DNA of 64,000 nucleotides. It comes from Anaeropeptidivorans aminofermentans (GTDB taxonomy: Bacteria; Bacillota; Clostridia; Lachnospirales; UBA5962). Below, piece after piece: positions 1 through 64,000 of the stretch. Made by a program: the position numbers and the translations under genes. The stretch covers positions 3,162,001 through 3,226,000 of the forward strand of contig NZ_OW711693.1 in NCBI RefSeq assembly GCF_940670685.1, in the 5' to 3' direction. The notes under the pieces were generated by a model. The model was not told where the DNA came from. It worked only from the letters and a program-made list of their open reading frames with translations, and searched no databases. Positions within the stretch are counted from its first letter, which is position 1. Each line of letters starts with the position of its first letter.

Positions 1-527
1 ACACCTTTAAATAAATCCTCGGCACCAATAGGGATTTCAACAGGAACCGCATTGGCTCCAAGTCTTTCTTTTATCATGGAAACCACGTTATAAAAATCGG
101 CGCCCATAATATCCATCTTATTTACAAATGCCATTCTTGGCACATGATATTTATCGGCTTGACGCCAAACTGTTTCAGACTGAGGCTCAACGCCGCCTTT
201 GGCGCAGAAAACACCTACGGCACCATCAAGCACTCTTAAGGATCTTTCTACCTCTACTGTAAAGTCAACGTGTCCCGGCGTATCAATTATATTAATTCTG
301 TTGTTCTCCCACTGTGTTGTAGTGGCAGCAGATGTAATGGTAATTCCTCTCTCCTGCTCTTGTTCCATCCAGTCCATAGTGGCTGTACCCTCATGGGTAT
401 CGCCGATTTTATAAGTACGGCCTGTATAGTACAATATACGTTCAGTAAGAGTCGTTTTACCTGCATCGATATGCGCCATAATCCCGATATTACGTGTTTT
501 TTCCAGTGGGAAAGCTCTACCTGACAC
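1..527 (-). CDS. fusA: Elongation factor G, N-terminal part (runs off the window)
   Basis: Translational GTPase that drives ribosome translocation in the cytoplasm. Reading leftward from a GTG codon gives a start [14 protein letters not shown], then the G1 loop AHIDAGKTT, the switch region with [10 protein letters not shown], the G3 motif DTPGHVDF and the G4 motif NKMD, all in the order expected for EF-G. About 175 residues are visible; the rest lies beyond base 1. The GTG is chosen because AGGAGGAG sits six bases upstream (533-540). It is the third gene of a rpsL-rpsG-fusA string on the same strand, the usual str operon order, 97 bases after rpsG. Confidence 0.97.
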
Positions 528-624
528 AATTACTCCTCCTTCATAAACTTAGGCCTTTAAAGAAAAATTCCTTTAAAGGTCACTAAAACTTCTTTATACG
601 AATTTTATTTTAAATCCGTATATA

Positions 625-1095
625 TTACCATTTATAATGGCTGAATGCCCTGTTGGCTTCTGCCATCTTATGCACTTCTTCTTTTTTCTTAACGGAACCG
701 CCTGTTGAATTTAAAGCGTCTAATATTTCATTAGCAAGACGGTCTTCCATCTTTCTTTCGCTTCTTCTTCTTGAGTAGGTCACAAGCCATCTAAGGCCTA
801 ATGCCTGCCTTCTTTCAGGGCGGATTTCCATAGGAACCTGATATGTTGCACCGCCTACACGTCTCGCTTTAACCTCGAGAACGGGCATGATGTTATTGAG
901 CGCTTCTTCGAAAGACTCTAAAGCATCGGCGCCTCTTTTATCAGCTACCTGACTAAATGCGTTATATACGATTTTCTGAGCAACGCCTTTTTTGCCGTCC
1001 AGCATAATTGAGTTTATAAGCTTTGTAACAACTTTAGAATTGTACAAAGGATCCGGCAAAACGTCTCTTTTGGGTACATGTCCTTTTCTTGGCAC
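625..1095 (-). CDS. rpsG: Ribosomal protein uS7
   Basis: Small-subunit protein that nucleates folding of the 16S rRNA 3' domain and lines the E site. The product starts with [15 protein letters not shown] and ends RAFSHYKW; at 156 residues it has the normal family length. A longer reading from 1116 is possible, but GTG at 1095 has AAGGAGGG nine bases upstream and gives the canonical N-terminus. It lies between rpsL and fusA and is presumably co-transcribed from the promoter upstream of rpsL. Confidence 0.98.
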
Positions 1096-1246
1096 GTTAC
1101 TTCCCTCCTTAATCAAAATAATTCTATCAAAGGTACTCGCAAAGGTTAAACCCTCACGTTCATGCCTAATACTTTATATAATCATTCTTTCGGCAGATTG
1201 TAAAATATTAAGCAAGTGAAAGCTTTAAGCACTAAGGGCAAAAAGC

Positions 1247-1660
1247 CTATTTTTTACCGCGCTTAGCGCCGTATTTGGAACGAGCCTGTTTTCTCTTGGC
1301 AACACCTGCAGTATCAAGAGTTCCGCGAACGATGTGATAACGCACACCGGGAACGTCTTTAACCCTACCGCCTCTGATAAGAACAACGCTATGCTCCTGA
1401 AGGTTGTGGCCTTCGCCTGGGATATAAGCTGTTACTTCCATACCGTTTGAAAGACGTACCCTTGCAATTTTACGTAATGCAGAGTTAGGCTTTTTAGGTG
1501 TAGCTGTTTTAACAGCCGTACAAACTCCTCTTTTCTGAGGGCTGTGTGCGTCAGTCATTCTTTTTCTTAAAGTGTTTAAGTTTTTCTGAAGAGCTGGCGC
1601 AGTTGACTTGCGTTTGTTAACTTGTCTGCCTTTTCTTACCAACTGGTTAAATGTCGGCAT
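1247..1660 (-). CDS. rpsL: Ribosomal protein uS12
   Basis: Decoding-centre protein of the 30S subunit. The 137-residue product starts [12 protein letters not shown] and ends KYGAKRGKK. The two loops associated with streptomycin resistance carry the usual lysines ([11 protein letters not shown] and [13 protein letters not shown]), so no classical resistance substitution is visible. ATG start with a GGAGG-type site just upstream. It is the first gene of the str operon here; the 151-base gap to rpsG holds no other gene. Confidence 0.98.
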
Positions 1661-1808
1661 ATTGCACCTCCTTAATTTTACAATTGAGCTGCCTTCGGGG
1701 CATTCTGTTCTGCTCCCTTCAGCGCTCTATCTGCCTAAGATATATTTTTTGCTGATGTCCTTATTTTTGGCAGATTAAAAAAACTGCCTAAATTCGGCAT
1801 ACTATAAA

Positions 1809-1837
1809 ATTATAATCCTGAGATTTCATTTTGTCAA
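1809..1837 (-). promoter_or_regulatory. Promoter of the str operon
   Basis: On the minus strand TTGACA (1832-1837) and TATAAT (1809-1814) are separated by 17 bases, a perfect housekeeping-sigma promoter about 150 bases upstream of rpsL. The rest of the 1661-2170 gap holds the F1 repeat copy 1 and a terminator. Confidence 0.85.
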
Positions 1838-1959
1838 TATTTTTTTAATTTATAATGAAACCAATAAATTCAAGTATTTGCCTATACTAAAAAGATAAAA
1901 ATAAAAATCAGACGGCTAAAAATATCCTTTCCATATTAAATCATTGTTATGAGAATGTT

Positions 1960-2098
1960 TATAGTAAATTTAAAGTTAAATAGTAGCAAAACCGTATATT
2001 CACGAAGGCTCAAAAATGTACCGTTTCCGAAGGAAATCCGTGTTTTTGAGCCTGCCGGGAATAGGTTTTTGCTGCTTCTTTATGATAAATTTACTATA
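1960..2098. repeat. F1 repeat copy 1 (near-complete reference copy)
   Basis: 139 bp bounded by TATAGTAAATTT and AAATTTACTATA, with inner arms GTAGCAAAACC / GGTTTTTGCTGC and a central GGCTCAAAAA / TTTTTGAGCC pair, so the whole element can fold into one long imperfect hairpin. Closely matched by the copies at 11767, 56167, 61587 and 62334. Confidence 0.9.
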
Positions 2099-2134
2099 TT
2101 TCCATTTTTACAATGGATAAAAGGTTAAAACCGC

Positions 2135-2168
2135 AAAAAAAGCATGGGGGTCACCCCATGCTTTTTTA
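2135..2168. terminator. Bidirectional intrinsic terminator
   Basis: AGCATGGGG / CCCCATGCT stem with a four-base loop, flanked by seven A on the left and six T on the right. It ends the holin-like gene on the minus strand. Confidence 0.85.
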
Positions 2169-2170
2169 TA

Positions 2171-2437
2171 TTATCTTTCTTCCTTTATTCCTTCAATCAC
2201 ATTTTTCTGTGAGCTATATAAGCCGCTGGCGGAAAGCCCTGCGATTATTCCGTTAAATATACCGAGCCTTATATCCTCGGGTACAATAAGTATGGAAAGT
2301 AAAATTCCTATGGCAATATTTAAAATAGGAATATATTTTACATTTATGCCAAGGCCCTTTGCAATTTGGGCAATTCCCATAATAATGCCTACTTGGACGG
2401 CCATTCCCGTCATATCTGAAATAGTATTGATACTCAT
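2171..2437 (-). CDS. Small phage-holin-like membrane protein
   Basis: 88 residues with two or three hydrophobic segments (about 10-25, 33-52 and 58-75) and a charged tail ending KEER. The pattern IAQIAKGLG followed by IPILNIAIG resembles small holins of the A118 type, which make membrane pores for endolysin release. No endolysin or structural phage gene is nearby, so it looks like a prophage left-over or a domesticated gene. A GAAAGGAATG site precedes the ATG. The assignment rests on size, topology and motif resemblance only. Confidence 0.6.
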   Translation of the reverse strand: MSINTISDMTGMAVQVGIIMGIAQIAKGLGINVKYIPILNIAIGILLSILIVPEDIRLGIFNGIIAGLSASGLYSSQKNVIEGIKEER

Positions 2438-2488
2438 AAAATATCATTCCTTTCAATAAGATTTGGATTGCAGAACAATCTAAACGAT

Positions 2489-2754
2489 TATAGTAAATTT
2501 AAAGTTAATACCGTAATAAAACCCTATATTTACTTTGACTCATAAATGTATCATTTACAGAGGAAATCCATGTTTTTGAGCCTATCGTAATATACCTTAA
2601 ACAGGGTAACAAAAAGCGTATATTTTGAATGGCTTCATTTAAACGCTTCTACAGATGAAGCCATTTATAAAGAATAGTTTTTTGTTACTGCCTTAAAGCT
2701 ATATTACTATATTAGTGAATCGGTTTTATTACATCTTTACAGAAAATTTACTAT
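2489..2754. repeat. F1 repeat copy 2, composite with a nested second unit
   Basis: Starts TATAGTAAATTT and ends AAATTTACTAT like copy 1, but is 266 bp. Between about 2595 and 2695 it carries the core of the other F1 subtype (TAACAAAAA...TTTTTTGTTA around a GGCTTCAT / ATGAAGCC hairpin), suggesting one element landed inside another. Confidence 0.8.
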
Positions 2755-2854
2755 GTGCCCTAAGTTCACAGAACATTTCTGAACCATATCCTCCCTGTTT
2801 TCTAAGTTCGTGTTCATCATTAATAATAAAGTAAGCTTTTAACAGCTCACCGCC
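2729..2854 (-). pseudogene. Possible gene remnant joined to the F1 repeat
   Basis: After a TAG at 2855-2857, an open frame without any ATG, GTG or TTG near its beginning reads GELLKAYFIINDEHEL, then GGYGSEMFCELRAHSKF, and stops at 2729 inside F1 copy 2. The composition looks protein-like and it lies between the two prophage-like genes. It may be the tail of a decayed phage gene whose end was replaced by the repeat. No family recognised; it could also be chance. Confidence 0.25.
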
Positions 2855-2935
2855 CTAAAGAAATCATCTTCCTTATATATATATTATTAAAGGGGGAATT
2901 AAATTGATGTATTTATTGAAATAATTATATATTTT

Positions 2936-3379
2936 TTAAATCCCGTCGGCCCATTGAATCATCTTTGTTATTGCCGCATCGTGATGCCTGAAGCAGGTGG
3001 CTCTGCTCATATAAGTCCTCATGGGAATAATATCCCATTTTAAGCCTAAAATGTATCTTGCTTCTATTACTTTTCTTTCTTCCTCTGTAAGCATGTCCAT
3101 AAGGCTTGTAATCTTTTTTTGAGCAGAATATATTTCTTCCACGTTTTCAAAAAGCTTATTAAGGCGTTTTTCATATTCTTCCGTTATTTTAACGGCCTTT
3201 TCGTAGGTTTCGTCTTTAAATCTGTTTCCCGATGGAAGCCCCGAAGGATTATATGCCTTTGCCTCTCTTATGGAATTTACGGATTCTTTTATAAGCTTTA
3301 TTTCTTCTTGGAGCCTATATACTGTCTTCGTCATGTTTTTATAATTGATAAGCATGTCCTTCATTTCTTCAAAAGTCAT
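2936..3379 (-). CDS. Phage-type sigma-70 region 4-like regulator
   Basis: 147 residues. The N-terminal two thirds is a charged coiled coil (LQEEIKLIKESVNSIREA). The end, LTEEERKVIEARYILGLKWDII followed after a few residues by SRATCFRHHDAAITKM, has the shape of a sigma region 4 helix-turn-helix as in the ArpU/RinA-like late regulators of Bacillota phages. The ATG at 3379 has AGGAGG six bases upstream and is preferred to a longer reading from 3463. With the holin-like gene it suggests a decayed prophage. Its target is unknown. Confidence 0.6.
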   Translation of the reverse strand: MTFEEMKDMLINYKNMTKTVYRLQEEIKLIKESVNSIREAKAYNPSGLPSGNRFKDETYEKAVKITEEYEKRLNKLFENVEEIYSAQKKITSLMDMLTEEERKVIEARYILGLKWDIIPMRTYMSRATCFRHHDAAITKMIQWADGI

Positions 3380-3593
3380 CTTTATCCTCCTTTTATTGTC
3401 CATTCGGCAACATATCGTTATATTTGTTTCTTGTATTATCTCATGTTGTATGTTTATTGTCAACTTATTTTAAATAATATTATATATTTGGCAATATAGG
3501 TTTTGATATTGCATAAAAGCTTTTAAAATAAGACATATGCCCGTAAATAGTGTATAATTTCTATTTACATATAATATTCTCCAGAAGAAGCAA

Positions 3594-3622
3594 TTGACAA
3601 AAAAGGGATATTAAATTACTAT
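3594..3622 (+). promoter_or_regulatory. Promoter of the ArsR-type regulator
   Basis: TTGACA at 3594-3599, 17-base spacer, TACTAT at 3617-3622, about 34 bases ahead of the regulator's start. Confidence 0.7.
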
Positions 3623-3655
3623 ATCTGAATATAAGAATATAAGGTGATGATATTT

Positions 3656-3940
3656 ATGAGTTCAAACCTGGACAAATATGAAAAAAAAGCTGAAATGCTG
3701 AAAGCTCTTGCCCATCCCCTCCGCCTCAGAATATTAGAAGAGCTGTGTGTAAACAATACGAATGTGACGGCGCTCTATACAAAGCTTAATGTTCCCCAGT
3801 CTTCCGTATCAAGACATCTTGCCGTTTTAAGGCATGCAGGAATCGTTTCCGGGGAGCGGAACGGCCTTGAGGTGGATTACTGCTTAGATTGCGCCAGAAT
3901 GGACGATTTTATCAAGGTTCTCATAAACAGCAATAAATAA
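3656..3940 (+). CDS. ArsR-family winged-helix repressor
   Basis: 94 residues. LKALAHPLRLRILEELC is the typical ArsR N-terminal helix; VPQSSVSRHLAVLRHAGIVSGER is the recognition helix and wing. No CxC metal site of the ArsR/SmtB type is seen; the only cysteines are in ELC and in DYCLDCARM near the end, which could sense thiols or metals. ATG at 3656 has AAGGTGAT seven bases upstream. It precedes a TlpA-CcdA redox pair, separated by an F1 repeat; control of that pair is a guess from position. Confidence 0.85.
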   Translation: MSSNLDKYEKKAEMLKALAHPLRLRILEELCVNNTNVTALYTKLNVPQSSVSRHLAVLRHAGIVSGERNGLEVDYCLDCARMDDFIKVLINSNK

Positions 3941-3970
3941 TAAAGGGCATAAATGCGAACTTCTAACATG

Positions 3971-4104
3971 TATAGTAAATTTAAAATTAAACAGGAACAA
4001 AACCGTATATTCACAAGGGCTCAAAATGTACTGTTCTAAAGAACTCCGTGTTTTTGAGCCTATAGGGAATCGGTTTTTCTTACTTCTTTACAAAAATTTG
4101 CTAT
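3971..4104. repeat. F1 repeat copy 3
   Basis: 134 bp, TATAGTAAATTT to AAATTTGCTAT, central GGGCTCAAAA / TTTTTGAGCC pair. Lies between the ArsR gene and the TlpA-like gene. Confidence 0.85.
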
Positions 4105-4238
4105 TTCATAAAACCTATAAAAGGTACTATATCCTGTAAACCTTTTTAGCAATCAAGCTCCTTTAATTTAACGCAAATGGAAACCTTCGGCTTAATATTT
4201 CTTTGCAAGAGCGGCGTTTCAAAGAAAGGATGTTTTTA

Positions 4239-4847
4239 TTGAAGAAAATAATATATTTAGTTTTATCCCTTTCCATGGTATTGCTATTTGCTTCCTGCAG
4301 TTCCTCTGATGGAAATGAAAGCAGTACGCAAAGCACCTCTCCGCCATCAGAAGAGGCCTCTGAATCCCCTTCTGCCGAGCCTTCCGAAGATGCTTCGGAA
4401 AGTGCAACCACCTTAGCCGATTTGCCTCCTGTACCTGATTTTGAGCTTACATCAATGGACGGTGAAACTTATACGCTTTCCGATTACACAGGTAAAACCG
4501 TGGTGCTTAACTTCTGGGCCAGCTGGTGCCCTCCCTGTAAGGCAGAAATGCCGGATTTTCAAGAGCTTCATGACAATTATGCAGAAGAAGACGTTGTCAT
4601 TTTGATGCTGAATCAAACTTTTGGAAGAGAAACAAAGGCAGACGCCGATAAATTCATAGAAGAAAATGAATATACCTTTCCTGTTCTTTACGACTACGGC
4701 GAAGTGGGATATTCCATATTTGGAGTTCAGAGCTACCCTACAACCGTTGTTATTAACAGCGAAGGTTATCTTTCAGGTTTTGTAATCGGAATGACCGACT
4801 ATGATGCCGTAGTAAAGCTAATAGAGGAGGCTCAGGGCGATGCTTAA
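4239..4847 (+). CDS. TlpA/ResA-like thioredoxin lipoprotein
   Basis: Membrane-anchored extracytoplasmic thiol-disulfide reductase. A TTG start at 4239 (AAGGA eight bases upstream) gives KKIIYLVLSLSMVLLFASC, a lipoprotein signal with lipobox FASC. A Ser/Glu-rich linker follows to about residue 55, then a thioredoxin fold with the active site ASWCPPCKAEMPDF and the cis-proline segment SYPTTVV. About 202 residues. An ATG at 4230 in the same frame is an alternative start. It overlaps ccdA by eight bases, so CcdA presumably supplies its electrons from cytoplasmic thioredoxin. Confidence 0.9.
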   Translation: MKKIIYLVLSLSMVLLFASCSSSDGNESSTQSTSPPSEEASESPSAEPSEDASESATTLADLPPVPDFELTSMDGETYTLSDYTGKTVVLNFWASWCPPCKAEMPDFQELHDNYAEEDVVILMLNQTFGRETKADADKFIEENEYTFPVLYDYGEVGYSIFGVQSYPTTVVINSEGYLSGFVIGMTDYDAVVKLIEEAQGDA

Positions 4848-5544
4848 CCAAATAGCCCCCGAAATGACTTTATCTCTCGTAGCTCTGGTTTTTTCAGAGG
4901 GTTTTTTAGCCTTCCTCTCTCCTTGTATATTGCCGATGCTTCCCGTATATCTTATGTATCTTTGCGGCGGAAATAGCGTCGATTCCAACAAGAAAAAACT
5001 GATTATCAACACCTTAGGCTTTATTGCAGGCTTTGCCGTAATATTTGTACTGCTCGGTGCCGCCGCTTCAGGCATAGGGAGCCTTTTAAGCGCTCACAGA
5101 AATGCCCTTTCAAAAATAGGCGGCGTAATCATGATTTTATTCGGCCTCAATTACATAGGTCTCCTGAAAATTCCTTTTCTGAATAAGGTAACTTCCTTAG
5201 AGGCAAACACCAGTAATTTGAATTTCTTTTCAAGCGCAGTATTCGGCGCCGCCTTTTCCGTAGGCTGGACCCCTTGCCTTGGGGCATTCCTTGGGGCCGC
5301 CCTCCTTATGGCCTCCAATACTTCCACATTATACGCAGGGATTTTTCTTCTCTTTGTATTTTCTGTAGGCCTGGGAATCCCCTTTTTACTTACAGCCTTA
5401 TTATGGAATAAACTCCAAGGGGCTATGGGATTTATAAAAAGAAATTTCAAGACCATAAAAATTATCTCCGGAGGTCTTTTGATATTTATAGGGCTCTTAA
5501 TGGTATTGGATTTATTTAATGCGTATCTGAACTTCTTTTCCTAA
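4840..5544 (+). CDS. ccdA: CcdA-type thiol:disulfide transporter
   Basis: Polytopic membrane protein (234 residues, about six helices) that carries reducing equivalents across the membrane. The redox cysteines are in FLSPCILPMLPVY near residue 29 and GWTPCLGAFLG in the middle, as in the CcdA/DsbD core. Translationally coupled to the preceding TlpA-like gene and followed by an intrinsic terminator, so the two form a compact two-gene unit for extracytoplasmic disulfide reduction. Confidence 0.92.
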   Translation: MLNQIAPEMTLSLVALVFSEGFLAFLSPCILPMLPVYLMYLCGGNSVDSNKKKLIINTLGFIAGFAVIFVLLGAAASGIGSLLSAHRNALSKIGGVIMILFGLNYIGLLKIPFLNKVTSLEANTSNLNFFSSAVFGAAFSVGWTPCLGAFLGAALLMASNTSTLYAGIFLLFVFSVGLGIPFLLTALLWNKLQGAMGFIKRNFKTIKIISGGLLIFIGLLMVLDLFNAYLNFFS

Positions 5545-5554
5545 AAGATATTTT

Positions 5555-5585
5555 AAGGCCGAAGGTATATGCCTTCGGCCTTTTA
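5555..5585 (+). terminator. Terminator of the tlpA-ccdA unit
   Basis: AAGGCCGAAGG / CCTTCGGCCTT stem with a short loop, followed by TTTTATTTCTTTC. Confidence 0.9.
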
Positions 5586-5602
5586 TTTCTTTCAATTAAT
5601 CT

Positions 5603-5640
5603 TATAGTAAATAAAGACAAAAATGTCTTTATTTACTATA
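5603..5640. repeat. Perfect 17-bp palindrome with F1 ends
   Basis: TATAGTAAATAAAGACA, four A, then its exact complement. The tips match the F1 termini, so this may be a minimal derivative made of little more than the two ends. Confidence 0.7.
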
Positions 5641-5665
5641 CATAGATATTTTCTTAAAAACTATT

Positions 5666-5800
5666 TATAGTAAATTTCTTATAAAGAGCAACAAAAACCG
5701 ATTCGCTTCAACTAAAAAACGTGGATTTCCTTTGGAAACAGTATATTTTTGAACGATCGTGAATATACGGTTTTATTACTGTTTCACTAAACTTACTATA
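5666..5800. repeat. F1 repeat copy 4 (reverse orientation)
   Basis: 135 bp, TATAGTAAATTT to TTACTATA; inner sequence matches the complement of copy 1 (GGATTTCCTTTGGAAACAG). The remaining 5801-5993 stretch is AT-rich with nothing recognised. Confidence 0.85.
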
Positions 5801-5993
5801 CTCCTCATCTTTGTATATCTTCACAATTTTTTATGTTTATATAGATGAATCCGTAATAATTTTATTAACTCTTAGCTTTATGGGGCAAAAAAACGAAAAT
5901 ATTCTGTATGCCCAATGGAATAATTTTATATAATTTAAACAGAATATCTATGTTTCATTAATTTTTTCGGTAAATTCTATTCAAAATTCAAAG

Positions 5994-6022
5994 TTGATTA
6001 ATAATGCCCCTTATGGTATACT
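5994..6022 (+). promoter_or_regulatory. Promoter of the leader peptide - sulfhydrylase transcript
   Basis: TTGATT at 5994-5999, 17-base spacer, TATACT at 6017-6022. Transcription would begin near 6029 and make a leader RNA of over 400 bases before the sulfhydrylase gene. Confidence 0.65.
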
Positions 6023-6111
6023 ATTAAAAATTTCAGAAGAAACTTTGATTTATAAACTTTATACTTAAATTCTGATTACTTATTTTCAAAATCTCTTTAG
6101 GAGGAAGCTTC

Positions 6112-6255
6112 ATGCAGAATAACAATGTTATTTTCAAAAGCATAATGCCTATGTATATGCACATGTGTATGCCCATGTGCTGGTTTTGCTATACAGAAAA
6201 TAACAATATGCATGCTTCTTCATATACCTCTAAAAGGGTTGAAAACGCAATATAA
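6112..6255 (+). CDS. Met/Cys-rich leader peptide (47 residues)
   Basis: Short gene with a strong AGGAGG site (6099-6104) and ATG at 6112. Residues 11-27 read IMPMYMHMCMPMCWFCY: six methionines at every second position from 12 to 22, plus cysteines at 19, 23 and 26. Eight Met and three Cys occur in 47 residues. It is followed 40 bases later by a perfect terminator hairpin and then by the O-acetylhomoserine sulfhydrylase gene, the enzyme that makes homocysteine or methionine precursors. The arrangement matches leader-peptide attenuation, where stalling at Met or Cys codons would change RNA folding. Alternative: a small metal-binding peptide. Not resembling any annotated family I know. Confidence 0.7.
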   Translation: MQNNNVIFKSIMPMYMHMCMPMCWFCYTENNNMHASSYTSKRVENAI

Positions 6256-6295
6256 ATTTTAAGATTTCATGTAATTTAATCTTAATACCTTTATA

Positions 6296-6327
6296 TGGCA
6301 GGGAGCGATGCTCCCTGCCATTTTTTT
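6296..6327 (+). terminator. Attenuator-type terminator before the sulfhydrylase
   Basis: Perfect 11-bp stem TGGCAGGGAGC / GCTCCCTGCCA with loop GAT and seven T. It sits between the leader peptide stop (6255) and the sulfhydrylase start (6456), so it must be bypassed for expression. A second small hairpin AAGGCCC / GGGCCTT follows at 6334-6349. No T-box (AGGGTGGNACC) or SAM riboswitch core was seen. Confidence 0.85.
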
Positions 6328-6373
6328 AAGAGCAAGGCCCGAGGGCCTTATATAAATCTTTCCTCTATACAAA

Positions 6374-6425
6374 TATAGTAAATTAACTTTAAAATTTAAG
6401 AACCCTATTCTAAAGTTAAATAAGT
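6374..6425. repeat. F1 remnant
   Basis: TATAGTAAATTAACTTTAAA followed by AAAGTTAAATAAGTATATA: two F1-like tips with almost no interior, directly upstream of the sulfhydrylase. Confidence 0.5.
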
Positions 6426-6455
6426 ATATACTCTGATTCAAGAAAGGATGATATT

Positions 6456-7745
6456 ATGAGCAATAACGAGAAAAAAGGCTATCGTTTTGAAACTATACAG
6501 GTACACGCAGGGCAGGAAAGCCCCGATCCTGCGACAGGGGCAAGGGCTGTTCCAATTTACCAGACTACGTCTTATGTTTTTGATAACTGTGACCATGCAG
6601 CGGCTCGTTTTGGTCTTGCCGACGCCGGAAATATTTACGGAAGGCTTACGAATCCCACACAGGGTGTGTTTGAAGAGCGTATTGCCGCTTTAGAAGGCGG
6701 TGTTGCCGCCCTTGCGCTTTCAAGCGGAGCAGCGGCAGTTACTTATACAATTCAGGCCCTTGCAAAAGCAGGAGATCATATCGTTTCTCAAAAGACCATT
6801 TACGGCGGTTCCTACAATCTTTTTGCCCATACATTCCCCCAGTATGGAATTACTACTACCTTTGTAGATATACACAATGAAAGCGAAGTAAAAGAAGCCG
6901 TTAAGGAAAATACAAAGCTTATCTTCATAGAAACCTTAGGAAACCCCAACTCCGACGTTTCAGACATAGAAAATTTAGCTAAAATTGCCCATGATAATAA
7001 AATTCCCCTCGTTATAGACAATACCTTCGGTACCCCTTATCTGATACGCCCCATAGAATACGGCGCCGACATCGTAATTCATTCCGCTACAAAATTCCTC
7101 GGCGGCCATGGAACAACTCTCGGCGGTGTTATCGTAGACAGCGGAAAATTTGACTGGGAGGCCTCCGGGAAATTCCCTGCATTAACAGAGCCTAACCCAA
7201 GCTACCATGGTGTAAGCTTTACGAAAGCCGTAGGCCCTGCCGCCTTCGCAACTTATATCCGCGCCATTATCCTTAGAGATATGGGAGCTACTTTATCTCC
7301 TTTCCACGCCTTTTTATTCCTCCAAGGCCTCGAAACCCTTTCCTTAAGAGTAGAACGCCACGTTGAAAATGCCCTTAAAGTAGTTGATTACCTTAAGAAC
7401 CATCCTAAGGTTGCAAAGGTAAACCATCCTTCTCTAAAAGAAGACCCTACTCACGAGCTTTATAATAAGTATTTCCCTAACGGCGGCGGCTCCATATTTA
7501 CCTTTGAAATAAAAGGCGGTGCGGAGGAAGCAAAGAACTTTATTGATAAGCTTAAGCTTTTCTCCTTGCTTGCAAACGTTGCAGACGTTAAGTCTCTTGT
7601 AATCCACCCTGCTTCTACCACTCATTCCCAGATGAATGAAAAAGAGCTTGAAGCCTCCGGTATTAAGCCCAATACCATCCGTTTCTCCATCGGTATAGAG
7701 CATATAGACGATATCTTAAATGATATAGAGCAGGCCTTTGAATAA
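6456..7745 (+). CDS. metY: O-acetylhomoserine sulfhydrylase (PLP enzyme)
   Basis: Cytoplasmic enzyme that replaces the acetyl group of O-acetylhomoserine with sulfide (or methanethiol) to give homocysteine or methionine. The 429-residue product has the Cys/Met-metabolism PLP fold: ETIQVHAGQ at the start, QTTSYVFD, IYGRLTNPTQ, the glycine-rich SSGAAAVTY, the PLP lysine in HSATKFLGGHGT and HPASTTHSQM near the end. Length and the NP(T)Q.VFE pattern fit OAH sulfhydrylase better than cystathionine gamma-synthase. AAAGGATG precedes ATG. Expression is probably governed by the Met/Cys leader upstream. A weak hairpin at about 7766-7796 may end the transcript. Confidence 0.92.
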   Translation: MSNNEKKGYRFETIQVHAGQESPDPATGARAVPIYQTTSYVFDNCDHAAARFGLADAGNIYGRLTNPTQGVFEERIAALEGGVAALALSSGAAAVTYTIQALAKAGDHIVSQKTIYGGSYNLFAHTFPQYGITTTFVDIHNESEVKEAVKENTKLIFIETLGNPNSDVSDIENLAKIAHDNKIPLVIDNTFGTPYLIRPIEYGADIVIHSATKFLGGHGTTLGGVIVDSGKFDWEASGKFPALTEPNPSYHGVSFTKAVGPAAFATYIRAIILRDMGATLSPFHAFLFLQGLETLSLRVERHVENALKVVDYLKNHPKVAKVNHPSLKEDPTHELYNKYFPNGGGSIFTFEIKGGAEEAKNFIDKLKLFSLLANVADVKSLVIHPASTTHSQMNEKELEASGIKPNTIRFSIGIEHIDDILNDIEQAFE

Positions 7746-7865
7746 GCTTATATTAAATAAAAGCATCAATCCGGAAGCATTTTATTCGGATTGCATCTTT
7801 TAGATAAACATATCGGGAAAAGGATTTCTTCTTTTCCTATCCTATTTAAGTCAATTTAAGTTCAT

Positions 7866-7915
7866 CCCGCTTGCAAAGGATTCATAAGGTTACACTTATA
7901 TCCTTTGCAGGCGGG
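7866..7915. repeat. Isolated long hairpin
   Basis: CCCGCTTGCAAAGGAT at 7866-7881 pairs with 7900-7915 (16 pairs, one of them G-U in RNA), 18-base loop, no T-run. It lies 120 bases after metY. Not F1 or F2. Confidence 0.6.
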
Positions 7916-8066
7916 CCATATCCTTCATGTCTGAATATAATGGCTGTACTTATAAACATTCTATTACCGCATCTCTTTTACTTACTGACCTAATTTGATT
8001 TATGCCTATTCTTAGTGTATAAGCAAACTTGAAAAATGAAATACGCATAAGTTTCTAAATCTTTTT

Positions 8067-8196
8067 TACAGTAAATTTCGCTGAAGGATGTAATAAAAAT
8101 CTATTTTTCATAAACAGCTTAAACATATAAAATCCCTATGTTTAAACCATTCAAAATATACGAATTTTATTACTGTTTCATTTGAAATTGACTATA
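8067..8196. repeat. F1 repeat copy 5 (second subtype)
   Basis: 130 bp, TACAGTAAATTT to AAATTGACTATA. The centre is CAGCTTAAACATA / TATGTTTAAACCATTC rather than the GGCTCAAAAA type; same subtype as the copies at 27313, 30526 and 37089. Confidence 0.8.
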
Positions 8197-8251
8197 AGTA
8201 AGCATTCTCTTATCGTTACCAAATCTAGTATAAAATCGGTAACAATAAAAA

Positions 8252-8274
8252 AGCAGGCTCTCCAAGGGCCTGCT
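8252..8274. terminator. Hairpin with A-run on its left side
   Basis: AGCAGG / CCTGCT stem with AAAAAA before it, so it would terminate leftward transcription better than rightward. No leftward gene lies next to it. Confidence 0.4.
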
Positions 8275-8300
8275 CATTTCTTTTGCTGAGATTTAATAAG

Positions 8301-8430
8301 TATCGTAAATTTAAACCGTAGCAAAATCTGTATATTCAGATAAACCTAAAAATACCGTTTTTGAATGAAATCTGTGTTTTTGAGTCTGTCTGAATAGATT
8401 TTTGTTATTTCTCATAAGAAATTCACTATA
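8301..8430. repeat. F1 repeat copy 6
   Basis: 130 bp, TATCGTAAATTT to AAATTCACTATA, diverged GGCTCAAAAA-type centre. Together with copy 5 it fills most of the 7746-8513 gap. Confidence 0.75.
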
Positions 8431-8513
8431 TAATCATGATTACAGCCCTTTTTTATTGCGTATCGTTTCCATAGCTGATAAACTAAAATTAAATTTAGTA
8501 AAAGGAGGAAATA

Positions 8514-9212
8514 ATGAGTAAAATTGGAATAATAACTCCTGTCGGGCGGGAATTTGCCCCTTATCTAAAAATACTGAAAGAACCTATTCTGTCAAAAAAG
8601 TCTATGCTTGCCTTTACAGAGGGAAAAATAGAAAATGCCGATGTTGTTATGGTTCAATGCGGGGTTTGCAAGGTGAATGCCGCTATCGCTACCCAAATAC
8701 TGATAGAGCAATATGGTGTTTCCTTCGTTATCGTATCCGGTACCGCAGGGGGCATGGACCGAAGGCTTGAAATCGGAGATACGGTGATTTCTACAGAAAT
8801 CGTCTACCATGATGTAGTGCCTGAAATCATCATAGCAGGCCACCCCTGTATGCAGTCTGAATTTTTTTATGGAGATGAAAATATGCTCGGCCTTTGCCGT
8901 GAACTTATAAAGGAACAAGAATTTACACAAAATATCTTTTTCGGACGAATTGCCACAGGAGAAACTTTTATCGACAAAGAAGGCAGAGCTTCGATAAACG
9001 AAAGGTATAGTCCTCTCTGTGTCGATATGGAAACAGCCGCCATAGGCCATGTATGCTATGTAAATTCCGTACCCTTTATTGCAGTGCGGTCTATTTCCGA
9101 TAATGAGGAAAAAAGCGGCGTAGATTCTTTTGAGCTTAACTGCGACAAAGCCGCCGAAAATTCCGCTGATATTGTACATAAGCTTATCATTAAATATACC
9201 GCAAAATACTAA
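8514..9212 (+). CDS. MTA/SAH nucleosidase family protein
   Basis: 232 residues of the PNP/Pfs family, which cleaves the glycosidic bond of 5'-methylthioadenosine or S-adenosylhomocysteine. Seen: IGIITPVGREFAPYL at the start, SGTAGGMD in the middle, GETFID, and CVDMETAAIGHVCYV with the substrate-binding Met-Glu, then AVRSISDN with the catalytic aspartate. Strong AAAGGAGG site. First gene of a tight unit with a CapA-like and a P1-peptidase-like gene (gaps 14 and 17 bases), an unusual setting; substrate could be a different nucleoside. Confidence 0.82.
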   Translation: MSKIGIITPVGREFAPYLKILKEPILSKKSMLAFTEGKIENADVVMVQCGVCKVNAAIATQILIEQYGVSFVIVSGTAGGMDRRLEIGDTVISTEIVYHDVVPEIIIAGHPCMQSEFFYGDENMLGLCRELIKEQEFTQNIFFGRIATGETFIDKEGRASINERYSPLCVDMETAAIGHVCYVNSVPFIAVRSISDNEEKSGVDSFELNCDKAAENSADIVHKLIIKYTAKY

Positions 9213-9226
9213 AGGGGGGACATAGA

Positions 9227-10525
9227 ATGAATCAGGAAACAAGCTTTATATTCACAGGGGATTCCTTCATTACAAGAAGGATTTCAGAAGAAGGGTACGA
9301 AGGCCTTGGAAAAATCTCAGAAATCATTAAAAATCATCAAGTACGATTTAATAATCTTGAGATAACTATCCATGAGAATGAAGGTTATCCCGAAGCTCAG
9401 TCAGGAGGAACATGGGCCATGGCAGACCCTTCCGTTCTGGACGATTTATGCAGATACGGCTTCAATTTATATAATACCGCCAATAATCATTCCTCTGATT
9501 ACGGCCACGGAGGTCTTTTGGGAACCATCAGAAATTTAAAAGAAAGAAATCTTGTTTTTGCAGGGACCGGAGAAAACCTTGCCCTTGCTTCAAGGCCCTC
9601 TTATTTAGAGACGAAAAATGCAAGGGTCGCTTTAATAGCCGTCTGCTCTACCTTTCATCCTTCTGCGGCAGCGGGAAATCAAAGCCCTTCTCTTAAAGGC
9701 AGGCCGGGGCTTAATCCCTTAAGATATAAAACCTATTATACGCTAGAAGAAGATTATTTCAATACATTATGCGATATTGCCGAAAAAACCTATATCAATG
9801 CTTCGGCTTTAAAATCCATTAAAAACGGCTATGCCCCTCCTCTTTCTGAAGATGTTTTAAATTTCGGCGGGCTTAGTTTTATTCTTTCGGATAAAACCGG
9901 CGTTTCCACCTCTCCCGACCAATCGGACATGGAAAGAATCGGTTCTACAATATGCGAGGCAAGAAGGCAGGCGGATTATGTGATTATGAGCATTCACGCT
10001 CATGAGGATTTAAACGGAGAAACTGCCGTGCCTGCGGAATTTTTACAGTCTTTTTCAAGATTCTGTATTACAAAGGGCGCCGACGCTGTCATAGGCCATG
10101 GCCCTCATGAGCTTCGGGCCATAGAAATATATAAAGAAAAGCCCATTTTCTATAGTCTTGGCAATTTCATCTTCCAGACGGAAACCGTAGCATTTCAACC
10201 GGCAGACGCCTTTGAAAAGCAGTCCATGCCTATCGGCAGCACCGTGGGAGAATATATGGATAACAGAAGCAAAAACGGAACAAGAGGATATGCCGTAGAC
10301 CCGAATATATGGCTTTCGGTAATGGCAGGCTTTACGGCAGCAGACGGCAAAATAAAACAAATAAAACTTTATCCCATCGATTTGCATATGAAATCTCCAA
10401 GAAGCCAAAGAGGCCTTCCCTCTATTGTAGACGGAAACCATATTCTCGAATATTTAAGCAAATTAAGCGCCCCCTTCGGCACCTCTATAGAAATCATAGA
10501 TGGCATCGGTGTAATTAATCTTTAA
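9227..10525 (+). CDS. CapA-like metallophosphatase-fold protein
   Basis: 432 residues of the CapA/PgsA (YwtB-like) calcineurin fold family. Motifs: FIFTGDSFITRR near the start, NNLEITIHE, NTANNHSSDYG (metal-site NNH), IMSIHAHED, VIGHGPHELRAIE and YSLGNFIFQTE. No signal peptide or transmembrane anchor is present, unlike CapA of poly-gamma-glutamate export, and no pgsB/pgsC neighbour exists, so polymer synthesis is unlikely; a cytoplasmic hydrolase is more plausible. Preceded by AAAGGGGGG. Middle gene of the three-gene unit. Confidence 0.8.
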   Translation: MNQETSFIFTGDSFITRRISEEGYEGLGKISEIIKNHQVRFNNLEITIHENEGYPEAQSGGTWAMADPSVLDDLCRYGFNLYNTANNHSSDYGHGGLLGTIRNLKERNLVFAGTGENLALASRPSYLETKNARVALIAVCSTFHPSAAAGNQSPSLKGRPGLNPLRYKTYYTLEEDYFNTLCDIAEKTYINASALKSIKNGYAPPLSEDVLNFGGLSFILSDKTGVSTSPDQSDMERIGSTICEARRQADYVIMSIHAHEDLNGETAVPAEFLQSFSRFCITKGADAVIGHGPHELRAIEIYKEKPIFYSLGNFIFQTETVAFQPADAFEKQSMPIGSTVGEYMDNRSKNGTRGYAVDPNIWLSVMAGFTAADGKIKQIKLYPIDLHMKSPRSQRGLPSIVDGNHILEYLSKLSAPFGTSIEIIDGIGVINL

Positions 10526-10542
10526 TATAAAGGAGAATTATC

Positions 10543-11634
10543 ATGGGTTTAAAATGCGGTATGACAGTCAATATTTCAGACTGTCCTACAGGGAAAAATA
10601 ATTTAATCACTGATGTTGCCGGGGTAAAAGTAGGCCATTGCACCTTAAAATCCGAAAAAATCAAAACAGGGGTAACGGCTATTATGCCTTCCGGGAATAA
10701 TATTTTCAGAAACAAGCTTCCTGCCGCCGCTTACGTTATTAATGGCTTCGGCAAAAGCGCGGGTCTTGTGCAGATAGAAGAGCTGGGCACCTTGGAATCT
10801 CCTGTTATCCTTACCAATACCTTCGGCATCGGCACATCTATTAACGCTCTCGTGAAATATCTTTTAGAAAAGAATCCTGAAATCGGAGACACTACAGGAA
10901 CCGTAAATCCCATTGCCATGGAATGCAATGACGGGGCCATAAATGACATTCGGGCCCTTGCAGTAGAAGAAAGCCATGTGTTTGAAGCCATGGAAAGTGC
11001 ATCCGAACTATTTTCCGAAGGCCCCGTCGGCGCGGGAACAGGCATGCGCTGCTACGGCCTTAAAGGGGGCATCGGCTCTTCTTCAAGAATAATCAATATA
11101 GACGGGAAAACTTTTACCGTAGGAAGCCTCGTCCTTTCAAATTTCGGAGCAACAAAAGACCTTTCTATTTTCGGCATAAATATAGGAAAATACATCGCCG
11201 AAAGCACGAAAATTGCCGAAGAAAAGGAAAAAGGAAGCATCATCGTAGTTATCGCAACGGATATTCCTTTAAGCGACCGGCAGTTAAAGAGATTATGCAA
11301 ACGAGCAACCGTAGGCATCAGCAGAACCGGCTCTTTCTGCGGAAACGGAAGCGGAGAAATTGCCCTTGCCTTTTCCACCGCCAATGCTGTAAGCCATTTT
11401 AATGACAGCCCTTTCAGCCCTTCCATAAGCTTCAATGATAATAATATAGATGATGTTTTCAGAGCCGTTGTTTCTTCCGTAGAGGAATCTGTTTTAAGTT
11501 CTCTCCTTCACGGAGAAAGCACTTTGCAAAGAGACAGAAAGCTTTGCCTTTCCCTTAAAGACAGCTTGAAATTTCTTGAAGAAGAAGGAACTTGCTATTA
11601 CGCTAAATATCTTTTGGAAAAGCTGGGGTTATAA
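10543..11634 (+). CDS. P1-family (DmpA-like) aminopeptidase
   Basis: 363 residues of the S58/P1 family of self-cleaving N-terminal nucleophile aminopeptidases and D-esterases. N-terminus ITDVAGVKVGHCTL is diagnostic; GVTAIMPSG, NGFGKSAGLVQIEELG, NTFGIGTSINALV and CNDGAINDIRA follow. GGIGSSSRI supplies the Gly-Ser cleavage site whose serine becomes the nucleophile. Last gene of the unit with the nucleosidase and CapA-like protein; the two terminators at 12005 and 12048 lie downstream beyond repeats. The shared pathway is unknown. Confidence 0.88.
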   Translation: MGLKCGMTVNISDCPTGKNNLITDVAGVKVGHCTLKSEKIKTGVTAIMPSGNNIFRNKLPAAAYVINGFGKSAGLVQIEELGTLESPVILTNTFGIGTSINALVKYLLEKNPEIGDTTGTVNPIAMECNDGAINDIRALAVEESHVFEAMESASELFSEGPVGAGTGMRCYGLKGGIGSSSRIINIDGKTFTVGSLVLSNFGATKDLSIFGINIGKYIAESTKIAEEKEKGSIIVVIATDIPLSDRQLKRLCKRATVGISRTGSFCGNGSGEIALAFSTANAVSHFNDSPFSPSISFNDNNIDDVFRAVVSSVEESVLSSLLHGESTLQRDRKLCLSLKDSLKFLEEEGTCYYAKYLLEKLGL

Positions 11635-11676
11635 GCCTAAGAGATTTAACTCCTTAAATATTATTCAAATTTCATT

Positions 11677-11766
11677 TATACTTGAATTAACATGAAATAG
11701 CAGTGTTGTCAAATAGAACAGGAAAAAACGGACTAAATTAAAATGCCCTTTACCGCATTTTAAGTT
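11677..11766. repeat. F2 repeat, left half, split by F1 copy 7
   Basis: Begins ATACTTGAATTAACATGAAA and runs into the F1 copy at 11767; its matching right part reappears at 11938-12003. Confidence 0.6.
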
Positions 11767-11904
11767 TATAGTAAATTTAAAGTTAAATAGTAGCAAGGCC
11801 GTATATTCACACAGGCTCAAAAATGTACCGTTTCCGAAGGAAATCCGTGTTTTTGAGCCTGTGTGAATAGGTTTTTGCTACTTCTTTATATGAAATTTAC
11901 TATA
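11767..11904. repeat. F1 repeat copy 7
   Basis: 138 bp, perfect TATAGTAAATTT / AAATTTACTATA tips. Central GGCTCAAAAATGTACCG and TGTTTTTGAGCC match copy 1 almost base for base. Confidence 0.9.
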
Positions 11905-11937
11905 CGGTATTTTGCGGAGCAAAAATTTTCATCACCC

Positions 11938-12003
11938 TTCTCTTATTTTATGCCCTTTTAGAACAAATATCTACTGCGGAATAAATGCAAATTGACTATA
12001 TCA
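11938..12003. repeat. F2 repeat, right half
   Basis: ATTTTATGCCCTTTTAGAAC, then CTGCGGAATAAATGCAAATT and GACTATA, matching the right part of the F2 copy at 37228. Confidence 0.6.
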
Positions 12004-12004
12004 T

Positions 12005-12028
12005 AAAAGGCAGTTTCTTCTGCCTTTT
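12005..12028 (+). terminator. Terminator after the P1-peptidase operon
   Basis: AAAAGGCAG / CTGCCTTTT stem followed by ATTTTTATCC. Confidence 0.7.
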
Positions 12029-12047
12029 ATTTTTATCCTCTCAACGC

Positions 12048-12079
12048 AAAAAAGACAGCTTACGGCAACTGTCTTTTTT
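12048..12079. terminator. Bidirectional terminator
   Basis: AAAAAAGACAG / CTGTCTTTTTT stem-loop with A and T runs on both sides, between two converging units. Confidence 0.85.
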
Positions 12080-12093
12080 GATATAGGAACAAT

Positions 12094-12256
12094 TATAGTA
12101 AATTTATTATGAAGAAGCAGTGAAAACCTACTATTCCCAGCAGACTTAAAAATACGGCTTTACTGCTGTTTATAGCAAAACAATGAATTAGCGTAACAAA
12201 AATAGGTTTTTGTTCCTGCCTTAATTTTGTTTTGCTGTAATTTTAAATTTACCATA
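12094..12256. repeat. F1 repeat copy 8, ends at the PfkB kinase stop
   Basis: 163 bp, TATAGTAAATTT to AAATTTACCATA, with about 30 extra bases containing another TTTTGTT palindrome (GCAAAACAATGAATT / AATTTTGTTTTGC). Its right tip lies three bases from the kinase stop codon. Confidence 0.75.
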
Positions 12257-12258
12257 AG

Positions 12259-13230
12259 CTAATCGGAGGTTTTATCCTGTTTTTTAGAAGTCGTTTTCAT
12301 ACATTCTATTATTGCTTTCTCATCTTTAAGAGAAGGGATTGCACCAAAACCGGAAGCACAGCAGGCCCCTGCGGCATTGGCAAAATCACTTATGGCAGAA
12401 AGGGCTTCTGCAGTCAAATCTTCTATTTTGCAGTTGGCTTCTATTATTTTAGCAATCGCCGCCCCTAAAAATGAATCTCCTGAGCCTGTTGTGTCTACCA
12501 CTTTTGTGTCATAGGTATAAAAATGCTCCTTTAAATTATCATGGCAGCATATACAGCCCTTAGGCCCCATGGTTACAAATACCAGAGAGGCACCCTTTTC
12601 TTTAAGCCATTCTGCCGCTTCCCATACGTCATCTTTGCCTGAAAGTAAAATCGCCTCATCATCTGAAACCTTAAGCACATCTACAAGGGGAAGGGCTTCT
12701 CTCAGGCATCTTAAGGCCTCCTCCTCACTTTCCCAAAGAGGTTTTCTGTAATTTGCGTCAAAGCTTATGGTAACACCCTTTTTCCCGGCATATGCAGCTG
12801 CCTTTAAAGCCGCCGACCGCATAGGCTCTTTCGTAAGAGACACTCCCGAAAAATGAAGCACTTGGCTTTTATCTATAAGTTCATAATTTATATCACTGGG
12901 GCTATACATCATATCGGCCCCGGGGCTTCTATAAAAGGTGAAGCTTCTGTCTCCGTCCTCCTTAATATGAACAAATGCAAGTGTCGTGGGAATGTCTTGA
13001 TGACAAAGAAGGCCTTCCGTATTGATATTTACAGAATCCAATGTCGTTCTAAGGTACGCTCCAAACTGGTCCTTTCCTACCATTCCCATAAACGCCGTTT
13101 TCTGCCCCAGTATAGAAAGCTGTGCCAGAAAATTAGCGGCGCTTCCTCCGGGGTTGGCTAAAAATCCCCATTTTTCCTTATAAGGAGTAAAATCAATTAA
13201 TACTTCACCTACTGCAACAATTAATGCCAT
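12259..13230 (-). CDS. PfkB-family sugar kinase (fructokinase-like)
   Basis: Cytoplasmic ATP-dependent sugar kinase, 323 residues. N-terminal VGEVLIDF and GGSAANFLAQLS, then the PfkB signature VVDTTGSGDSFLGAAIA with the catalytic aspartate. SILGQKTAFMGMVGKDQFG is typical of fructokinases. It closes a leftward series of sugar import, dehydrogenase and esterase genes, so phosphorylating fructose made by a polyol dehydrogenase is a reasonable guess. The upstream gap to 13503 is filled by F1 copy 9; it may therefore be read from its own promoter. Confidence 0.85.
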   Translation of the reverse strand: MALIVAVGEVLIDFTPYKEKWGFLANPGGSAANFLAQLSILGQKTAFMGMVGKDQFGAYLRTTLDSVNINTEGLLCHQDIPTTLAFVHIKEDGDRSFTFYRSPGADMMYSPSDINYELIDKSQVLHFSGVSLTKEPMRSAALKAAAYAGKKGVTISFDANYRKPLWESEEEALRCLREALPLVDVLKVSDDEAILLSGKDDVWEAAEWLKEKGASLVFVTMGPKGCICCHDNLKEHFYTYDTKVVDTTGSGDSFLGAAIAKIIEANCKIEDLTAEALSAISDFANAAGACCASGFGAIPSLKDEKAIIECMKTTSKKQDKTSD

Positions 13231-13280
13231 AGTTTAACCTCATTCCTTCTGGGCATTTCTTTTTTTATTTCTTCCTTGAC

Positions 13281-13480
13281 TATGATAAATTTAAAGTTAC
13301 ACCGTAACAAAACTATATATTGACACTTTCTAAAAATCTACTTTTTCCCAAAGGAAAACCGTATTTTAAGCAGTATAAAAAGCATAAGCTTAGGGCGTTA
13401 CGGCTTAAATTGCCTTGCAAGTAAAGTTTTATTTCTTGCCAATAAGGTTTCGTTGCTTCTTTATGAGAAACTTGAATTTC
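13281..13480. repeat. F1 repeat copy 9, degenerate and enlarged
   Basis: Begins TATGATAAATTTAAAGTTAC, keeps CAAAGGAAAACCGTATTTT in the middle and GTTGCTTCTTTATGAGAAAC at the end; about 60 bp of extra sequence is inserted. Confidence 0.6.
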
Positions 13481-13502
13481 AGTATCTATTCTTATGCTCT
13501 AT

Positions 13503-14330
13503 TTATGAAACAAATTCCTCTCTGTCTGGAAGAAATTCTATAAACTTTCTAATAAACGGGTCCCAAAAGTCCCAGTCATGAACCCCAGGGCCTTCTTCAT
13601 ATTTTATAGGAAGCCCCAGCGCTTCAATATAGTTTCTAAATTCAATATTAGACTCATAAAGAAAATCTTCTCTTCCGCAGGCCATATAAAGCTCTGGGCA
13701 TTGAAGCCCTTCATCCTTAAGATTTTTTGCGGCTATTCTCAGGCTGTCTTCTTCGGGAATAAAATATTCATTGTTTGCCCCGAATACACCTCTCAGCCAT
13801 TTATCCCCGGGGACCTTTTTAGGAATGACTCCGCCCTCAAAGTTCTGATAGCCTTCGATAAATAAGCCTCCGGAAAGGCTTCCGGCGTAAGCATATTTGT
13901 CGGGATTTAAAAAAGCGGCTTTAAAGGCGCCGTAGCCCCCCATAGAAAGACCGGCGATGTATTTATTCTCCCTTTTTCCGGATATGGGAAAGAGGGATTC
14001 CATAACCTCCGGCAGCTCCTTCGTATAATAATTATAATAATTGCCGCCGAATCTTAAATTTTTATAGAAGCTATTGTCTACGCCGGGCATTACCACTGCG
14101 ATTTTCTTTTTCTGGGCATATCGTTCAATGCCGGAAAACCTTGCCCAATCCGAATGGTCTGCCGTAAGGCCGTGAAGAAGATAAAGAACAGGATATTTCT
14201 CTTCTTCTTTGGGATAGCTGGTACTTGTTTCAAAGAAATAACCGCCCGAATCAGGAAGGGGCAAAACAATATTAACACATACGCTTCTAAAAAGCTCCTT
14301 TGAAAAGAACTTGCTTTCTATAACAGCCAT
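13503..14330 (-). CDS. EstA-like carboxylesterase, copy 1
   Basis: 275-residue alpha/beta hydrolase of the acetylesterase / S-formylglutathione-hydrolase-like group. Catalytic serine in IAGLSMGGYGAFKAA, acid in CGREDFLYESN and histidine in GVHDWDFWDPF. No signal peptide, so cytoplasmic. GGGAGGAGG precedes the ATG. It follows a close paralogue by 15 bases; the two share most motifs and clearly arose by tandem duplication. In a sugar-uptake locus its likely role is removing acetyl or other short acyl groups from an imported sugar or polyol. Confidence 0.87.
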   Translation of the reverse strand: MAVIESKFFSKELFRSVCVNIVLPLPDSGGYFFETSTSYPKEEEKYPVLYLLHGLTADHSDWARFSGIERYAQKKKIAVVMPGVDNSFYKNLRFGGNYYNYYTKELPEVMESLFPISGKRENKYIAGLSMGGYGAFKAAFLNPDKYAYAGSLSGGLFIEGYQNFEGGVIPKKVPGDKWLRGVFGANNEYFIPEEDSLRIAAKNLKDEGLQCPELYMACGREDFLYESNIEFRNYIEALGLPIKYEEGPGVHDWDFWDPFIRKFIEFLPDREEFVS

Positions 14331-14345
14331 TTTTATCCTCCTCCC

Positions 14346-15161
14346 CTAATCCACAAAGCCTTCTTTTAAAGGCAGGTAGTCAATGAACTTTCTGATAAAA
14401 GGGTCCCAGAAATCCCAATCATGAACGCCTTTTTCTTCGGAATAAGTAACATTAAGACCTAAGCCCATAAAATAATCTTTAAGGTCTTTGTTCGCTTCAT
14501 AGAGAAAATCCTCTGTTCCGCAGGCCATGTATATCTCTGGAAGAGTTTTATCTTCTTCCTTAAGCTTCTTTGCTATATATCGTAAATTATCCTTTTCGTC
14601 ATGATAATACTCGAAATTTTCCCCGTAGGCCCCTTCCTTCCACTTTCTCGTATTAATAGGGGAATTTACTTTATTTCCGTCTTTTGTGTCTCCCACGCCA
14701 CCTGAAAGGCTTCCGACTGCGGCATAGTTTTCAGGGTTTCTTAAAGCCGCCTTTAGGGCGCCAAATCCCCCCATGGAAAGGCCGGCAATGAAATTGTTTT
14801 CTCTTTTTGCAGAAAGAGGAAGCAAAGCCCTCATGGTCTTTGGAAGTTCCTGGGTATAATAATTATAATAATTGCCGCCGTCATGGATATTGCAATAGCT
14901 GCTGTTATTGGCGCTTGGCATTATCACAGCAAGGTTTCTTTTCTGAGCATATCGTTCAATACCGGAAAACCTTGCCCAGTCTGAAAAATCCGCTGTAAAT
15001 CCATGAAGAAGATAAAGCGTCTGATACTTTTCGCCCCTTTTCGGATAATAGGTCTTTGTGTCAAAGAAATAATCCCCTGATTCCGGCGTAGGCAGTATTG
15101 CATTGACGCTTACGCTTTGAAAAAGCTCATGGGAAAACAGTTTAAATTCAAATATAGCCAT
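14346..15161 (-). CDS. EstA-like carboxylesterase, copy 2
   Basis: 271 residues, paralogue of the next gene: IAGLSMGGFGALKAAL (Ser), CGTEDFLYEANKD (Asp), GVHDWDFWDPFIRKF (His). Start ATG with GGGAGG eight bases upstream. The paralogues differ mainly in the lid region (about residues 160-200), which may give different acyl or sugar preferences. Gap to the dehydrogenase upstream is 120 bases. Confidence 0.87.
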   Translation of the reverse strand: MAIFEFKLFSHELFQSVSVNAILPTPESGDYFFDTKTYYPKRGEKYQTLYLLHGFTADFSDWARFSGIERYAQKRNLAVIMPSANNSSYCNIHDGGNYYNYYTQELPKTMRALLPLSAKRENNFIAGLSMGGFGALKAALRNPENYAAVGSLSGGVGDTKDGNKVNSPINTRKWKEGAYGENFEYYHDEKDNLRYIAKKLKEEDKTLPEIYMACGTEDFLYEANKDLKDYFMGLGLNVTYSEEKGVHDWDFWDPFIRKFIDYLPLKEGFVD

Positions 15162-15281
15162 ATGAAGCCTCCCTTCCAGCTGTACTTATTTATCTTTAAA
15201 ACATATGCTTTTTGTCTTAAAGTTAAATAAGCTTTCCTTAATGCGAATCGTAAATTGGTTTATTCTTTTTAAGTTGATTTA

Positions 15282-16310
15282 CTAAAACGTTATTACAATC
15301 TTTCCGTGTTTTCTGTATTCGTCGTTTTCAAATACTTCTACAGCATTATCGATAGGTATCGTATCTGTAATAACTGCATCCAGGTTGATTCGCCCTCCGG
15401 CAATCAAATCAATGACCCGCTGACTTACAAGGGGATTGATAAAGGAACCGGTAATATAAATCTCCTTTTTAAAAATCTGCTCTAAGGGCAGAAGGGTGAT
15501 TTTGCTTTCGGGCGGCGTAAGGCCGAAAAGCATAACCGTAGCGCCGTTAGATGCGATATCTACAGCCATTTCCATGGTCTTTATTCTGCCGACGCATTCG
15601 ATAACCGTATCAAGGGCTTCTATCCCTGCTTTTTTACAGGCCTCTTTAACATCCTCTTTTGTCGGGTCTATGGTAATATAGGCTCCAAGCTTTTCGGCTG
15701 TATTCCTTTTTTCTGCAATAGGCTCTATGGCAACAATTCTCGATGCCCCTGCGCATAAGGCAAGCTGCATCATCATTTGACCTATGGAACCAAGGCCGAT
15801 TACCGCTACTGTATCTCCCGGACGGATATTAGACCTGTCTATCCCGTGAAGACAGCAGGCAAGAGGCTCTACCATTGCCCCGTGTAAATAAGAAATCGTA
15901 TCTGGCAGCTTATAAAGGGCCTTTTCTTTCACCACGGCTTTTTCACTGAATCCTCCGTAAAGAGTTGTTCCGTAGCCTATCATGTTTTCGCAGAAATGAA
16001 CCTGCCCTTTCAGGCAGCTTCTGCAATGGCCGCAGTACATATTGGGGTCTACGGTTACCTTGTCACCGATGTTAAAATTCTTTACATTCTTTCCCACAGC
16101 AGATACCTGACCGGAAAATTCATGGCCCATTACAAGGGGAAGAGAATTTTCAAATGCTCCTTTATCCCCGTGAAACATATGCAAATCCGTTCCGCATACA
16201 CCGCAGGCCTTAACATCTACCACAACCTCGTCATCTTCCGGTTCTCTAATATCTATTTCCATAATTTCAAGCTTTTTAATATCCGTTAAAACCAATGCCT
16301 TTGCTTTCAT
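15282..16310 (-). CDS. Zinc-dependent polyol dehydrogenase, MDR family
   Basis: 342 residues. Medium-chain dehydrogenase with the catalytic zinc site CGVCGTDLHMFHG and GHEFSGQV, the structural zinc cysteines CGHCRSCLKGQVHFC, and the NAD-binding VIGLGSIGQMMMQLAL. Resembles L-iditol/sorbitol or threonine-type dehydrogenases. The ATG at 16310 has AAGGAG nine bases upstream; a longer reading to 16403 overlaps the previous gene and is rejected. Nineteen bases after the hydrolase gene, so co-transcribed. Substrate unknown; sorbitol, xylitol or a related polyol or sugar acid fits. Confidence 0.87.
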   Translation of the reverse strand: MKAKALVLTDIKKLEIMEIDIREPEDDEVVVDVKACGVCGTDLHMFHGDKGAFENSLPLVMGHEFSGQVSAVGKNVKNFNIGDKVTVDPNMYCGHCRSCLKGQVHFCENMIGYGTTLYGGFSEKAVVKEKALYKLPDTISYLHGAMVEPLACCLHGIDRSNIRPGDTVAVIGLGSIGQMMMQLALCAGASRIVAIEPIAEKRNTAEKLGAYITIDPTKEDVKEACKKAGIEALDTVIECVGRIKTMEMAVDIASNGATVMLFGLTPPESKITLLPLEQIFKKEIYITGSFINPLVSQRVIDLIAGGRINLDAVITDTIPIDNAVEVFENDEYRKHGKIVITF

Positions 16311-16329
16311 ACGAAGCATCTCCTTCCTG

Positions 16330-17292
16330 CTATAGACCGGCAAATCTGCAAATTTCATCAAGGGCCTCAAATGTTTTCTGGTAGGTCCTATTGATAAAGG
16401 CATGTATCATGCCCTGATAGAGCTTAAATTCCACCTTGTTTCCGCTGTCCTCAAGCTTTGCGGCATACATCAGAGCCTGGTCCAAAAGAGGGTCGCATTC
16501 GGCGGATATGAAAAGGGCTCTTGGAAGGTTTTCATGATTTTCAGCTAAGAGCGGAGAGGCATAAGGATTTTGCCTGTCTGCTAAATCAGAAAAATAATGA
16601 TGGCACATGCCCTCGTCACTATTCATATTAAGGAAATAACCGCCGTTTCCGTATCGAAGCTCTGATTTTGACCTTTCCTTCATGATAAATGTAGTGGCGG
16701 GATAGATTAAAATCTGGCTGTCTATTTTAGGGCCCTTTGCATCTCTTGCTTTAAGGGCAACTGCCGCCGCTAAGTTTCCGCCGGCACTGTCTCCGCAAAG
16801 GCTTAATTTATCTAAGTCTGCATTTAAGAGCTCTTTGTTTTGAACTGTCCATAAAAGAGCTTCATAGCAGTCGTCAAAGCCTGCAGGGAATTTATTTTCC
16901 GGCGCAAGCCTGTAATCTACGGACACAACGGCAATTTTTCCGTATTTGGCAAAATATCTGGGTACATAATCATATACGTCCAGATTATTCATGGTCCAGC
17001 CGCCGCCATGGTAAAATACCATAACAGGGAAAGGACCCTCCCCTTCCGGGTGATAAAGTCTTAAAGGAATCAAAGCGCCGTTTCTTTCCATATGTATATT
17101 TGTTGTGGGTATTTTCATTATGGGCTCGTAAATATTGCATCTTTTAATAAGCTCCGTAAGCTCCGTAACCGTTTCAAGATTTGCCCTTGCCCGCCATATG
17201 CCGGCATTTTCAAGGTCTACCATCTGAGGCTCCGGAATATTTACCTCCGGCGACACCTCTGCGTATTCTGGTTCAAAATATTTTCTATACAT
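16330..17292 (-). CDS. HSL-family alpha/beta hydrolase (esterase)
   Basis: 320 residues. Oxyanion-hole motif VFYHGGGW and nucleophile GDSAGGNLAAAVAL define the hormone-sensitive-lipase group; acid in SAECDPLLDQA and histidine in GMIHAFINR. No signal peptide. Its ATG overlaps the stop codon of the permease gene (TAATG), so it is translationally coupled to the sugar importer. This is the third esterase of the locus, strengthening the idea that the imported compound is acylated. Confidence 0.88.
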   Translation of the reverse strand: MYRKYFEPEYAEVSPEVNIPEPQMVDLENAGIWRARANLETVTELTELIKRCNIYEPIMKIPTTNIHMERNGALIPLRLYHPEGEGPFPVMVFYHGGGWTMNNLDVYDYVPRYFAKYGKIAVVSVDYRLAPENKFPAGFDDCYEALLWTVQNKELLNADLDKLSLCGDSAGGNLAAAVALKARDAKGPKIDSQILIYPATTFIMKERSKSELRYGNGGYFLNMNSDEGMCHHYFSDLADRQNPYASPLLAENHENLPRALFISAECDPLLDQALMYAAKLEDSGNKVEFKLYQGMIHAFINRTYQKTFEALDEICRFAGL

Positions 17293-18305
17293 TATTTCAC
17301 CCCCGCAAGCTCTTTTTTATTACTATTGGATCCATTGCTGTCTTTATTGTCGGATACTGACTTTTTCTTAACTGCCATATGCTGATAGCTGTCTAATATA
17401 ACAGCCCCTAAGAATATGCCGCCTCTTATAACCATCTGAGGGTATTCCCCTACGTTCATAAGGGTGAGCCCATTTGTAAGCATGGATATCAGAACAACAC
17501 CGCAGCAGGCCTTAAAGACCTTTCCTTCGCCGCCCGCCATGCTGACCCCTCCGATTACAACCGCCGTAAGAACGTTCATTTCAACCTCGTTTCCTGCAAG
17601 GGGCTGGCCGGAGCCTACCCTGCCGTACATTACAAGGCCCGCAAGACCTGCCAAAGCGCCGCTTAAAGTATAAGCAAGGATTCTGATTTTATCCGTATTG
17701 ATTCCTGAAAGCCTCGCGGCTTCGTCGTTGCTTCCTGAAGCGTAGAAATATCTTCCGAGATACGTTTTATTCAGCACAAAGGACACCACCGCTGCCACAA
17801 TGAAGAAAATTATAACCGGTATGGGAATAGGGCCTAAATAGCCTTGGCCCAGTATTTTCGATGCCTCGGGGATTCCGTAAACAGGAAGACCGCCGCAGAT
17901 AATATAGGCGATTCCCCCGATAATGGTTTTTACCGCCAAGCTTCCGATCATAGGGGATATTCTCGTTTTAACAATTGAAATCCCTGTAAGCCATCCAAGA
18001 AGTACAGACACAATTAAGGCAATAACCATGCCCCAAATCCAGTGCATGCCGTAATTGACGCATATAAGGGCTACAATAACCGTAACAATAGATACAATGG
18101 AGCCTACCGCAAGGTTTATGCCCCCTGCTATAATTACAAACATGGAACCCATGGCCGCAATGCCCAAAATAGAGGACTGCCTTAAAATAGTGATGATATT
18201 GCTGCTTTTTATAAAAGCGTTATTCCCCATGGTAAAGCCGATGCCTAAAAGTATTAAAACAAAAACTACAGAATATTCTTTTAAAATAGCGATTACCTTT
18301 TTCAT
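17292..18305 (-). CDS. Ribose-type ABC transporter permease
   Basis: 337 residues with about eight to ten membrane helices; GGINLAVGSIVSIVTV, GLAGLVMYGRVGSGQP and AVVIGGVSMAGGEGK are hallmarks of RbsC-type sugar permeases (CUT2 group). It forms the channel with the two-domain ATPase encoded upstream and the binding lipoprotein. The 203-base gap to the ATPase gene contains a CCCTTGG / CCAAGGG hairpin but no terminator-like T-run. Confidence 0.92.
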   Translation of the reverse strand: MKKVIAILKEYSVVFVLILLGIGFTMGNNAFIKSSNIITILRQSSILGIAAMGSMFVIIAGGINLAVGSIVSIVTVIVALICVNYGMHWIWGMVIALIVSVLLGWLTGISIVKTRISPMIGSLAVKTIIGGIAYIICGGLPVYGIPEASKILGQGYLGPIPIPVIIFFIVAAVVSFVLNKTYLGRYFYASGSNDEAARLSGINTDKIRILAYTLSGALAGLAGLVMYGRVGSGQPLAGNEVEMNVLTAVVIGGVSMAGGEGKVFKACCGVVLISMLTNGLTLMNVGEYPQMVIRGGIFLGAVILDSYQHMAVKKKSVSDNKDSNGSNSNKKELAGVK

Positions 18306-18508
18306 CTGTCCCGTACTCCTTCTTAAAGAATGTGGATTCGACGGAATAAAAATCCCATTGAACTCATGATACTATTTCGTATAAATTTACAGAAAAAACA
18401 CTGCCATGCATAACCTAAAGACGTGCTTAAGGTTTTATACCCATACCGTCAAAAGCCTGCCGGACTTTCCCTTGGTTTACCAAGGGCTTCGGCTTCATCA
18501 AGCTCACA

Positions 18509-19999
18509 TTAAATGGAATTCTCGCCGGAAGCGAACTGTAAAACGCTCTCCTGAGAATACGCCTCTTTTTCCAATCGGGTCATAAATTTGCCTTCATAAA
18601 GAATCAGCATTCTGTCTGTAAGGCCCAGTATTTCTTCCATTTCAGAAGAAATTACGATGATACCGATGCCCGATTCCGCAAGGGTATTAATAAGCTTATA
18701 AATCTCCTGCTTTGCCCCTACGTCTATTCCTCTTGTCGGCTCATCGAGAATCAATATTTTAGAATCACTGGCAAGCCATTTCCCGAGAACCACCTTCTGC
18801 TGGTTTCCGCCTGAAAGATTTCCCACAAGCTGCTCTGCACTTGGGGTACGGATACTAAGCTCTTTAATTTCTTTATCTACGTAAAATTTTTCTTTTTTAA
18901 TATTTACGATACTCATATTGGAGATACGCTTTAATATGGGTAACGTAATATTCTTACTAATAGGCATACGCAAAAGAACACCGTGATTTTTCCTGTCCTC
19001 CGCCACAAGGCCTATGCCGTAATTTACTGCGTCTCTGGGAGAGTTAATATGGGCTTTTTCGCCGTTTATATAGATTTCTCCTCCGGTTTTTTTATCGGCT
19101 CCGAATATGAGCCTTGCAAGCTCTGTCCTTCCTGCCCCTACAAGGCCTGCAAAACCTAATATTTCTCCTTCTTTTAGGGAAAAGGATATGGGCGCTACAT
19201 CATCGCTTTGAAGGTTTTTAACCTCAAGGAGGGTTTTGCCATATTTTTTATTTCTCGCGGGAAAGGTATCCTTAAGCTCACGGCCTACCATGTAATATAT
19301 CAGGTCGGATTTGCTTAATTCATTTGTATCTTTTGTTATGATTACCTCTCCGTCGCGCATTACCGTTACCCTGTCGGAAATCCTGTAAAGCTCGTCAAGG
19401 CGGTGGGATATGTATATGATGGAAACCCCTCTTGATTTAAGGTCCTTAATGATATCCATGAGAATATCAACTTCGTCGTCTGTAAGGGGCGCCGTGGGCT
19501 CGTCCATAATAATAAGCTTCGCGTTTTTAGCTATGGCTTTTCCTATTTCCACAAGCTGCTTATAAGCTACCGTAAGGTTTCTTACAAGTTCCTTAGGATT
19601 AATATTCAGATGAAAATTATTTAAAATCTCCTGCGTATTTTTATAAAGGGCATGATGGTCCATAATAAACCCCTGATTGACCTTCTGACCCATAAATATA
19701 TTTTCTGCAACGTTAAGCGCAGGGGCCAGTGTAAATTCCTGATAAATGGCGGCAATCCCAACCTCCTGAGAAAGGGCCGGGGTCATAGACTGATAGCTTA
19801 CCCCTTCAAAAATCATCTCACCCTCATCCGGCTTTATGGCTCCCGTAACCGCTTTTATTAATGTGGATTTCCCTGCTCCGTTTTCTCCTATGAGCGCGTG
19901 GACCTCACCTCTTCTTACATTAAAAGAAACGTTATTAAGCGCGACTACGCCGGGATATCTTTTTGTTATCCCTTTAATTGTTAAAATATCTGAGTTCAT
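18509..19999 (-). CDS. Ribose-type ABC transporter ATPase with two ATP-binding domains
   Basis: 496 residues, typical RbsA/MglA layout. First domain Walker A GENGAGKST with a degenerate signature LTVAYKQLVEIGKAI; second domain has an unusual P-loop position VGAGRTELARLIFG and a full signature LSGGNQQKVVLGKWL followed by LDEPTRGIDVGAK. ATG at 19999 is chosen; GTG at 20008 is an alternative. Energises import of a pentose, hexose or polyol together with the flanking permease and binding protein. Confidence 0.92.
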   Translation of the reverse strand: MNSDILTIKGITKRYPGVVALNNVSFNVRRGEVHALIGENGAGKSTLIKAVTGAIKPDEGEMIFEGVSYQSMTPALSQEVGIAAIYQEFTLAPALNVAENIFMGQKVNQGFIMDHHALYKNTQEILNNFHLNINPKELVRNLTVAYKQLVEIGKAIAKNAKLIIMDEPTAPLTDDEVDILMDIIKDLKSRGVSIIYISHRLDELYRISDRVTVMRDGEVIITKDTNELSKSDLIYYMVGRELKDTFPARNKKYGKTLLEVKNLQSDDVAPISFSLKEGEILGFAGLVGAGRTELARLIFGADKKTGGEIYINGEKAHINSPRDAVNYGIGLVAEDRKNHGVLLRMPISKNITLPILKRISNMSIVNIKKEKFYVDKEIKELSIRTPSAEQLVGNLSGGNQQKVVLGKWLASDSKILILDEPTRGIDVGAKQEIYKLINTLAESGIGIIVISSEMEEILGLTDRMLILYEGKFMTRLEKEAYSQESVLQFASGENSI

Positions 20000-20175
20000 A
20001 TTCCTCACCGCCCTGAATTCTTTTTGTTTCTAAAGCAATTCTTCAATAAATAAATTAAATTTATTTACGCAAAGGCTTCCTGCCCTTTCTGTATTATTTC
20101 CTCTAAAGTTTCTTTGGTATAATTCATCAGGGGCTGCAATCCTGTCAAGAAAAACCGCAAGCCTTTGCTTTTTAG

Positions 20176-20222
20176 TTATACTTGAATAAAAGTAAAACAG
20201 TAGCATTGTAAATTTGCGATTT
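20176..20222. repeat. F2 repeat fragment
   Basis: TATACTTGAATAAAAGTAAA followed by ACAGTAGCATTGTAAATTTG: left part of F2 only. Confidence 0.55.
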
Positions 20223-20279
20223 TTCTTAACATAAGCCTATAAAATAAAATTCGACTTTTTCTCTCAATCTATAAGACAG

Positions 20280-20307
20280 TTTCCCATGGTTTTAACGCCA
20301 TGGGAAA
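20280..20307. other. Intercistronic hairpin in the sugar ABC operon
   Basis: Perfect 10-bp stem TTTCCCATGG / CCATGGGAAA with an eight-base loop, no T-run on either strand. It sits just after the binding-protein gene and may protect that part of the mRNA or reduce read-through, as is common after binding-protein genes. With the F2 fragment it accounts for much of the 20000-20355 gap. Confidence 0.6.
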
Positions 20308-20355
20308 ACGCGCCTTATAAAAAATAAAGTTAAGATGAACTTATTAACTATTGAA

Positions 20356-21375
20356 TTATTTTATGTATTCCTGAACGTTTGCAGAGGTAATCAGCTCTGT
20401 AGGTCCGTAGAACTCTCCGCCGCCTTTGCTCTGGGCAAGGTCTATGGCGATTTCCATAAAATCAGGAGCAAGAGCAATAAGCTTCGTCGTAATGGTTCCC
20501 CTGTAAATTCCGCCTTCAGCTATGGCATTAAGGCCGTCATTGGTAGCGTCGCAGCCGAATATGCCAACCTTGTCGCCGCCGTAGTTTGCAGCTTTAAAGG
20601 CTTCATAAACGCCGAGACAGCCGCCGTCATTAATGCCTACAACTAAATTAAGTTCTTTTCCTGATTGAAGGAAGTTTTCGCCTGCCGTAACGCCGTTGGC
20701 CGCGTTTCCGCCGACACCTTCCATAATGAATTCTACATTCGGTGCAAGCTCTTTTAATGCATCTTTATAGCCTTGCTCTCTTTCAACAAGGAAATTGGCA
20801 GAAGGGTAGTTGCAGGAAGCCGCATATACCGTTTCATCGGATTTAAAAGTCGCATTAACCCATTCAGCGGCATTCTTTCCTATGGCGTATCCCAAATCAT
20901 AGTTTTTCCAGCCGAAATAGGCATCTGCGCCGTCAACATTCGTATCATATGCAAAGAATTTAACGCCGGCAGCCTGTGCTTCCTTCATAACGGAAGCCAT
21001 GGCAGGTCCGTCCTGAACGTGGCAGATAATGGTGTCGACTCCTGTGGAAATATAGTTTTCTATTGCTGAAATCTTAGCGGCTGTATCTACGGAAGGTTTA
21101 TAAAGAAAATTTATGCCTTTATCCTTTGCATAAGCTTCCATTGCCTCTACCTGCATGGCAAATATTTCGTTTCCAAGGTCTGAGCATACATAAGCTACCG
21201 TAATGTCTGAGAGTTCTTTTGCTGCCGGTTCTCCGGCTTCTTCTTTTTTTTCTTCTTCTTTCTTCTCTTCTGAAGCAGGCGGTGGTGCTTCTTCTTTCTT
21301 TGCGGACCCGTCGCCGCAGCCTGCAAGCGACCCAAGCATTACTGCCGATAATAAAAGAGCCATCAGCTTCTTCAT
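20356..21375 (-). CDS. Ribose-type sugar-binding lipoprotein
   Basis: 339 residues. Lipoprotein signal ending in lipobox LAGC (cysteine near residue 20), a Lys/Glu-rich linker to about residue 55, then a type I periplasmic-binding fold with VAYVCSDLGNEIFAMQ, AYDTNVDGADAYFGW, VVGINDGGCLGVYEA and GCDATNDGLNAI. It captures a sugar or polyol outside the membrane and delivers it to the permease. Specificity cannot be read from the motifs. The 346-base upstream gap contains an F2 copy and TTGACA at about 21437-21442 on the minus strand, so it may have its own promoter. Confidence 0.92.
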   Translation of the reverse strand: MKKLMALLLSAVMLGSLAGCGDGSAKKEEAPPPASEEKKEEEKKEEAGEPAAKELSDITVAYVCSDLGNEIFAMQVEAMEAYAKDKGINFLYKPSVDTAAKISAIENYISTGVDTIICHVQDGPAMASVMKEAQAAGVKFFAYDTNVDGADAYFGWKNYDLGYAIGKNAAEWVNATFKSDETVYAASCNYPSANFLVEREQGYKDALKELAPNVEFIMEGVGGNAANGVTAGENFLQSGKELNLVVGINDGGCLGVYEAFKAANYGGDKVGIFGCDATNDGLNAIAEGGIYRGTITTKLIALAPDFMEIAIDLAQSKGGGEFYGPTELITSANVQEYIK

Positions 21376-21436
21376 CTTAAATTTCCCCTTTTCCGTTTAA
21401 TATTTATTGTTTTATATTTGATTAAATAAATAATAT

Positions 21437-21515
21437 TGTTGTCAATTTGCTTTTCCTTGATTTTATGCCTTTTGGGAGCCTATACTTCCTGCGGAAGAAA
21501 AGTAAATTTACTCTA
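21437..21515. repeat. F2 repeat copy
   Basis: TTGTCAATTTGCTTTTCCTT then ATTTTATGCC and CTGCGGAAGAAAAGTAAATT: the F2 hairpin arms AATTTGCTTTTCC / GGAAGAAAAGTAAATT. A second right-end piece follows at about 21540-21566. Confidence 0.65.
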
Positions 21516-21721
21516 AGCCGTCTCAATCCAAAAATTTTCCTTGGTATAAATGTAAATTGACTATAGAGTAAAAACACTTTAAAAAATTCTGTGCCACTCT
21601 AATTTCGCTTTATTTTACACTGTATACGTCTGTATTTATAATCTGAATAAAGTAAATTGACCATAGCAACATACCAAATCAAATGGATTCGGTATCAATT
21701 TTAAATAAAATTCTTATAATT

Positions 21722-22771
21722 CTAAGATTTAATCTTTATAACTGCCTTTACAATGTTCTCCTTGTCTGAAACACAGGAATCCATGGCATTTTGTATATCA
21801 TCGAATTGAAAAACATTGCTTACAATGCTCTTTAAATCAATCTTTCCTTCGGCAACGGCTTCGATTGCCATAGGATAAATATTTCTATAGCGAAAAACCG
21901 TTTTAAAGGTGAGCTCCTTATCCAAAGCAAGGCTCATAGGCAGTGTCATTTCTCCGGTTTTACTATAGCCTACAAGAACGATATCAGAGCCTTTTTTAGC
22001 CATTTCAATGGCCTGCCTTGTGGTAATTTCTGTTCCTGCCGTTTCTATAAATAAATCGCAGCCATTGCCGCTTGTTATTTCCATTATCTCCTTAACAGGG
22101 TCTTTATGCTTTGCATTAATAATCCCTGCGGCTCCAAGCTCCATTGCCTTTTCAAGCCTTTTCTCAACAATGTCTATAACATATACCTTAGATACCCCCC
22201 TTGCCTTTAAAGCAAGCATGGAAACAAGGCCTATACAGCCTGCACCGCTTACTACGGCAAGCTGTCCTGTATGGGCATCTCCCTGATTGGCAGCATGGAA
22301 GCCTACGGCTAAAGGCTCTATGAGGGCGCCTTCCATCGTATCCATATTTTCAGGAAGCTTAAAGCAAAGGCCTGCCTCATGAGCTGCATATTCCTGAAAT
22401 ACGCCGTCAACAGGAGGCGTCGCAAAGAAAATTACATCAGGGCAGAGATTATACCTTCCGGATTTGCAAAATTCACAATGGCCGCAGGTTTTTCCCGGCT
22501 CAAGGGCAACCTTATCTCCCGGCTTTAAATGCTTTACTTTAGCGCCTGTTTTAACTACTGTTCCGCCGGCTTCATGGCCAAGGACAAAGGGCGGTTCAAC
22601 AATATACTTTCCTATACTGCCTGTTTCATAATAATGCAGGTCCGAACCGCAAACGCCTACATACTCAAGCTCTACCAGAACCTCATCGTCTTTCGGCTCA
22701 GGAACAGGCCTTTCAATAAAGCCCATTTTGCCTATGCCTTCCATAACGGCAACCTTCATTTTTTTCTCCAC
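21722..22771 (-). CDS. Zinc-dependent polyol dehydrogenase (iditol/xylitol type)
   Basis: 349 residues. MDR family: CGVCGSDLHYYETGSIG is the classical sorbitol/xylitol dehydrogenase start, then GHEAGGTV, structural cysteines CGHCEFCKSGRYNLC and the Rossmann motif VVSGAGCIGLVSM. It oxidises a polyol to the ketose, which the PfkB kinase could then phosphorylate. GTG at 22771 is preferred because AAGGAGG lies nine bases upstream; ATG at 22777 is only three bases from that site. First gene of the leftward series, directly behind the LacI operator, so it should be the most tightly controlled. Confidence 0.88.
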   Translation of the reverse strand: MEKKMKVAVMEGIGKMGFIERPVPEPKDDEVLVELEYVGVCGSDLHYYETGSIGKYIVEPPFVLGHEAGGTVVKTGAKVKHLKPGDKVALEPGKTCGHCEFCKSGRYNLCPDVIFFATPPVDGVFQEYAAHEAGLCFKLPENMDTMEGALIEPLAVGFHAANQGDAHTGQLAVVSGAGCIGLVSMLALKARGVSKVYVIDIVEKRLEKAMELGAAGIINAKHKDPVKEIMEITSGNGCDLFIETAGTEITTRQAIEMAKKGSDIVLVGYSKTGEMTLPMSLALDKELTFKTVFRYRNIYPMAIEAVAEGKIDLKSIVSNVFQFDDIQNAMDSCVSDKENIVKAVIKIKS

Positions 22772-22852
22772 CGGCATCAACCTCCTTAAATACAATAATC
22801 AATTCTTACAAAAGACTACTTTTTGTTGAAATTAACAGATATTAAGGGTCTT

Positions 22853-22872
22853 AAACGTTTACGTAAACGTTT
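22853..22872. promoter_or_regulatory. LacI-family operator, perfect 20-bp palindrome
   Basis: AAACGTTTACGTAAACGTTT is its own exact complement and has the central CG and AAACG half-sites typical of LacI-type operators. It overlaps the expected transcription start of the dehydrogenase gene. Confidence 0.85.
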
Positions 22873-22885
22873 TCTACTTTTTAAT

Positions 22886-22914
22886 AGAATAGCTTTATAA
22901 GCTTTCTATGTCAA
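22886..22914 (-). promoter_or_regulatory. Promoter of the polyol catabolic operon
   Basis: Minus strand TTGACA (22909-22914), 17-base spacer, TATTCT (22886-22891). The operator at 22853-22872 begins 13 bases further on, an ideal place for repression. Confidence 0.75.
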
Positions 22915-23063
22915 TTGTTATATATTTATAAATAAAATTTTCAGCCTTTATGCAATTTACCCAGTTGACCCTTTAAGAACATTTGATATAATTAAAATAT
23001 TGACAATGACTTTCGGCTTATAGTATTCTATTTATAGTTGCATTTAAATAAATATAGCCTTAG

Positions 23064-23077
23064 AAAAACGTTTACCT
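23064..23077. promoter_or_regulatory. Second, half-matched LacI-type site
   Basis: AAAACGTTTACCTT keeps the AAACGTTTAC half of the operator 42 bases ahead of the lacI-type gene; may allow looping or autoregulation. Confidence 0.45.
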
Positions 23078-23118
23078 TAAAGTGTTAAGCAAGATTTTAC
23101 GCTTATATAGAGAAAGTA

Positions 23119-24114
23119 GTGAAAAAGATGTCAAAGGCAAATATGCGTGATGTTGCAGAACATGCCAAAGTTTCTGTGGCCACAGTGAGCCATGTAATAA
23201 ACAATACCCGTTTTGTAGCTGATGAAACTAAAAAAAGGGTTTTAAAAAGCATCGAAGAACTGGATTATATCCCCGATGCCATGGCCCGTATATTCAAAAC
23301 AGGAAAGAAAAACCTCATAGGCTTTGTGGTACCGGATATTGCAAACGCCTTTTTTGCAACCATCATAGAAGAAATTGAAAACGTAATAAGCACGCAGAAC
23401 TACCGCCTTATCGTAGTAAACACAAAGGAAACCGAGTCCCGGGAGGCGGAGCATATCAGGGCTCTTTCCAGCGGAATTGTGGACGGGCTGATTATTGCAA
23501 GCACAATGAAGGATTTCGACCAGATAAAATCCGCTCTTTCAACAGATATTCCTCTTGTTTTTATAGACAGGGAACTGCCCGGCTGCAATTGCGATACCAT
23601 CACCATATCCAATTATGATTCCATATTTCAGGGGATACAGACCTTAGTTATGAGCGGCCACACAAAAATCGGCTATATTGCAGGCCTTATGCGTCTTTCT
23701 ACTACCGAGGAAAGGCTTTCAGCCTATAAAGATGCCATGAAGCATTTTGGCCTGCCTTTAGAAGAGAATTTTATACAATACGGCGATTCTATGAGCCAAA
23801 GCGCCATACCCAGCCTTTTGAAGCTCCTTGATATGAAATGCACAGCTGTAATAGCATCGAATAATGTCATGTCTGACGACGTTATTTATTATCTTTCCGA
23901 TAAGGATATAAAAATAGGAAAAGACCTTGAAATAATCGGCTATAACGACACAGGCCATGAAAATTACCAAATGCGGAAGGTCCATATGGTAAGCCAGCCT
24001 GTAAAGGAAATGGGAAGGCTTGCAGGAAAGCAGATATTAAAAAGAATCTGCCTGCTTGAGGATTCTCCTAAGAATATTATTCTTCAATCTGCCTTTGTGC
24101 CAAGAAATAATTAA
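23119..24114 (+). CDS. LacI-family transcriptional regulator
   Basis: 331 residues. N-terminal helix-turn-helix MRDVAEHAKVSVATVSHVIN with hinge helix DAMARIFKTGK, followed by the sugar-binding fold (IGFVVPDIANAFFATII, GYIAGLMRLSTTEERL, IIGYNDTGHENY). Divergent from the polyol dehydrogenase and separated by the palindromic operator, so it is the probable local repressor, released by the imported sugar or a metabolite. Start is uncertain: GTG 23119 or ATG 23128, both with only a weak GAGAAAG site. Confidence 0.92.
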   Translation: MKKMSKANMRDVAEHAKVSVATVSHVINNTRFVADETKKRVLKSIEELDYIPDAMARIFKTGKKNLIGFVVPDIANAFFATIIEEIENVISTQNYRLIVVNTKETESREAEHIRALSSGIVDGLIIASTMKDFDQIKSALSTDIPLVFIDRELPGCNCDTITISNYDSIFQGIQTLVMSGHTKIGYIAGLMRLSTTEERLSAYKDAMKHFGLPLEENFIQYGDSMSQSAIPSLLKLLDMKCTAVIASNNVMSDDVIYYLSDKDIKIGKDLEIIGYNDTGHENYQMRKVHMVSQPVKEMGRLAGKQILKRICLLEDSPKNIILQSAFVPRNN

Positions 24115-24169
24115 GCTCTGTTCAGCCTTTTTATAAAAAAGTATAATGGTTTCATTGGTAAAATCTACT

Positions 24170-24565
24170 AGGGTGTGTCTGAAAATAGTCAAACCGACAA
24201 GAATATATTGATAAGCTTTAAAACATATAAAGTATTACGTATATTCGGGTAGAACCGGAAAGAAGTTCGGATGTTAAGCAGAATGCTAAAGACATTCTGC
24301 TTAGGTTTTTGTGAAGCCAAAGTTCTGAGAAGAAAAACACAGAAATAGCATATCCTACACTTTATCATAGCGCTAAAGTGCAGCTGCAGGTTTGCTCTAG
24401 AGAAAGCCTGCACGGCACATTTCGAGTATTTCCGATGAAGACGTCACGCTTTTATGGCGGAATAGACTAGGCTTTGGCCTTTTCATTTACGCCCTAATCC
24501 ATGGCATAAATGAAATTAAGATTACAATAAATTCAAACCGTCACTTACCAAGCTCACAGGGAATC
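24170..24565. other. Unassigned intergenic segment with hairpins
   Basis: No convincing gene. Begins GGGTGTGTCTGAAAATAGTC, which looks like an insertion-sequence end, contains a perfect TAAGCAGAATG / CATTCTGCTTA stem (about 24274-24302) and a TGCAGGTTT / AAAGCCTGCA stem (about 24382-24410). May be a relic of a mobile element or a structured RNA. Confidence 0.35.
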
Positions 24566-24575
24566 TTCCCATATT

Positions 24576-24707
24576 TATAGTAAGTTTAAGATTAACAATA
24601 ACAAAATCCTATATTTACTTTGGCTCAACAATGTACCGTTCCCGAAGGAAATCTGTGTTTTGATTCTATGGTGAATCAGTTTTTCCTTTTTTATATGAAA
24701 TTTACTA
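24576..24707. repeat. F1 repeat copy 10
   Basis: 132 bp, TATAGTAAGTTT to AAATTTACTAT, centre TGGCTCAACAATGTACCG. Confidence 0.85.
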
Positions 24708-24750
24708 TTTATCCTATTTTTGAGTGAGCGCCTTTTTTTCCATAACTTAT

Positions 24751-24785
24751 AAAAAAGCTTCAGGCTTTAAATCCTGAAGCTTTTT
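24751..24785. terminator. Bidirectional terminator
   Basis: AAAAAGCTTCAGG / CCTGAAGCTTTTT stem; it ends the selenoprotein gene on the minus strand, whose stop codon is at 24789. Confidence 0.85.
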
Positions 24786-24788
24786 AAA

Positions 24789-25076
24789 CTATCTAATATG
24801 AAGACCGTTTGCCTTTATAAAATCTGATAAATCTTCCTTATCCTTCACAAGGCGTACTTTGCCGTCTACCTTTACGGCGGGAATGCCTACTCTGCCTGTT
24901 TCTCTGACTTCCTCATAGCCTTCGTTAAAATCCCTTATGGCTAAATATTCTTTAAGAAAGTCTAAATTTGACGTTATATCAACGTAAGTATACTCAACAT
25001 TATTTTCCGAAAGAGCCTCTTTCGCACCTACGCAGCTTCCTCAGTGAGCGCTGCCGTAAAGAATTACTTTATCCAT
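24789..25076 (-). CDS. Selenocysteine-containing glutaredoxin-like protein (in-frame UGA)
   Basis: Small redox protein of 95 residues if TGA at 25041-25043 is read as selenocysteine. It begins MDKVILYGSAHUGSCVGAKE: a beta strand followed by the active-site motif UxxC (U12, C15), as in glutaredoxins, then NVEYTYVDIT and the cis-proline segment TGRVGIPAVKVDG. The frame stays open and protein-like on both sides of the TGA, GAGGT lies seven bases before the ATG, and a bacterial SECIS-like hairpin starts 16 bases after the TGA. Sec in place of the first cysteine is known in clostridial glutaredoxin-like proteins. The alternative, a nonsense mutation, would not explain the hairpin. Ordinary gene calling would miss it. 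Confidence 0.85.
25008..25024 (-). promoter_or_regulatory. Putative bSECIS element
   Basis: On the mRNA, CGAAAGA and TCTTTCG form a perfect 7-bp stem with loop GGC. The stem begins 17 bases and the loop 24 bases after the UGA, with G at the loop's first position, as expected for SelB binding. Confidence 0.75.
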
Positions 25077-25298
25077 ATTATCTACCTCACTATCATTAAA
25101 AATCCGTATTCAGTTATAAAAATATTGCTTTAAGAAAAAATCAGTTTCACTGCAAATATGGCAGCTTCTTTCTCTTTATCTAATTATTATCGAAATCTGG
25201 ATTTAAGTCAACAGAATTAATAAGAAAATTTTATTTATATGGCATATTTATATTAATTTTATTTATACTTATCTGTATATTCTTGTTTTACCAGAAAA

Positions 25299-25367
25299 AA
25301 ATTATGCTTAGAATATAAAACCCCAAAGGATACTATCCTTCGGGGTTTTATATTCTAAGCATAATTT
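25299..25367. terminator. Very long terminator hairpin between pckG and the selenoprotein gene
   Basis: 33-base arms (25299-25331 and 25335-25367) that match except at one position, with a three-base loop. The core CCCC...GGGGTTTTAT looks like an ordinary terminator but the pairing continues far outside. It ends pckG, which stops at 25432. The 25077-25298 remainder is AT-rich with nothing recognised. Confidence 0.8.
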
Positions 25368-25431
25368 CTGCTCATACATTTTCTTTCAGAAAATATATTC
25401 ACGAGTAAAACCAATCAAAGCCTGATTTTAC

Positions 25432-27183
25432 TTACATATTCTCAACTCTTTTTCTGTAGTTTGAAATCTGCTCTTTTATTTTTTGAGGAAGCCTGTCAAA
25501 ATCTTTGAAGAATTCATCATAGCTGTCGGCGCTTTGTAAAAGAGCTTCTTTGTCAAGGGCAAGGCATTTGTCGAAGGTTTCTTCGTCAAGGCCTGTTCCT
25601 TCTATATTGATGTCTTTGGCGTAAGGCATATAGCCTAAAGCCGTTTCTGTGTATTCAGCTTTGTTTTCACAGCGTTTCATAATCCAATCAAGAATCCTGA
25701 AATTATCGCTGAAACCGGGCCATAAGAAATTGCCGTCATCGTCTTTTCCAAACCAATTTACATGGAAAATCTTAGGGGGATTTTCTACAAGGTCTCCCAT
25801 TTTAAGCCAGTGGGCAAAATAGTCGCCCATATTATATCCGCAGAAGGGAAGCATTGCCATAGGGTCATGTCTAAGCCTTCCCATATTGCCTTCGGCGGCG
25901 GCAGTAGTTTCAGAGCAGAGAGACGCTCCGGTAAATACACCATGCTCCCAGTTCATGGCCTCATATACAAGAGGAACGCCCTTAGAGCGCCTTCCACCGA
26001 ATATAATAGCTGAAATAGGAACACCGTTTGGATTGTCAAATTCCGGAGAAACACAAGGGCATTGCTTTGCGGGGGCTGTAAACCTTGAATTGGGGTGCGC
26101 GCCCTTTTCGCCTGATTCAGGAGTCCAAGGCTGGCCCTTCCAGTCTGTTCCCTTTTCAGGCGGTGTATCTGTCATGCCTTCCCACCAAACTGTATTGTCC
26201 TCTGTTTGAAGAACGTTTGTATATATGGTGTTTTTGCTGATAGTCTCCATCATATTGTAATTGGATTTATGGCTTGTGCCTGGGGCAACGCCGAAAAAGC
26301 CTGCCTCTGGATTTACCGCCCAAAGCCTTCCGTCTTCTCCTATGCGAAGCCATGCAATATCGTCGCCTATGGTAAATGTCTTATAGCCTTCAAATTCCTT
26401 AGGCGGATTTATCATGGCAAGATTTGTCTTTCCGCAGGCACTGGGGAATGCAGCGGCAACGTATTTCGTATCTCCGTTAGGAGCCTGTATGCCTAAAATC
26501 AGCATATGCTCCGCAAGCCAGTTTTCCTTTTGGGCAAGATAGCTTGCTATACGAAGAGAAAGGCATTTTTTACCTAAAAGAGCATTTCCGCCGTAGCCGG
26601 AATTCACGCTGATAATGGATTTCTCTTCGGGGAAGTGAAGAATATACTTTTCTTTTTCGTCAAGGGTTCCTACGCTGTGAAGACCTTTAACAAAATCTAT
26701 GCTGTCTTTGAGCATATCCGTAGCAACTTTTCCAACCCTTGTCATTATCATCATACTTGCAACAACATAAAGGCTATCTGTAATTTCAAATCCAATTTTG
26801 CCGAATTCCGAATTGGGGTGACCCATTATAAAAGGTATTATGTACATTGTTCTTCCGCTGTAAACGCCGTTAAAAAGTTTATTCATTCTGCTTTTTGCCT
26901 CTTCAGGCTCAAACCAGTTATTGGTAGGGCCTACATCTTCCTTTGTCGGAAGGCAGATAAAGGTCCTGTCTTCTACCCTTGCAGTATCCTTCGGATTGGA
27001 ACGGTGAAGATAGCAGCCGGGGAGCTTTTCCTGATTCAGCTCCATTAAGTCCCCCGATTCAAGGGCCTTCCTATAAATCTCCTTTTTCTGCTCTTCGGAA
27101 CCGTCTATCCATATAATCTCCGAAGGTTTCGTAAGCTCTGTAATCTCATTTATCCACTTCAGAACTTCCTTATTATTCGTCAC
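25432..27183 (-). CDS. pckG: Phosphoenolpyruvate carboxykinase (GTP)
   Basis: Interconverts oxaloacetate and PEP with GTP/GDP in the cytoplasm. The 583-residue product has the GTP-type family features: SVNSGYGGNALLGKKC, the kinase P-loop FPSACGKTN with the reactive cysteine, FTIGDDIAW for metal binding, and NWFGKDDDGNF. GTG start with AGGAGGTG seven bases upstream. In fermenting Clostridia it commonly works towards oxaloacetate or as an anaplerotic step. Monocistronic: upstream is F1 copy 11, downstream a strong terminator. Confidence 0.95.
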   Translation of the reverse strand: MTNNKEVLKWINEITELTKPSEIIWIDGSEEQKKEIYRKALESGDLMELNQEKLPGCYLHRSNPKDTARVEDRTFICLPTKEDVGPTNNWFEPEEAKSRMNKLFNGVYSGRTMYIIPFIMGHPNSEFGKIGFEITDSLYVVASMMIMTRVGKVATDMLKDSIDFVKGLHSVGTLDEKEKYILHFPEEKSIISVNSGYGGNALLGKKCLSLRIASYLAQKENWLAEHMLILGIQAPNGDTKYVAAAFPSACGKTNLAMINPPKEFEGYKTFTIGDDIAWLRIGEDGRLWAVNPEAGFFGVAPGTSHKSNYNMMETISKNTIYTNVLQTEDNTVWWEGMTDTPPEKGTDWKGQPWTPESGEKGAHPNSRFTAPAKQCPCVSPEFDNPNGVPISAIIFGGRRSKGVPLVYEAMNWEHGVFTGASLCSETTAAAEGNMGRLRHDPMAMLPFCGYNMGDYFAHWLKMGDLVENPPKIFHVNWFGKDDDGNFLWPGFSDNFRILDWIMKRCENKAEYTETALGYMPYAKDINIEGTGLDEETFDKCLALDKEALLQSADSYDEFFKDFDRLPQKIKEQISNYRKRVENM

Positions 27184-27312
27184 AATCGCACCTCCTGAAT
27201 TTTATGCTTGATTGCACTATCTGCCCAGCCTCTCGAAAACTCCCAAAACGTCAGGTTATGCCGCCCCGGCCTTTAAGGAACCTCCGAGCCTTAATTTTTT
27301 AAGAACAGCCTT

Positions 27313-27442
27313 TATAGTAAATTTCAAATTAAACAGTAATAAAAATCGTATGTTTTGAATGGCTTAAACATAGGAGTTTTATATGTTTAATCCGTTTATG
27401 AAAAATAGATTTTTATTACATCCTTCAGTGAACTTTACTATA
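27313..27442. repeat. F1 repeat copy 11 (second subtype)
   Basis: 130 bp, TATAGTAAATTT to TTTACTATA, centre TGAATGGCTTAAACATAGGA and TATGTTTAATCCGTTT, matching copies 5, 12 and 14. Confidence 0.85.
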
Positions 27443-28100
27443 TTATAAAAAATCCAAATATATTATGGCTATTGCATTAGACACCATAGTTTTCAAGCTA
27501 TAGTTTTCCTGTTTTCTATAAGTACCCTTCTTAGGTATCTATTGTAACATATTTTTATGAAATTGGAACATCTTAGATGCCCTTTGGCTTTGGTTTTACA
27601 CATTTTCGACATTACTTAAAAATACCTTAAATTGAAAATGCTAATTTTGTATAATACCATGCTATGTTTCAGCCTGTATATTATTACAAAATTAGCATAA
27701 ATGATATTTGTAAAATATGTAATATGTTAAATAGTATTATAAAGAATGAATCCTATTTGAAAATTAAATTTTATCCTCTCCCTGTCTTTAGAAATTTTTA
27801 TGATTTATCTGAGCTTTATAGCTTAACAGCTATATTCCTTATGGCAAAAACAATATATAGGTCTTATCAAACCATATGATTTCTTATTTTTTAAACAAAT
27901 ACTGCTTTTGTTCATATCTCTTTCGGCTTACTTTTACAAAATATTATTTTTTAAAAAATTCTTTATATTTTTTCCTTTTCCTCTATTTAAAGTCTATAAA
28001 TTCTCCGATAATAATAATTGTAGTTGATATTTTATTCCTACTATTCTGTCGTATCTTTTTAACTTTATATAAATCATACTTAATCAAAGGAGAATTCATT
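27443..28100. other. AT-rich gap before the chemoreceptor
   Basis: No gene supported. TAAA (27988-27991) and CCGATAAT (28005-28012) resemble the two halves of a sigma-D (motility) promoter, but the 13-base spacer is shorter than the usual 15-16, so this is only a weak candidate. Confidence 0.3.
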
Positions 28101-30359
28101 ATGAGGTACTTTAACAACACAAAGATTCACAAAAAATTGACCCTTGGCTTTGGAAGCCTAATTATTGCGCTGATCTTAATATCAGCTGTCGGTATATACT
28201 CTCTGGTTAATTTGTCAACCAAGTATAACCGCCTGGTAAATGCCCTTGACAGCAATTTAGTACAGACCATGGAAGGGGCCACAGATTTCGCCAATGCAAG
28301 ACGATATATGGTATATGTAATAAAAGCCAGCAATACTGCAGAGGTTGAAGAAAATTATAAAGAGTTTGTTTCTTATGCAAATAGCGCTTCTGACAAAATA
28401 GACGCTGCTCTCGGCTCTCTTTCAGAAAAAGGAAACCTTGAAACCGCCGATGAAAAAAGCGCCAGCTACCACCTATTAAGATTTAACGACCTTATACAAA
28501 ATAACTATCTTCCCACTGCGGAAAATTTATACAATAGCTTCCTTTCCGGTGAAAGAGACCTGGAGAGCCAAAGGCAGGAGCTTATATCCATTGCCGAAGA
28601 AAGCTACATCACTTTAAATACATACATCGATATTATTAAATCTCAGGTTCATACTGAAATCAAAGATATTGAGCAGCAAAATACATTGACTGAAGCATTA
28701 ATCGTCATAACCTCTGCCGTATCTATTATCTTATGCACCATATTTGCCGTTTTGACGACAAAATCTATTACAGGCCCTATACGCACTTTATCTGAAGGTG
28801 CCCGTAAGGTAGTTTCGGGAGACTTCTCCACCCCTATAAACAGCAATAACAAAGATGAGCTTGGCGGCCTTTCAAGAGATATAACATCGCTTATAGAAGT
28901 ATTTCAAACCCTTTTAAGCGAAATAAACAACACCTCTATCCGTCTTACGGAAGGGGATATTTACGCCCGTATTGACCAGAACAAATTTGAAGGAAGCTAT
29001 GCAGATGTTGCTGAAAACATCAATAAAACCTATGATGAGCTTTCAGGGGAAATTCTTGAAATACTGAATTCTATAAGAGAATATGCCGATGGCAATTTTG
29101 AAAAGAATATAAAGCGCTTTAAAGGCGAAAGCCAGTTCATTCACGAAACCATAGATGAAGTTCAGCTTAACCTTAAATCCATTAATAATGATCTTCAAAG
29201 CATTATAGAAAATACTATTAAAGGAGAATTCAGCTACCGTGCAGACGAAAGCAAATATAAAGGAGACTGGCAAAATATCGCCCACGGCCTTAATAAGCTT
29301 ATGGACGCTGTAAACGAGCCTGTTTCAGAAGTCGCTTCCGTTCTTGAAGACGTAGCAAGAGCCGATTTTTCCACAAGTGTGAAAGGCGATTATACCGGTG
29401 TATTTAATACCGTTAAGCAGGCTGTTAATAAAACCATATTATCCACTTCCGAATACATCCGCGATATCAGCGAAAAGCTTACCTCCATAGCTAATAAAAA
29501 TCTTGATATTTATATCGATAAGGAATATATTGGAGAATTCCAAATGGTTAAAGACAACCTTAATAAAATAATAACGAATTTCAACAAGCTCTTTGCAGAA
29601 TTTAACTCTTCAGCGGAACAGGTTGCAGATGGGGCAAATCAGGTTTCAAACTCCAGCCTGAACCTTGCAAACAGTACAAATCTCCAGGCAAGAGCTGTTG
29701 AAAGCCTGAACCATACGGTTAACACCGTAGCCGTAAAGGTTACTGAAAACGCTGAAAACGCAAAGCAGGCAAACATTCTCACAGAAAAGGCACAGCAAAG
29801 CGGCACAGAAAGCCAAAAGGAAATGTCCGATATGCTTCAGGTAATGAAGGATATCGAACTGGCCTCAAACAATATATCAAAAATCATCAAAGTAATAGAG
29901 GATATATCCTTCCAGACAAATCTCCTTGCCTTGAACGCCTCCGTTGAAGCCGCAAGAGCCGGAGTACACGGAAACGGCTTTGCCGTGGTAGCAGAAGAGG
30001 TTGGAACCCTTGCGGGAAGAAGCAAAGAAGCTGCCCTTGAAACCGCCGAGCTTATAGAAAAAACCATATCTATCGTTTCCAAAGGAACAAGAACGGCAGA
30101 AACCACTGCTCTTTCCCTTAATACTATAGTAGATGAAGTATCTAAGGTTTCTAAGCTCATCAATAATGTTTCAGAGGCTTCCAAAGAGCAGGAAAACTCC
30201 ATCAATAATATCAAGGCCGCAACAGAGCAAATATCAAGCGTAACCCAGCAGAATTCTGCAACCTCAGAAGAAGCAGCTTCTTCAGCAGAAGAGCTTTCCA
30301 GCCAATCAGAGGTATTTAAAAACGCAATTGCCGCATTTAACTATAGAAAAGACGTGTAA
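28101..30359 (+). CDS. Methyl-accepting chemotaxis protein
   Basis: 752-residue transmembrane receptor. First membrane helix about residues 14-36, an extracellular four-helix-bundle-like sensor to about 190, second helix about 196-217, then a HAMP domain ([18 protein letters not shown]). Between about 275 and 500 several further HAMP-like repeats appear ([44 protein letters not shown]), an extended poly-HAMP neck. The signalling hairpin tip with [16 protein letters not shown] is near 605-625. ATG 28101 has AAAGGAGA upstream; a longer frame back to 27876 has no ribosome site and is rejected. Followed by a terminator. Confidence 0.93.
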
Positions 30360-30402
30360 GAATAAGGTAAACAGGCTCCGTCACAATAATGTTTAATGTT
30401 TG

Positions 30403-30440
30403 AAAAAAACCGCAGGTTTTTTAGCCCTGCGGTTTTTTTT
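30403..30440 (+). terminator. Terminator of the chemoreceptor gene
   Basis: AAACCGCAGG / CCTGCGGTTT stem followed by a long T-run. Confidence 0.9.
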
Positions 30441-30525
30441 CTTTAGGCTTGTCCTTACCCCTTTCCTATTTTCTCAAGCAATGTGTTTCTGCTTTTACAT
30501 TTCGGTAAATATACTCTGAATTACC

Positions 30526-30655
30526 TATAATAGTAAAATAGTTTAATTACAGTAACAAAAATCATATATCGGATGGCTTAATATAAGTGCTTCTATTATA
30601 TTAAACCGTTTATGAAAATTAGACTTTTGTTATTACCTTAAGGATATTCACTATA
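30526..30655. repeat. F1 repeat copy 12 (second subtype)
   Basis: About 130 bp, ATAGTAAAATAGTTTAATTA to GATATTCACTATA; diverged left tip. Confidence 0.7.
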
Positions 30656-30789
30656 AAACCGTAGAAAAATAATTTGGGTTATGTTATTCTGTATATGAAA
30701 TTAATCTTTATGAAAGTGAAAATTGCGTAAAAATACAGCATTAATATAAAAGGCCTCTATGCCGCTTCTTTGATAGGGAGGTAATTCAA

Positions 30790-32298
30790 TTGAATATATT
30801 GGTTTGGTTTATGCTTATCTCAACGGCGGTTACCGTTCTTCTTCTGATATACGCAGTTGCGACGAACAATTCCGAACGGTCCCTTTTTTTGGTCTTCGGC
30901 TCCATCTGTATTTTTTTATACAGCTTCGGATATCTGCTGGAAATTATTTCCCCAACGCTGGAAGCCGCCTTTATGGGGATTCGAATACAAAAACTGGGGT
31001 CACCCTTTATTGTGCTTCTGAATTATCTATTTTTACGAGATGTTTATGGAGAAAAACGGTTAAGCCCTCTTAAATATTGCCTGCTCTTTGCGCTGCCGGT
31101 TTTTAATCTGTTTACGGCTCAGGCCTTTCCGTTTACACACCTGCATTACACTCATATTGAATATTTTTGGAACGGCTTGATTGCCAATTGCCAGGGGTCA
31201 CTGGGCCCTGTCGGGAAGCTTGCTATCGCATATCATTTTGTGCTCGTATTTCTAAGCATACACCGTATTCTAAAACATCTTACGGGAGAAAGCGGGCTGC
31301 GAAAATGTCAAAGCTTTTGCCTGTTGGCGTCGATTTTAATCCCGCTATTGGTTAACATTTATCATACTCTTTCCTACAGCTATTTGCGAATTGATTTGAA
31401 CCCCTTTGCTATTGCAATCGGGCAGGCGCTGCTTCTGTATTCTGTCCGTATGCAGAACCTTCTTAATGTAGTGCCCTTGGCACGGGCGCAGGTAATTGAA
31501 TCTATGGCGGATGCCTTTATTGTCTGCAGCAGAGATTACAGTTTTTTGGATGCAAACCAAGCTGCCAAGGAGCTATTCCCTGAGCTTAATACCTTGTTTC
31601 CCGGTGAACCTATGGAGCAGGTTAAACGGTTTGAAAAAGAGGGCGAAATGCGCCTTCAAATCGATGGGGAAATACGGTTTTATAAAATAACCCGGACCTA
31701 TATTTTACAAAACAACAGAAACAGTGCCATCTGCATTGTTTTCCACGACATTACCGATAAAGAAAATCAGCTTCAGAAACTATACGGTAAAGCAACTTAC
31801 GACCCCTTAATGCATATATACAATAGGGCTACCTTTTTTGACCTTGCCAATTTCGCTTTAAATTCCGATAAGTCTAAAAATATGCCTTACGCTTTGCTTA
31901 TGATTGACCTTGACCATTTTAAATTAGTAAACGATACTTACGGTCATTCCTGCGGTGATATTGTGCTGGAAACCATAGCCATAATCGTAAAGGGCCACTT
32001 CCGAAAAAGCGACATTGTAGGCCGTTACGGCGGTGAAGAAATTGTAGTTCTCCTTGATAATATCTCTGTAAACCAAATGCATATGACAGTTGAAAAGCTC
32101 CGTACAAACATTGAAAACACAGTTATCCCTTATCAGGAAAACGAATTAAAAGTCACCGTAAGCATTGGCATGACTTATGCTCCTGCCGGCAGTATGCATT
32201 CTCTCGACGATATGCTTCTTCAGGCAGATTTGGCACTATATAGAGCTAAAAACAGCGGCCGCAATAGGGCTTTTATCTATAAAGAGCATTCTATTTAA
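30790..32298 (+). CDS. Membrane-bound diguanylate cyclase
   Basis: 502 residues. Seven hydrophobic helices in the first 220 residues (7TM histidine-kinase-N-type sensor), a PAS-like region about 235-330 (MADAFIVCSRDYSFLDAN), and a C-terminal GGDEF domain with DPLMHIYNRATFF, IDLDHFKLVNDTYGH and an intact active site GRYGGEEIVVLL near residue 414. Makes cyclic di-GMP in response to a membrane signal. TTG start with GGGAGGT seven bases upstream. Stands alone, next to a chemoreceptor, without an obvious shared operon. Confidence 0.92.
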   Translation: MNILVWFMLISTAVTVLLLIYAVATNNSERSLFLVFGSICIFLYSFGYLLEIISPTLEAAFMGIRIQKLGSPFIVLLNYLFLRDVYGEKRLSPLKYCLLFALPVFNLFTAQAFPFTHLHYTHIEYFWNGLIANCQGSLGPVGKLAIAYHFVLVFLSIHRILKHLTGESGLRKCQSFCLLASILIPLLVNIYHTLSYSYLRIDLNPFAIAIGQALLLYSVRMQNLLNVVPLARAQVIESMADAFIVCSRDYSFLDANQAAKELFPELNTLFPGEPMEQVKRFEKEGEMRLQIDGEIRFYKITRTYILQNNRNSAICIVFHDITDKENQLQKLYGKATYDPLMHIYNRATFFDLANFALNSDKSKNMPYALLMIDLDHFKLVNDTYGHSCGDIVLETIAIIVKGHFRKSDIVGRYGGEEIVVLLDNISVNQMHMTVEKLRTNIENTVIPYQENELKVTVSIGMTYAPAGSMHSLDDMLLQADLALYRAKNSGRNRAFIYKEHSI

Positions 32299-32337
32299 GC
32301 CGGTTACAGCTATTAAACTATTAAGTCTGCTGCGATA

Positions 32338-32435
32338 CTTATACTTGAATTAACATGAAAAATAGCATTGCCAAATTGCTTTTATCCCCTCTTAGAGCCA
32401 AATACTTACTTCTGAATAAAAGCATATATTATTAT
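32338..32435. repeat. F2 repeat copy
   Basis: ATACTTGAATTAACATGAAA, then ATAGCATTGCCAAATTGCTT and the right arm CTGAATAAAAGCATAT. Confidence 0.6.
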
Positions 32436-32529
32436 AAATAGCTTTAAGAGACTTAATGAAATACGCTTTGGCTACCTGCAGTCCTCAAGGGTATTTATTT
32501 TGTTCTCTTAATTTTAAGGAGAAACAGGA

Positions 32530-33114
32530 ATGATCTATGAAAATACACCAACCATAGAAACCAAAAGGCTTATCCTTCGAAAATTTACTGAAGATGATAT
32601 ACCGAACCTTTTAGAAATTATGAGCGATAAAGAAGTGAATACCTTTCTTCCATGGTTTCCGTTAGAAAACCTATCAGAAGCGAAAGACTTTTTAGAGAAA
32701 AATTATTTATCCTATTACGAAAAAGCCTCTGCTTACCGCTATGCAATTTGCCTGAAAGAAAGCAATCGCCCTATTGGGTATGTAAATTTAAGCGGCGGGG
32801 AAAGCAATGATTTCGGCTATGGATTACGGAAAGAATTTTGGCACAAAGGGATTGTAACTGAAGCCGCCAAAACCGTTATTGAAAAAATTAAAAATGCAGG
32901 CTACTTATATATTACGGCTACCCATGATGTAAATAATCCAAGAAGCGGAGAAGTTATGAAAAGGCTTGGCATGTCCTACTGTTATTCCTATATTGAAAAT
33001 TGGCAGCCGAAGGATATTTTCGTAACCTTTAGAATGTACCAGCTTAACTTTAATAAAAATGATGAGCAGATTTATATGGGATATTGGAACCGCTATGAAA
33101 ATCACTTTGTGTAA
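32530..33114 (+). CDS. GNAT acetyltransferase, RimJ/RimL type
   Basis: 194 residues. Starts with the family's IETKRLILRKFTEDDIPNL; the acetyl-CoA loop region is YGLRKEFWHKGIVTEAAKTVIEKI, followed by HDVNNPRSGEVMKRLGMS. Transfers an acetyl group to an amine, possibly a protein N-terminus or a small molecule; substrate unknown. AAGGAG precedes the ATG. Gap of 76 bases to the next small gene on the same strand. Confidence 0.88.
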   Translation: MIYENTPTIETKRLILRKFTEDDIPNLLEIMSDKEVNTFLPWFPLENLSEAKDFLEKNYLSYYEKASAYRYAICLKESNRPIGYVNLSGGESNDFGYGLRKEFWHKGIVTEAAKTVIEKIKNAGYLYITATHDVNNPRSGEVMKRLGMSYCYSYIENWQPKDIFVTFRMYQLNFNKNDEQIYMGYWNRYENHFV

Positions 33115-33190
33115 TTACAGTTTCCCATTGATTATACCTGTAATTTAGAAACCTCAATGCAAAAACCCTTTATATCAGGAGATAAATAAA

Positions 33191-33376
33191 ATGAATAAAA
33201 ATAAAAGCTTCTTAATTCTTGGCATCGTTATGATTATTTCGGCTATCTTTTTTATAATTTATGCGCTTAATAATCCCCAAGCAAGCTTTCCTTGGCACAA
33301 TTCCATAACCTATATAATTTATATGGCTTATATTGTTTTAGCCGTTTCATTTATTCTTAAGGGCTTTAAAAAATAA
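33191..33376 (+). CDS. Small two-helix membrane protein
   Basis: 61 residues with two hydrophobic segments (about 7-26 and 38-56) separated by NNPQASFPWHNS, and a lysine tail. TCAGGAGA seven to ten bases before ATG supports translation. No family recognised. Confidence 0.6.
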   Translation: MNKNKSFLILGIVMIISAIFFIIYALNNPQASFPWHNSITYIIYMAYIVLAVSFILKGFKK

Positions 33377-33620
33377 GTCTATAATATCAATCTGCCAGTA
33401 ACCTATTAATTTGCCAATTGCATAGCATATGAAATAATCCCCCTTATATTTCAATTCTAAGATGTAAAGGTATTCTTCCTATTTGCACTTTGAATTTTTC
33501 TTCAAAAAATCCTCCAATAAGTTCCCTGCAATTCATAGCTGTTAGATTATAGACCAGACAACTATGCTTTTAGTGTACTTATTAGAGGAATTCATAAAAA
33601 TATTATTTTTATAGAAAATA

Positions 33621-34211
33621 TTAATATACATTTTGTTTTTTAGGAACGGCCTTAAAATTCCTTCCGCTTAAAAGAATAAGCAATTGGGAAGGGATATAGA
33701 AAAACCATATGAGAAAATACAGGCTGCTGCTGTCTATATTCCAGACCATATAAAGAATATTATAAAGGGCAACGCTGGTATCACAGATAAATAACAGAAA
33801 CATTCCTATTAAAATAAAGAAGCTGTTGGGATAAGGAAATTTATCAAATCCGCAGGCTCTTACGGCTGCCTTCATACTCTTTAAAAATAAGAATGCATAA
33901 ATCAGGCTTCCGCCTATCAAAATATCTGCTTCAAGAAAATACTTATAGAAAAGCGTAATTCCGGCAATGGCAACAGCCGCTTTTTTTATATTTATTTCCC
34001 CGTATCTTTTTATATAGATCAGCTGAACAAGGATAAAAATATATACGCCTGCTCTGTTGTTATCGGCTACAAGCATAAAATAATCTGCCGAAGCCGTAAA
34101 AAAAAGAGCAAGCCTCAATAAAAGCAAATCTCTTTTGGATATTCCGTTTTTATACATTAAGGAAATCAGAAAACATATAACAATATAAATAAATTTTATA
34201 TAAACGCTCAT
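33621..34211 (-). CDS. Integral membrane protein, possibly YhhN/lysoplasmalogenase-like
   Basis: 196 residues with about seven or eight hydrophobic helices. FFTASADYFMLVADN and FLLFICDTSVALYN resemble the two conserved aspartate motifs of the YhhN/TMEM86 family, whose animal members hydrolyse lysoplasmalogen. Plasmalogens occur in many anaerobic Clostridia, so the role is plausible, but resemblance is modest. Monocistronic; AAGGGTG precedes ATG. Confidence 0.5.
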   Translation of the reverse strand: MSVYIKFIYIVICFLISLMYKNGISKRDLLLLRLALFFTASADYFMLVADNNRAGVYIFILVQLIYIKRYGEINIKKAAVAIAGITLFYKYFLEADILIGGSLIYAFLFLKSMKAAVRACGFDKFPYPNSFFILIGMFLLFICDTSVALYNILYMVWNIDSSSLYFLIWFFYIPSQLLILLSGRNFKAVPKKQNVY

Positions 34212-34393
34212 GGCACTACACCCTTATTTTTTTTATAAAGATATAGTGCCCCTTTTGCGCCTAAATTATTACTTTATGGTTATTAAATTTAAAAATAAAT
34301 TTGATGCCTATATGAGGATACAAATTTAAAAAGATACAAGCGTACGCTTGTATCTTTTTTCAAGTTTCCTTGGTATAATTTAATATTTTTGGG

Positions 34394-34454
34394 TAGATTT
34401 ATTATGAAGAAATAAGAAAAGCCTATTGTTACTGTTTAACTTTAAATTTACTAT
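34394..34454. repeat. F1 repeat copy 13, half element
   Basis: About 61 bp: TAGATTTATTATGAAGAAAT, AAAGCCTATTGTTACTG and AACTTTAAATTTACTAT. Centre lost. Its right tip begins immediately after the stop codon of the SHMT-like gene. Confidence 0.6.
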
Positions 34455-35674
34455 TACAGGCAATATTCAAGTTTATTATGTTTTTTTGTATATCGGGCTA
34501 TTTCTTCGGCTATTTTCTCCGGAGCCTCTCTGTCAAAAATAATCCGCTTAAAGAACAGGGCTATTTCTTTCATATGTTCTTCTTTATAGCCTCTTCTTGT
34601 AAGCTCCGATGTTCCTATTCTAAGCTCACAGCTAACGCCGGAAAAATCATAATTGCATAATATGCCCGATTTTTCTAAAAGGGCCGACGGTTCAGGAATA
34701 TTCTCCTTTGTTAAATCCAGTAAAATAAGATGGGTATTGCTGTAACCGATGTCTTTACCCAATACGTTAAATCCCAAATCAACAAGGGCATAAGCAAATG
34801 CCTTTGAATTTTTAACCACCTGCTTGGCATATTCTTCACCGAATTTATCCATTTCAAGGACAGATGCGGCAAGAGGCGGAAGCCTGAATAAATGATGGCT
34901 TGTTACTAAAGAAGGCGAAAGGGTGTTTCCGACCTTTTCTATTAAATCAAGCCTGTTTGATACCACGAATCCTCCTTGCGGACCGGGAAAGGATTTATGG
35001 GTGCTTCCGAACATGATATCCGCACCTTCATTTAAAGGATTGGGGAATACCTTGCCTGCAATAAGCCCTGTTACATGAGCGGCGTCGTAAGCTATGATAA
35101 AGCCCATTTCATCGGCAAGCTGCCTGAATTCTCTTATAGGCTCGGGGGCTATGGTTCCGGAGCCTCCGAAAATAATAAGCTTTGGCTTAAGCTCTTTTAT
35201 CTGTTTTTTAAGGCCTTCCACATCGATTACATGTCCTTTAAAAGGCATATACTGTACGTTTATGGTCTTATTAAAATGGCTTATCTGGCACATGGGCCCT
35301 ACAAGGCCGTGGCCCCAGTTTTCAAGGCTTACTTCTATTACCGTGTCTCCCGGCTCCATAAGGCCTAAAACTACAGACATCCCTGCCATATGGCCGCCTA
35401 TAGGCCGTAAGTCAACGTATTTGGCCTCAAATATTTTACCTACAAGCTTCTGGGTTTTTAATTCAAATTCATTGATATATTTATTTCCGGGATATTCCCT
35501 TTTTTCCGGTTTTAATGTTTCATAACAGCCGTATCTGTTTACAAAGTCGTTATCCGAAAGTTTTCTTACGACTTTACTGGCATAATTTTCGGAAGCTATC
35601 ATATTCAGACAGCCTTCTCTGTATTCATCATGTATATGAAGCAGTTCCTTTATCTCTTCCACATTTTTAAACAT
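34454..35674 (-). CDS. Serine hydroxymethyltransferase-like PLP enzyme
   Basis: 406 residues of the GlyA fold. MIASENYASKVV, LRPIGGHMAGMSVV, AYDAAHVTGLIAGKVFPNP and the PLP lysine in GSTHKSFPGPQGG are clear. True bacterial SHMT usually has TTTTHKTLRGPRGG, so the active-site loop is atypical and nearer archaeal or paralogous forms; it may act on another beta-hydroxy or alpha-methyl amino acid. It lies at the end of a gene series with an importer, an amidine hydrolase and an amidohydrolase, which hints at amino-acid catabolism. I therefore do not assign glyA. Confidence 0.8.
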   Translation of the reverse strand: MFKNVEEIKELLHIHDEYREGCLNMIASENYASKVVRKLSDNDFVNRYGCYETLKPEKREYPGNKYINEFELKTQKLVGKIFEAKYVDLRPIGGHMAGMSVVLGLMEPGDTVIEVSLENWGHGLVGPMCQISHFNKTINVQYMPFKGHVIDVEGLKKQIKELKPKLIIFGGSGTIAPEPIREFRQLADEMGFIIAYDAAHVTGLIAGKVFPNPLNEGADIMFGSTHKSFPGPQGGFVVSNRLDLIEKVGNTLSPSLVTSHHLFRLPPLAASVLEMDKFGEEYAKQVVKNSKAFAYALVDLGFNVLGKDIGYSNTHLILLDLTKENIPEPSALLEKSGILCNYDFSGVSCELRIGTSELTRRGYKEEHMKEIALFFKRIIFDREAPEKIAEEIARYTKKHNKLEYCL

Positions 35675-35863
35675 TTTATCTCACCTTTGCTATGTAATAA
35701 CAGAGCCTTAAAAGCCATGTTCTTTTATAATAAATAAATTTTAATAGGGCTAAAAATTTTGCGGTAAAAACCCCATACTTCAAGAGTCTTTTAAAAAACC
35801 TTTGCTTTTTCTATTTTTATTTAACTTATTATATTTTTAAATAAATATCCGTATAAACTACTC

Positions 35864-37048
35864 CTATAAATGAACCGAATCAAAATATCCCAATAGGGAT
35901 TTAATATGCATTTCTACTCCAAGAGCCAAAGAATCCTCATCAATATTAAAGGACGGGTGGTGATGGGGAAAATCCGTTTTCTTCTCTTTATTTCCCGTTC
36001 CCACAAAATAAAAAGCACTGGGTACCCGCTGGGAAAATTCCGCAAAATCCTCCCCTGCCATACACCTGTATTCAACGATGGCGTCTTCTTTTCCATAGAC
36101 CTCCATAGCGGCTTTTCTGACAGTTTGAATTATTTTCTCGTCATTCATTAATGTAGGATTGCTGGGGATAAATTTTATCTCATACTCCGTACCGTAAGTT
36201 TCGCATACACCCTTTATAACTCTTTGAAATTTATCCATAAGTTCCTTTTTTTCTGTCTTTTCATTGGGAAAATGAAATCTTATGGTGCCCCCCATTTCTA
36301 CTTTGTCGGAAATAATATTTCTTCCTGTTCCCCCGTTTATTTTTCCAACCATAATTGTCAAGGGATTCAGAGGGTTATTTTCTCTTGTCTGTAAAGTCTG
36401 AAGGCTTTGTATCAAGGCGGAAGCCGCCAAAATTGTATCAACGGCCCTGTGGGGTTCTGAAGTGTGTCCTCCTTTTCCCTTGATTGTCATTTCAAACTCT
36501 TCCGTGGCTGCCATGACAGGCCCCGGAGATACACCGATTTTCCCGCTTTCCACAGGCGTCCATAAATGGATTCCCATAGCTGCGTGAACCTCTGGATTTT
36601 CAAGTATTCCTTCATGAATCATATCCAAGGCGCCGGCTTCTTCTTCGTTGGGCTGAAACACAAGCTTTACAGAGCCTTTAAGCATATCCTTATGACGGCA
36701 AAGTATTTTTGCCGCTATCAGAAGCATTGCCATATGACCGTCATGGCCGCAGGCATGCATTACGCCTTCATTTACGGAAGCATAGGGAAGGCCCGTTTGC
36801 TCCTTTTGAGGAAGGGCATCCATATCTACCCTTAGAATGACGCAGGGGCTGAGGCCTTTCCCCTTTATCAGGGCGGTAACCCCTGTTTTTGATACGATAG
36901 AAGGCTCTAAGCCTATATTTTTCAAATACTCAACTATTTTTTTACTGGTATTGAATTCTTTATAGCCTAATTCGGGATATTGATGAAAATCACGTCTAAG
37001 GGCTATCAATTCTTCTTTATGTTCTGCTATTTCTTTTCTTATATCCAA
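35864..37048 (-). CDS. M20-family amidohydrolase (N-acyl amino acid hydrolase type)
   Basis: 394 residues. Cytoplasmic metal-dependent amidohydrolase: RRDFHQYPELGYKEF, VILRVDMDALP, the metal site HACGHDGHMAML, FQPNEEEAGA and GIHLWTP, then dimerisation domain GKGGHTSEPHRAVD. Removes acyl groups from N-acyl amino acids. TTG at 37048 has AAAGGAG seven bases upstream; longer readings lack a ribosome site. In this setting it could deacetylate an N-acetyl-diamino acid made by the neighbouring DoeA-like enzyme, replacing DoeB; this is inference. Confidence 0.88.
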   Translation of the reverse strand: MDIRKEIAEHKEELIALRRDFHQYPELGYKEFNTSKKIVEYLKNIGLEPSIVSKTGVTALIKGKGLSPCVILRVDMDALPQKEQTGLPYASVNEGVMHACGHDGHMAMLLIAAKILCRHKDMLKGSVKLVFQPNEEEAGALDMIHEGILENPEVHAAMGIHLWTPVESGKIGVSPGPVMAATEEFEMTIKGKGGHTSEPHRAVDTILAASALIQSLQTLQTRENNPLNPLTIMVGKINGGTGRNIISDKVEMGGTIRFHFPNEKTEKKELMDKFQRVIKGVCETYGTEYEIKFIPSNPTLMNDEKIIQTVRKAAMEVYGKEDAIVEYRCMAGEDFAEFSQRVPSAFYFVGTGNKEKKTDFPHHHPSFNIDEDSLALGVEMHIKSLLGYFDSVHL

Positions 37049-37088
37049 ATGAAAGCTCCTTTCCAAATATACTAAGCCCTTTGCAGAG

Positions 37089-37227
37089 TATAGTAAATTT
37101 CGAGTTAAACAGATTAAAGTAGCAGCAAAAACCAATTTTCATGAACAGCTTAAGTATATAAAAATTCCGTATTTAAGCCATTCAAAATATACGGTTTTTG
37201 TTACTGTTATGCATTTGTTTTACTATA
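37089..37227. repeat. F1 repeat copy 14 (second subtype)
   Basis: 139 bp, TATAGTAAATTT to TTTACTATA, centre AGCTTAAGTATATAAAAATT and TATTTAAGCCATTC. It is directly followed by an F2 copy. Confidence 0.8.
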
Positions 37228-37337
37228 TATACTCGAATAAAAGTAAAACAATAGCATTGTAAATTTGCTTTTCCTTAATTTTATGCCTTCTTAGACCCCG
37301 TTCCTTACTGCGGAAGAAAAGCAAATTTATTATATAG
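37228..37337. repeat. F2 repeat, fullest copy
   Basis: Left tip ATACTCGAATAAAAGTAAAA, arms AAATTTGCTTTTCCTT and GGAAGAAAAGCAAATTT, right tip ATTATATA. About 105-110 bp, folds into a hairpin. Confidence 0.7.
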
Positions 37338-37406
37338 CAATTCAGGCCGATAGAAGGGGGTTTTCTTTTTGGGGCAGCCGGCCCGTTAGAGCCTGAATTG
37401 CTATAT
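37332..37406. other. 75-bp stem-loop downstream of the DoeA-like gene
   Basis: ATATAGCAATTCAGGC (37332-37347) and its exact complement (37391-37406) enclose a 43-base loop containing a GGCCGAT...GCCGGCC stretch. Probably a 3'-end structure, but without a T-run. Confidence 0.55.
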
Positions 37407-37416
37407 GGGAAGGTCT

Positions 37417-38595
37417 TTATTTCACAAGAAGTCTTCTTGGATAATTTGTCAAAGGCTCACAGCCTTTTTCTGTAACCCTGATAGGTTCACTTATTTCAAC
37501 GCCGCAGTCGTCAAGCCATATACCCGGCATAAAATGCAAAGTCATATTCGGCTTAAGAATTGTTTTATCTCCAGGCCTTAGGCTTACGGTGTGTTCGCCC
37601 CAATCTGGAGGATAGTTAAGCCCGAAGGAATACCCCACGCGGGAGTCCTTGATAAATCCGCTTTTTGCTATGGAGCCTGCCCAGGTTCTTTCTATTTCCT
37701 CGCATGTAACGCCAGGCTTTATAAAATCAAGTGTGGTATTGATACCCTCTACAACCACATCGGCTAAATCCTTTACCTTTTGAGGAGCTTCTCCCAATAT
37801 TAAGGTTCTTGCCAGCGGGCAGTGGTATCTTCTGTAGCAGCCGGATAATTCCAAAATAACCGTTTCGTTATTTTTATATTGCTCGTCTGTCCAGCTCAAA
37901 TGCGGAGTTGAAGTTCTTACGCCGGCAGGGATTAAGGGTATAATTGCGGAATAGTCTCCGCCGTATTCCGGCATGCCGCTTATTTGAGCCTCGTATATTT
38001 TTGCGGCGGCGTCGCATTGCCTTATACCTACATCTATTGCGTTAAATGCCGCTTCCATAGCCTTTTCAGCTATTTTAGCCGCCTTTTTTATGTACTCTAT
38101 TTCCGCATCGGATTTTACGATTTTTACCCAGTTTACGATATTATGACCGTCTTTAAACTTGGCGTTCTTAAGGCCCGTTTCAAGCCTTTCCTGGCATTTT
38201 GCCGTGTAGTAATAAGAGTCTGTTTCGGTGGCTATGGTCTTTTTGCCATATCCTTTTTCTTCTATTATTTTTGCCACATAATCCATCGGGTGCTTCGTAA
38301 GAGAATGTACGTGGTCATCGGTATAGGAATAGATATTTTCATCGGATAAATAGGTCATGAGCCTTGCGGCATTGGAATCCTGCCCCCGGCCTATCCATAC
38401 AGGCTCATCTTGGTCTATAAAAATAAGCAGGCACTGGTGAACATAAAAGGACCATCCGTCAAACCCTGACAGATAATTCATATTGGCAGGGTCCGTAACT
38501 AAAAGCACGTCTATTCCCCTTAAGAGCATTTCAGCTTTTACATGACTTATGCGGTTTGCATATTCTTCTTTCGTAAAATAAAGAGTTTTTTCCAT
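37417..38595 (-). CDS. DoeA/EutD-like amidine hydrolase (M24 pita-bread fold)
   Basis: 392 residues. N-terminal creatinase-type domain with VLLVTDPANMNYLSGFDGWSF, then a pita-bread domain ending WGEHTVSLRPGDKTIL and LHFMPGIWLDDCGVEISE. These blocks match ectoine hydrolase DoeA/EutD as I know it. The usual M24 metal ligands are replaced (LELSGCYRRYHCPLARTL where D...D is expected), as in creatinase and DoeA, which open amidine or guanidine bonds without metal. Start ATG with AAAGGAG eight bases upstream. Nineteen bases after livF, so it belongs to the importer operon. Candidate substrate: ectoine or another cyclic amidine; not proven. Confidence 0.75.
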   Translation of the reverse strand: MEKTLYFTKEEYANRISHVKAEMLLRGIDVLLVTDPANMNYLSGFDGWSFYVHQCLLIFIDQDEPVWIGRGQDSNAARLMTYLSDENIYSYTDDHVHSLTKHPMDYVAKIIEEKGYGKKTIATETDSYYYTAKCQERLETGLKNAKFKDGHNIVNWVKIVKSDAEIEYIKKAAKIAEKAMEAAFNAIDVGIRQCDAAAKIYEAQISGMPEYGGDYSAIIPLIPAGVRTSTPHLSWTDEQYKNNETVILELSGCYRRYHCPLARTLILGEAPQKVKDLADVVVEGINTTLDFIKPGVTCEEIERTWAGSIAKSGFIKDSRVGYSFGLNYPPDWGEHTVSLRPGDKTILKPNMTLHFMPGIWLDDCGVEISEPIRVTEKGCEPLTNYPRRLLVK

Positions 38596-38614
38596 GTATA
38601 ACACTCCTTTGATG

Positions 38615-39322
38615 TTAATTATCTCCTAAATAAGCTTTTCTGATAGATTCGTCGGCAAGAAGGTCCTTACTGTCTCCCGATACGCTTATCATACCCGTTT
38701 CAAGTACATAGGCCCTTGATGCTATCTGCAAAGCAAGAAAAGCATTTTGTTCAACTAAAAGAACCGTAGTGCCTTTTTTATTTATTTCAACGGTTGTCTC
38801 CAGTATTTTTTCTATCATCTGGGGAGCAAGACCCATAGAAGGCTCATCAAGAACCAGAAGCTCCGGCCTTGAAAGCATTGCCCTTGCCATGGCAAGCATC
38901 TGCTGTTCGCCTCCCGAAAGAGAACCGCCGCTTTGCTTTTCCCTTTCCTTAAGCCTTGGGAATATGCCGTATACCATTTCAAGGTCCTTCATAAATTCCT
39001 GCTTATCCTTTTGCAGATAGCCCCCCATGTTTAGGTTCTCCCTTACGGTAAGCTTTGTAAAAATATGCCTTCCTTCAGGAACCATGACAAGGCCCTTGGC
39101 CACAATATTATGGGCCGGTATGTTTGTAATATCTTCGTCTTTAAATTTAATATTTCCCTTAAACACATTTACAAGGCCGCATAACGCTCTTAAGGAGGTT
39201 GTTTTCCCTGCTCCGTTATTGCCTATAATCGTTACGATTTCTCCTTTTTTAACGTTTATATTGATTCCGTGGAGAATTTCAAGCTTTCCATAACCGGCGT
39301 AGACATCATTAATTTGTAACAC
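38615..39322 (-). CDS. livF: Branched-chain-type ABC transporter ATPase, LivF
   Basis: 235 residues. Walker A GNNGAGKTT, signature SLSGGEQQMLAMARAM, Walker B LLVLDEPSMGLAP typical of LivF. GTG start with AAGGGGGG upstream; the gene overlaps livG by 14 bases. Energises import together with LivG. The family takes up branched-chain amino acids, but also amides, urea and other small nitrogen compounds, so substrate is judged from neighbours. Confidence 0.93.
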   Translation of the reverse strand: MLQINDVYAGYGKLEILHGININVKKGEIVTIIGNNGAGKTTSLRALCGLVNVFKGNIKFKDEDITNIPAHNIVAKGLVMVPEGRHIFTKLTVRENLNMGGYLQKDKQEFMKDLEMVYGIFPRLKEREKQSGGSLSGGEQQMLAMARAMLSRPELLVLDEPSMGLAPQMIEKILETTVEINKKGTTVLLVEQNAFLALQIASRAYVLETGMISVSGDSKDLLADESIRKAYLGDN

Positions 39323-40106
39323 TTAATGCCCCCCTTCCTAAGTAAGCCTCGATTACTTCTTCATTGTTCTGTATTTCCTTGGGAGGGCCATCCGCTATTT
39401 TAGAACCGTTATTTAAAACCATGATTCTTTCGCAAAGCCCCATAACGAATTTCATATCGTGCTCTATAAGAATAATAGTCAAATTAAACTGAGCCTTCAT
39501 TTCGTTGATAAATTCAGAAAGGGCGTGGGTTTCGTTGGGATTCATGCCTGCCGTAGGCTCATCAAGAAGCAGCAGCTCCGGCTGGGTAGCCAGGGCCCTT
39601 GCAATTTCAAGCCTTCTCTGCTCACCGTAGGAAAGGTTTGTAGCAAGCTCGTTCTTTACATTTATAAGGCCGCATATTTCTATAATGGAAAGGGCCTTTT
39701 CAAGCTTTGCTTTTTCGTCTTCTTTGAACCTTTTCGTTCTCAGTATGGTATCCTTTATATTTTGATTGATATGGATATGCATGCCTAAAAGAACGTTTTC
39801 CGTAACCGTCATGCTTTTAAAAAGCCTTATATTCTGAAAAGTTCTTGAAATCCCCGTTTTTGTAATATCGTATACCTTTAAGGGAACCAAATCCTTTCCC
39901 TTATAGAGGATTTCTCCGCTTGTAGGCTTATGGTTTCCCGTAATACAGTTGAAAAGGGTCGTTTTTCCTGCGCCGTTAGGCCCTATAAGGCCTATGGTTC
40001 CGCCCCTTCTTATGTTAAAATCAACTTCCTTTACAGCCGTAAGCCCGCCGAATTTTTTGACTATTTTTTTACCTACTAAAATGTCCGTATTAGTATCATT
40101 TGTCAT
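39309..40106 (-). CDS. livG: Branched-chain-type ABC transporter ATPase, LivG
   Basis: 265 residues. KKFGGLTAVKEVDF at the start, Walker A GPNGAGKTT, ISRTFQNIRLF (Q-loop typical of LivG), signature NLSYGEQRRLEIARAL, Walker B LLLLDEPTAGMNP and the C-terminal YLGRG. ATG at 40106 overlaps the livM stop codon (ATGA), showing translational coupling; the longer frame to 40277 lies inside livM and is rejected. Confidence 0.93.
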   Translation of the reverse strand: MTNDTNTDILVGKKIVKKFGGLTAVKEVDFNIRRGGTIGLIGPNGAGKTTLFNCITGNHKPTSGEILYKGKDLVPLKVYDITKTGISRTFQNIRLFKSMTVTENVLLGMHIHINQNIKDTILRTKRFKEDEKAKLEKALSIIEICGLINVKNELATNLSYGEQRRLEIARALATQPELLLLDEPTAGMNPNETHALSEFINEMKAQFNLTIILIEHDMKFVMGLCERIMVLNNGSKIADGPPKEIQNNEEVIEAYLGRGALSVTN

Positions 40107-41068
40107 TTCCCTAATACTCCTTTCGGTCTGAATATCATAAACAGAAGCATGATGACTCCGTATAATAAAAGCCTGTAATCCGCAACCGGCCTTAATATTT
40201 CCGGTGTGCTTGTAAGAATCGCGGCGCCTACCATGGCCCCGAATACGGAGCCTTTTCCTCCGAGAATAACCATACACATAACGTTAAGGCTTTCATTAGA
40301 CGTAAATGTCATAGGGGAAACATAATTTAAGTATGCTGCGAAAAAACCTCCTGCAAGACCTGCCAAAGCCGCGGAAATACCTATATTCAAAACCTTGTAC
40401 CGAACAAGATTTACTCCCATGGATTCCGCCGCAAGAGAGTCTTCTCTCATGGCAATCCATGCTCTGCCTATGTAGGAATTTTTAAGCCGCAGGGCAAGCA
40501 TTACCGTAAATAAAGTAAGAATCAGCACAAGCCAGTAATACTGATTTTTATTAAAGGCAGAGCCCATAATGCTTACCGACGGCACGCCTGAAATACCCAT
40601 GGGGCCGTTGGTTACGGGAATCCAGTTAAGGGCGATATACCTTATTACTTCTCCGAAGCCTAAGGTTACGATACAGAAAAAATCGCCTCTTATTCTATAG
40701 GTCGTAAGGCCTACAAGAAGCCCTACGATGCCCGCAAGAACTCCTCCCAGCAAAAGCGCTATCCAAAAGCCCCCTGAACCGGTAATCACTCTCGTTGTAA
40801 GAATGCCTACCGTATAAGAACCGATGGCGGCAAAGCCTACCTGCCCGAAATTCATAAGTCCAAGAAAACCTACCTGCAAGTCAAGGCTTACAGAAAGGAT
40901 GATGTAATATAAAACAAGGTTGATGACGTGAAGCACATAAATATTATTTACAATAAAGGGCAGAAGGAATAAAAGAAGAATACAAACGCCCATGACCCAA
41001 GGCTTTTTCATAGCTTCAGGCAGATGCCCGGCTTTTTTCTTTTCACTTAAAAACTTTATATTTTTCAT
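40103..41068 (-). CDS. livM: Branched-chain-type ABC transporter permease, LivM
   Basis: 321 residues, about eight to ten helices. SLDLQVGFLGLMNFGQVGFAA and GDFFCIVTLGFGEVIRYIAL are LivM hallmarks; the end is FRPKGVLGK. ATG at 41068 with AGGAGG eight bases upstream; thirteen bases after livH. Forms the membrane channel with LivH. Confidence 0.93.
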   Translation of the reverse strand: MKNIKFLSEKKKAGHLPEAMKKPWVMGVCILLLFLLPFIVNNIYVLHVINLVLYYIILSVSLDLQVGFLGLMNFGQVGFAAIGSYTVGILTTRVITGSGGFWIALLLGGVLAGIVGLLVGLTTYRIRGDFFCIVTLGFGEVIRYIALNWIPVTNGPMGISGVPSVSIMGSAFNKNQYYWLVLILTLFTVMLALRLKNSYIGRAWIAMREDSLAAESMGVNLVRYKVLNIGISAALAGLAGGFFAAYLNYVSPMTFTSNESLNVMCMVILGGKGSVFGAMVGAAILTSTPEILRPVADYRLLLYGVIMLLFMIFRPKGVLGK

Positions 41069-41081
41069 TTTCTGCTTCCTC

Positions 41082-41954
41082 CTATACCTTTTCTTGCTCA
41101 TAGGAGCCTAAAAGTCCGCTGGGCTTAAATAAAAGCACGATAACAAGCACGATATATGCAAAAGCATCTTTCCATCCAGAGGAAATATAGGCTGCGCCGA
41201 AGGTTTCAATGGTACCCAGCATAAGCCCCCCAATCATTGCGCCTACTACATTTCCCATGCCTCCGAGAATGGCAACTACGAAAGCTTTTATTACAACGCC
41301 GTAGCCCATGTTAAATACAACAGAGCCGTAATACACGCCTATAAGGCTTCCGGCAGACGATGCCAAAGCGGCGCTTAAGCAAAATGTCATTAATCTTACT
41401 CTTTCAACATTAATACCCATAAGTCTTGCCGCGTCTACGTCTAAGCTTGTGGCTCTCATGGAGGTTCCTACTTTTGTTTTATATACTAAAAAGAAAAGGA
41501 AAAGCATTATTACAAACGCCAATGCTATAATTAATACCTGCATTAAGGATACGTTTACAGCGCCTATGGAAAAGGCCTTAGGCAGGCTTACCGTTGGAAA
41601 GGATTTGGAAGCCGAGCCCCATATAAGCATTGCCACATTATCAAGGATGATAGATACGGCCACAACGCTTACGATCTGGCTTATTACGGGAGATTTCCGA
41701 ACAGGATAATACCCGCTCCTTTCAACAATAAAGCCAAGCATGGACGTAAGCAGCATAGAACCCACGAAGGCCGCTCCAAAGGGAAGGCCTACTTTAGCCA
41801 TAAGGGTGTATGCGAAAAACGCCCCGAAAGTATATATGGAACCATGGGAGAAATTAATAAGCCCCAGTACGCCATAAACCAGTGTATAGCCTACGGCAAC
41901 CAAGGAATAAACCCCTCCGATGGTTATCGAATTTATTATTTGTTGTAAAAACAT
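41082..41954 (-). CDS. livH: Branched-chain-type ABC transporter permease, LivH
   Basis: 290 residues. QQIINSITIGGVYSLVAVGYT followed by GLINFSHGSIYTFGAF and the end KPSGLLGSYEQEKV are typical LivH. Several membrane helices. First of four tightly packed transporter genes; a 490-base gap with F1 copy 15 separates it from the binding protein gene, so the binding protein may be expressed at a different level. Confidence 0.93.
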   Translation of the reverse strand: MFLQQIINSITIGGVYSLVAVGYTLVYGVLGLINFSHGSIYTFGAFFAYTLMAKVGLPFGAAFVGSMLLTSMLGFIVERSGYYPVRKSPVISQIVSVVAVSIILDNVAMLIWGSASKSFPTVSLPKAFSIGAVNVSLMQVLIIALAFVIMLFLFFLVYKTKVGTSMRATSLDVDAARLMGINVERVRLMTFCLSAALASSAGSLIGVYYGSVVFNMGYGVVIKAFVVAILGGMGNVVGAMIGGLMLGTIETFGAAYISSGWKDAFAYIVLVIVLLFKPSGLLGSYEQEKV

Positions 41955-41989
41955 AACAGCCCCCTATTATTTTCCTGATTTTCTTCTTT

Positions 41990-42224
41990 TATAGTAAATT
42001 CATTGTACAGAAGTCACAAAAACCGATTTACCATAGATTCAAAAACACGAATTTCCGCAGAAAACATAGTAAAATTGCCTTTATGCCGCAATAGCTCATA
42101 AGGCTTTCAATATATAAAATCAAATAAAGGCAGTTTCACAAAGGCGATTTATCATATTTCTAAAGCGCATTTTTGAATCATCGTGAATATACGGTTTTAT
42201 TACTTTTGAACTTTAAATTTACTA
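41990..42224. repeat. F1 repeat copy 15 with a nested insertion
   Basis: 235 bp, TATAGTAAATTC to AAATTTACTAT. About 100 bp containing its own TTGCCTTTAT / ATAAAGGCA inverted pair interrupt the reverse-orientation F1 core between about 42066 and 42165. The rest of the gap to 42447 carries F2-like pieces (AATTTACTTTTATTAAAA, AAAAGCAAATTGTCC). Confidence 0.75.
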
Positions 42225-42447
42225 TGCCGTAAAATTCAGTTGCTGTATCAATCTCATTGCCTCTTGGCAATATAAAGCCCCAGACAATTTACTTTTATTA
42301 AAACCCTTTACAGGCAATAAAAGCAAATTGTCCCCATTGATTTTATTTTGTATTGCTGTTAAGGCAAAATTAATTTTTGTATCGTTAACGAACTTAAAAA
42401 TTTACAGGCTTATGCTTGCATCACTTTTCAAGTTCCATCAGAATAAA

Positions 42448-43584
42448 CTACTGAACAACATCTCTTAAAACAAATTCTCCGTTTTTAACCTCGATTATAA
42501 TATTCCAAGCAACGGGCCTGTCACCGTTTTCATCAAAATTAATAAGGCCGGTTACGCCCGGAAGGTCCTTTGTCTGTTCTATAGCATCCCTTAAGCTTTT
42601 CCTGTCTATGGTCTCGCACCTTTTCAGGCTGTCGATAAGAACATTCATGGCGTCATATGCATAAGGAGCCGACGGGAAGGTAGATTCATTATATTTGGAC
42701 TCGTATTTTTCAACAAATTCTTTTGCGGCGGGGTCATCTATATTTCTGTCGAAATAAGTTGATATTACGGTTCCTTCAGCTGCTTCCTTAGCTAAATCTA
42801 TAAAATGCTGGCTATTGGTGGAGTCAAGGCCTAAAAATGTGCCTTCAAAGCCAAGCTTTCTTGCCTGGTCGCATATAAGGCCTGCGTCCGGTCCATAGCA
42901 GCTTAAAAACAAAGCTTCAGGATTAGTTTCTTTTATTTTCGTAAGCTGAACGGTAAAATCTCTGTCCTGTCCGCTTCCTACGAAAACTTCAACGGCAGTT
43001 ATTTCACAGCCTAAAGACGTGGCTCTTTCGATAAGGGCATCTTTATAGGCAACACCATAATCTGTGTTGTCATATATTACTGCCATTTTCTTTATGCCCA
43101 TGTTTTCTACTATGTAATCCGCGTTCTGCTGTGCCGCAACAACGTCTCCTACGTTTATACGGAATACGTAATTTCCAATAAACGGTATATCGGGAGCTGA
43201 CGCAGTAGAAACCATATTCGGTATGCCGGCCGCCTGATAGATGGGCCCTGCAACCATTTCACACGAACCGAAGATATGGCCTAAAATGCCGATTACATTA
43301 GGGTTCGCTGTGTATTTCTGAGCTACGCTTGCTGCTTCTTTAGGGTCTCCTTTGTCGTCGCCTTCCAAAAGAACTATTTTCCGTCCGTTGATTCCCCCGG
43401 CTGAATTGCACTCTTCTACGGCTATTTTGGCCGCCTTTAAAGCACTTTGTCCCCAGAGGGCGCTGTCTCCTGTCAACGGGCCGGCAAAGCCAATAACAAT
43501 ATCACCACTTTTATTTGCACTGGAGCAGCCTGTCAAAGTAAAAATAACGATAAGAAAAATACAAATCCAAGTTCTAAACCTCAT
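42448..43584 (-). CDS. livK: Branched-chain-type substrate-binding lipoprotein
   Basis: 378 residues. Lipoprotein signal with lipobox LTGC (cysteine near residue 20), then the LivK/J fold: IGFAGPLTGDSALWGQ, AVEECNSAGGINGRKI, GILGHIFGSCEMVAGPIY, IYDNTDYGVAYKDAL and APYAYDAMNVLIDSL. Binds an amino acid or related small molecule outside the cell. GGGAGG precedes ATG. A promoter and a GntR-type operator lie about 90-140 bases upstream. Confidence 0.92.
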   Translation of the reverse strand: MRFRTWICIFLIVIFTLTGCSSANKSGDIVIGFAGPLTGDSALWGQSALKAAKIAVEECNSAGGINGRKIVLLEGDDKGDPKEAASVAQKYTANPNVIGILGHIFGSCEMVAGPIYQAAGIPNMVSTASAPDIPFIGNYVFRINVGDVVAAQQNADYIVENMGIKKMAVIYDNTDYGVAYKDALIERATSLGCEITAVEVFVGSGQDRDFTVQLTKIKETNPEALFLSCYGPDAGLICDQARKLGFEGTFLGLDSTNSQHFIDLAKEAAEGTVISTYFDRNIDDPAAKEFVEKYESKYNESTFPSAPYAYDAMNVLIDSLKRCETIDRKSLRDAIEQTKDLPGVTGLINFDENGDRPVAWNIIIEVKNGEFVLRDVVQ

Positions 43585-43669
43585 TGATTTTACCTCCCTA
43601 ATATTTACTTATTTTAATCTCTTGGCTTGAAATATCTTTTTTTATATATTCTTTTCGCCCCTCCTTCTC

Positions 43670-43684
43670 TGTCGACTGACGACA
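43670..43684. promoter_or_regulatory. GntR-type operator before livK
   Basis: TGTCGACTGACGACA: inverted TGTCG / CGACA half-sites five bases apart, just after the expected livK transcription start. The same motif occurs at 44736 before the aldehyde dehydrogenase. Confidence 0.75.
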
Positions 43685-43697
43685 TTGATTATTTTTT

Positions 43698-43726
43698 ATA
43701 ATATTGCTTTTATCTATTATTGTCAA
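43698..43726 (-). promoter_or_regulatory. Promoter of the liv operon
   Basis: Minus strand TTGACA (43721-43726), 17-base spacer, TATTAT (43698-43703). The operator at 43670-43684 begins 14 bases downstream. Confidence 0.75.
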
Positions 43727-44019
43727 TAATAATTTCATTTTTATTATTTTTTTATATAGAATTCAATACAAATCAAATCTACCAATGATTTTCTGAATAT
43801 AATATACAATTTATATCATGTTCTACGGAATTGAATATGAACTTTACCCGATTATCCTATAAAAACTAAACAGTATAAATAAAGGCTTTAAAATCAGCCT
43901 TCATATTAAAAATAAAGCATTAGATGAAGGTACATTTTCTAAACTCCATTTTCCTATTATTTACTGCTTTTGTTTCATATGCTATAATCAACATAAATTT
44001 ATTATTTGGAGGATTTTTA

Positions 44020-44685
44020 ATGTATGATGTAGGAGACTATTCAAAAAAGAACCTCAGCTCTATGGTCGCAGACTATATTAAAGACCATATCCTTACTGGT
44101 TCTCTTAAATCCGGAGATAGGGTTATAGAAAGTAAATTATCCGAGGCGCTGAATATAAGCAGAGCCCCTGTAAGAGAGGCCATGCGAGAGCTTGAAAAAG
44201 AAGGCCTTATTACCGTGACCCCTAGAAAAGGCGCTCACATTACGGAATTCAACCTTGATGACATTAAGGAAATATTTGATATAAGGCTTCTTTTAGAAGT
44301 AGATATTATAAAAATTATATTTGAGAACGATCTTCTTACCGATAAGGATATCAGAAACCTTACGGAAATAGTAAATCAAATGGTTGCAGTAGCCCTTTCC
44401 TCCGAGGAAATGGAGAAAAAAACCATGACTATTAATACGCTTGATATCCAGTTCCACACTTATATTTGGGAAAAATCAGGAAGCTTCCGGAGGGTAAAAA
44501 TACTGAAGGATATGTTCTTTCAGCTTCGCATGGCAATGATGTATGATACAAAAATGACAGATAATTTATGCGATACGGCAAGCGACCACTATGCCATCAT
44601 AAAAAGCCTTAAAGAAAAGGATATAAGAGCCTGCGAGCTCCATTTAAGAGAGCATATTATGACCTATAAAAGCAGTGGTATGTAG
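44020..44685 (+). CDS. GntR-family regulator, FCD type
   Basis: 221 residues. Winged helix MVADYIKDHILTGSLKSGDRV, LSEALNISRAPVREAMREL and GLITVTPRKGAHITEF, then an all-helical FCD ligand domain (FDIRLLLEVDIIKI; metal-site-like DIQFHTYIW and SDHYAIIKSL). ATG 44020 has GGAGG upstream; a longer frame back to 43924 lacks a site. It stands between the two TGTCG-N5-CGACA operators, so it probably represses both the liv operon and the aldehyde dehydrogenase and responds to an organic or amino acid. Confidence 0.92.
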   Translation: MYDVGDYSKKNLSSMVADYIKDHILTGSLKSGDRVIESKLSEALNISRAPVREAMRELEKEGLITVTPRKGAHITEFNLDDIKEIFDIRLLLEVDIIKIIFENDLLTDKDIRNLTEIVNQMVAVALSSEEMEKKTMTINTLDIQFHTYIWEKSGSFRRVKILKDMFFQLRMAMMYDTKMTDNLCDTASDHYAIIKSLKEKDIRACELHLREHIMTYKSSGM

Positions 44686-44735
44686 ATGTATTATCTGAAT
44701 AATTTCAAATATCAATAAATTTTAGGCACTATTTC

Positions 44736-44766
44736 TGTCGACAAACGACATTCATCATGCTATAAT
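44736..44766 (+). promoter_or_regulatory. Promoter and GntR-type operator of the aldehyde dehydrogenase
   Basis: TGTCGACAAACGACA at 44736-44750 matches the livK operator in 13 of 15 positions. It overlaps the -35 TCGACA (44738-44743); TATAAT follows at 44761-44766 with a 17-base spacer. Confidence 0.78.
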
Positions 44767-44842
44767 GCTCTTAAAAATAGCTGGTCACTTTCCCTATGGG
44801 TTTTAAAGCGGAAGGCACCGGCAATATATAAGGAGGATTAAA

Positions 44843-46252
44843 ATGGACTATCAAAAGCTTTATATTAACGGTGAATGGGTTGACGGCGCAAGCGGAGAAT
44901 GGATAGAAGTTGAAAACCCGGCGGATAAATCCATTATAGCTAAGGTTCCCAAGGGAAATACCGAAGATGTTGACAGGGCCGTGAAAGCAGCAAAAGAGGC
45001 CTTTAAAACATGGCAATACTCGAAAATTGAAGACAGGGTTTCTTTAATGGAAAAGGTAGTGAAAGGCTTAAGAGATAATGTTGACCTTCTTACAGATACG
45101 ATTATGAAAGAGCTGGGCTGTGCTTATGAATTTACGCACAATGTTCATGTTCTTGATTTTGTTGCCGAAGCCGAAAACTACGTAAAAAATGCCAGAACAT
45201 ATGAATTTGAAGAAAGACTTGAAAAATCCATCGTAAGAAGAGAGCCTGTAGGCATTGTAGGCGGCCTCACCCCATGGAACTTCCCCTTGGAGCAAATAGT
45301 TAAAAAAGTTATTCCAGGCCTTCTTGCAGGCAATTGTATTATTTTAAAGCCAAGCCAAATGACCCCTCTTACAGCTTACATACTTACAGATATGATTGAT
45401 AAAGCAGGCTTCCCAAAAGGAACCTTTAATCTTGTAACAGGAAGAGCCGGAGAAGTAGGCAATGCTCTTGCTTTGCATGAAGATGTAGATATGATTTCCT
45501 TTACCGGTTCAACTGCCGGGGGCCGTGAAGTTGCTAAGCTTGCCCTTTCCAATATTAAAAAGCTTGCTTTAGAGCTTGGCGGAAAATCTGCCGCTGTCAT
45601 AATGGAGGGCGGAAATTACAGCCATGGCGTACGTTCTGTTCTCGATACGGTATTTTTAAACGGCGGCCAAACCTGCAATGCTTTTACAAGGCTTCTCGTT
45701 CCAAGGTCCTGCCAGAAAGAAATAGAAGAAATCATACTTGAACAAAGCAAAGATTATAAGGTTGGTAATCCTGCCGACAAATCCATAAACATCGGGCCTC
45801 TTGCTTCCCAGAAGCAATTTGACAAGGTAAAGGAATATATTAAAGTTGGTATAGAAGAAGGCGCAAGAATGCTTCTCGGTTCTGTTCCTGAAGGCTGCGA
45901 AACAGGATATTATGTAGAACCCGTAGTTTTTACCGATGTAAATAATAAAATGAGAATCGCACAGGAAGAAATTTTCGGTCCTGTTCTCGTAGTGATTCCT
46001 TATGACACCATAGACGAAGCTGTAGAAATCGCAAACGACAGCATCTACGGTCTTGCAGGCGCTGTATACGGCCCAACTGATGAAGAAGCCTATGAAACAG
46101 CAAAGAAAATAAGAACCGGCTCCATTTACGTAAATGAAGGAACATGGGATTTAAACGCCCCCTTCGGCGGATACAAACAATCCGGCCTTGGCCGCGAAGG
46201 CGGAATTGAAGGCTTTGAAGAATTCCTTGAAATAAAAACATTATATATTTAG
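44843..46252 (+). CDS. NAD(P)-dependent aldehyde dehydrogenase
   Basis: 469 residues, full-length ALDH family. TPWNFPLEQ in the cofactor site, LELGGKSAAVI with the general-base glutamate, NGGQTCNAFTRLL with the catalytic cysteine, and EEIFGPVLVV. Oxidises an aldehyde to the acid. AAGGAGG before ATG. Through the shared operator it belongs to the same regulon as the liv importer and the DoeA-like hydrolase; in ectoine breakdown the last step is an ALDH-family semialdehyde dehydrogenase (DoeC), which would fit but is not shown. Followed by a strong terminator. Confidence 0.92.
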   Translation: MDYQKLYINGEWVDGASGEWIEVENPADKSIIAKVPKGNTEDVDRAVKAAKEAFKTWQYSKIEDRVSLMEKVVKGLRDNVDLLTDTIMKELGCAYEFTHNVHVLDFVAEAENYVKNARTYEFEERLEKSIVRREPVGIVGGLTPWNFPLEQIVKKVIPGLLAGNCIILKPSQMTPLTAYILTDMIDKAGFPKGTFNLVTGRAGEVGNALALHEDVDMISFTGSTAGGREVAKLALSNIKKLALELGGKSAAVIMEGGNYSHGVRSVLDTVFLNGGQTCNAFTRLLVPRSCQKEIEEIILEQSKDYKVGNPADKSINIGPLASQKQFDKVKEYIKVGIEEGARMLLGSVPEGCETGYYVEPVVFTDVNNKMRIAQEEIFGPVLVVIPYDTIDEAVEIANDSIYGLAGAVYGPTDEEAYETAKKIRTGSIYVNEGTWDLNAPFGGYKQSGLGREGGIEGFEEFLEIKTLYI

Positions 46253-46329
46253 TGAAATATAGCCTTAAGACAGCAATAAAAATACGTTTACAAAATATAA
46301 AGCCTCTATATAAATTTAATCATATCGCG

Positions 46330-46378
46330 AAAACAAATAAGAATGACGCATTAAACTGCCGTCATTCTTATTTGTTTT
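46330..46378 (+). terminator. Terminator of the aldehyde dehydrogenase gene
   Basis: AAACAAATAAGAATGACG pairs with its complement ending ATTTGTTTTTAAG; 18-bp stem. Confidence 0.85.
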
Positions 46379-46668
46379 TAAGCCTGAAATAAAAATCAGA
46401 AAATATAGTCCAATAAATCCCTGCAGGTTCTATTGGCGCCAGTTTCATTTATTTCATCAGGATTCTTTTTTCCATCTGCAATAATTACGGATTTTTCCGT
46501 AAAAAATGAAAGTTCTCCTTTTAAATAAAGAAATTTACGTAAGGCATGCTTAATTTCTGAAAGAAATAAGTGTTTATTATAAGGCCTAAGAGAGTTTTAT
46601 TTTTAAGGCTCACTGCCTCTTTAAATTAAATTGACTATCCATATGCCCTCTGGCTTTAAAGGTAATTT
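46379..46668. other. Gap without recognised features
   Basis: Sequence between the terminator and the end of the EAL gene. Only an F2-like tip (AAATTGACTATCC near 46626) is noticed. Confidence 0.4.
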
Positions 46669-48441
46669 TTATAATAAGTATTTGCTCCCAATGCTTTGCT
46701 TGCAGATTTTCTTAAGCTTCGCCATTTCTACAGTCATTTCAGATAAGGTATTGTATTTATTGCTTAAAACGGCAACTACAGAAAGAGACAAAAGAGGAAA
46801 ATCCTCCTCCGTTCCATGTCTGTTTTTGGTGGTTATATAGCCTTTTTCCAGATCATGGCGGTTATAAAATTCTATAATAGAGGAATCAAAATCCTGTATT
46901 ATTTTTTTACAAATCGGCTCTATATCATCGCTGTGTACAATAGCCACGAAATCGTCTCCGCCGATATGGCCTATGAAATCATCGTCTGATCCAATGGTTT
47001 TTTTTAAAATCTGAGCAAGGCATTTTATTATTCGGTCGCCGTTTTCAAAGCCGTAAACATCATTATATGCCTTAAAATTATCAATATCCAAATACAATAT
47101 GAAAGCCTTGGACCGGGAAAAAATATTTTCTTCAAGCTTTTTTTCAATGAGAATATTTCCCGGAAGCCCCGATAAAGGATTCAAATGCTTTGCGTTATTG
47201 ACTTCTACCTGAATGGTCTTTTCAAGCAGGTCCTTTACGGTTACGATACCGGAATATTTTCCCTCCTTGGTTATGGAAATGAAATCATAAAGGCGGTTAT
47301 ATTCTCTGCCCATTGCTTTCTTCGCTACATTTTCTATACTTTCGTAATAGTCTACCTGCAAAAACGTCTTACTCATAATGTCCTTTACAGGTCTTTTGGA
47401 ATATAAATTAAAACCGTAAAGCCCCGAAAGATTACGGTAAAGCTCATTTCTTGTAATTACGCCTTTTATTATTTCGTCTTCTGTTATGCAAAAGCCTGAT
47501 ATGGAAGGGTCCTTTTCCATAAGCTCATAAACCTGATTGATAAGCATTTTGGGGGTTATGGTGTTTTGCATTGTGGATATATTGCCTATATAAAGCTCCG
47601 ATGACTTCTGGTCGAAAAGATGGTTCTTTCTGCGGTTTGCTTCATTGATTGTAAGAATTACGTCGTTTGATATGGGCCTTGTTTCAGGCCCCGGCTTTTG
47701 GATAAAAAAGCCCTGGCCGTAATGAATCCCTATATCTATAAGCTTTAAAAGCTCTTTTTCCGTTTCTATGCCTTCGGCAACAAGATATGTATTTGTAAGA
47801 GAAGCAAATTCGGCAAAGCTTTTTATAAGGGATTGCCTTGTAACATCTTTATCGATATCCCTGATAAGGTTCATATCAAGCTTAATAAAATGGGGGTTTA
47901 TATCGGAAATCATATTCAGGCCGGAATATCCTGCCCCGGCATCGTCTATGGCTATTTTATAATTCTGATTTTTATAGTTATTGATGGTTCTTACCAAATC
48001 AGAAATATTATCGATAGACCCTCTTTCCGTAATTTCAAATATAATATTTTCCGGGTCCATTCCGTATTTAAAAAGATACTCTTTTGTAAAGCCCTTTTTA
48101 AATTTTATATCGTGTATTATTTTAGGGTTTACGTTTAAAAACAGCTTAAGCTTTGTTTTAAGGCTGTGAAATGCTTCGATTGCCTTCGTTCTGCATATAA
48201 GCTCCAAATCCCATGTTTTTTCAAGTTTCTCGGCGTACTCAAAAAGTATATTGGGGCTTTGCATTTCTGTATCCTCAGGGCCTCTGCTCAGGGCTTCATA
48301 TCCGAATATAGAACCGTCCCTTAAAGATATAATGGGCTGAAAAACAGTAGTTATACTTTTTCTGTTTAGCACGTCGAAAAATTGTTCTTTAAGCGGCGCC
48401 AGAGATTCCTCATATTTATCTGTCAAATAGTTATTATTCAT
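46669..48441 (-). CDS. EAL - CBS pair - GGDDF protein (cyclic di-GMP turnover)
   Basis: 590 residues without membrane helices. EAL phosphodiesterase domain about 20-265 with YEALSRG, FLNVNPK, IIFEITERG, DDAGAGYSGLN, KLD and AEGIETEKE, so the catalytic set looks complete. Middle region about 285-425 has two CBS-like motifs (ISGFCITEDEIIKGVITRNEL and YSGIVTVKDLL) that may bind nucleotides. C-terminal cyclase-like domain about 430-590 has LDIDNFKAYNDVYG but GGDDF instead of GGDEF, so cyclase activity is doubtful and it may serve as a GTP sensor. ATG at 48441 with AAGGAGG upstream. Confidence 0.9.
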   Translation of the reverse strand: MNNNYLTDKYEESLAPLKEQFFDVLNRKSITTVFQPIISLRDGSIFGYEALSRGPEDTEMQSPNILFEYAEKLEKTWDLELICRTKAIEAFHSLKTKLKLFLNVNPKIIHDIKFKKGFTKEYLFKYGMDPENIIFEITERGSIDNISDLVRTINNYKNQNYKIAIDDAGAGYSGLNMISDINPHFIKLDMNLIRDIDKDVTRQSLIKSFAEFASLTNTYLVAEGIETEKELLKLIDIGIHYGQGFFIQKPGPETRPISNDVILTINEANRRKNHLFDQKSSELYIGNISTMQNTITPKMLINQVYELMEKDPSISGFCITEDEIIKGVITRNELYRNLSGLYGFNLYSKRPVKDIMSKTFLQVDYYESIENVAKKAMGREYNRLYDFISITKEGKYSGIVTVKDLLEKTIQVEVNNAKHLNPLSGLPGNILIEKKLEENIFSRSKAFILYLDIDNFKAYNDVYGFENGDRIIKCLAQILKKTIGSDDDFIGHIGGDDFVAIVHSDDIEPICKKIIQDFDSSIIEFYNRHDLEKGYITTKNRHGTEEDFPLLSLSVVAVLSNKYNTLSEMTVEMAKLKKICKQSIGSKYLL

Positions 48442-48796
48442 TAGCCCCTCCTTGACGAACTCCCCTTGCTCCAACATTTATCTCAATTTACAGTATCAGC
48501 ATATTAAATTATTACACCATGATTGTATACATGTTTATAAATTTTGTCTATACGTTTATATTATATTAATGTAAGAAATCTGTTAAATTTTTCCTATAAT
48601 ATTGCTTCTTGGAAGTTTATGTCAGAGATGTCCCGTTAAATAAAAGTGCAGATAAAAAAGGGAATATCGAGCCAAATAAGCAGTATACTTGCTAAGGGGC
48701 CCTGATGAAAAGCGACGTAATAGCACCCTTTTAGATAATTGCTTTTTATCTTTCTTTATATGCTGAGCAAATTTTTATTGCTTTTTAAACCTACTT
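48442..48796. other. Gap without recognised features
   Basis: AT-rich spacer upstream of the EAL gene. No gene or conserved structure seen. Confidence 0.4.
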
Positions 48797-48927
48797 TGTA
48801 TTTTGGATTAAGCAGGAACAGAACCGTAGATTTCTTTTGATTAAAAAGGTACCGCCACTGAAGGAAAGCTTTATTTTTGGGCCTACAGCAATAGTTTTTG
48901 TTACTTTCTTATAAGAAATTTATAATA
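48797..48927. repeat. F1 repeat copy 16, strongly diverged
   Basis: Keeps GGATTAAGCAGGAACAGAAC, ACCGCCACTGAAGGAAA, TTTTTGTTACTTTCTTATAA and AAATTTATAATA; tips decayed. Confidence 0.55.
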
Positions 48928-48954
48928 AATACCAAAATCAATTTGTTTGAAAGC

Positions 48955-48986
48955 AAAAAGCAGAAGTGATATCACTTCTGCTTTTT
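48955..48986. terminator. Terminator after agrD
   Basis: AAAAAGCAGAAGTGAT followed by its perfect complement (32-bp palindrome) with extra T on the right and A on the left. It would end agrBD transcription leftward. Confidence 0.85.
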
Positions 48987-49096
48987 TTATGTATGCTGTT
49001 TCTTCTACCGGCTTTTTGTAATATCTGCATGAAAGCGTATCAAAGAATTTTTAAAAATCCATTGCCCCTATTTCCATGCTTATTACTGCGACTTTA

Positions 49097-49249
49097 TTAC
49101 TTCTTGAACTTTAAGATTTCTTCAGGCATCTTAGGCTGATTGAAGCATAAGAAGCATGCTGGAGAAATGGAGTTGATTCCCATAAATAATGCCATTGATG
49201 CAACTCCTGTAGCCATAGTTCTGATAAGGTACATTTGAATTTTTTTCAT
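49097..49249 (-). CDS. agrD: AgrD-type autoinducing peptide precursor
   Basis: 50 residues, missed by ordinary length cut-offs. Amphipathic N-terminus MKKIQMYLIRTMATGVAS, core SPACFLCF, then an acidic tail NQPKMPEEILKFKK that matches the AgrD tail pattern P.xPEEL. By analogy with staphylococcal AgrD, where a five-residue thiolactone ring precedes the tail, the signal ring would be C33-F-L-C-F37. AAGGAGG lies before the ATG in the 22-base gap after agrB. The precursor is trimmed and cyclised by AgrB and sensed by AgrC. Confidence 0.9.
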   Translation of the reverse strand: MKKIQMYLIRTMATGVASMALFMGINSISPACFLCFNQPKMPEEILKFKK

Positions 49250-49271
49250 GATAAATCCTCCTTAGTATTTT

Positions 49272-49865
49272 TTATTTGTTTATGTTTAATGTTTTAGAGT
49301 AAACAAGTTTTCCAATAAGCATAACAGCTGAGGATACGAAAAGACCTACGCTTATTAAACTGGCGGATTCTATCCTATGGGTGGCAATAAAAAATATAAT
49401 AATACAGAGAAAAATTAAAAATGCTGTATTTGCCTCTCGCCTAAGCCTTGAAATGTCGTCAGAGCTTAGGGGCTTATTGGGATGTTCTGCAGGAGCCAGA
49501 AAATGATTTAATAAAAAAGATACGGATACTAAAAATATTACTAAGTATGTAGAAGAAAATAATTTTATGTAATTAAGCAGCGCCATATAGGATAGCAGCA
49601 TAAATATCATTAATAGTGAACATTTAAAATGCGTTTCAGCATGATAGCCGCCTATCAGCTGTCTAAAAATAAAGAAAGGTGCAAGAAAAAGTAAAATCTC
49701 TATATAGCAGTTAAATAACAGGGCTATCATTAAAATTATGACGATGTTGATAGCTGTAGATAAAACCAGCTCCATGCCGTAAGCATATACCCTTACGTCT
49801 TCCTCATTGATTACTTTTTGGTGTACCAAAAAATGAGTTATATCCAATGCAAATTTCGGCAACAA
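49272..49865 (-). CDS. agrB: AgrB-type peptide-cyclising membrane protease
   Basis: 197 residues with about six helices. The AgrB core LIGGYHAETHFKCS carries the catalytic histidine (HAETH) and cysteine, and FLAPAEHPNKPL follows. It removes the AgrD tail and forms the thiolactone. TTG start with GAGGTGA six bases upstream. Directly upstream of agrD; its promoter carries a pair of LytTR-like repeats. Confidence 0.93.
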   Translation of the reverse strand: MLPKFALDITHFLVHQKVINEEDVRVYAYGMELVLSTAINIVIILMIALLFNCYIEILLFLAPFFIFRQLIGGYHAETHFKCSLLMIFMLLSYMALLNYIKLFSSTYLVIFLVSVSFLLNHFLAPAEHPNKPLSSDDISRLRREANTAFLIFLCIIIFFIATHRIESASLISVGLFVSSAVMLIGKLVYSKTLNINK

Positions 49866-49884
49866 TTGACTTCACCTCATAATA

Positions 49885-49913
49885 AATATAATACTTAAAA
49901 GAAAACTTGTCTA
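49885..49913 (-). promoter_or_regulatory. agrBD promoter
   Basis: Minus strand TAGACA (49908-49913), 17-base spacer, TATATT (49885-49890). The expected start leaves only a very short leader before the agrB ribosome site. Confidence 0.65.
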
Positions 49914-49922
49914 ACCCCTTGG

Positions 49923-49955
49923 CCCAAGATGTATTTGGAACGACCTAAGATGCAT
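49923..49955 (-). promoter_or_regulatory. Tandem LytTR-type (AgrA) site upstream of agrBD
   Basis: Minus strand direct repeats ATGCATCTTAGG (49944-49955) and ATACATCTTGGG (49923-49934), 21 bp apart, ending nine bases before the -35. Geometry is typical of LytTR response-regulator activation; a similar pair stands before the RiPP operon. Confidence 0.7.
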
Positions 49956-50008
49956 CTTGACGGCCGTTTTCGACAAAACTTCTTTTTATTAGACAGGATA
50001 ATTCGATT

Positions 50009-50042
50009 AAAAAAGGTATTTCTTTTAAAAGAAATACCTTTC
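50009..50042 (-). terminator. Terminator after agrC
   Basis: AAAGGTATTTCTTTT paired with AAAAGAAATACCTTT; an A-run on the plus strand provides the T-run for leftward transcription. It separates agrAC from agrBD. Confidence 0.8.
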
Positions 50043-50199
50043 AAACAATAAATATACAGCCTTTTACAGCTTCTTTCAAAATGCGAAAGTGGATTATTAT
50101 AGCAGAGGGGTGATGCTCATCGCCCTGTAACTATAGTCTTTAAACAGAACTAAAGAAATATTTATAAGGCTTGCTAATTTTCATTATTGCTTTATACTT

Positions 50200-51483
50200 T
50201 TATTCGTTTTTAGAATTATCAAGCAATACGCTCAGAACAAACATCCCGTCATTGTAATTATAATTCATTATTCCGCCGATTCTATCAACAGAAGCTTCTA
50301 TGCTTTTCATGCCAATGCCGTGGGCAAGAGGATTGCTTTTTTTCGTCACCATATTATTTACATCGACGTAATCGGAAGTGTTTTTAATCATTATGGCAAG
50401 CTTATTTTCTATTTCGTTTATCCTTACAAAAATTTCACTGTTTTCCTTCCGGCTTCTTTCACAGGCCTCTATGCTGTTATCCAGCGCATTTCCCAAAAGA
50501 CGGGCAAGCTCTATTTTATTAAGATAAATAGCCTTTATAAAAATATGGGCGTCAAAATTAATCCCCAGCTCTTTTGCATATTGAGCTTTAATATTAATCA
50601 AAGAGTCTATAATAGCCTCTCCCGTATAGTATACGGCTTCATTTGTCCTAAGCTCGTTTTCCAAGGCATGAAGAGACTCTTCCGCCATATCCTTTTGGTT
50701 TATATTGATTAAATCGGCGATTACATTGATTTGATTTCTTATGTCATGCTTAAGCTCCCTAAGCTGATTATAGGATTCTTGAAGCAATTTGTAATTTCTT
50801 TCTTCATGGGCAAGTATCTGCTCCATTATGGAAAGCCGAAGCTTATTGGAATAAGATTCGATTAAATCGAACACCGCCCAGTTTATGTATAAAAGCCCTG
50901 CCACGCAAAACACATAAAGCATAATCCCCTGATGGCTTTGGGAATTGAGAAGAGAATAAAGAGTGACATATAAAATAAGTGAACTTAGCACTGGCATCAA
51001 TATAATCAAAAGCCAATAGCTGCCGGGAATCTCCTTATCCTTTTTCTTAACGAGCCTGTTATTATAAACTACAAACCAGAAATATATTATTTTTGTTCCT
51101 ATCATTCCTATTATACGGCTTGTGCCTTGGGTCAGTATATCCTTGGGAAGGCCGATATTTGCTATGGTCATAAGGCTTATAAATATTATTTCAGCAATAA
51201 AAATAAGCACTACAAACAAAGCTGAATAAAAAATGCTTTTGGCGAATTTAACCCTATATATAGTATTCGCTATAATGACCAGCACAGTAAATGTCACCGT
51301 AATCAGTATAAGCTGGTCCGATGTGAAAAGACCGGTAGTGAAAAGTATAATGCCGCCCAAAGTATATATCAGGGCTATTATGCTTCTCTTTAGGCCCTTA
51401 TAGGGCAGCAATCCGGAAAAGTAAATAAATACTATCATAAATTCAAAGCAAACGTTTACTGCCTCCACTAAATACCAGTTCAT
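50200..51483 (-). CDS. agrC: AgrC-type sensor histidine kinase
   Basis: 427 residues. About six or seven membrane helices in the first 210 residues, then a HPK10-type kinase core: YNQLRELKHDIRNQIN with the phosphorylated histidine, LLGNALDNSIEAC as N-box, and a glycine box HGIGMKSIE (GHKL ATPase). Senses the AgrD-derived peptide and phosphorylates the LytTR regulator. Begins four bases after the agrA stop codon, so the two are one operon with agrA first, the reverse of the staphylococcal order. Confidence 0.9.
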   Translation of the reverse strand: MNWYLVEAVNVCFEFMIVFIYFSGLLPYKGLKRSIIALIYTLGGIILFTTGLFTSDQLILITVTFTVLVIIANTIYRVKFAKSIFYSALFVVLIFIAEIIFISLMTIANIGLPKDILTQGTSRIIGMIGTKIIYFWFVVYNNRLVKKKDKEIPGSYWLLIILMPVLSSLILYVTLYSLLNSQSHQGIMLYVFCVAGLLYINWAVFDLIESYSNKLRLSIMEQILAHEERNYKLLQESYNQLRELKHDIRNQINVIADLININQKDMAEESLHALENELRTNEAVYYTGEAIIDSLINIKAQYAKELGINFDAHIFIKAIYLNKIELARLLGNALDNSIEACERSRKENSEIFVRINEIENKLAIMIKNTSDYVDVNNMVTKKSNPLAHGIGMKSIEASVDRIGGIMNYNYNDGMFVLSVLLDNSKNE

Positions 51484-51487
51484 TCTG

Positions 51488-52189
51488 TCACTCCATAATA
51501 TAGTTTAAATATGCATCAGAAATCTCTTTTTTAAAATTTCTGCTTACTGGCACCATTTCCCCAGATTTCATTAATAATCCATCTTTAGTTATTTTGTCTA
51601 TTGCCGTTAAATTAACCAAATAGCTTTTGTGAGGCTTTTTAAACTGATCTCCTATAAGCTCCTTTTCTATATCGCATAAAGGCTTGTTATACTCGTACTG
51701 CTTCTGGTCAACCGTATGTAAAGTAACCTTTTTCCGATAAACTTCAAAAAACGATATTTCATCAACGTATACCTTCTTAAACATATCCCTTGTATAAATA
51801 TCTAGGGTTTTATATTTAGAATTATACTCTTTTAAAATATCCCTTAATTTTTGAATATAAAAGCTTTCATGCTGCCCCTTAATCAAATATCTAAAAGCCC
51901 CGACTTCATAACCGTCGATGGAAAACTCCTTATAGTTAGTCAAAAATACGATGATTACCCTTTTATGGTCCTTACGGATTTTTCTGGCTGTCTCAAGCCC
52001 GTTAATCCCCTGCATTTCAATATCAAGAAATATAATATCAAAATATTCTGTAAGAAGCGCCTCCAACAGAGCCTCACCGCTGAAATATTTGAATATTTCA
52101 TAGCTTTTACTATCTGGGATAAGGGTTTTTATCCATCTTTCAACTTCCTGAGATTCTCTTTCCTGATCGTCGCAAATAGCTATTTTCAA
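51488..52189 (-). CDS. agrA: AgrA-type LytTR response regulator
   Basis: 233 residues. Receiver domain about 1-120 with acidic pocket CDD, phosphoacceptor DIIFLDIEMQGINGLE and conserved lysine, then a LytTR DNA-binding domain (VDEISFFEVYRKKVTLHT, HKSYLVNLTAI, VPVSRNFKKEI). It should activate agrBD and, from the shared repeats, the RiPP operon. An extended -10 TGTTATAAT is present at 52254-52262 (minus strand). Confidence 0.9.
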   Translation of the reverse strand: MKIAICDDQERESQEVERWIKTLIPDSKSYEIFKYFSGEALLEALLTEYFDIIFLDIEMQGINGLETARKIRKDHKRVIIVFLTNYKEFSIDGYEVGAFRYLIKGQHESFYIQKLRDILKEYNSKYKTLDIYTRDMFKKVYVDEISFFEVYRKKVTLHTVDQKQYEYNKPLCDIEKELIGDQFKKPHKSYLVNLTAIDKITKDGLLMKSGEMVPVSRNFKKEISDAYLNYIME

Positions 52190-52610
52190 TATAAATCACC
52201 TGCAATCTATGACTTCTATAACGACAGATACAAAAATCAAATATTTATTCCCCATTATAACATTTATAGTATACTTAACATATAAAGTATTTTATTATTT
52301 CCAAAAATACAACAAACTTTGACTAAGGGGCTAAAATAAATTTCTTGTAATTTAGCAAATTCACTTTTCCATATAAAATCTCTTTGTATAAGTTTATCAT
52401 AAAATTGCCGTTTTTGTTAAAAATATGTTCTTTCTTTGCTTACAATTGTAAATACGGCTTTATCAAGGGTATCGCTTTTAAAGTATTCATAACTTTCTTC
52501 TTAATATATTTTTGTCCTTTCATGTTAAATATCTAGCTAGTTATAGCTTATCCTTTGATTATACAGGACGCAAGCTATTTTTTACAAACTTTATAATATA
52601 AATCTGCAAA
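52190..52610. other. AT-rich gap upstream of agrA
   Basis: Contains the likely extended -10 promoter of agrA (52254-52262) and no gene. No LytTR-type repeat pair was noticed here. Confidence 0.45.
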
Positions 52611-52656
52611 AAAAGAATACGGCCCTGTTCTTTTAACGAACAGCGCCGTATTCTTT
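52611..52656 (-). terminator. Terminator after the RiPP precursor gene
   Basis: AAAGAATACGGC pairs with GCCGTATTCTTT, with inner CTGTTC / GAACAG; A-run on the plus strand. Separates the RiPP operon from agrA. Confidence 0.85.
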
Positions 52657-52727
52657 CTTAAATATCAGCCGTATATGGGTATCAATAAATATGGAATTAG
52701 TCTTTTTATATGCGTAAATTCAAGAAA

Positions 52728-52904
52728 TTATATGCTTTCTTCTACGCTTATCCAATTGTATGCATAGTAGTTTATAATTGCCTCATTGCTATCGCTTGGG
52801 CTTTCGTTACGTGGCTGACGGTAAAACGTTCCGCTATTTCCGTAAGTGCCCAGAGCAATTATGGTATTTTCTTCAAAACGTACCTTTCTATTAAGCTTCT
52901 TCAT
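52728..52904 (-). CDS. RiPP precursor peptide with Clo7bot-like leader and Cys-free core
   Basis: 58 residues. MKKLNRKVRFEENTIIALG resembles the leader of Clo7bot/CLI_3235-type precursors (MKKLxKK...TVEAY). The rest has no cysteine at all but is rich in aromatic and small polar residues: Y21, F27, Y28, then INYYAYNW at 44-51. AAAGGAAAG precedes the ATG at 52904; an upstream extension to 52958 has no site. Last gene of the operon rSAM - maturation protein - carrier-like protein - precursor, followed by a terminator. Since Clo7bot cores are normally Cys-rich, the modification here must differ. No export or protease gene is adjacent. Confidence 0.75.
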   Translation of the reverse strand: MKKLNRKVRFEENTIIALGTYGNSGTFYRQPRNESPSDSNEAIINYYAYNWISVEESI

Positions 52905-52990
52905 TGTAACTTTCCTTTCATAAACTATTATACTTTTTATTTTAAGGCGTATTCTCACCGGATACTTTTAAGCCGGCTGAATATTCCCAA

Positions 52991-53263
52991 TTAAACATAT
53001 ATATTTTCAAAACTCATGGCCTCGATAATGCCTTCTGCAAGGCTTGCTATTGTAATAAGCTTTTTATCGGCTTGATAAAACTTTCTTACGGGTATATGGT
53101 ACTCGTCCTCTATTTTATAAAAAAGCTCAATCACATCATAGACTTTTAACCCAAGAGAACATGTAAAAAGGCTTATTTCGTAATCCTCAACGTCTACGTA
53201 AGAGATATCCTTTATAAATTTTCTTATGCTTTTACATAAGTCCTTTTTGTTCGTAAATATCAC
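52991..53263 (-). CDS. Acyl-carrier-related peptide maturation protein
   Basis: 90 residues. SLGLKVYDVIELFYKIEDEYHIPV has the helix pattern of an acyl carrier protein, but the phosphopantetheine serine motif DSL is replaced by KVY, so no prosthetic group can be attached. This matches the carrier-related proteins found in Clo7bot-type gene sets, where it may hold the leader peptide or bridge enzymes. GTG start two bases after the stop of the previous gene, suggesting coupled translation. Confidence 0.7.
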   Translation of the reverse strand: MIFTNKKDLCKSIRKFIKDISYVDVEDYEISLFTCSLGLKVYDVIELFYKIEDEYHIPVRKFYQADKKLITIASLAEGIIEAMSFENIYV

Positions 53264-53265
53264 CT

Positions 53266-54354
53266 CTAAATCACAAGAAGATTGTTGGAAAGCTCCTCAA
53301 TAATCCGGTCGTATATATTATTTGCAGAATTCTCGTCCATTACGTTAAATACACGGTATTTTCTTGCGGTTTTATCCTCAAGCTTTTTCATAACATTTTT
53401 CATCTGGACAATGGATACTTTTGGCTCTTCCCGAGATATTAGAGGCTCATATTTCAATTCGCTTCCCGCCATATGAAAATATACCGAATCGCAGTTAAGC
53501 CTGTATTTGCATATGTTTTTCATATTGCAATAATAATAGTCGCTATATACCGCGGAATAAACAGACAGTATTTCAATATCAGGGTTTAGGGCATTTGCAA
53601 ATATAAAAGGCAGCGTTCCGAAATTATTATGGTAATCCATATTGAAAGGAAGGATTGCATCTGGTACACTTACGAGAAAAATATCCGGTTCTTCCTCCTG
53701 CTCCCAGTTTCTGAAATAATTATTTAAATTCGTGATTTTTTCTGTATCCGATACTTCATTTGCAAACATAAATTCCGGGATACTTCTTATTCCGAATAAT
53801 TCGCTGTAGGGGTTTCCGCTTATGCAAAGAGGCTTGTACCCCATTTGTTCCAAATATTTTTTAAAGGTCAATAGAATCTCAAATTTATTACAGTACTGCC
53901 CAAGGCCTAAGATAAAAACGATGGGCGTGTTTATGCGGCCCATTTTTGCCCTTTTGTCAAATTGATATTTCGTGTCTGAGCCTAAAGATCGGTATGTAAA
54001 TTCCGGAAAGTCCTCATTTGACTTTATATATTTTTCAATATCTTTAGAAAGTATTATTTTTTTCTTCTGATCGACTGCTTGGTTTATTTCTTTAATCAAG
54101 AGCTTGTGATTTATATATCTGAAATCGCAGTAATTAAATAATACCGCATCGCACACATCAAGGCTTTCCTTATAGTTTATTGTAAGCGGCTTATTTAAAA
54201 AACTTCCTCCGTCAACTACGCTTGCGTCCTTTCCGTCAAGGCCTGCGGATTCTGCCACAATATATTTAAAAGGAATATGTTCCGCAAGCAAGGAATCGTA
54301 TCTTGCCAAGGCAGAAGAATTCTTATCAAAATTATATATAAGTAATTTTTCCAT
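53266..54354 (-). CDS. Peptide maturation system protein of Clo7bot-type clusters
   Basis: 362 residues, soluble. MEKLLIYNFDKNSSALARYD at the start, a glycine-rich FILGLGQYCNKFEI in the middle that looks like a nucleotide-binding segment, ISGNPYSELFGI, and an end with YIEE-type helices. It corresponds to the uncharacterised protein that accompanies the CcpM-type radical SAM enzyme in clostridial Cys-rich peptide systems; biochemical role unknown. AAGGAGG before ATG. Ten bases after the radical SAM gene. Confidence 0.65.
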   Translation of the reverse strand: MEKLLIYNFDKNSSALARYDSLLAEHIPFKYIVAESAGLDGKDASVVDGGSFLNKPLTINYKESLDVCDAVLFNYCDFRYINHKLLIKEINQAVDQKKKIILSKDIEKYIKSNEDFPEFTYRSLGSDTKYQFDKRAKMGRINTPIVFILGLGQYCNKFEILLTFKKYLEQMGYKPLCISGNPYSELFGIRSIPEFMFANEVSDTEKITNLNNYFRNWEQEEEPDIFLVSVPDAILPFNMDYHNNFGTLPFIFANALNPDIEILSVYSAVYSDYYYCNMKNICKYRLNCDSVYFHMAGSELKYEPLISREEPKVSIVQMKNVMKKLEDKTARKYRVFNVMDENSANNIYDRIIEELSNNLLVI

Positions 54355-54364
54355 ATAATCCTCC

Positions 54365-55720
54365 TTATATATAACAATTACGCTCCTTTAAATAACAAAT
54401 ATCAGTAAAGCTTACTAAAGTTTTGTTTTTGGTCTCCCTGCAATTATTCAGCTTGCATTTTTTAGATGAACCGTCCCCGCTTGTGTCTGTAAGCATTGCC
54501 GCGCATATATTGCAGTAATAAAAATTCCAACACCGCTTACACTCGTTTTCTGTTATTTTTCCTATGTTAATAAGATTTTTTATCTTATCCGGCAGGTATC
54601 CTCCATGGATATCCCCTATTTTATAATCCTCTTCCATTTCAGTTGCCTTTTCACAAGGGTAAAAATCGCCATAAACATCAATAAAGAGCTTCTTTTCTCC
54701 CGGAATGCAAGTGCCTCCCGGGTGGCTTATAGACGGTGTCCCCTTATAGGGGTTCAGCATATTACGCACCTCATATATAGAAGAAAGGGCCTCTTTAAAC
54801 ATAGGATTTACATGATCCTCATCAATTAAGCCCAGCTGATAAAGCCTTGCCTTAAAAAATTCATAATTATATGCCTCATCGTATTCCTCACTGTGTATAA
54901 TTTCTTTTTTGCAGCCGGAACAGGCGGTTAAATTGCTTTCTGAAAAGAAATCAAGAATTTCTTTAAAATCGCTTTGGGAGGAGGTTTCTGTATTAAAAAA
55001 TATTTTGCTTTTATAAAACTTCGGATATGCCTTTTTTATTTTTATAAGGTTTCGGATAAGGGAGTCGAAATGCCCTTTTCCCTGGGGAAGTTTTTTATTA
55101 TTCTTTGAAGTATCAAGGCTAATAATCAAAGAGAAATCCTTTTCAATTAAAGGCCTTATATTTTCAAGGTTTAGTAACGAAGGATTTACGGTAATGGCAT
55201 AATTTACAAATTTATCGGGATATTTTTCTTCAATATAAGCCATACATTCATTTACAAGCTTTCTTTGAAGAAGGGCGCCTTCTCCGTAAAAGGAAAGGGT
55301 AAAGCAGCTTACATTTGAAGAGCGCCTTATGCCAAAATCTATGGATTCCTTAGCTATTTCTATCGTCATTTTCTTATTGCTATTCATTCTTTCGGTATAG
55401 CGCCCTGAATAGGCACAGTATCCGCATCTTGAGCTGCAATTTTTAGCAATCTCCAAAACCAAGTGATTCAAGCTACAGCTTAAGATATCTTCAAGGCGGT
55501 CTGTGTAGGGATGATATATTTCTTCTACAATGCTTTCAAGAAGCACGCCCTTTTTCTGATACCGTTCTAAAGTTCCTTCGTGTTCTTCAATATTTTCAAA
55601 AAGCTCAAGCTCTTTTAAAGCCATATAATCCTTTTCAGGAATCTGAAGAATAGTATTACTGTATCGGTCATATACATAAAAGTTTTTAGGCGTGGTAAAA
55701 GTCTTAAATACGTAGTTCAT
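54365..55720 (-). CDS. Radical SAM/SPASM peptide maturase (CcpM-like)
   Basis: 451 residues. N-terminal region about 1-85 may be a leader-binding domain (YVFKTFTTPKNFYVYDRYSN). Radical SAM cluster motif CSSRCGYCAYSG (CxxxCxxC) near residue 100, then FYGEGALL. C-terminal SPASM-type cysteines in GGTCIPGEKKLFIDVYG, FYPCEKA, CKRCWNFYYCNIC and later pairs bind auxiliary iron-sulfur clusters. ATG at 55720 with GGGGGG upstream. First gene of the operon; it probably modifies the precursor at 52728. With no cysteine in that core, a carbon-carbon, carbon-oxygen or epimerisation reaction is more likely than a thioether. Confidence 0.85.
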   Translation of the reverse strand: MNYVFKTFTTPKNFYVYDRYSNTILQIPEKDYMALKELELFENIEEHEGTLERYQKKGVLLESIVEEIYHPYTDRLEDILSCSLNHLVLEIAKNCSSRCGYCAYSGRYTERMNSNKKMTIEIAKESIDFGIRRSSNVSCFTLSFYGEGALLQRKLVNECMAYIEEKYPDKFVNYAITVNPSLLNLENIRPLIEKDFSLIISLDTSKNNKKLPQGKGHFDSLIRNLIKIKKAYPKFYKSKIFFNTETSSQSDFKEILDFFSESNLTACSGCKKEIIHSEEYDEAYNYEFFKARLYQLGLIDEDHVNPMFKEALSSIYEVRNMLNPYKGTPSISHPGGTCIPGEKKLFIDVYGDFYPCEKATEMEEDYKIGDIHGGYLPDKIKNLINIGKITENECKRCWNFYYCNICAAMLTDTSGDGSSKKCKLNNCRETKNKTLVSFTDICYLKERNCYI

Positions 55721-55826
55721 ATGCAATTCCCCCCTTCACATTAATCTATATTATTGATGCAAAAACTATATGATGGTTCTGATCTATGTAAACCTTATAA
55801 AAGGATTCATCTATATCCTACTTTAA

Positions 55827-55855
55827 ATTTTACAGCATAACTGACTTACCGACAA
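55827..55855 (-). promoter_or_regulatory. Promoter of the RiPP operon
   Basis: Minus strand TTGTCG (55850-55855), 17-base spacer, TAAAAT (55827-55832), about 100 bases upstream of the radical SAM gene. Confidence 0.6.
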
Positions 55856-55864
55856 TTGATATGG

Positions 55865-55897
55865 CATTAGATGTAGATCAAGGGTCACAAGATACTT
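55865..55897 (-). promoter_or_regulatory. LytTR-like repeat pair upstream of the RiPP operon
   Basis: Minus strand AAGTATCTTGTG (55886-55897) and CTACATCTAATG (55865-55876), 21 bp apart and nine bases from the -35. Period and distance equal those before agrBD, and the ATCT core is shared. Confidence 0.6.
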
Positions 55898-56127
55898 TTT
55901 CATGGTGAAAATTGTAGTTTTATATTATAATAATAACCAAATTGTATAAATATAGATTATTATGATATCCATTAGGCAATATATTTAAATGGGTTTATTT
56001 CTTTTACTTTGCAGTTATGTAAGTATTTACCATAGTCAGCGTATTTGAAAAAATTTTTTTACAAAAGGATTAAAAATACAGTAAAATTAAAGCCAAGGCT
56101 TTAACCCATTCTTCTTTACTTAGACAT

Positions 56128-56155
56128 AAAAAACTCCCTTTTCAGGGAGTTTTTC
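56128..56155. terminator. Bidirectional terminator
   Basis: AAAAACTCCCT / AGGGAGTTTTT stem with A and T runs; convergence point between the gene at 56301 and the RiPP promoter region. Confidence 0.8.
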
Positions 56156-56166
56156 TCTTTTTCTTA

Positions 56167-56305
56167 TATAGTAAATTTATCATGAAGAAGCAGCAAAAGC
56201 CTATTCCCTTAAGGCTCAAAAACACGGATTTCCTTCGGAAACGGCACATTTTTGAGCCTTCATGAATATACGGCTTTGCTACTATTTAACTTTAAATTTA
56301 CTATA
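56167..56305. repeat. F1 repeat copy 17, overlapping a stop codon
   Basis: 139 bp, perfect TATAGTAAATTT / AAATTTACTATA tips, reverse orientation (GATTTCCTTCGGAAACGG). Its right tip TATAG supplies the last codon base(s) and the TAG stop of the gene ending at 56301. Confidence 0.9.
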
Positions 56306-56729
56306 TACTTTCGCCATATGTTTCTGCAATAGCCTTAGGGGAGTAGCTAAGCATCTTTCTAAATTCCACAGAAGCTTCCTTGATGGCTTCTTTATTGTAT
56401 GCACCGGCTTTCTTCAAGGATTCTATCTTATTTTTTAATATAAAATAGTCTTCCAAGACCTTCTCCTCTTTAAAATAAAGAATAACAATTTTATCCTTAA
56501 TTTCTTCATCGGCGGCAAGGTCTGTAGAAATGAAATTATCCTCGGGAAAGCTTAATACATGAAACTTTTCAGCTATTTCTGCTGCCGCTTCTTTAATTTC
56601 AGCATATTCGCTTTTCGTAAGAATCGGGCTTAACGCCAGGTTTTTAACCTCTTGAGAAACGATTTCACAAAATGCTTCTATCATGCCTAAATCAAATGAA
56701 TTTTTATGGAATCCGGGTAATTTATCCAA
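56301..56729 (-). CDS. Conserved-looking hypothetical protein
   Basis: 142 residues from a TTG at 56729 with AGGAGG seven bases upstream. Soluble, mostly alpha-helical, acidic (LTKSEYAEIKEAAAEIAEKF, VEFRKMLSYSPKAIAETYG). One short beta-like stretch KDKIVILYF. No family recognised. Its last codons (ESI) and the TAG stop coincide with the tip of F1 copy 17, so the repeat may have shortened the gene. A longer reading from 56819 lacks a ribosome site. Confidence 0.65.
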   Translation of the reverse strand: MDKLPGFHKNSFDLGMIEAFCEIVSQEVKNLALSPILTKSEYAEIKEAAAEIAEKFHVLSFPEDNFISTDLAADEEIKDKIVILYFKEEKVLEDYFILKNKIESLKKAGAYNKEAIKEASVEFRKMLSYSPKAIAETYGESI

Positions 56730-56848
56730 TGATATCCTCCTATACAATACATACACCATATATTTATCCGTATTTTCGGCCTCACGCTTATTGCAGTGAA
56801 TAAACTTAAATAAGACCAAGTTTATTTGCTATGGACCTAAGAAAAACT

Positions 56849-56890
56849 TATTAAACTTAAAATCAAAGACAGTTTTTAAGTTTAATAAGT
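56849..56890. other. Palindromic hairpin
   Basis: CTTATTAAACTTAAAA and TTTTTAAGTTTAATAAG form a 15-16 bp AT-rich stem between two hypothetical genes. No T-run. Confidence 0.5.
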
Positions 56891-56930
56891 ATACATAAGC
56901 TTTAAAAATACTTGCTCTGTATAAAAAGTA

Positions 56931-56955
56931 TGCCGCTTTTAAAAGCGGCATTTTA
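56931..56955 (-). terminator. Terminator of the gene at 56961
   Basis: TGCCGCTTTT / AAAAGCGGCA perfect palindrome; on the minus strand it is followed by TACTTTTTAT. Confidence 0.75.
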
Positions 56956-56960
56956 AATGA

Positions 56961-57251
56961 TTAACTTATTTGAATTTCCTTTGCTTCTTCCGGCTTGAAA
57001 TCATTTTCCAAGTCGTATATATTATGGGAGGTGAAATCTCTAAGCTGTCTATCCTCTAAGGAATAGCATCTCATAAAACGATTGGCATTCACCATTGTCC
57101 AATGCTCGGCATCCCATGTTAAGTATCCGTCTTCGTCTGTTTTTTTATTGTGAAGTATGAAATCTACCTGTCTATTATCTCTCATTAAATCAATAAGGCT
57201 TTTATAGGTTACTTCAAGTTCCTTTTTATGGATTACGTCGTAAGCTTTCAT
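56961..57251 (-). CDS. Small hypothetical protein
   Basis: 96 residues from ATG at 57251 with GGAGG four bases upstream. MKAYDVIHKKELEVTYKSLIDLM, then WDAEHWTMVNANRFMRCYS and an acidic end. Soluble, no signal or membrane segment, one cysteine. No family recognised. Upstream readings to 57314 are rejected for lack of a ribosome site. Confidence 0.65.
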   Translation of the reverse strand: MKAYDVIHKKELEVTYKSLIDLMRDNRQVDFILHNKKTDEDGYLTWDAEHWTMVNANRFMRCYSLEDRQLRDFTSHNIYDLENDFKPEEAKEIQIS

Positions 57252-57442
57252 AATTCCTCCGTATAATAAAATAATATTTGCAAAGCTTCCATCTCGCTTC
57301 GTCATATAGTTCAAGTATATAACTGAATTATCAATAAATCAACAATAAATATAAGAAAGAGCTTGTTTACGGAAGGGTATTTATTATATTTATAGATGGA
57401 AATCCTTATGAATATCCTGATGTTGAAATCTGTAAAGCATAT

Positions 57443-60067
57443 TTATTTTCTATCCTCTGCAAACCCGTATTTTATTTTAATCCGGTCTAATTTTTCAAGC
57501 ATAGGCTCTGCCGCAAGCCAAAGGAAAAATACTGTTGCAGCGGCTTGAATACAATCCATTGGGAATCCGGAAGCATAATAGGTCAATATGATATTTAAAT
57601 TCAAATCCTTTGACACCATAACGGCAGAAGCAAAGTTCATGATGCCTCCGTATATAATAATAGCCGATAAAGCCCCGAATGTGCATAGGGATACTTTATT
57701 GCGCCTTAAAACCCTTCTGCTGAATATAACCCCCGATAAAAATCCGATAATCCCCATGGAAAACATCTGCCATGGGGTCCAAGGTCCTTGGCCCATGATG
57801 ATATTTGAAATAAGCACTGTCATTGCCCCTATAAGAAAACCTGTTTCGCTGCCCAAGGCAATCCCTGAAATAATAACCAGCGCCATAACAGGCTTAAACT
57901 GAGGCAGCATGAAAAAAGCAGCCCTTCCTGCTACCCCTAAAGCGCATAATACAGCTATAAGAACCAATTCCCTCGCCTGGGGCTTCCGCCCTTCAAAGAT
58001 AAGAAAAAACGGCGCCATACATTCCAAGAGGACAAGCAGCCCAATGAGATAATATTTTTTGTGGTCAAAATAATAAGCGCCTGCAAATAAAGTCAAGGGA
58101 ATAAGAAGTAAAATTATAAATACCGCCCCTCTGGTGCCTTTAGAAAGTTTTCCTTTTTCCTTCGGCCTCTGAACATCAAAAGAAGCATCAGCGGGCCTTC
58201 CTATGGATAGTATTAGCCCAAATAACCCTCCTATAAGCAAAGCAGCTATTTTAATATGACTTTCATTAAATGAGGCCGCATCATTTCCTCTAATAACCTG
58301 AATAAGAGAAAATAAAACCCCAAGGGCCGATATACTCCCTATGATTTTTTGCCATAGAGGACGCTTCTTTAATTCCTTTTTGCTATCTGCTTTCGAAGGC
58401 TTCGGCAAAGGCTCCTTCTGCTCCGGAAGCTCAGGTTCTGAAGGAATTTCTCCTCCGCAAGCGATAATCACATCTTCTGCCGTAATTGCATTTGGTATGA
58501 TGCTTCTTGCCATACGATTGGCAGAAGTTGTGTAAAAGCTGTTTCCTGAGAAGAATTCTCTTGGGGTGCCTTCCGTAACAATATCCCCGTCAAAAAACAA
58601 AGCGCATCGATGGGCATATTTTCCGCAGAATTCAATGTCGTGGCTCACCATTAAAACCGTCATGGACTTTTGTATAAGAGAATTTATAATCCCTGCAAAG
58701 ACCTGCTTAAATTCAGCATCAAGCCCCTTTGTAGGCTCGTCCAGAAGCAAAATATCCGGCTCAAGAAGTAAAACCTTCCCTAAGGCAGCTCTTTGCTGCT
58801 CTCCCCCTGAAAAGTCGTAGGGGTGACGGTCAAGGAGACCCTCCAGCCTGCAAAGGCTTACTATGTGAGAAATTTTTCTTTCTCTTTCCTCTTCTGTAGT
58901 GTTTTCTATATCAATTACTTCCTCCAAATCTTCTCTGACGGTTTTTTTAATAAAAAGCGCCTGAGGGTTTTGCGGAAGCATACCTATTTTCCCACTTATA
59001 TTCACTGTTCCCCGATAGGGCTTATTGAGTTTTCCTAGGAGCTTAAGGCATGTGGTCTTTCCTGTGGCGTTACCCCCAAGAAGGGTCATAAATTCCCCTT
59101 GATGAACCTTTAAAGAAAGGCCCTTAATTACATCGGGAAGCCCTTTCTCATATTTAAACCATAGATCCTCTGCAAAAATGCTTACTTTCTCCAAAGGCTT
59201 CGGCGGAGAAGGAAATGCTATTTCTTTTATGGGGTTTTCCCCGGCATATGCCGTAAGCCATTTTCGCCCGTCCCCTACAGTAATCGGGCAGGGCGCTTTA
59301 TTTTCTACCGCCGACCAAATACGCATGGGAGAAGGCATCCCAAGAAACATTCCATGGCCTGTGTTTTTTAGAGCAATGGCAGCTTCTTTTGGGCTTCCTT
59401 CTGTTATTATCTTTCCTTTATCCATTACCGCAACATAGCTTGCAAGGGGAAAGGCCTCTTCAAGGCGATGCTCCGTAAGTATTACGGTAGTGCCTAATTC
59501 CCTGTTAATTTTTCCGACAACAGAAAGGAAATCAGAAGCGGCAATGGGGTCAAGCTGGCTGGTAGGCTCATCAAGAATCAATACCTCCGGCTGCATAACC
59601 ATAATGGAGGCTAAATTAAGCATCTGCTTCTGGCCGCCTGATAATTCTGTTACATCTTTATAAAACCAGCTTTCGATACCGAAAAAAGACGCCGTCTCGC
59701 TTACCCGCCTGCGAATTGCAGGCGTATCATAGCCAAGGCTTTCAAGGCCGAAGGCAAGCTCATGCCATACCTTATCTGTAACAATTTGATTTTCAGGGCT
59801 TTGCATTACAAAGCCAATAGCCCTGCTTTGCTCTTTTGAGCCTATTTCGGCGAGGGGAATGCCTTTAAAGTATATTTCCCCTGCTCTGGTTCCGTAAGGC
59901 GTAAGAACGCTTTTAAGCTGCCTTAAAAGGGTAGATTTGCCGCAGCCGGAAGGCCCGCATAATATCATAAACTCCCCTTGATTTATTTTAAGGGTAAAAT
60001 CGTCAATTGCTTTCATCGTCTGCTTAGGATAAATAAAGCTTAAATTTCTGATTGCAAACGTCTCCAT
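57443..60067 (-). CDS. ECF transporter fusion: two ATPases plus S component
   Basis: 874 residues. First ATPase about 1-240 (Walker A CGPSGCGKST, signature ELSGGQKQ, LILDEPTSQLD); second about 295-520 (LGGNATGKTTC, DFSGGEQQRAALGK, LLLDEPTKGLD). A charged Pro/Glu linker about 540-575 leads to four membrane helices and then, from about 695, an ECF S-component-like domain (LVLIAVLCALGVAGRAAF, PQFKPVMALVIISGIALG, MGQGPWTPWQMF) of the type seen in CbrT-like cobalamin carriers. EcfA, EcfA' and S in one chain is unusual. It overlaps ecfT by 28 bases and lies behind a B12 riboswitch, so cobalamin or a corrinoid is the likely substrate. ATG 60067 with GGGAGG upstream. Confidence 0.88.
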   Translation of the reverse strand: METFAIRNLSFIYPKQTMKAIDDFTLKINQGEFMILCGPSGCGKSTLLRQLKSVLTPYGTRAGEIYFKGIPLAEIGSKEQSRAIGFVMQSPENQIVTDKVWHELAFGLESLGYDTPAIRRRVSETASFFGIESWFYKDVTELSGGQKQMLNLASIMVMQPEVLILDEPTSQLDPIAASDFLSVVGKINRELGTTVILTEHRLEEAFPLASYVAVMDKGKIITEGSPKEAAIALKNTGHGMFLGMPSPMRIWSAVENKAPCPITVGDGRKWLTAYAGENPIKEIAFPSPPKPLEKVSIFAEDLWFKYEKGLPDVIKGLSLKVHQGEFMTLLGGNATGKTTCLKLLGKLNKPYRGTVNISGKIGMLPQNPQALFIKKTVREDLEEVIDIENTTEEERERKISHIVSLCRLEGLLDRHPYDFSGGEQQRAALGKVLLLEPDILLLDEPTKGLDAEFKQVFAGIINSLIQKSMTVLMVSHDIEFCGKYAHRCALFFDGDIVTEGTPREFFSGNSFYTTSANRMARSIIPNAITAEDVIIACGGEIPSEPELPEQKEPLPKPSKADSKKELKKRPLWQKIIGSISALGVLFSLIQVIRGNDAASFNESHIKIAALLIGGLFGLILSIGRPADASFDVQRPKEKGKLSKGTRGAVFIILLLIPLTLFAGAYYFDHKKYYLIGLLVLLECMAPFFLIFEGRKPQARELVLIAVLCALGVAGRAAFFMLPQFKPVMALVIISGIALGSETGFLIGAMTVLISNIIMGQGPWTPWQMFSMGIIGFLSGVIFSRRVLRRNKVSLCTFGALSAIIIYGGIMNFASAVMVSKDLNLNIILTYYASGFPMDCIQAAATVFFLWLAAEPMLEKLDRIKIKYGFAEDRK

Positions 60068-60936
60068 TTTCGATCCTCCCTTATGTTTATAATAAAAGGC
60101 GTAAGGCAAAGAGCCATATAGCAAAGCTGAAAAAAGATGGTTAAAAGGCTTATTTCAGCACCCTTTAACGTCGGATAATACCGCCATTCCATTTTGCCTG
60201 TAATCCAGCCCCAGTTGACAGCAATAACACAAAATATAAGCCAAGCCAATGCTTTTTTATCCCTTTTGTTAAAATAATAAATAGAAAAAGCCGTCCTTCC
60301 AGGCAGCCCATAGCCTCGGCTTTTCATGCTATCCGCCGTTTCAATGGCATTTTCAAGGCTCCATGTAATAAGAATAGATAAAATTCTTATGCCAATTTTA
60401 GCTCTTTTGAAGAAGCTTCCCTTAGAAATATCAAAGCCCATGGCTTTCTGGGTATCCGCCGCCAACTGCGCACGGGCCTTAAATTTAGGCACAAAGCCCA
60501 AAGCCATAGATAGTATCAAGGATACGGAAGGGATAATTCTGCCAAAAAGATATATGAATTTATCTGATGTCATAATTTCTGTATAGCATGAAAACCATGT
60601 TATTACAGCCATCAGCATAAAAGCGGCCCCTATGCCGTAAATAATGCTTTCTAAGGTAAGGGGATTGCCCGACGGCAGATACGTAAGCAGCGTAGCCCCT
60701 TGATGGTTAAAGATAGGATTGATAAGCATCGCCATAAGCACCATAGGCAGCATGTATAAAAGGCTGAAACGGATGGCCTTATGCCCTTTAAGATAAATCC
60801 CATAAGCTGTAGAGCAGCATAGGGAGATAAGCAGATATAAAGGGTGCATAAAGCACATGGAATATAAAAGGACGAATCCGAAATAAATAAAGTTTATAAT
60901 AGGGTGATAGCTTGAAAAAGTATCTTTATTTTTCGT
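60040..60936 (-). CDS. ecfT: ECF transporter transmembrane component EcfT (apparent ACG start)
   Basis: About 298 residues if translation begins at ACG 60936. Upstream of the first ATG (60858) the same frame reads KNKDTFSSYHPIINFIYFGF, the conserved EcfT N-terminus, and is closed by TAA five codons higher, with no ATG, GTG or TTG between. GGGAGG stands eight bases before the ACG, exactly where ATG is expected. Later features: DSMKSRGYGLPGRTAF, the EcfT coupling motif that contacts the ATPases, and about five helices. Either ACG is used at low efficiency, the start mutated, or the base is a sequencing error. Confidence 0.82.
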   Translation of the reverse strand, partial: TKNKDTFSSYHPIINFIYFGFVLLYSMCFMHPLYLLISLCCSTAYGIYLKGHKAIRFSLLYMLPMVLMAMLINPIFNHQGATLLTYLPSGNPLTLESIIYGIGAAFMLMAVITWFSCYTEIMTSDKFIYLFGRIIPSVSLILSMALGFVPKFKARAQLAADTQKAMGFDISKGSFFKRAKIGIRILSILITWSLENAIETADSMKSRGYGLPGRTAFSIYYFNKRDKKALAWLIFCVIAVNWGWITGKMEWRYYPTLKGAEISLLTIFFQLCYMALCLTPFIINIREDRKWRRLQSEI

Positions 60937-61125
60937 TTGTTATCCCTCCCTAAAAATACAAAATGGCTTTATGGTTCCTAAACTTGTCTTTAATTCACTT
61001 TGGAATAAAAGCAAGTTGACTATCCTTATTCATAAAAAATTCATTATATATGTTTGAAGTTTAATAAGTATTATTCCCATAAAAATTAAAATCCCAAAAA
61101 ATCTTTTTAAGCTGAAAATAAGACT

Positions 61126-61265
61126 TATGGTAAATTTAAAGTGAATCAGCAACAAAACCGTACCTTCATGAAAGCTCAAAACTATACCCTTCCCGAAAGA
61201 AGTCTGTATTTTTGAATATAGTAGCAGATAGGTTTTTGTTCCTTCTTCATAATAAATTTATCATA
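61126..61265. repeat. F1 repeat copy 18, inside the riboswitch leader
   Basis: 140 bp, TATGGTAAATTT to AAATTTATCATA; centre AGCTCAAAACTATACCCTTC. Lies between the riboswitch terminator and ecfT, so it is part of the transporter mRNA leader. Confidence 0.8.
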
Positions 61266-61302
61266 CATAATTAAAGCTTAATTTTTATAATATTATTTGC
61301 AT

Positions 61303-61485
61303 AAAAAAACGACCATGCGTAACCATGATCGGTACCCGGCAGTAACAGGCTACCTGAAGTTATTGTAAAAAAGACGTCTCCTGGCTTGCTTCTGGGTCAT
61401 TGTCCTTTTAAGGACGAACGCCTGCTTCGCTTACAGTGGCCGTACCGCTCGTGAATTTCACACGATTCCGTTTCTTTGTATTCTT
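61303..61485 (-). promoter_or_regulatory. Cobalamin (B12) riboswitch with terminator
   Basis: Minus strand: GGAATCGTGTGAAATTCACG, GAGCGGTACGGCCACTGTAA and the B12 box AAGCAAGCCAGGAGAC appear in the canonical order. The expression platform is a CGATCATG / CATGGTCG hairpin (61310-61331) followed by seven T, so bound cobalamin would stop transcription ahead of the ECF transporter genes. Confidence 0.9.
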
Positions 61486-61586
61486 ATTTTGTCATAAAAG
61501 TCTATCACGGGAGATTCTTCCTGTCAAGGCGGCGCTTATAAGATCAGAGATAGTTTTCTATATGCTCTTGAAATCACGCGTATGCT

Positions 61587-61725
61587 TATAGTAAATTTAA
61601 AGTTAAACAGTAGCAAAACCGTATATTCGTGAGGATTCAAAAATGTACTGTTTCCGAAGGAAATCCGTGTTTTTAAATTCGCAGCGAATCGGCTTATGCT
61701 GCTTCTTTATAAGAAATTTACTATA
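61587..61725. repeat. F1 repeat copy 19
   Basis: 139 bp, perfect TATAGTAAATTT / AAATTTACTATA tips; core TACTGTTTCCGAAGGAAATC. Fourteen bases from the stop codon of the next leftward gene. Confidence 0.9.
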
Positions 61726-61738
61726 ACCTATAGTCTTA

Positions 61739-62152
61739 TTAAAAAAACACAGCTAAAATTGACGGAATCATAAAACAAAGCCCTGTTATGATATTCGAAG
61801 CAAATATTACCATCATTTCTTCTTTTTCGTCAATCATATCCATCGGGTCAATGTCTTGATCTGTATAATCAATGAGCATTTTCATTTTACTTCTGGGCCT
61901 TTTCTTCTTATTTTGTTTTGTGGGAAAATGAAATTTTACTCCGTCCATTTTCAGATAATTAAACCATGCCAATGCAAAATATATAAAACCCACAAAGAAA
62001 AACGCATAATCAACCATTGAAAATAGCTTCCTTACATTTAAATACCGGTCCCATAAAAGGGCAAAAATTAACCCGATTCCAAATCTTGTAATCGTCTTAT
62101 ATATAATGGGGCGTATCATATGGGGCTTGTATATTTCTGATATTTTTTTCAT
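61739..62152 (-). CDS. Hypothetical membrane protein
   Basis: 137 residues with three hydrophobic segments (about 22-38, 46-66 and 115-135). A basic cytoplasmic-looking stretch KQNKKKRPRSKMKM is followed by an acidic one DQDIDPMDMIDEKEE. GAAAGGG precedes ATG. No family recognised. Monocistronic between two F1 copies. Confidence 0.65.
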   Translation of the reverse strand: MKKISEIYKPHMIRPIIYKTITRFGIGLIFALLWDRYLNVRKLFSMVDYAFFFVGFIYFALAWFNYLKMDGVKFHFPTKQNKKKRPRSKMKMLIDYTDQDIDPMDMIDEKEEMMVIFASNIITGLCFMIPSILAVFF

Positions 62153-62333
62153 ATTTGAATACCCTTTCGGAACAAAATATATAATTATACTATAAGTTAA
62201 TTTGCTTTTATGACCCCTGTTAGTGTATGACTTTGGAAGATATACCTATTGAGTTTATAGTATAGTTTACAAACAAGCTTTTATCTTTATGGAACTATAG
62301 CAAATAAGAGAAAAGCAAACTGATAATGCTACT

Positions 62334-62472
62334 ATAAGTAAATTTAAAGTGAAACAGTAACAAAATCATATATTCACAAAGATTCAAGAATGTACTGTTT
62401 CCGAAGGAAGTCCGTGTTTTTGAATCTGTAACAAATAGGTTTTTGTTACTTCTTTATAGAAAACTTACTATA
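62334..62472. repeat. F1 repeat copy 20
   Basis: 139 bp, TATAAGTAAATTT to AACTTACTATA; core TACTGTTTCCGAAGGAAGTC. Confidence 0.85.
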
Positions 62473-62717
62473 TTTCATATAAATTCAAGTATAGTACGCT
62501 CTCTATATTCTGTCAATTAAAAGGGGGCGTTGCAAAATAAATTTGCAGCACCCCACTTTTTCGTTTAAAACCCAAAGAGCTTTAATCAAAACATCATAGG
62601 AATAATAGCCATTCTTCCACTTTTCTAAGGAAAAGCCAAAACATGCCGTTTCCTTTGGAAGGCCAACCTCCTCTTGGGTTATTAATTTAAGAATCTAATC
62701 AGCATAAATAAGTGAAC
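62473..62717. other. Gap downstream of oppF
   Basis: Contains an imperfect GGGG.C.GTTGCAAA / TTTGCAG.CACCCC hairpin at about 62522-62556 followed by TTTTT on the plus strand, and a reversed F2 tip TTCAAGTATA. No gene. Confidence 0.4.
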
Positions 62718-63656
62718 CTATGCCTTTGCAAGTTCTTCTCTGTACTTCTCAAGCTCACGCTGATTGCCGTAAATGAAGTGGCCTTCGAGAATTTCTTCCC
62801 AAACCGGTTTATCAACTGAATAATCATGAACCGATGGGTCGTAAATAAATAATTTCTTCTTCTTTTCCACTTCAGGGTCTGGCTGGGGCACCGCAGATAG
62901 CAGCGCCTTTGTATAAGGATGCAATGGGTGGCGGAACAGTTCTTCAGACTCTGCAAGCTCAACGATTCTTCCTTTATGAATAACCGCTATTCTGTCGGAT
63001 ATAAAGCGTACAACAGATAAGTCATGAGAAATAAAGAGATATGTAAGGTCTCTGTTATTTTTCAGGCGGTTCAAAAGATTCAGAACCTGAGCACGGATAG
63101 AAACGTCCAAAGCGGAAATTGGCTCGTCGGCAACGATGAATTCCGGCTCCATAACCAATGCCCTTGCAATACCGATACGCTGCCTCTGGCCGCCGGAGAA
63201 CTCGTGAGGGAAGCGGGAAGCAAATTCCGGCAGAAGGCCTACTTCTCTAAGGGCCTGCTGAACCTTTTCTTCACGCTCGGCATCATTTTTATAAAGGCGG
63301 TGGTTAATTAATCCCTCTGATACAATATAGTCTACCTTTGCTCTTTCATTGAGAGAAGCCATCGGGTCCTGGAAAATCATCTGGCATTTGCGGATAATCT
63401 CTTTATCAAGCTCTTTAGAAATTTTACCGCTGATTTTCCGGCCTTTGAAATAAATCTCTCCGCCTGCCGCAGGATTAATCCTAAGGATTGTACGGCCAAT
63501 GGTGGTTTTTCCGGAACCTGATTCCCCAACAAGAGAAAATGTCTCGCCTTTATAAATATCAAAATTAACGTCTTGAACGGCTACGAATTCTTTTCTGCCG
63601 GAACCAAAACTAACCTTTAAATTTTTAACCTCAATTAATTTTTCTTTTCCTGCCAT
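62718..63656 (-). CDS. oppF: Oligopeptide ABC transporter ATPase, OppF
   Basis: 312 residues. Walker [30 protein letters not shown] (Q-loop with the OppF-typical sequence), signature [16 protein letters not shown], Walker [15 protein letters not shown], and the C-terminal peptide-transporter extension [19 protein letters not shown]. Works with OppD to energise oligopeptide import. ATG is four bases after the oppD stop. Apparently the last gene of the operon. Confidence 0.95.
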
Positions 63657-63660
63657 GCCA

Positions 63661-64000
63661 TTAACCTCTCTTTCTTAATCTCTCACGCATACGAAGAATG
63701 GCTTCCGGCTGCTCAATTTTAGGAGCCCTTGGGTCCAGATACCATGTCTTTGCCTTGTGAGTTTCAGAAATACTGAAAAATGGTGGCTCTTTTACGAAGT
63801 CAATCGCCAATGCTCTCTTGTTACGGGGAGCAAATGCGTCGCCTACGATGGTATTAAATAAGTTCGGCGGCGTACCTTCTATGGAAGGAAGCTCTTCGCC
63901 TTTTACCCCAAGCTGAGGAAGGGCCGATAAAAGCGCCCATGTATACGGATGCCAAGCGTCGTAGAAAATCTCGTTTACAAGACCGTATTCTACAATCTGG
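63661..64000 (-). CDS. oppD: Oligopeptide ABC transporter ATPase OppD, C-terminal part
   Basis: The visible 112 residues read [57 protein letters not shown] and [12 protein letters not shown], the C-terminal domain of OppD-type ATPases. The ATP-binding core lies beyond base 64000. Immediately precedes oppF on the minus strand, the standard Opp order. Confidence 0.92.

Follow-up and report, generated by a model that had tools for sequence, protein, structure and literature searches.

In Anaeropeptidivorans aminofermentans, a complete set of agr quorum sensing genes lies next to an operon for a RiPP, which raises the question whether one regulator serves both and whether the peptide is made in response to cell density. 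The window analysed here is a stretch of 64,000 nucleotides, and the two repeat-pair sites at issue, their promoters and all genes concerned are located on its minus strand. A preliminary description of this DNA proposed that identical promoter architecture ties the RiPP operon to agr. We regard activation of both the agrBD and the RiPP promoter by AgrA as the most likely mechanism, and hold this reading with good confidence.

The agr genes and the RiPP operon

The agr genes are intact and follow each other in the order A-C-B-D. The gene agrA (51488..52189) encodes a response regulator with a LytTR DNA-binding domain (66.2 bits, above the Pfam cut-off), while agrC (50200..51483) encodes a GHKL-type sensor kinase (67.2 bits) and agrB (49272..49865, with a TTG start) an AgrB peptidase (PF04647, 124.9 bits), both likewise above cut-off. 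The last gene, agrD (49097..49249), reaches 37.1 bits for TIGR04223, with a cut-off of 19. AgrB, AgrD, an AgrC-type kinase and a LytTR-type AgrA are thus found together, as is characteristic of an agr system, and the AgrB of the window is the sole AgrB match in the genome. AgrD is predicted to yield the thiolactone peptide CFLCF, which lies ahead of an NQPKMPEE tail. A perfect inverted repeat of 30 bp followed by a T-run (50012-50041) is a probable terminator 3' of agrC.

The RiPP operon contains a gene for a CcpM-like radical SAM/SPASM peptide maturase (54365..55720). The ORF as listed starts at a TTG (55726), and alignment with relatives favors the ATG at 55720. With 399.9 bits the protein stays below the TIGR04068 cut-off of 500, but this is its best family by far, and the maturase is therefore considered a divergent relative of CcpM. 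It is accompanied by a TIGR04066-family peptide maturation system protein (53266..54354; 268.7 bits, cut-off 200), a TIGR04069-like acyl-carrier-related protein that remains below the family cut-off (52991..53263; 24.7 bits, cut-off 70) and a candidate RiPP precursor of 58 amino acids, MKKLNRKVRFEENTIIALG..., that has no Cys and matches TIGR04065 weakly and with its leader (52728..52904; 11.5 bits, cut-off 26). A terminator-like hairpin with a T-run, read directly from the sequence of the same strand, is present between this operon and agrA (52612..52660), so that the two are probably separate transcripts.

Two repeat pairs with a common layout

Upstream of agrBD, a putative AgrA-type direct repeat pair (49955-49923) consists of ATGCATCTTAGG (49955-49944), N9 and ATACATCTTGGG (49934-49923) in a 21-bp register. 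The agrBD promoter (49885..49913) that follows has TAGACA as -35 (49913-49908), a 17-bp spacer and TATATT as -10 (49890-49885), a match of 10/12. Upstream of the RiPP operon, the corresponding putative pair (55897-55865) consists of AAGTATCTTGTG (55897-55886), N9 and CTACATCTAATG (55876-55865), again in a 21-bp register, and is followed by a promoter (55827..55855) with TTGTCG as -35 (55855-55850), a 17-bp spacer and TAAAAT as -10 (55832-55827). This promoter matches at 9/12, its -35 being weak (4/6). The -10 of agrBD crowds the ribosome-binding site, so that the transcript would start at this site or just before it.

Both sites have the layout 12 bp, N9, 12 bp, 9 bp, -35, 17 bp, -10, and the positions, the distance of 21 bp between the repeats, the 9 bp before the -35 and the 17-bp spacers are all as first described. 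The term identical, used for the promoter architecture as a whole, holds for this geometry only, because the letters of the matching repeats agree at 8/12 and 8/12, together 16/24. Direct repeats 20-22 bp apart and just 5' of the -35, the hallmark of LytTR-activated promoters, are present at both sites. The geometry is that of an established arrangement, in which the LytTR direct repeats are in most cases separated by 12 bp and stand about 10 bp 5' of the -35, also at bacteriocin promoters (PMC6193735). That these are sites for a LytTR-type AgrA, two helical turns apart, is supported by their fit to this general geometry and by the LytTR domain of AgrA. Since the geometry is common to LytTR activators (PMC6193735), it ties no promoters to one regulator by itself; the proposed connection between the RiPP operon and agr stands through the shared repeat letters.

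Repeat motifs and agr-CcpM loci in other genomes

In 14 of 44 regions upstream of agrB in relatives, the best direct repeat has a spacing of 21, and every other spacing occurs at most 4 times. In the genome G196, GACATCTTA-N12-GACATCTTA precedes agrB and represents the core of the window motif, and a pair ACATCTT-N14-ACATCTT is common to the window and the G196 agrB promoter. G196 was encountered through this repeat and not through its AgrA protein, which, of those at the loci compared, comes closest to the window AgrA (34% identity). The 21-bp repeat was not found in the agrB promoters of the same-family genomes G005 and G006, indicating that the motif evidently drifts quickly. The search for a close orthologue of the locus found none (AgrB at most 34%, maturase at most 37% identical).

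We used the maturase alignment to scan GTDB species genomes and obtained 79 CcpM-type loci, which cover 1.38 Mb in total. An agrB gene lies within 10 kb in 15 of these loci, on fourteen contigs, while the chance expectation is well under one agrB in 1.38 Mb, given that relatives at order level have, by our own estimate, about one AgrB in every 4 Mb. The Lachnospiraceae loci carry a different repeat, with TTTCTGCA occurring twice, 20 or 21 bp apart, before agrB, agrA and CcpM operons. We gathered 46 such pairs from these loci, with at most one mismatch and regardless of function. They align on a -35 TTG whose first base lies 15 bases beyond that of the second repeat (T at this position in 96%), with a TATAAT-like -10 after a 16-bp spacer, and many of them are located 5' of agrB, agrA and CcpM operons. 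On six contigs (L088, L102, L105/L148, L123, L131, L138) both agrB and the CcpM operon have a pair. The Lachnospiraceae, with a different AgrA and different letters, are by these sequences wired in the same way as the window. The agr-CcpM locus L117 has a shared-repeat score of 73, compared to 54 for shuffles; shared repeats in L121, L135 and L140 were not convincing, so that the wiring is not demonstrated in all agr-CcpM loci. These pairings suggest that switching on CcpM-type peptides by agr may be a recurring design in gut bacteria.

In two further genomes, G092 and G192 (loci L014 and L019), agrB and agrD stand directly before the CcpM maturase gene in one direction. The G092 genome has seven AgrB matches.

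Other LytTR regulators

The genome encodes five LytTR regulators besides AgrA, and the RiPP promoter might be controlled by one of these, having the same geometry because this is general to LytTR activators and a letter likeness that is partly fortuitous. The spacing of 21 bp and the distance of about 10 bp to the -35 are indeed general (PMC6193735), and the letters are alike at just 16/24. However, a scan of the stretches around the other LytTR genes (L003 and L005-L008) revealed no agr-like pair with promoter, the ACATCTT core recurs at the independent agrB promoter of G196, and the agr and RiPP operons adjoin, as they do in many other genomes, which makes control by another LytTR regulator unlikely.

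Chance and the phase of the repeats

A blind four-way repeat search compared all word pairs at fixed spacing between the agrC-agrB gap (334 bp) and the 574 bp 5' of the RiPP operon, with rare bases weighted more and without use of the letters from the preliminary description. The top result, with a score of 90.2, has spacing 21 and recovers the described repeats, shifted by two bases, while every other spacing from 15 to 30 scores 46-59. Dinucleotide shuffles (n = 300) give 56.3 ± 4.7 with a maximum of 79.5, and none of the 300 reaches 90.2. When the RiPP region was ranked with 374 real 574-bp tiles from this genome, its score of 84.8 was surpassed only where the agr promoter overlapped itself.

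It is nevertheless conceivable that the RiPP pair is a chance match and that the operon has an ordinary promoter. This would agree with the best unrelated tiles, which come within a few points of the RiPP region (83.8 and 81.4 vs 84.8), and with an unweighted identity score, which is weaker and is reached by 12/300 shuffles. Against it stand the 21-bp spacing, found blind, the other genomes that are wired likewise, and the offset to the -35 and -10, which is shared with agr and occurs nowhere else in what was scanned. Matches of 9/12 or more to a -35/-10 stand at this offset in 0.14% of positions. Of 473,672 positions in the same genome, 241 have a fair pair score, and the -35/-10 at the offset is present only in agr and RiPP. 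The phase of the repeats relative to the -35/-10 is therefore the discriminating feature, the shared promoter architecture is real, well-phased and non-random, and a chance match is very unlikely.

The preliminary description also recommended looking for the motif elsewhere in the genome. In all 3.76 Mb, no sites other than those of agr and RiPP come within one mismatch of the joint 33-bp pattern; this uniqueness indicates rarity and not independent support, because the pattern was built from both sites. When scored against the agr pair only, a few sites elsewhere exceed the RiPP pair, none of them with a promoter at the offset. Examples are L057, which lies inside a coding region, and L062, which points against the neighboring genes; both were rejected. 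A loose 8+8-bp pattern gave hundreds of matches, close to its own control, and was dropped. Rfam found no RNA family in 48000-57500, so the upstream regions cannot be put down to a known RNA element.

The rejected L062 pair (about 1501-1533, G000:C1:1129441-1129473) is intergenic and closely agr-like, but lacks a promoter at the offset, and no gene follows it in the same direction. Either chance or a small transcript missing from the annotation could account for it.

Proposed regulation by AgrA

In the reading that we prefer, activation of both promoters by AgrA, AgrB would process AgrD and export it as a cyclic peptide, which AgrC would sense and answer by phosphorylating AgrA. Two LytTR domains of AgrA would then bind the ATCTT-type pair, which adjoins the -35 and whose two repeats, separated by two helical turns, lie on the same face of the DNA. 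Bound AgrA would recruit RNA polymerase at agrBD, resulting in positive feedback, and at the operon for CcpM, TIGR04066, ACP and the precursor, so that the RiPP would be made at high cell density. The density-dependent transcription of the RiPP operon under AgrA that was predicted at the outset is supported by its fit to a genome with only one AgrB, to the LytTR domain, to the G196 motif and to the pairing in the Lachnospiraceae. Binding by AgrA, activation and not repression, dependence on density, and the modification of the precursor at all are what we infer. The weak points are the agreement at 16/24 letters, the weak -35 of the RiPP promoter, the -10 of agrBD close to the ribosome-binding site, the five other LytTR regulators and the lack of close orthologues. 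A further alternative is that AgrA occupies both promoters but acts on the RiPP operon as a repressor or only together with another factor, with an output that falls or is unchanged at high density. It is the least probable of the alternatives and can hardly be expected: although the sign of regulation cannot be read from binding sites alone, a site immediately 5' of a weak -35 is an activator position, like that at LytTR promoters already described (PMC6193735).

A maturase without GGEP and a precursor without cysteine

The product of the operon, described simply as a RiPP before, may not be an ordinary CcpM product. The maturase contains the CxxxCxxC and SPASM cysteines, but not the intact combination of CxxxCxxC and GGEP, having GEGA instead (FYGEGALLQ). 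In an alignment of 96 sequences, GGEP is absent only here and kept by all 95 relatives. The window maturase deviates at 9/45 nearly invariant columns, and only two sequences, both from one other locus, deviate more. The candidate precursor has a leader (MKKLNRKV) similar to that of CLI_3235 precursors (MKKLGKK), but the peptide does not qualify as a Cys-rich TIGR04065 precursor; convincing precursor relatives have three or more cysteines each, and that of the window is alone in having none. Thioether chemistry on cysteine is consequently excluded for the window peptide, while both another modification and a retired enzyme are possible. Genes for an exporter or a leader protease were not seen next to the operon (52190-55726). 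The loci of relatives, by contrast, contain a subtilisin-like protease and an ABC exporter; in the window genome, the single weak protease match is about 320 kb distant.

Comparison with known systems

In Staphylococcus aureus, the LytTR protein AgrA binds two direct repeats 5' of the agr promoters P2 and P3 (PMC4227749). The window likewise has two direct repeats upstream of its agr promoter, to which its AgrA is expected to bind. In contrast to P2/P3, which have suboptimal spacers of 18/20 bp and a promoter-proximal repeat centered near -60, the window has 17-bp spacers and a closer site, and the source on P2/P3 names no RiPP target (PMC4227749). LytTR systems of streptococci and lactic acid bacteria combine autoregulation with bacteriocin targets (PMC6193735). 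They resemble the window in repeat geometry and in the combination of targets that is presumed for it, but their inputs are membrane inhibitor proteins and not an agr thiolactone, and their bacteriocins are of other kinds (PMC6193735).

In Clostridium acetobutylicum, Agr controls CA_C0082, a LanM-like gene whose product has lost the zinc motif; a reporter decreased 4-6 fold in agrA and agrB mutants and increased 6-fold when peptide was added to the agrB mutant (PMC10301443). As in the window, a RiPP-enzyme-like gene lies beside agr and its enzyme lacks a catalytic motif, and the switching by AgrA and a cyclic peptide that is demonstrated there is presumed in the window (PMC10301443). The parallel between the GGEP-less maturase and the zinc-less CA_C0082 is suggestive only. 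CA_C0082 is a single lanthipeptide-synthetase-like gene with no radical SAM chemistry (PMC10301443), unlike the CcpM/TIGR04066/TIGR04069 operon with its precursor candidate.

The SacP23 cluster of Paenibacillus polymyxa is of the CLI_3235/CcpM type with TIGR04066/68/69, and quorum sensing is not mentioned for it (PMC10731318). It shares with the window a TIGR04068 maturase, TIGR04066, TIGR04069 and a short CLI_3235-family precursor, although TIGR04068 and TIGR04069 are below cut-off in the window. The SacP23 precursor is Cys-rich and the cluster includes a protease and an exporter (PMC10731318), whereas the window has neither Cys nor GGEP and neither of these genes was seen beside its operon.

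There is precedent for LytTR repeats upstream of bacteriocin genes and for a LanM-like gene under the control of Agr. A pairing of agr with CcpM appears to be undescribed in the papers searched, and no paper linking agr to CcpM-type clusters was found in open-access full text. The arrangement in the window reads as a variant of the quorum control that LytTR regulators exert on bacteriocin-like genes, in which agr provides the input and an unusual CcpM-type operon the output. A more far-reaching and distinctly tentative idea is that agr has captured a CcpM-type operon with changed chemistry, in which no thioethers are formed and a differently modified or unmodified peptide serves as density-controlled effector or signal, as a counterpart to the zinc-less LanM-like Agr effector known from C. 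acetobutylicum, and that the agr-CcpM wiring is a widespread regulon of gut Clostridia with repeat letters that change between AgrAs.

If regulation by AgrA is true, the natural trigger of a large and mostly uncharacterised family of gut-bacterial RiPPs would be the matching agr cyclic peptide, which would offer a direct way to switch on such silent clusters and a simple test of the product of the odd cysteine-free member of the family. The TTTCTGCA pairs would then be a ready-made box for reading the agr regulon in Lachnospiraceae.

The Lachnospiraceae agr-CcpM islands (L088, L102, L105, L123, L131, L138 and L148) have up to eight TTTCTGCA pairs each. Such pairs are also found there before protease and exporter genes and before unknown genes, resulting in what appears to be a readable agr regulon.
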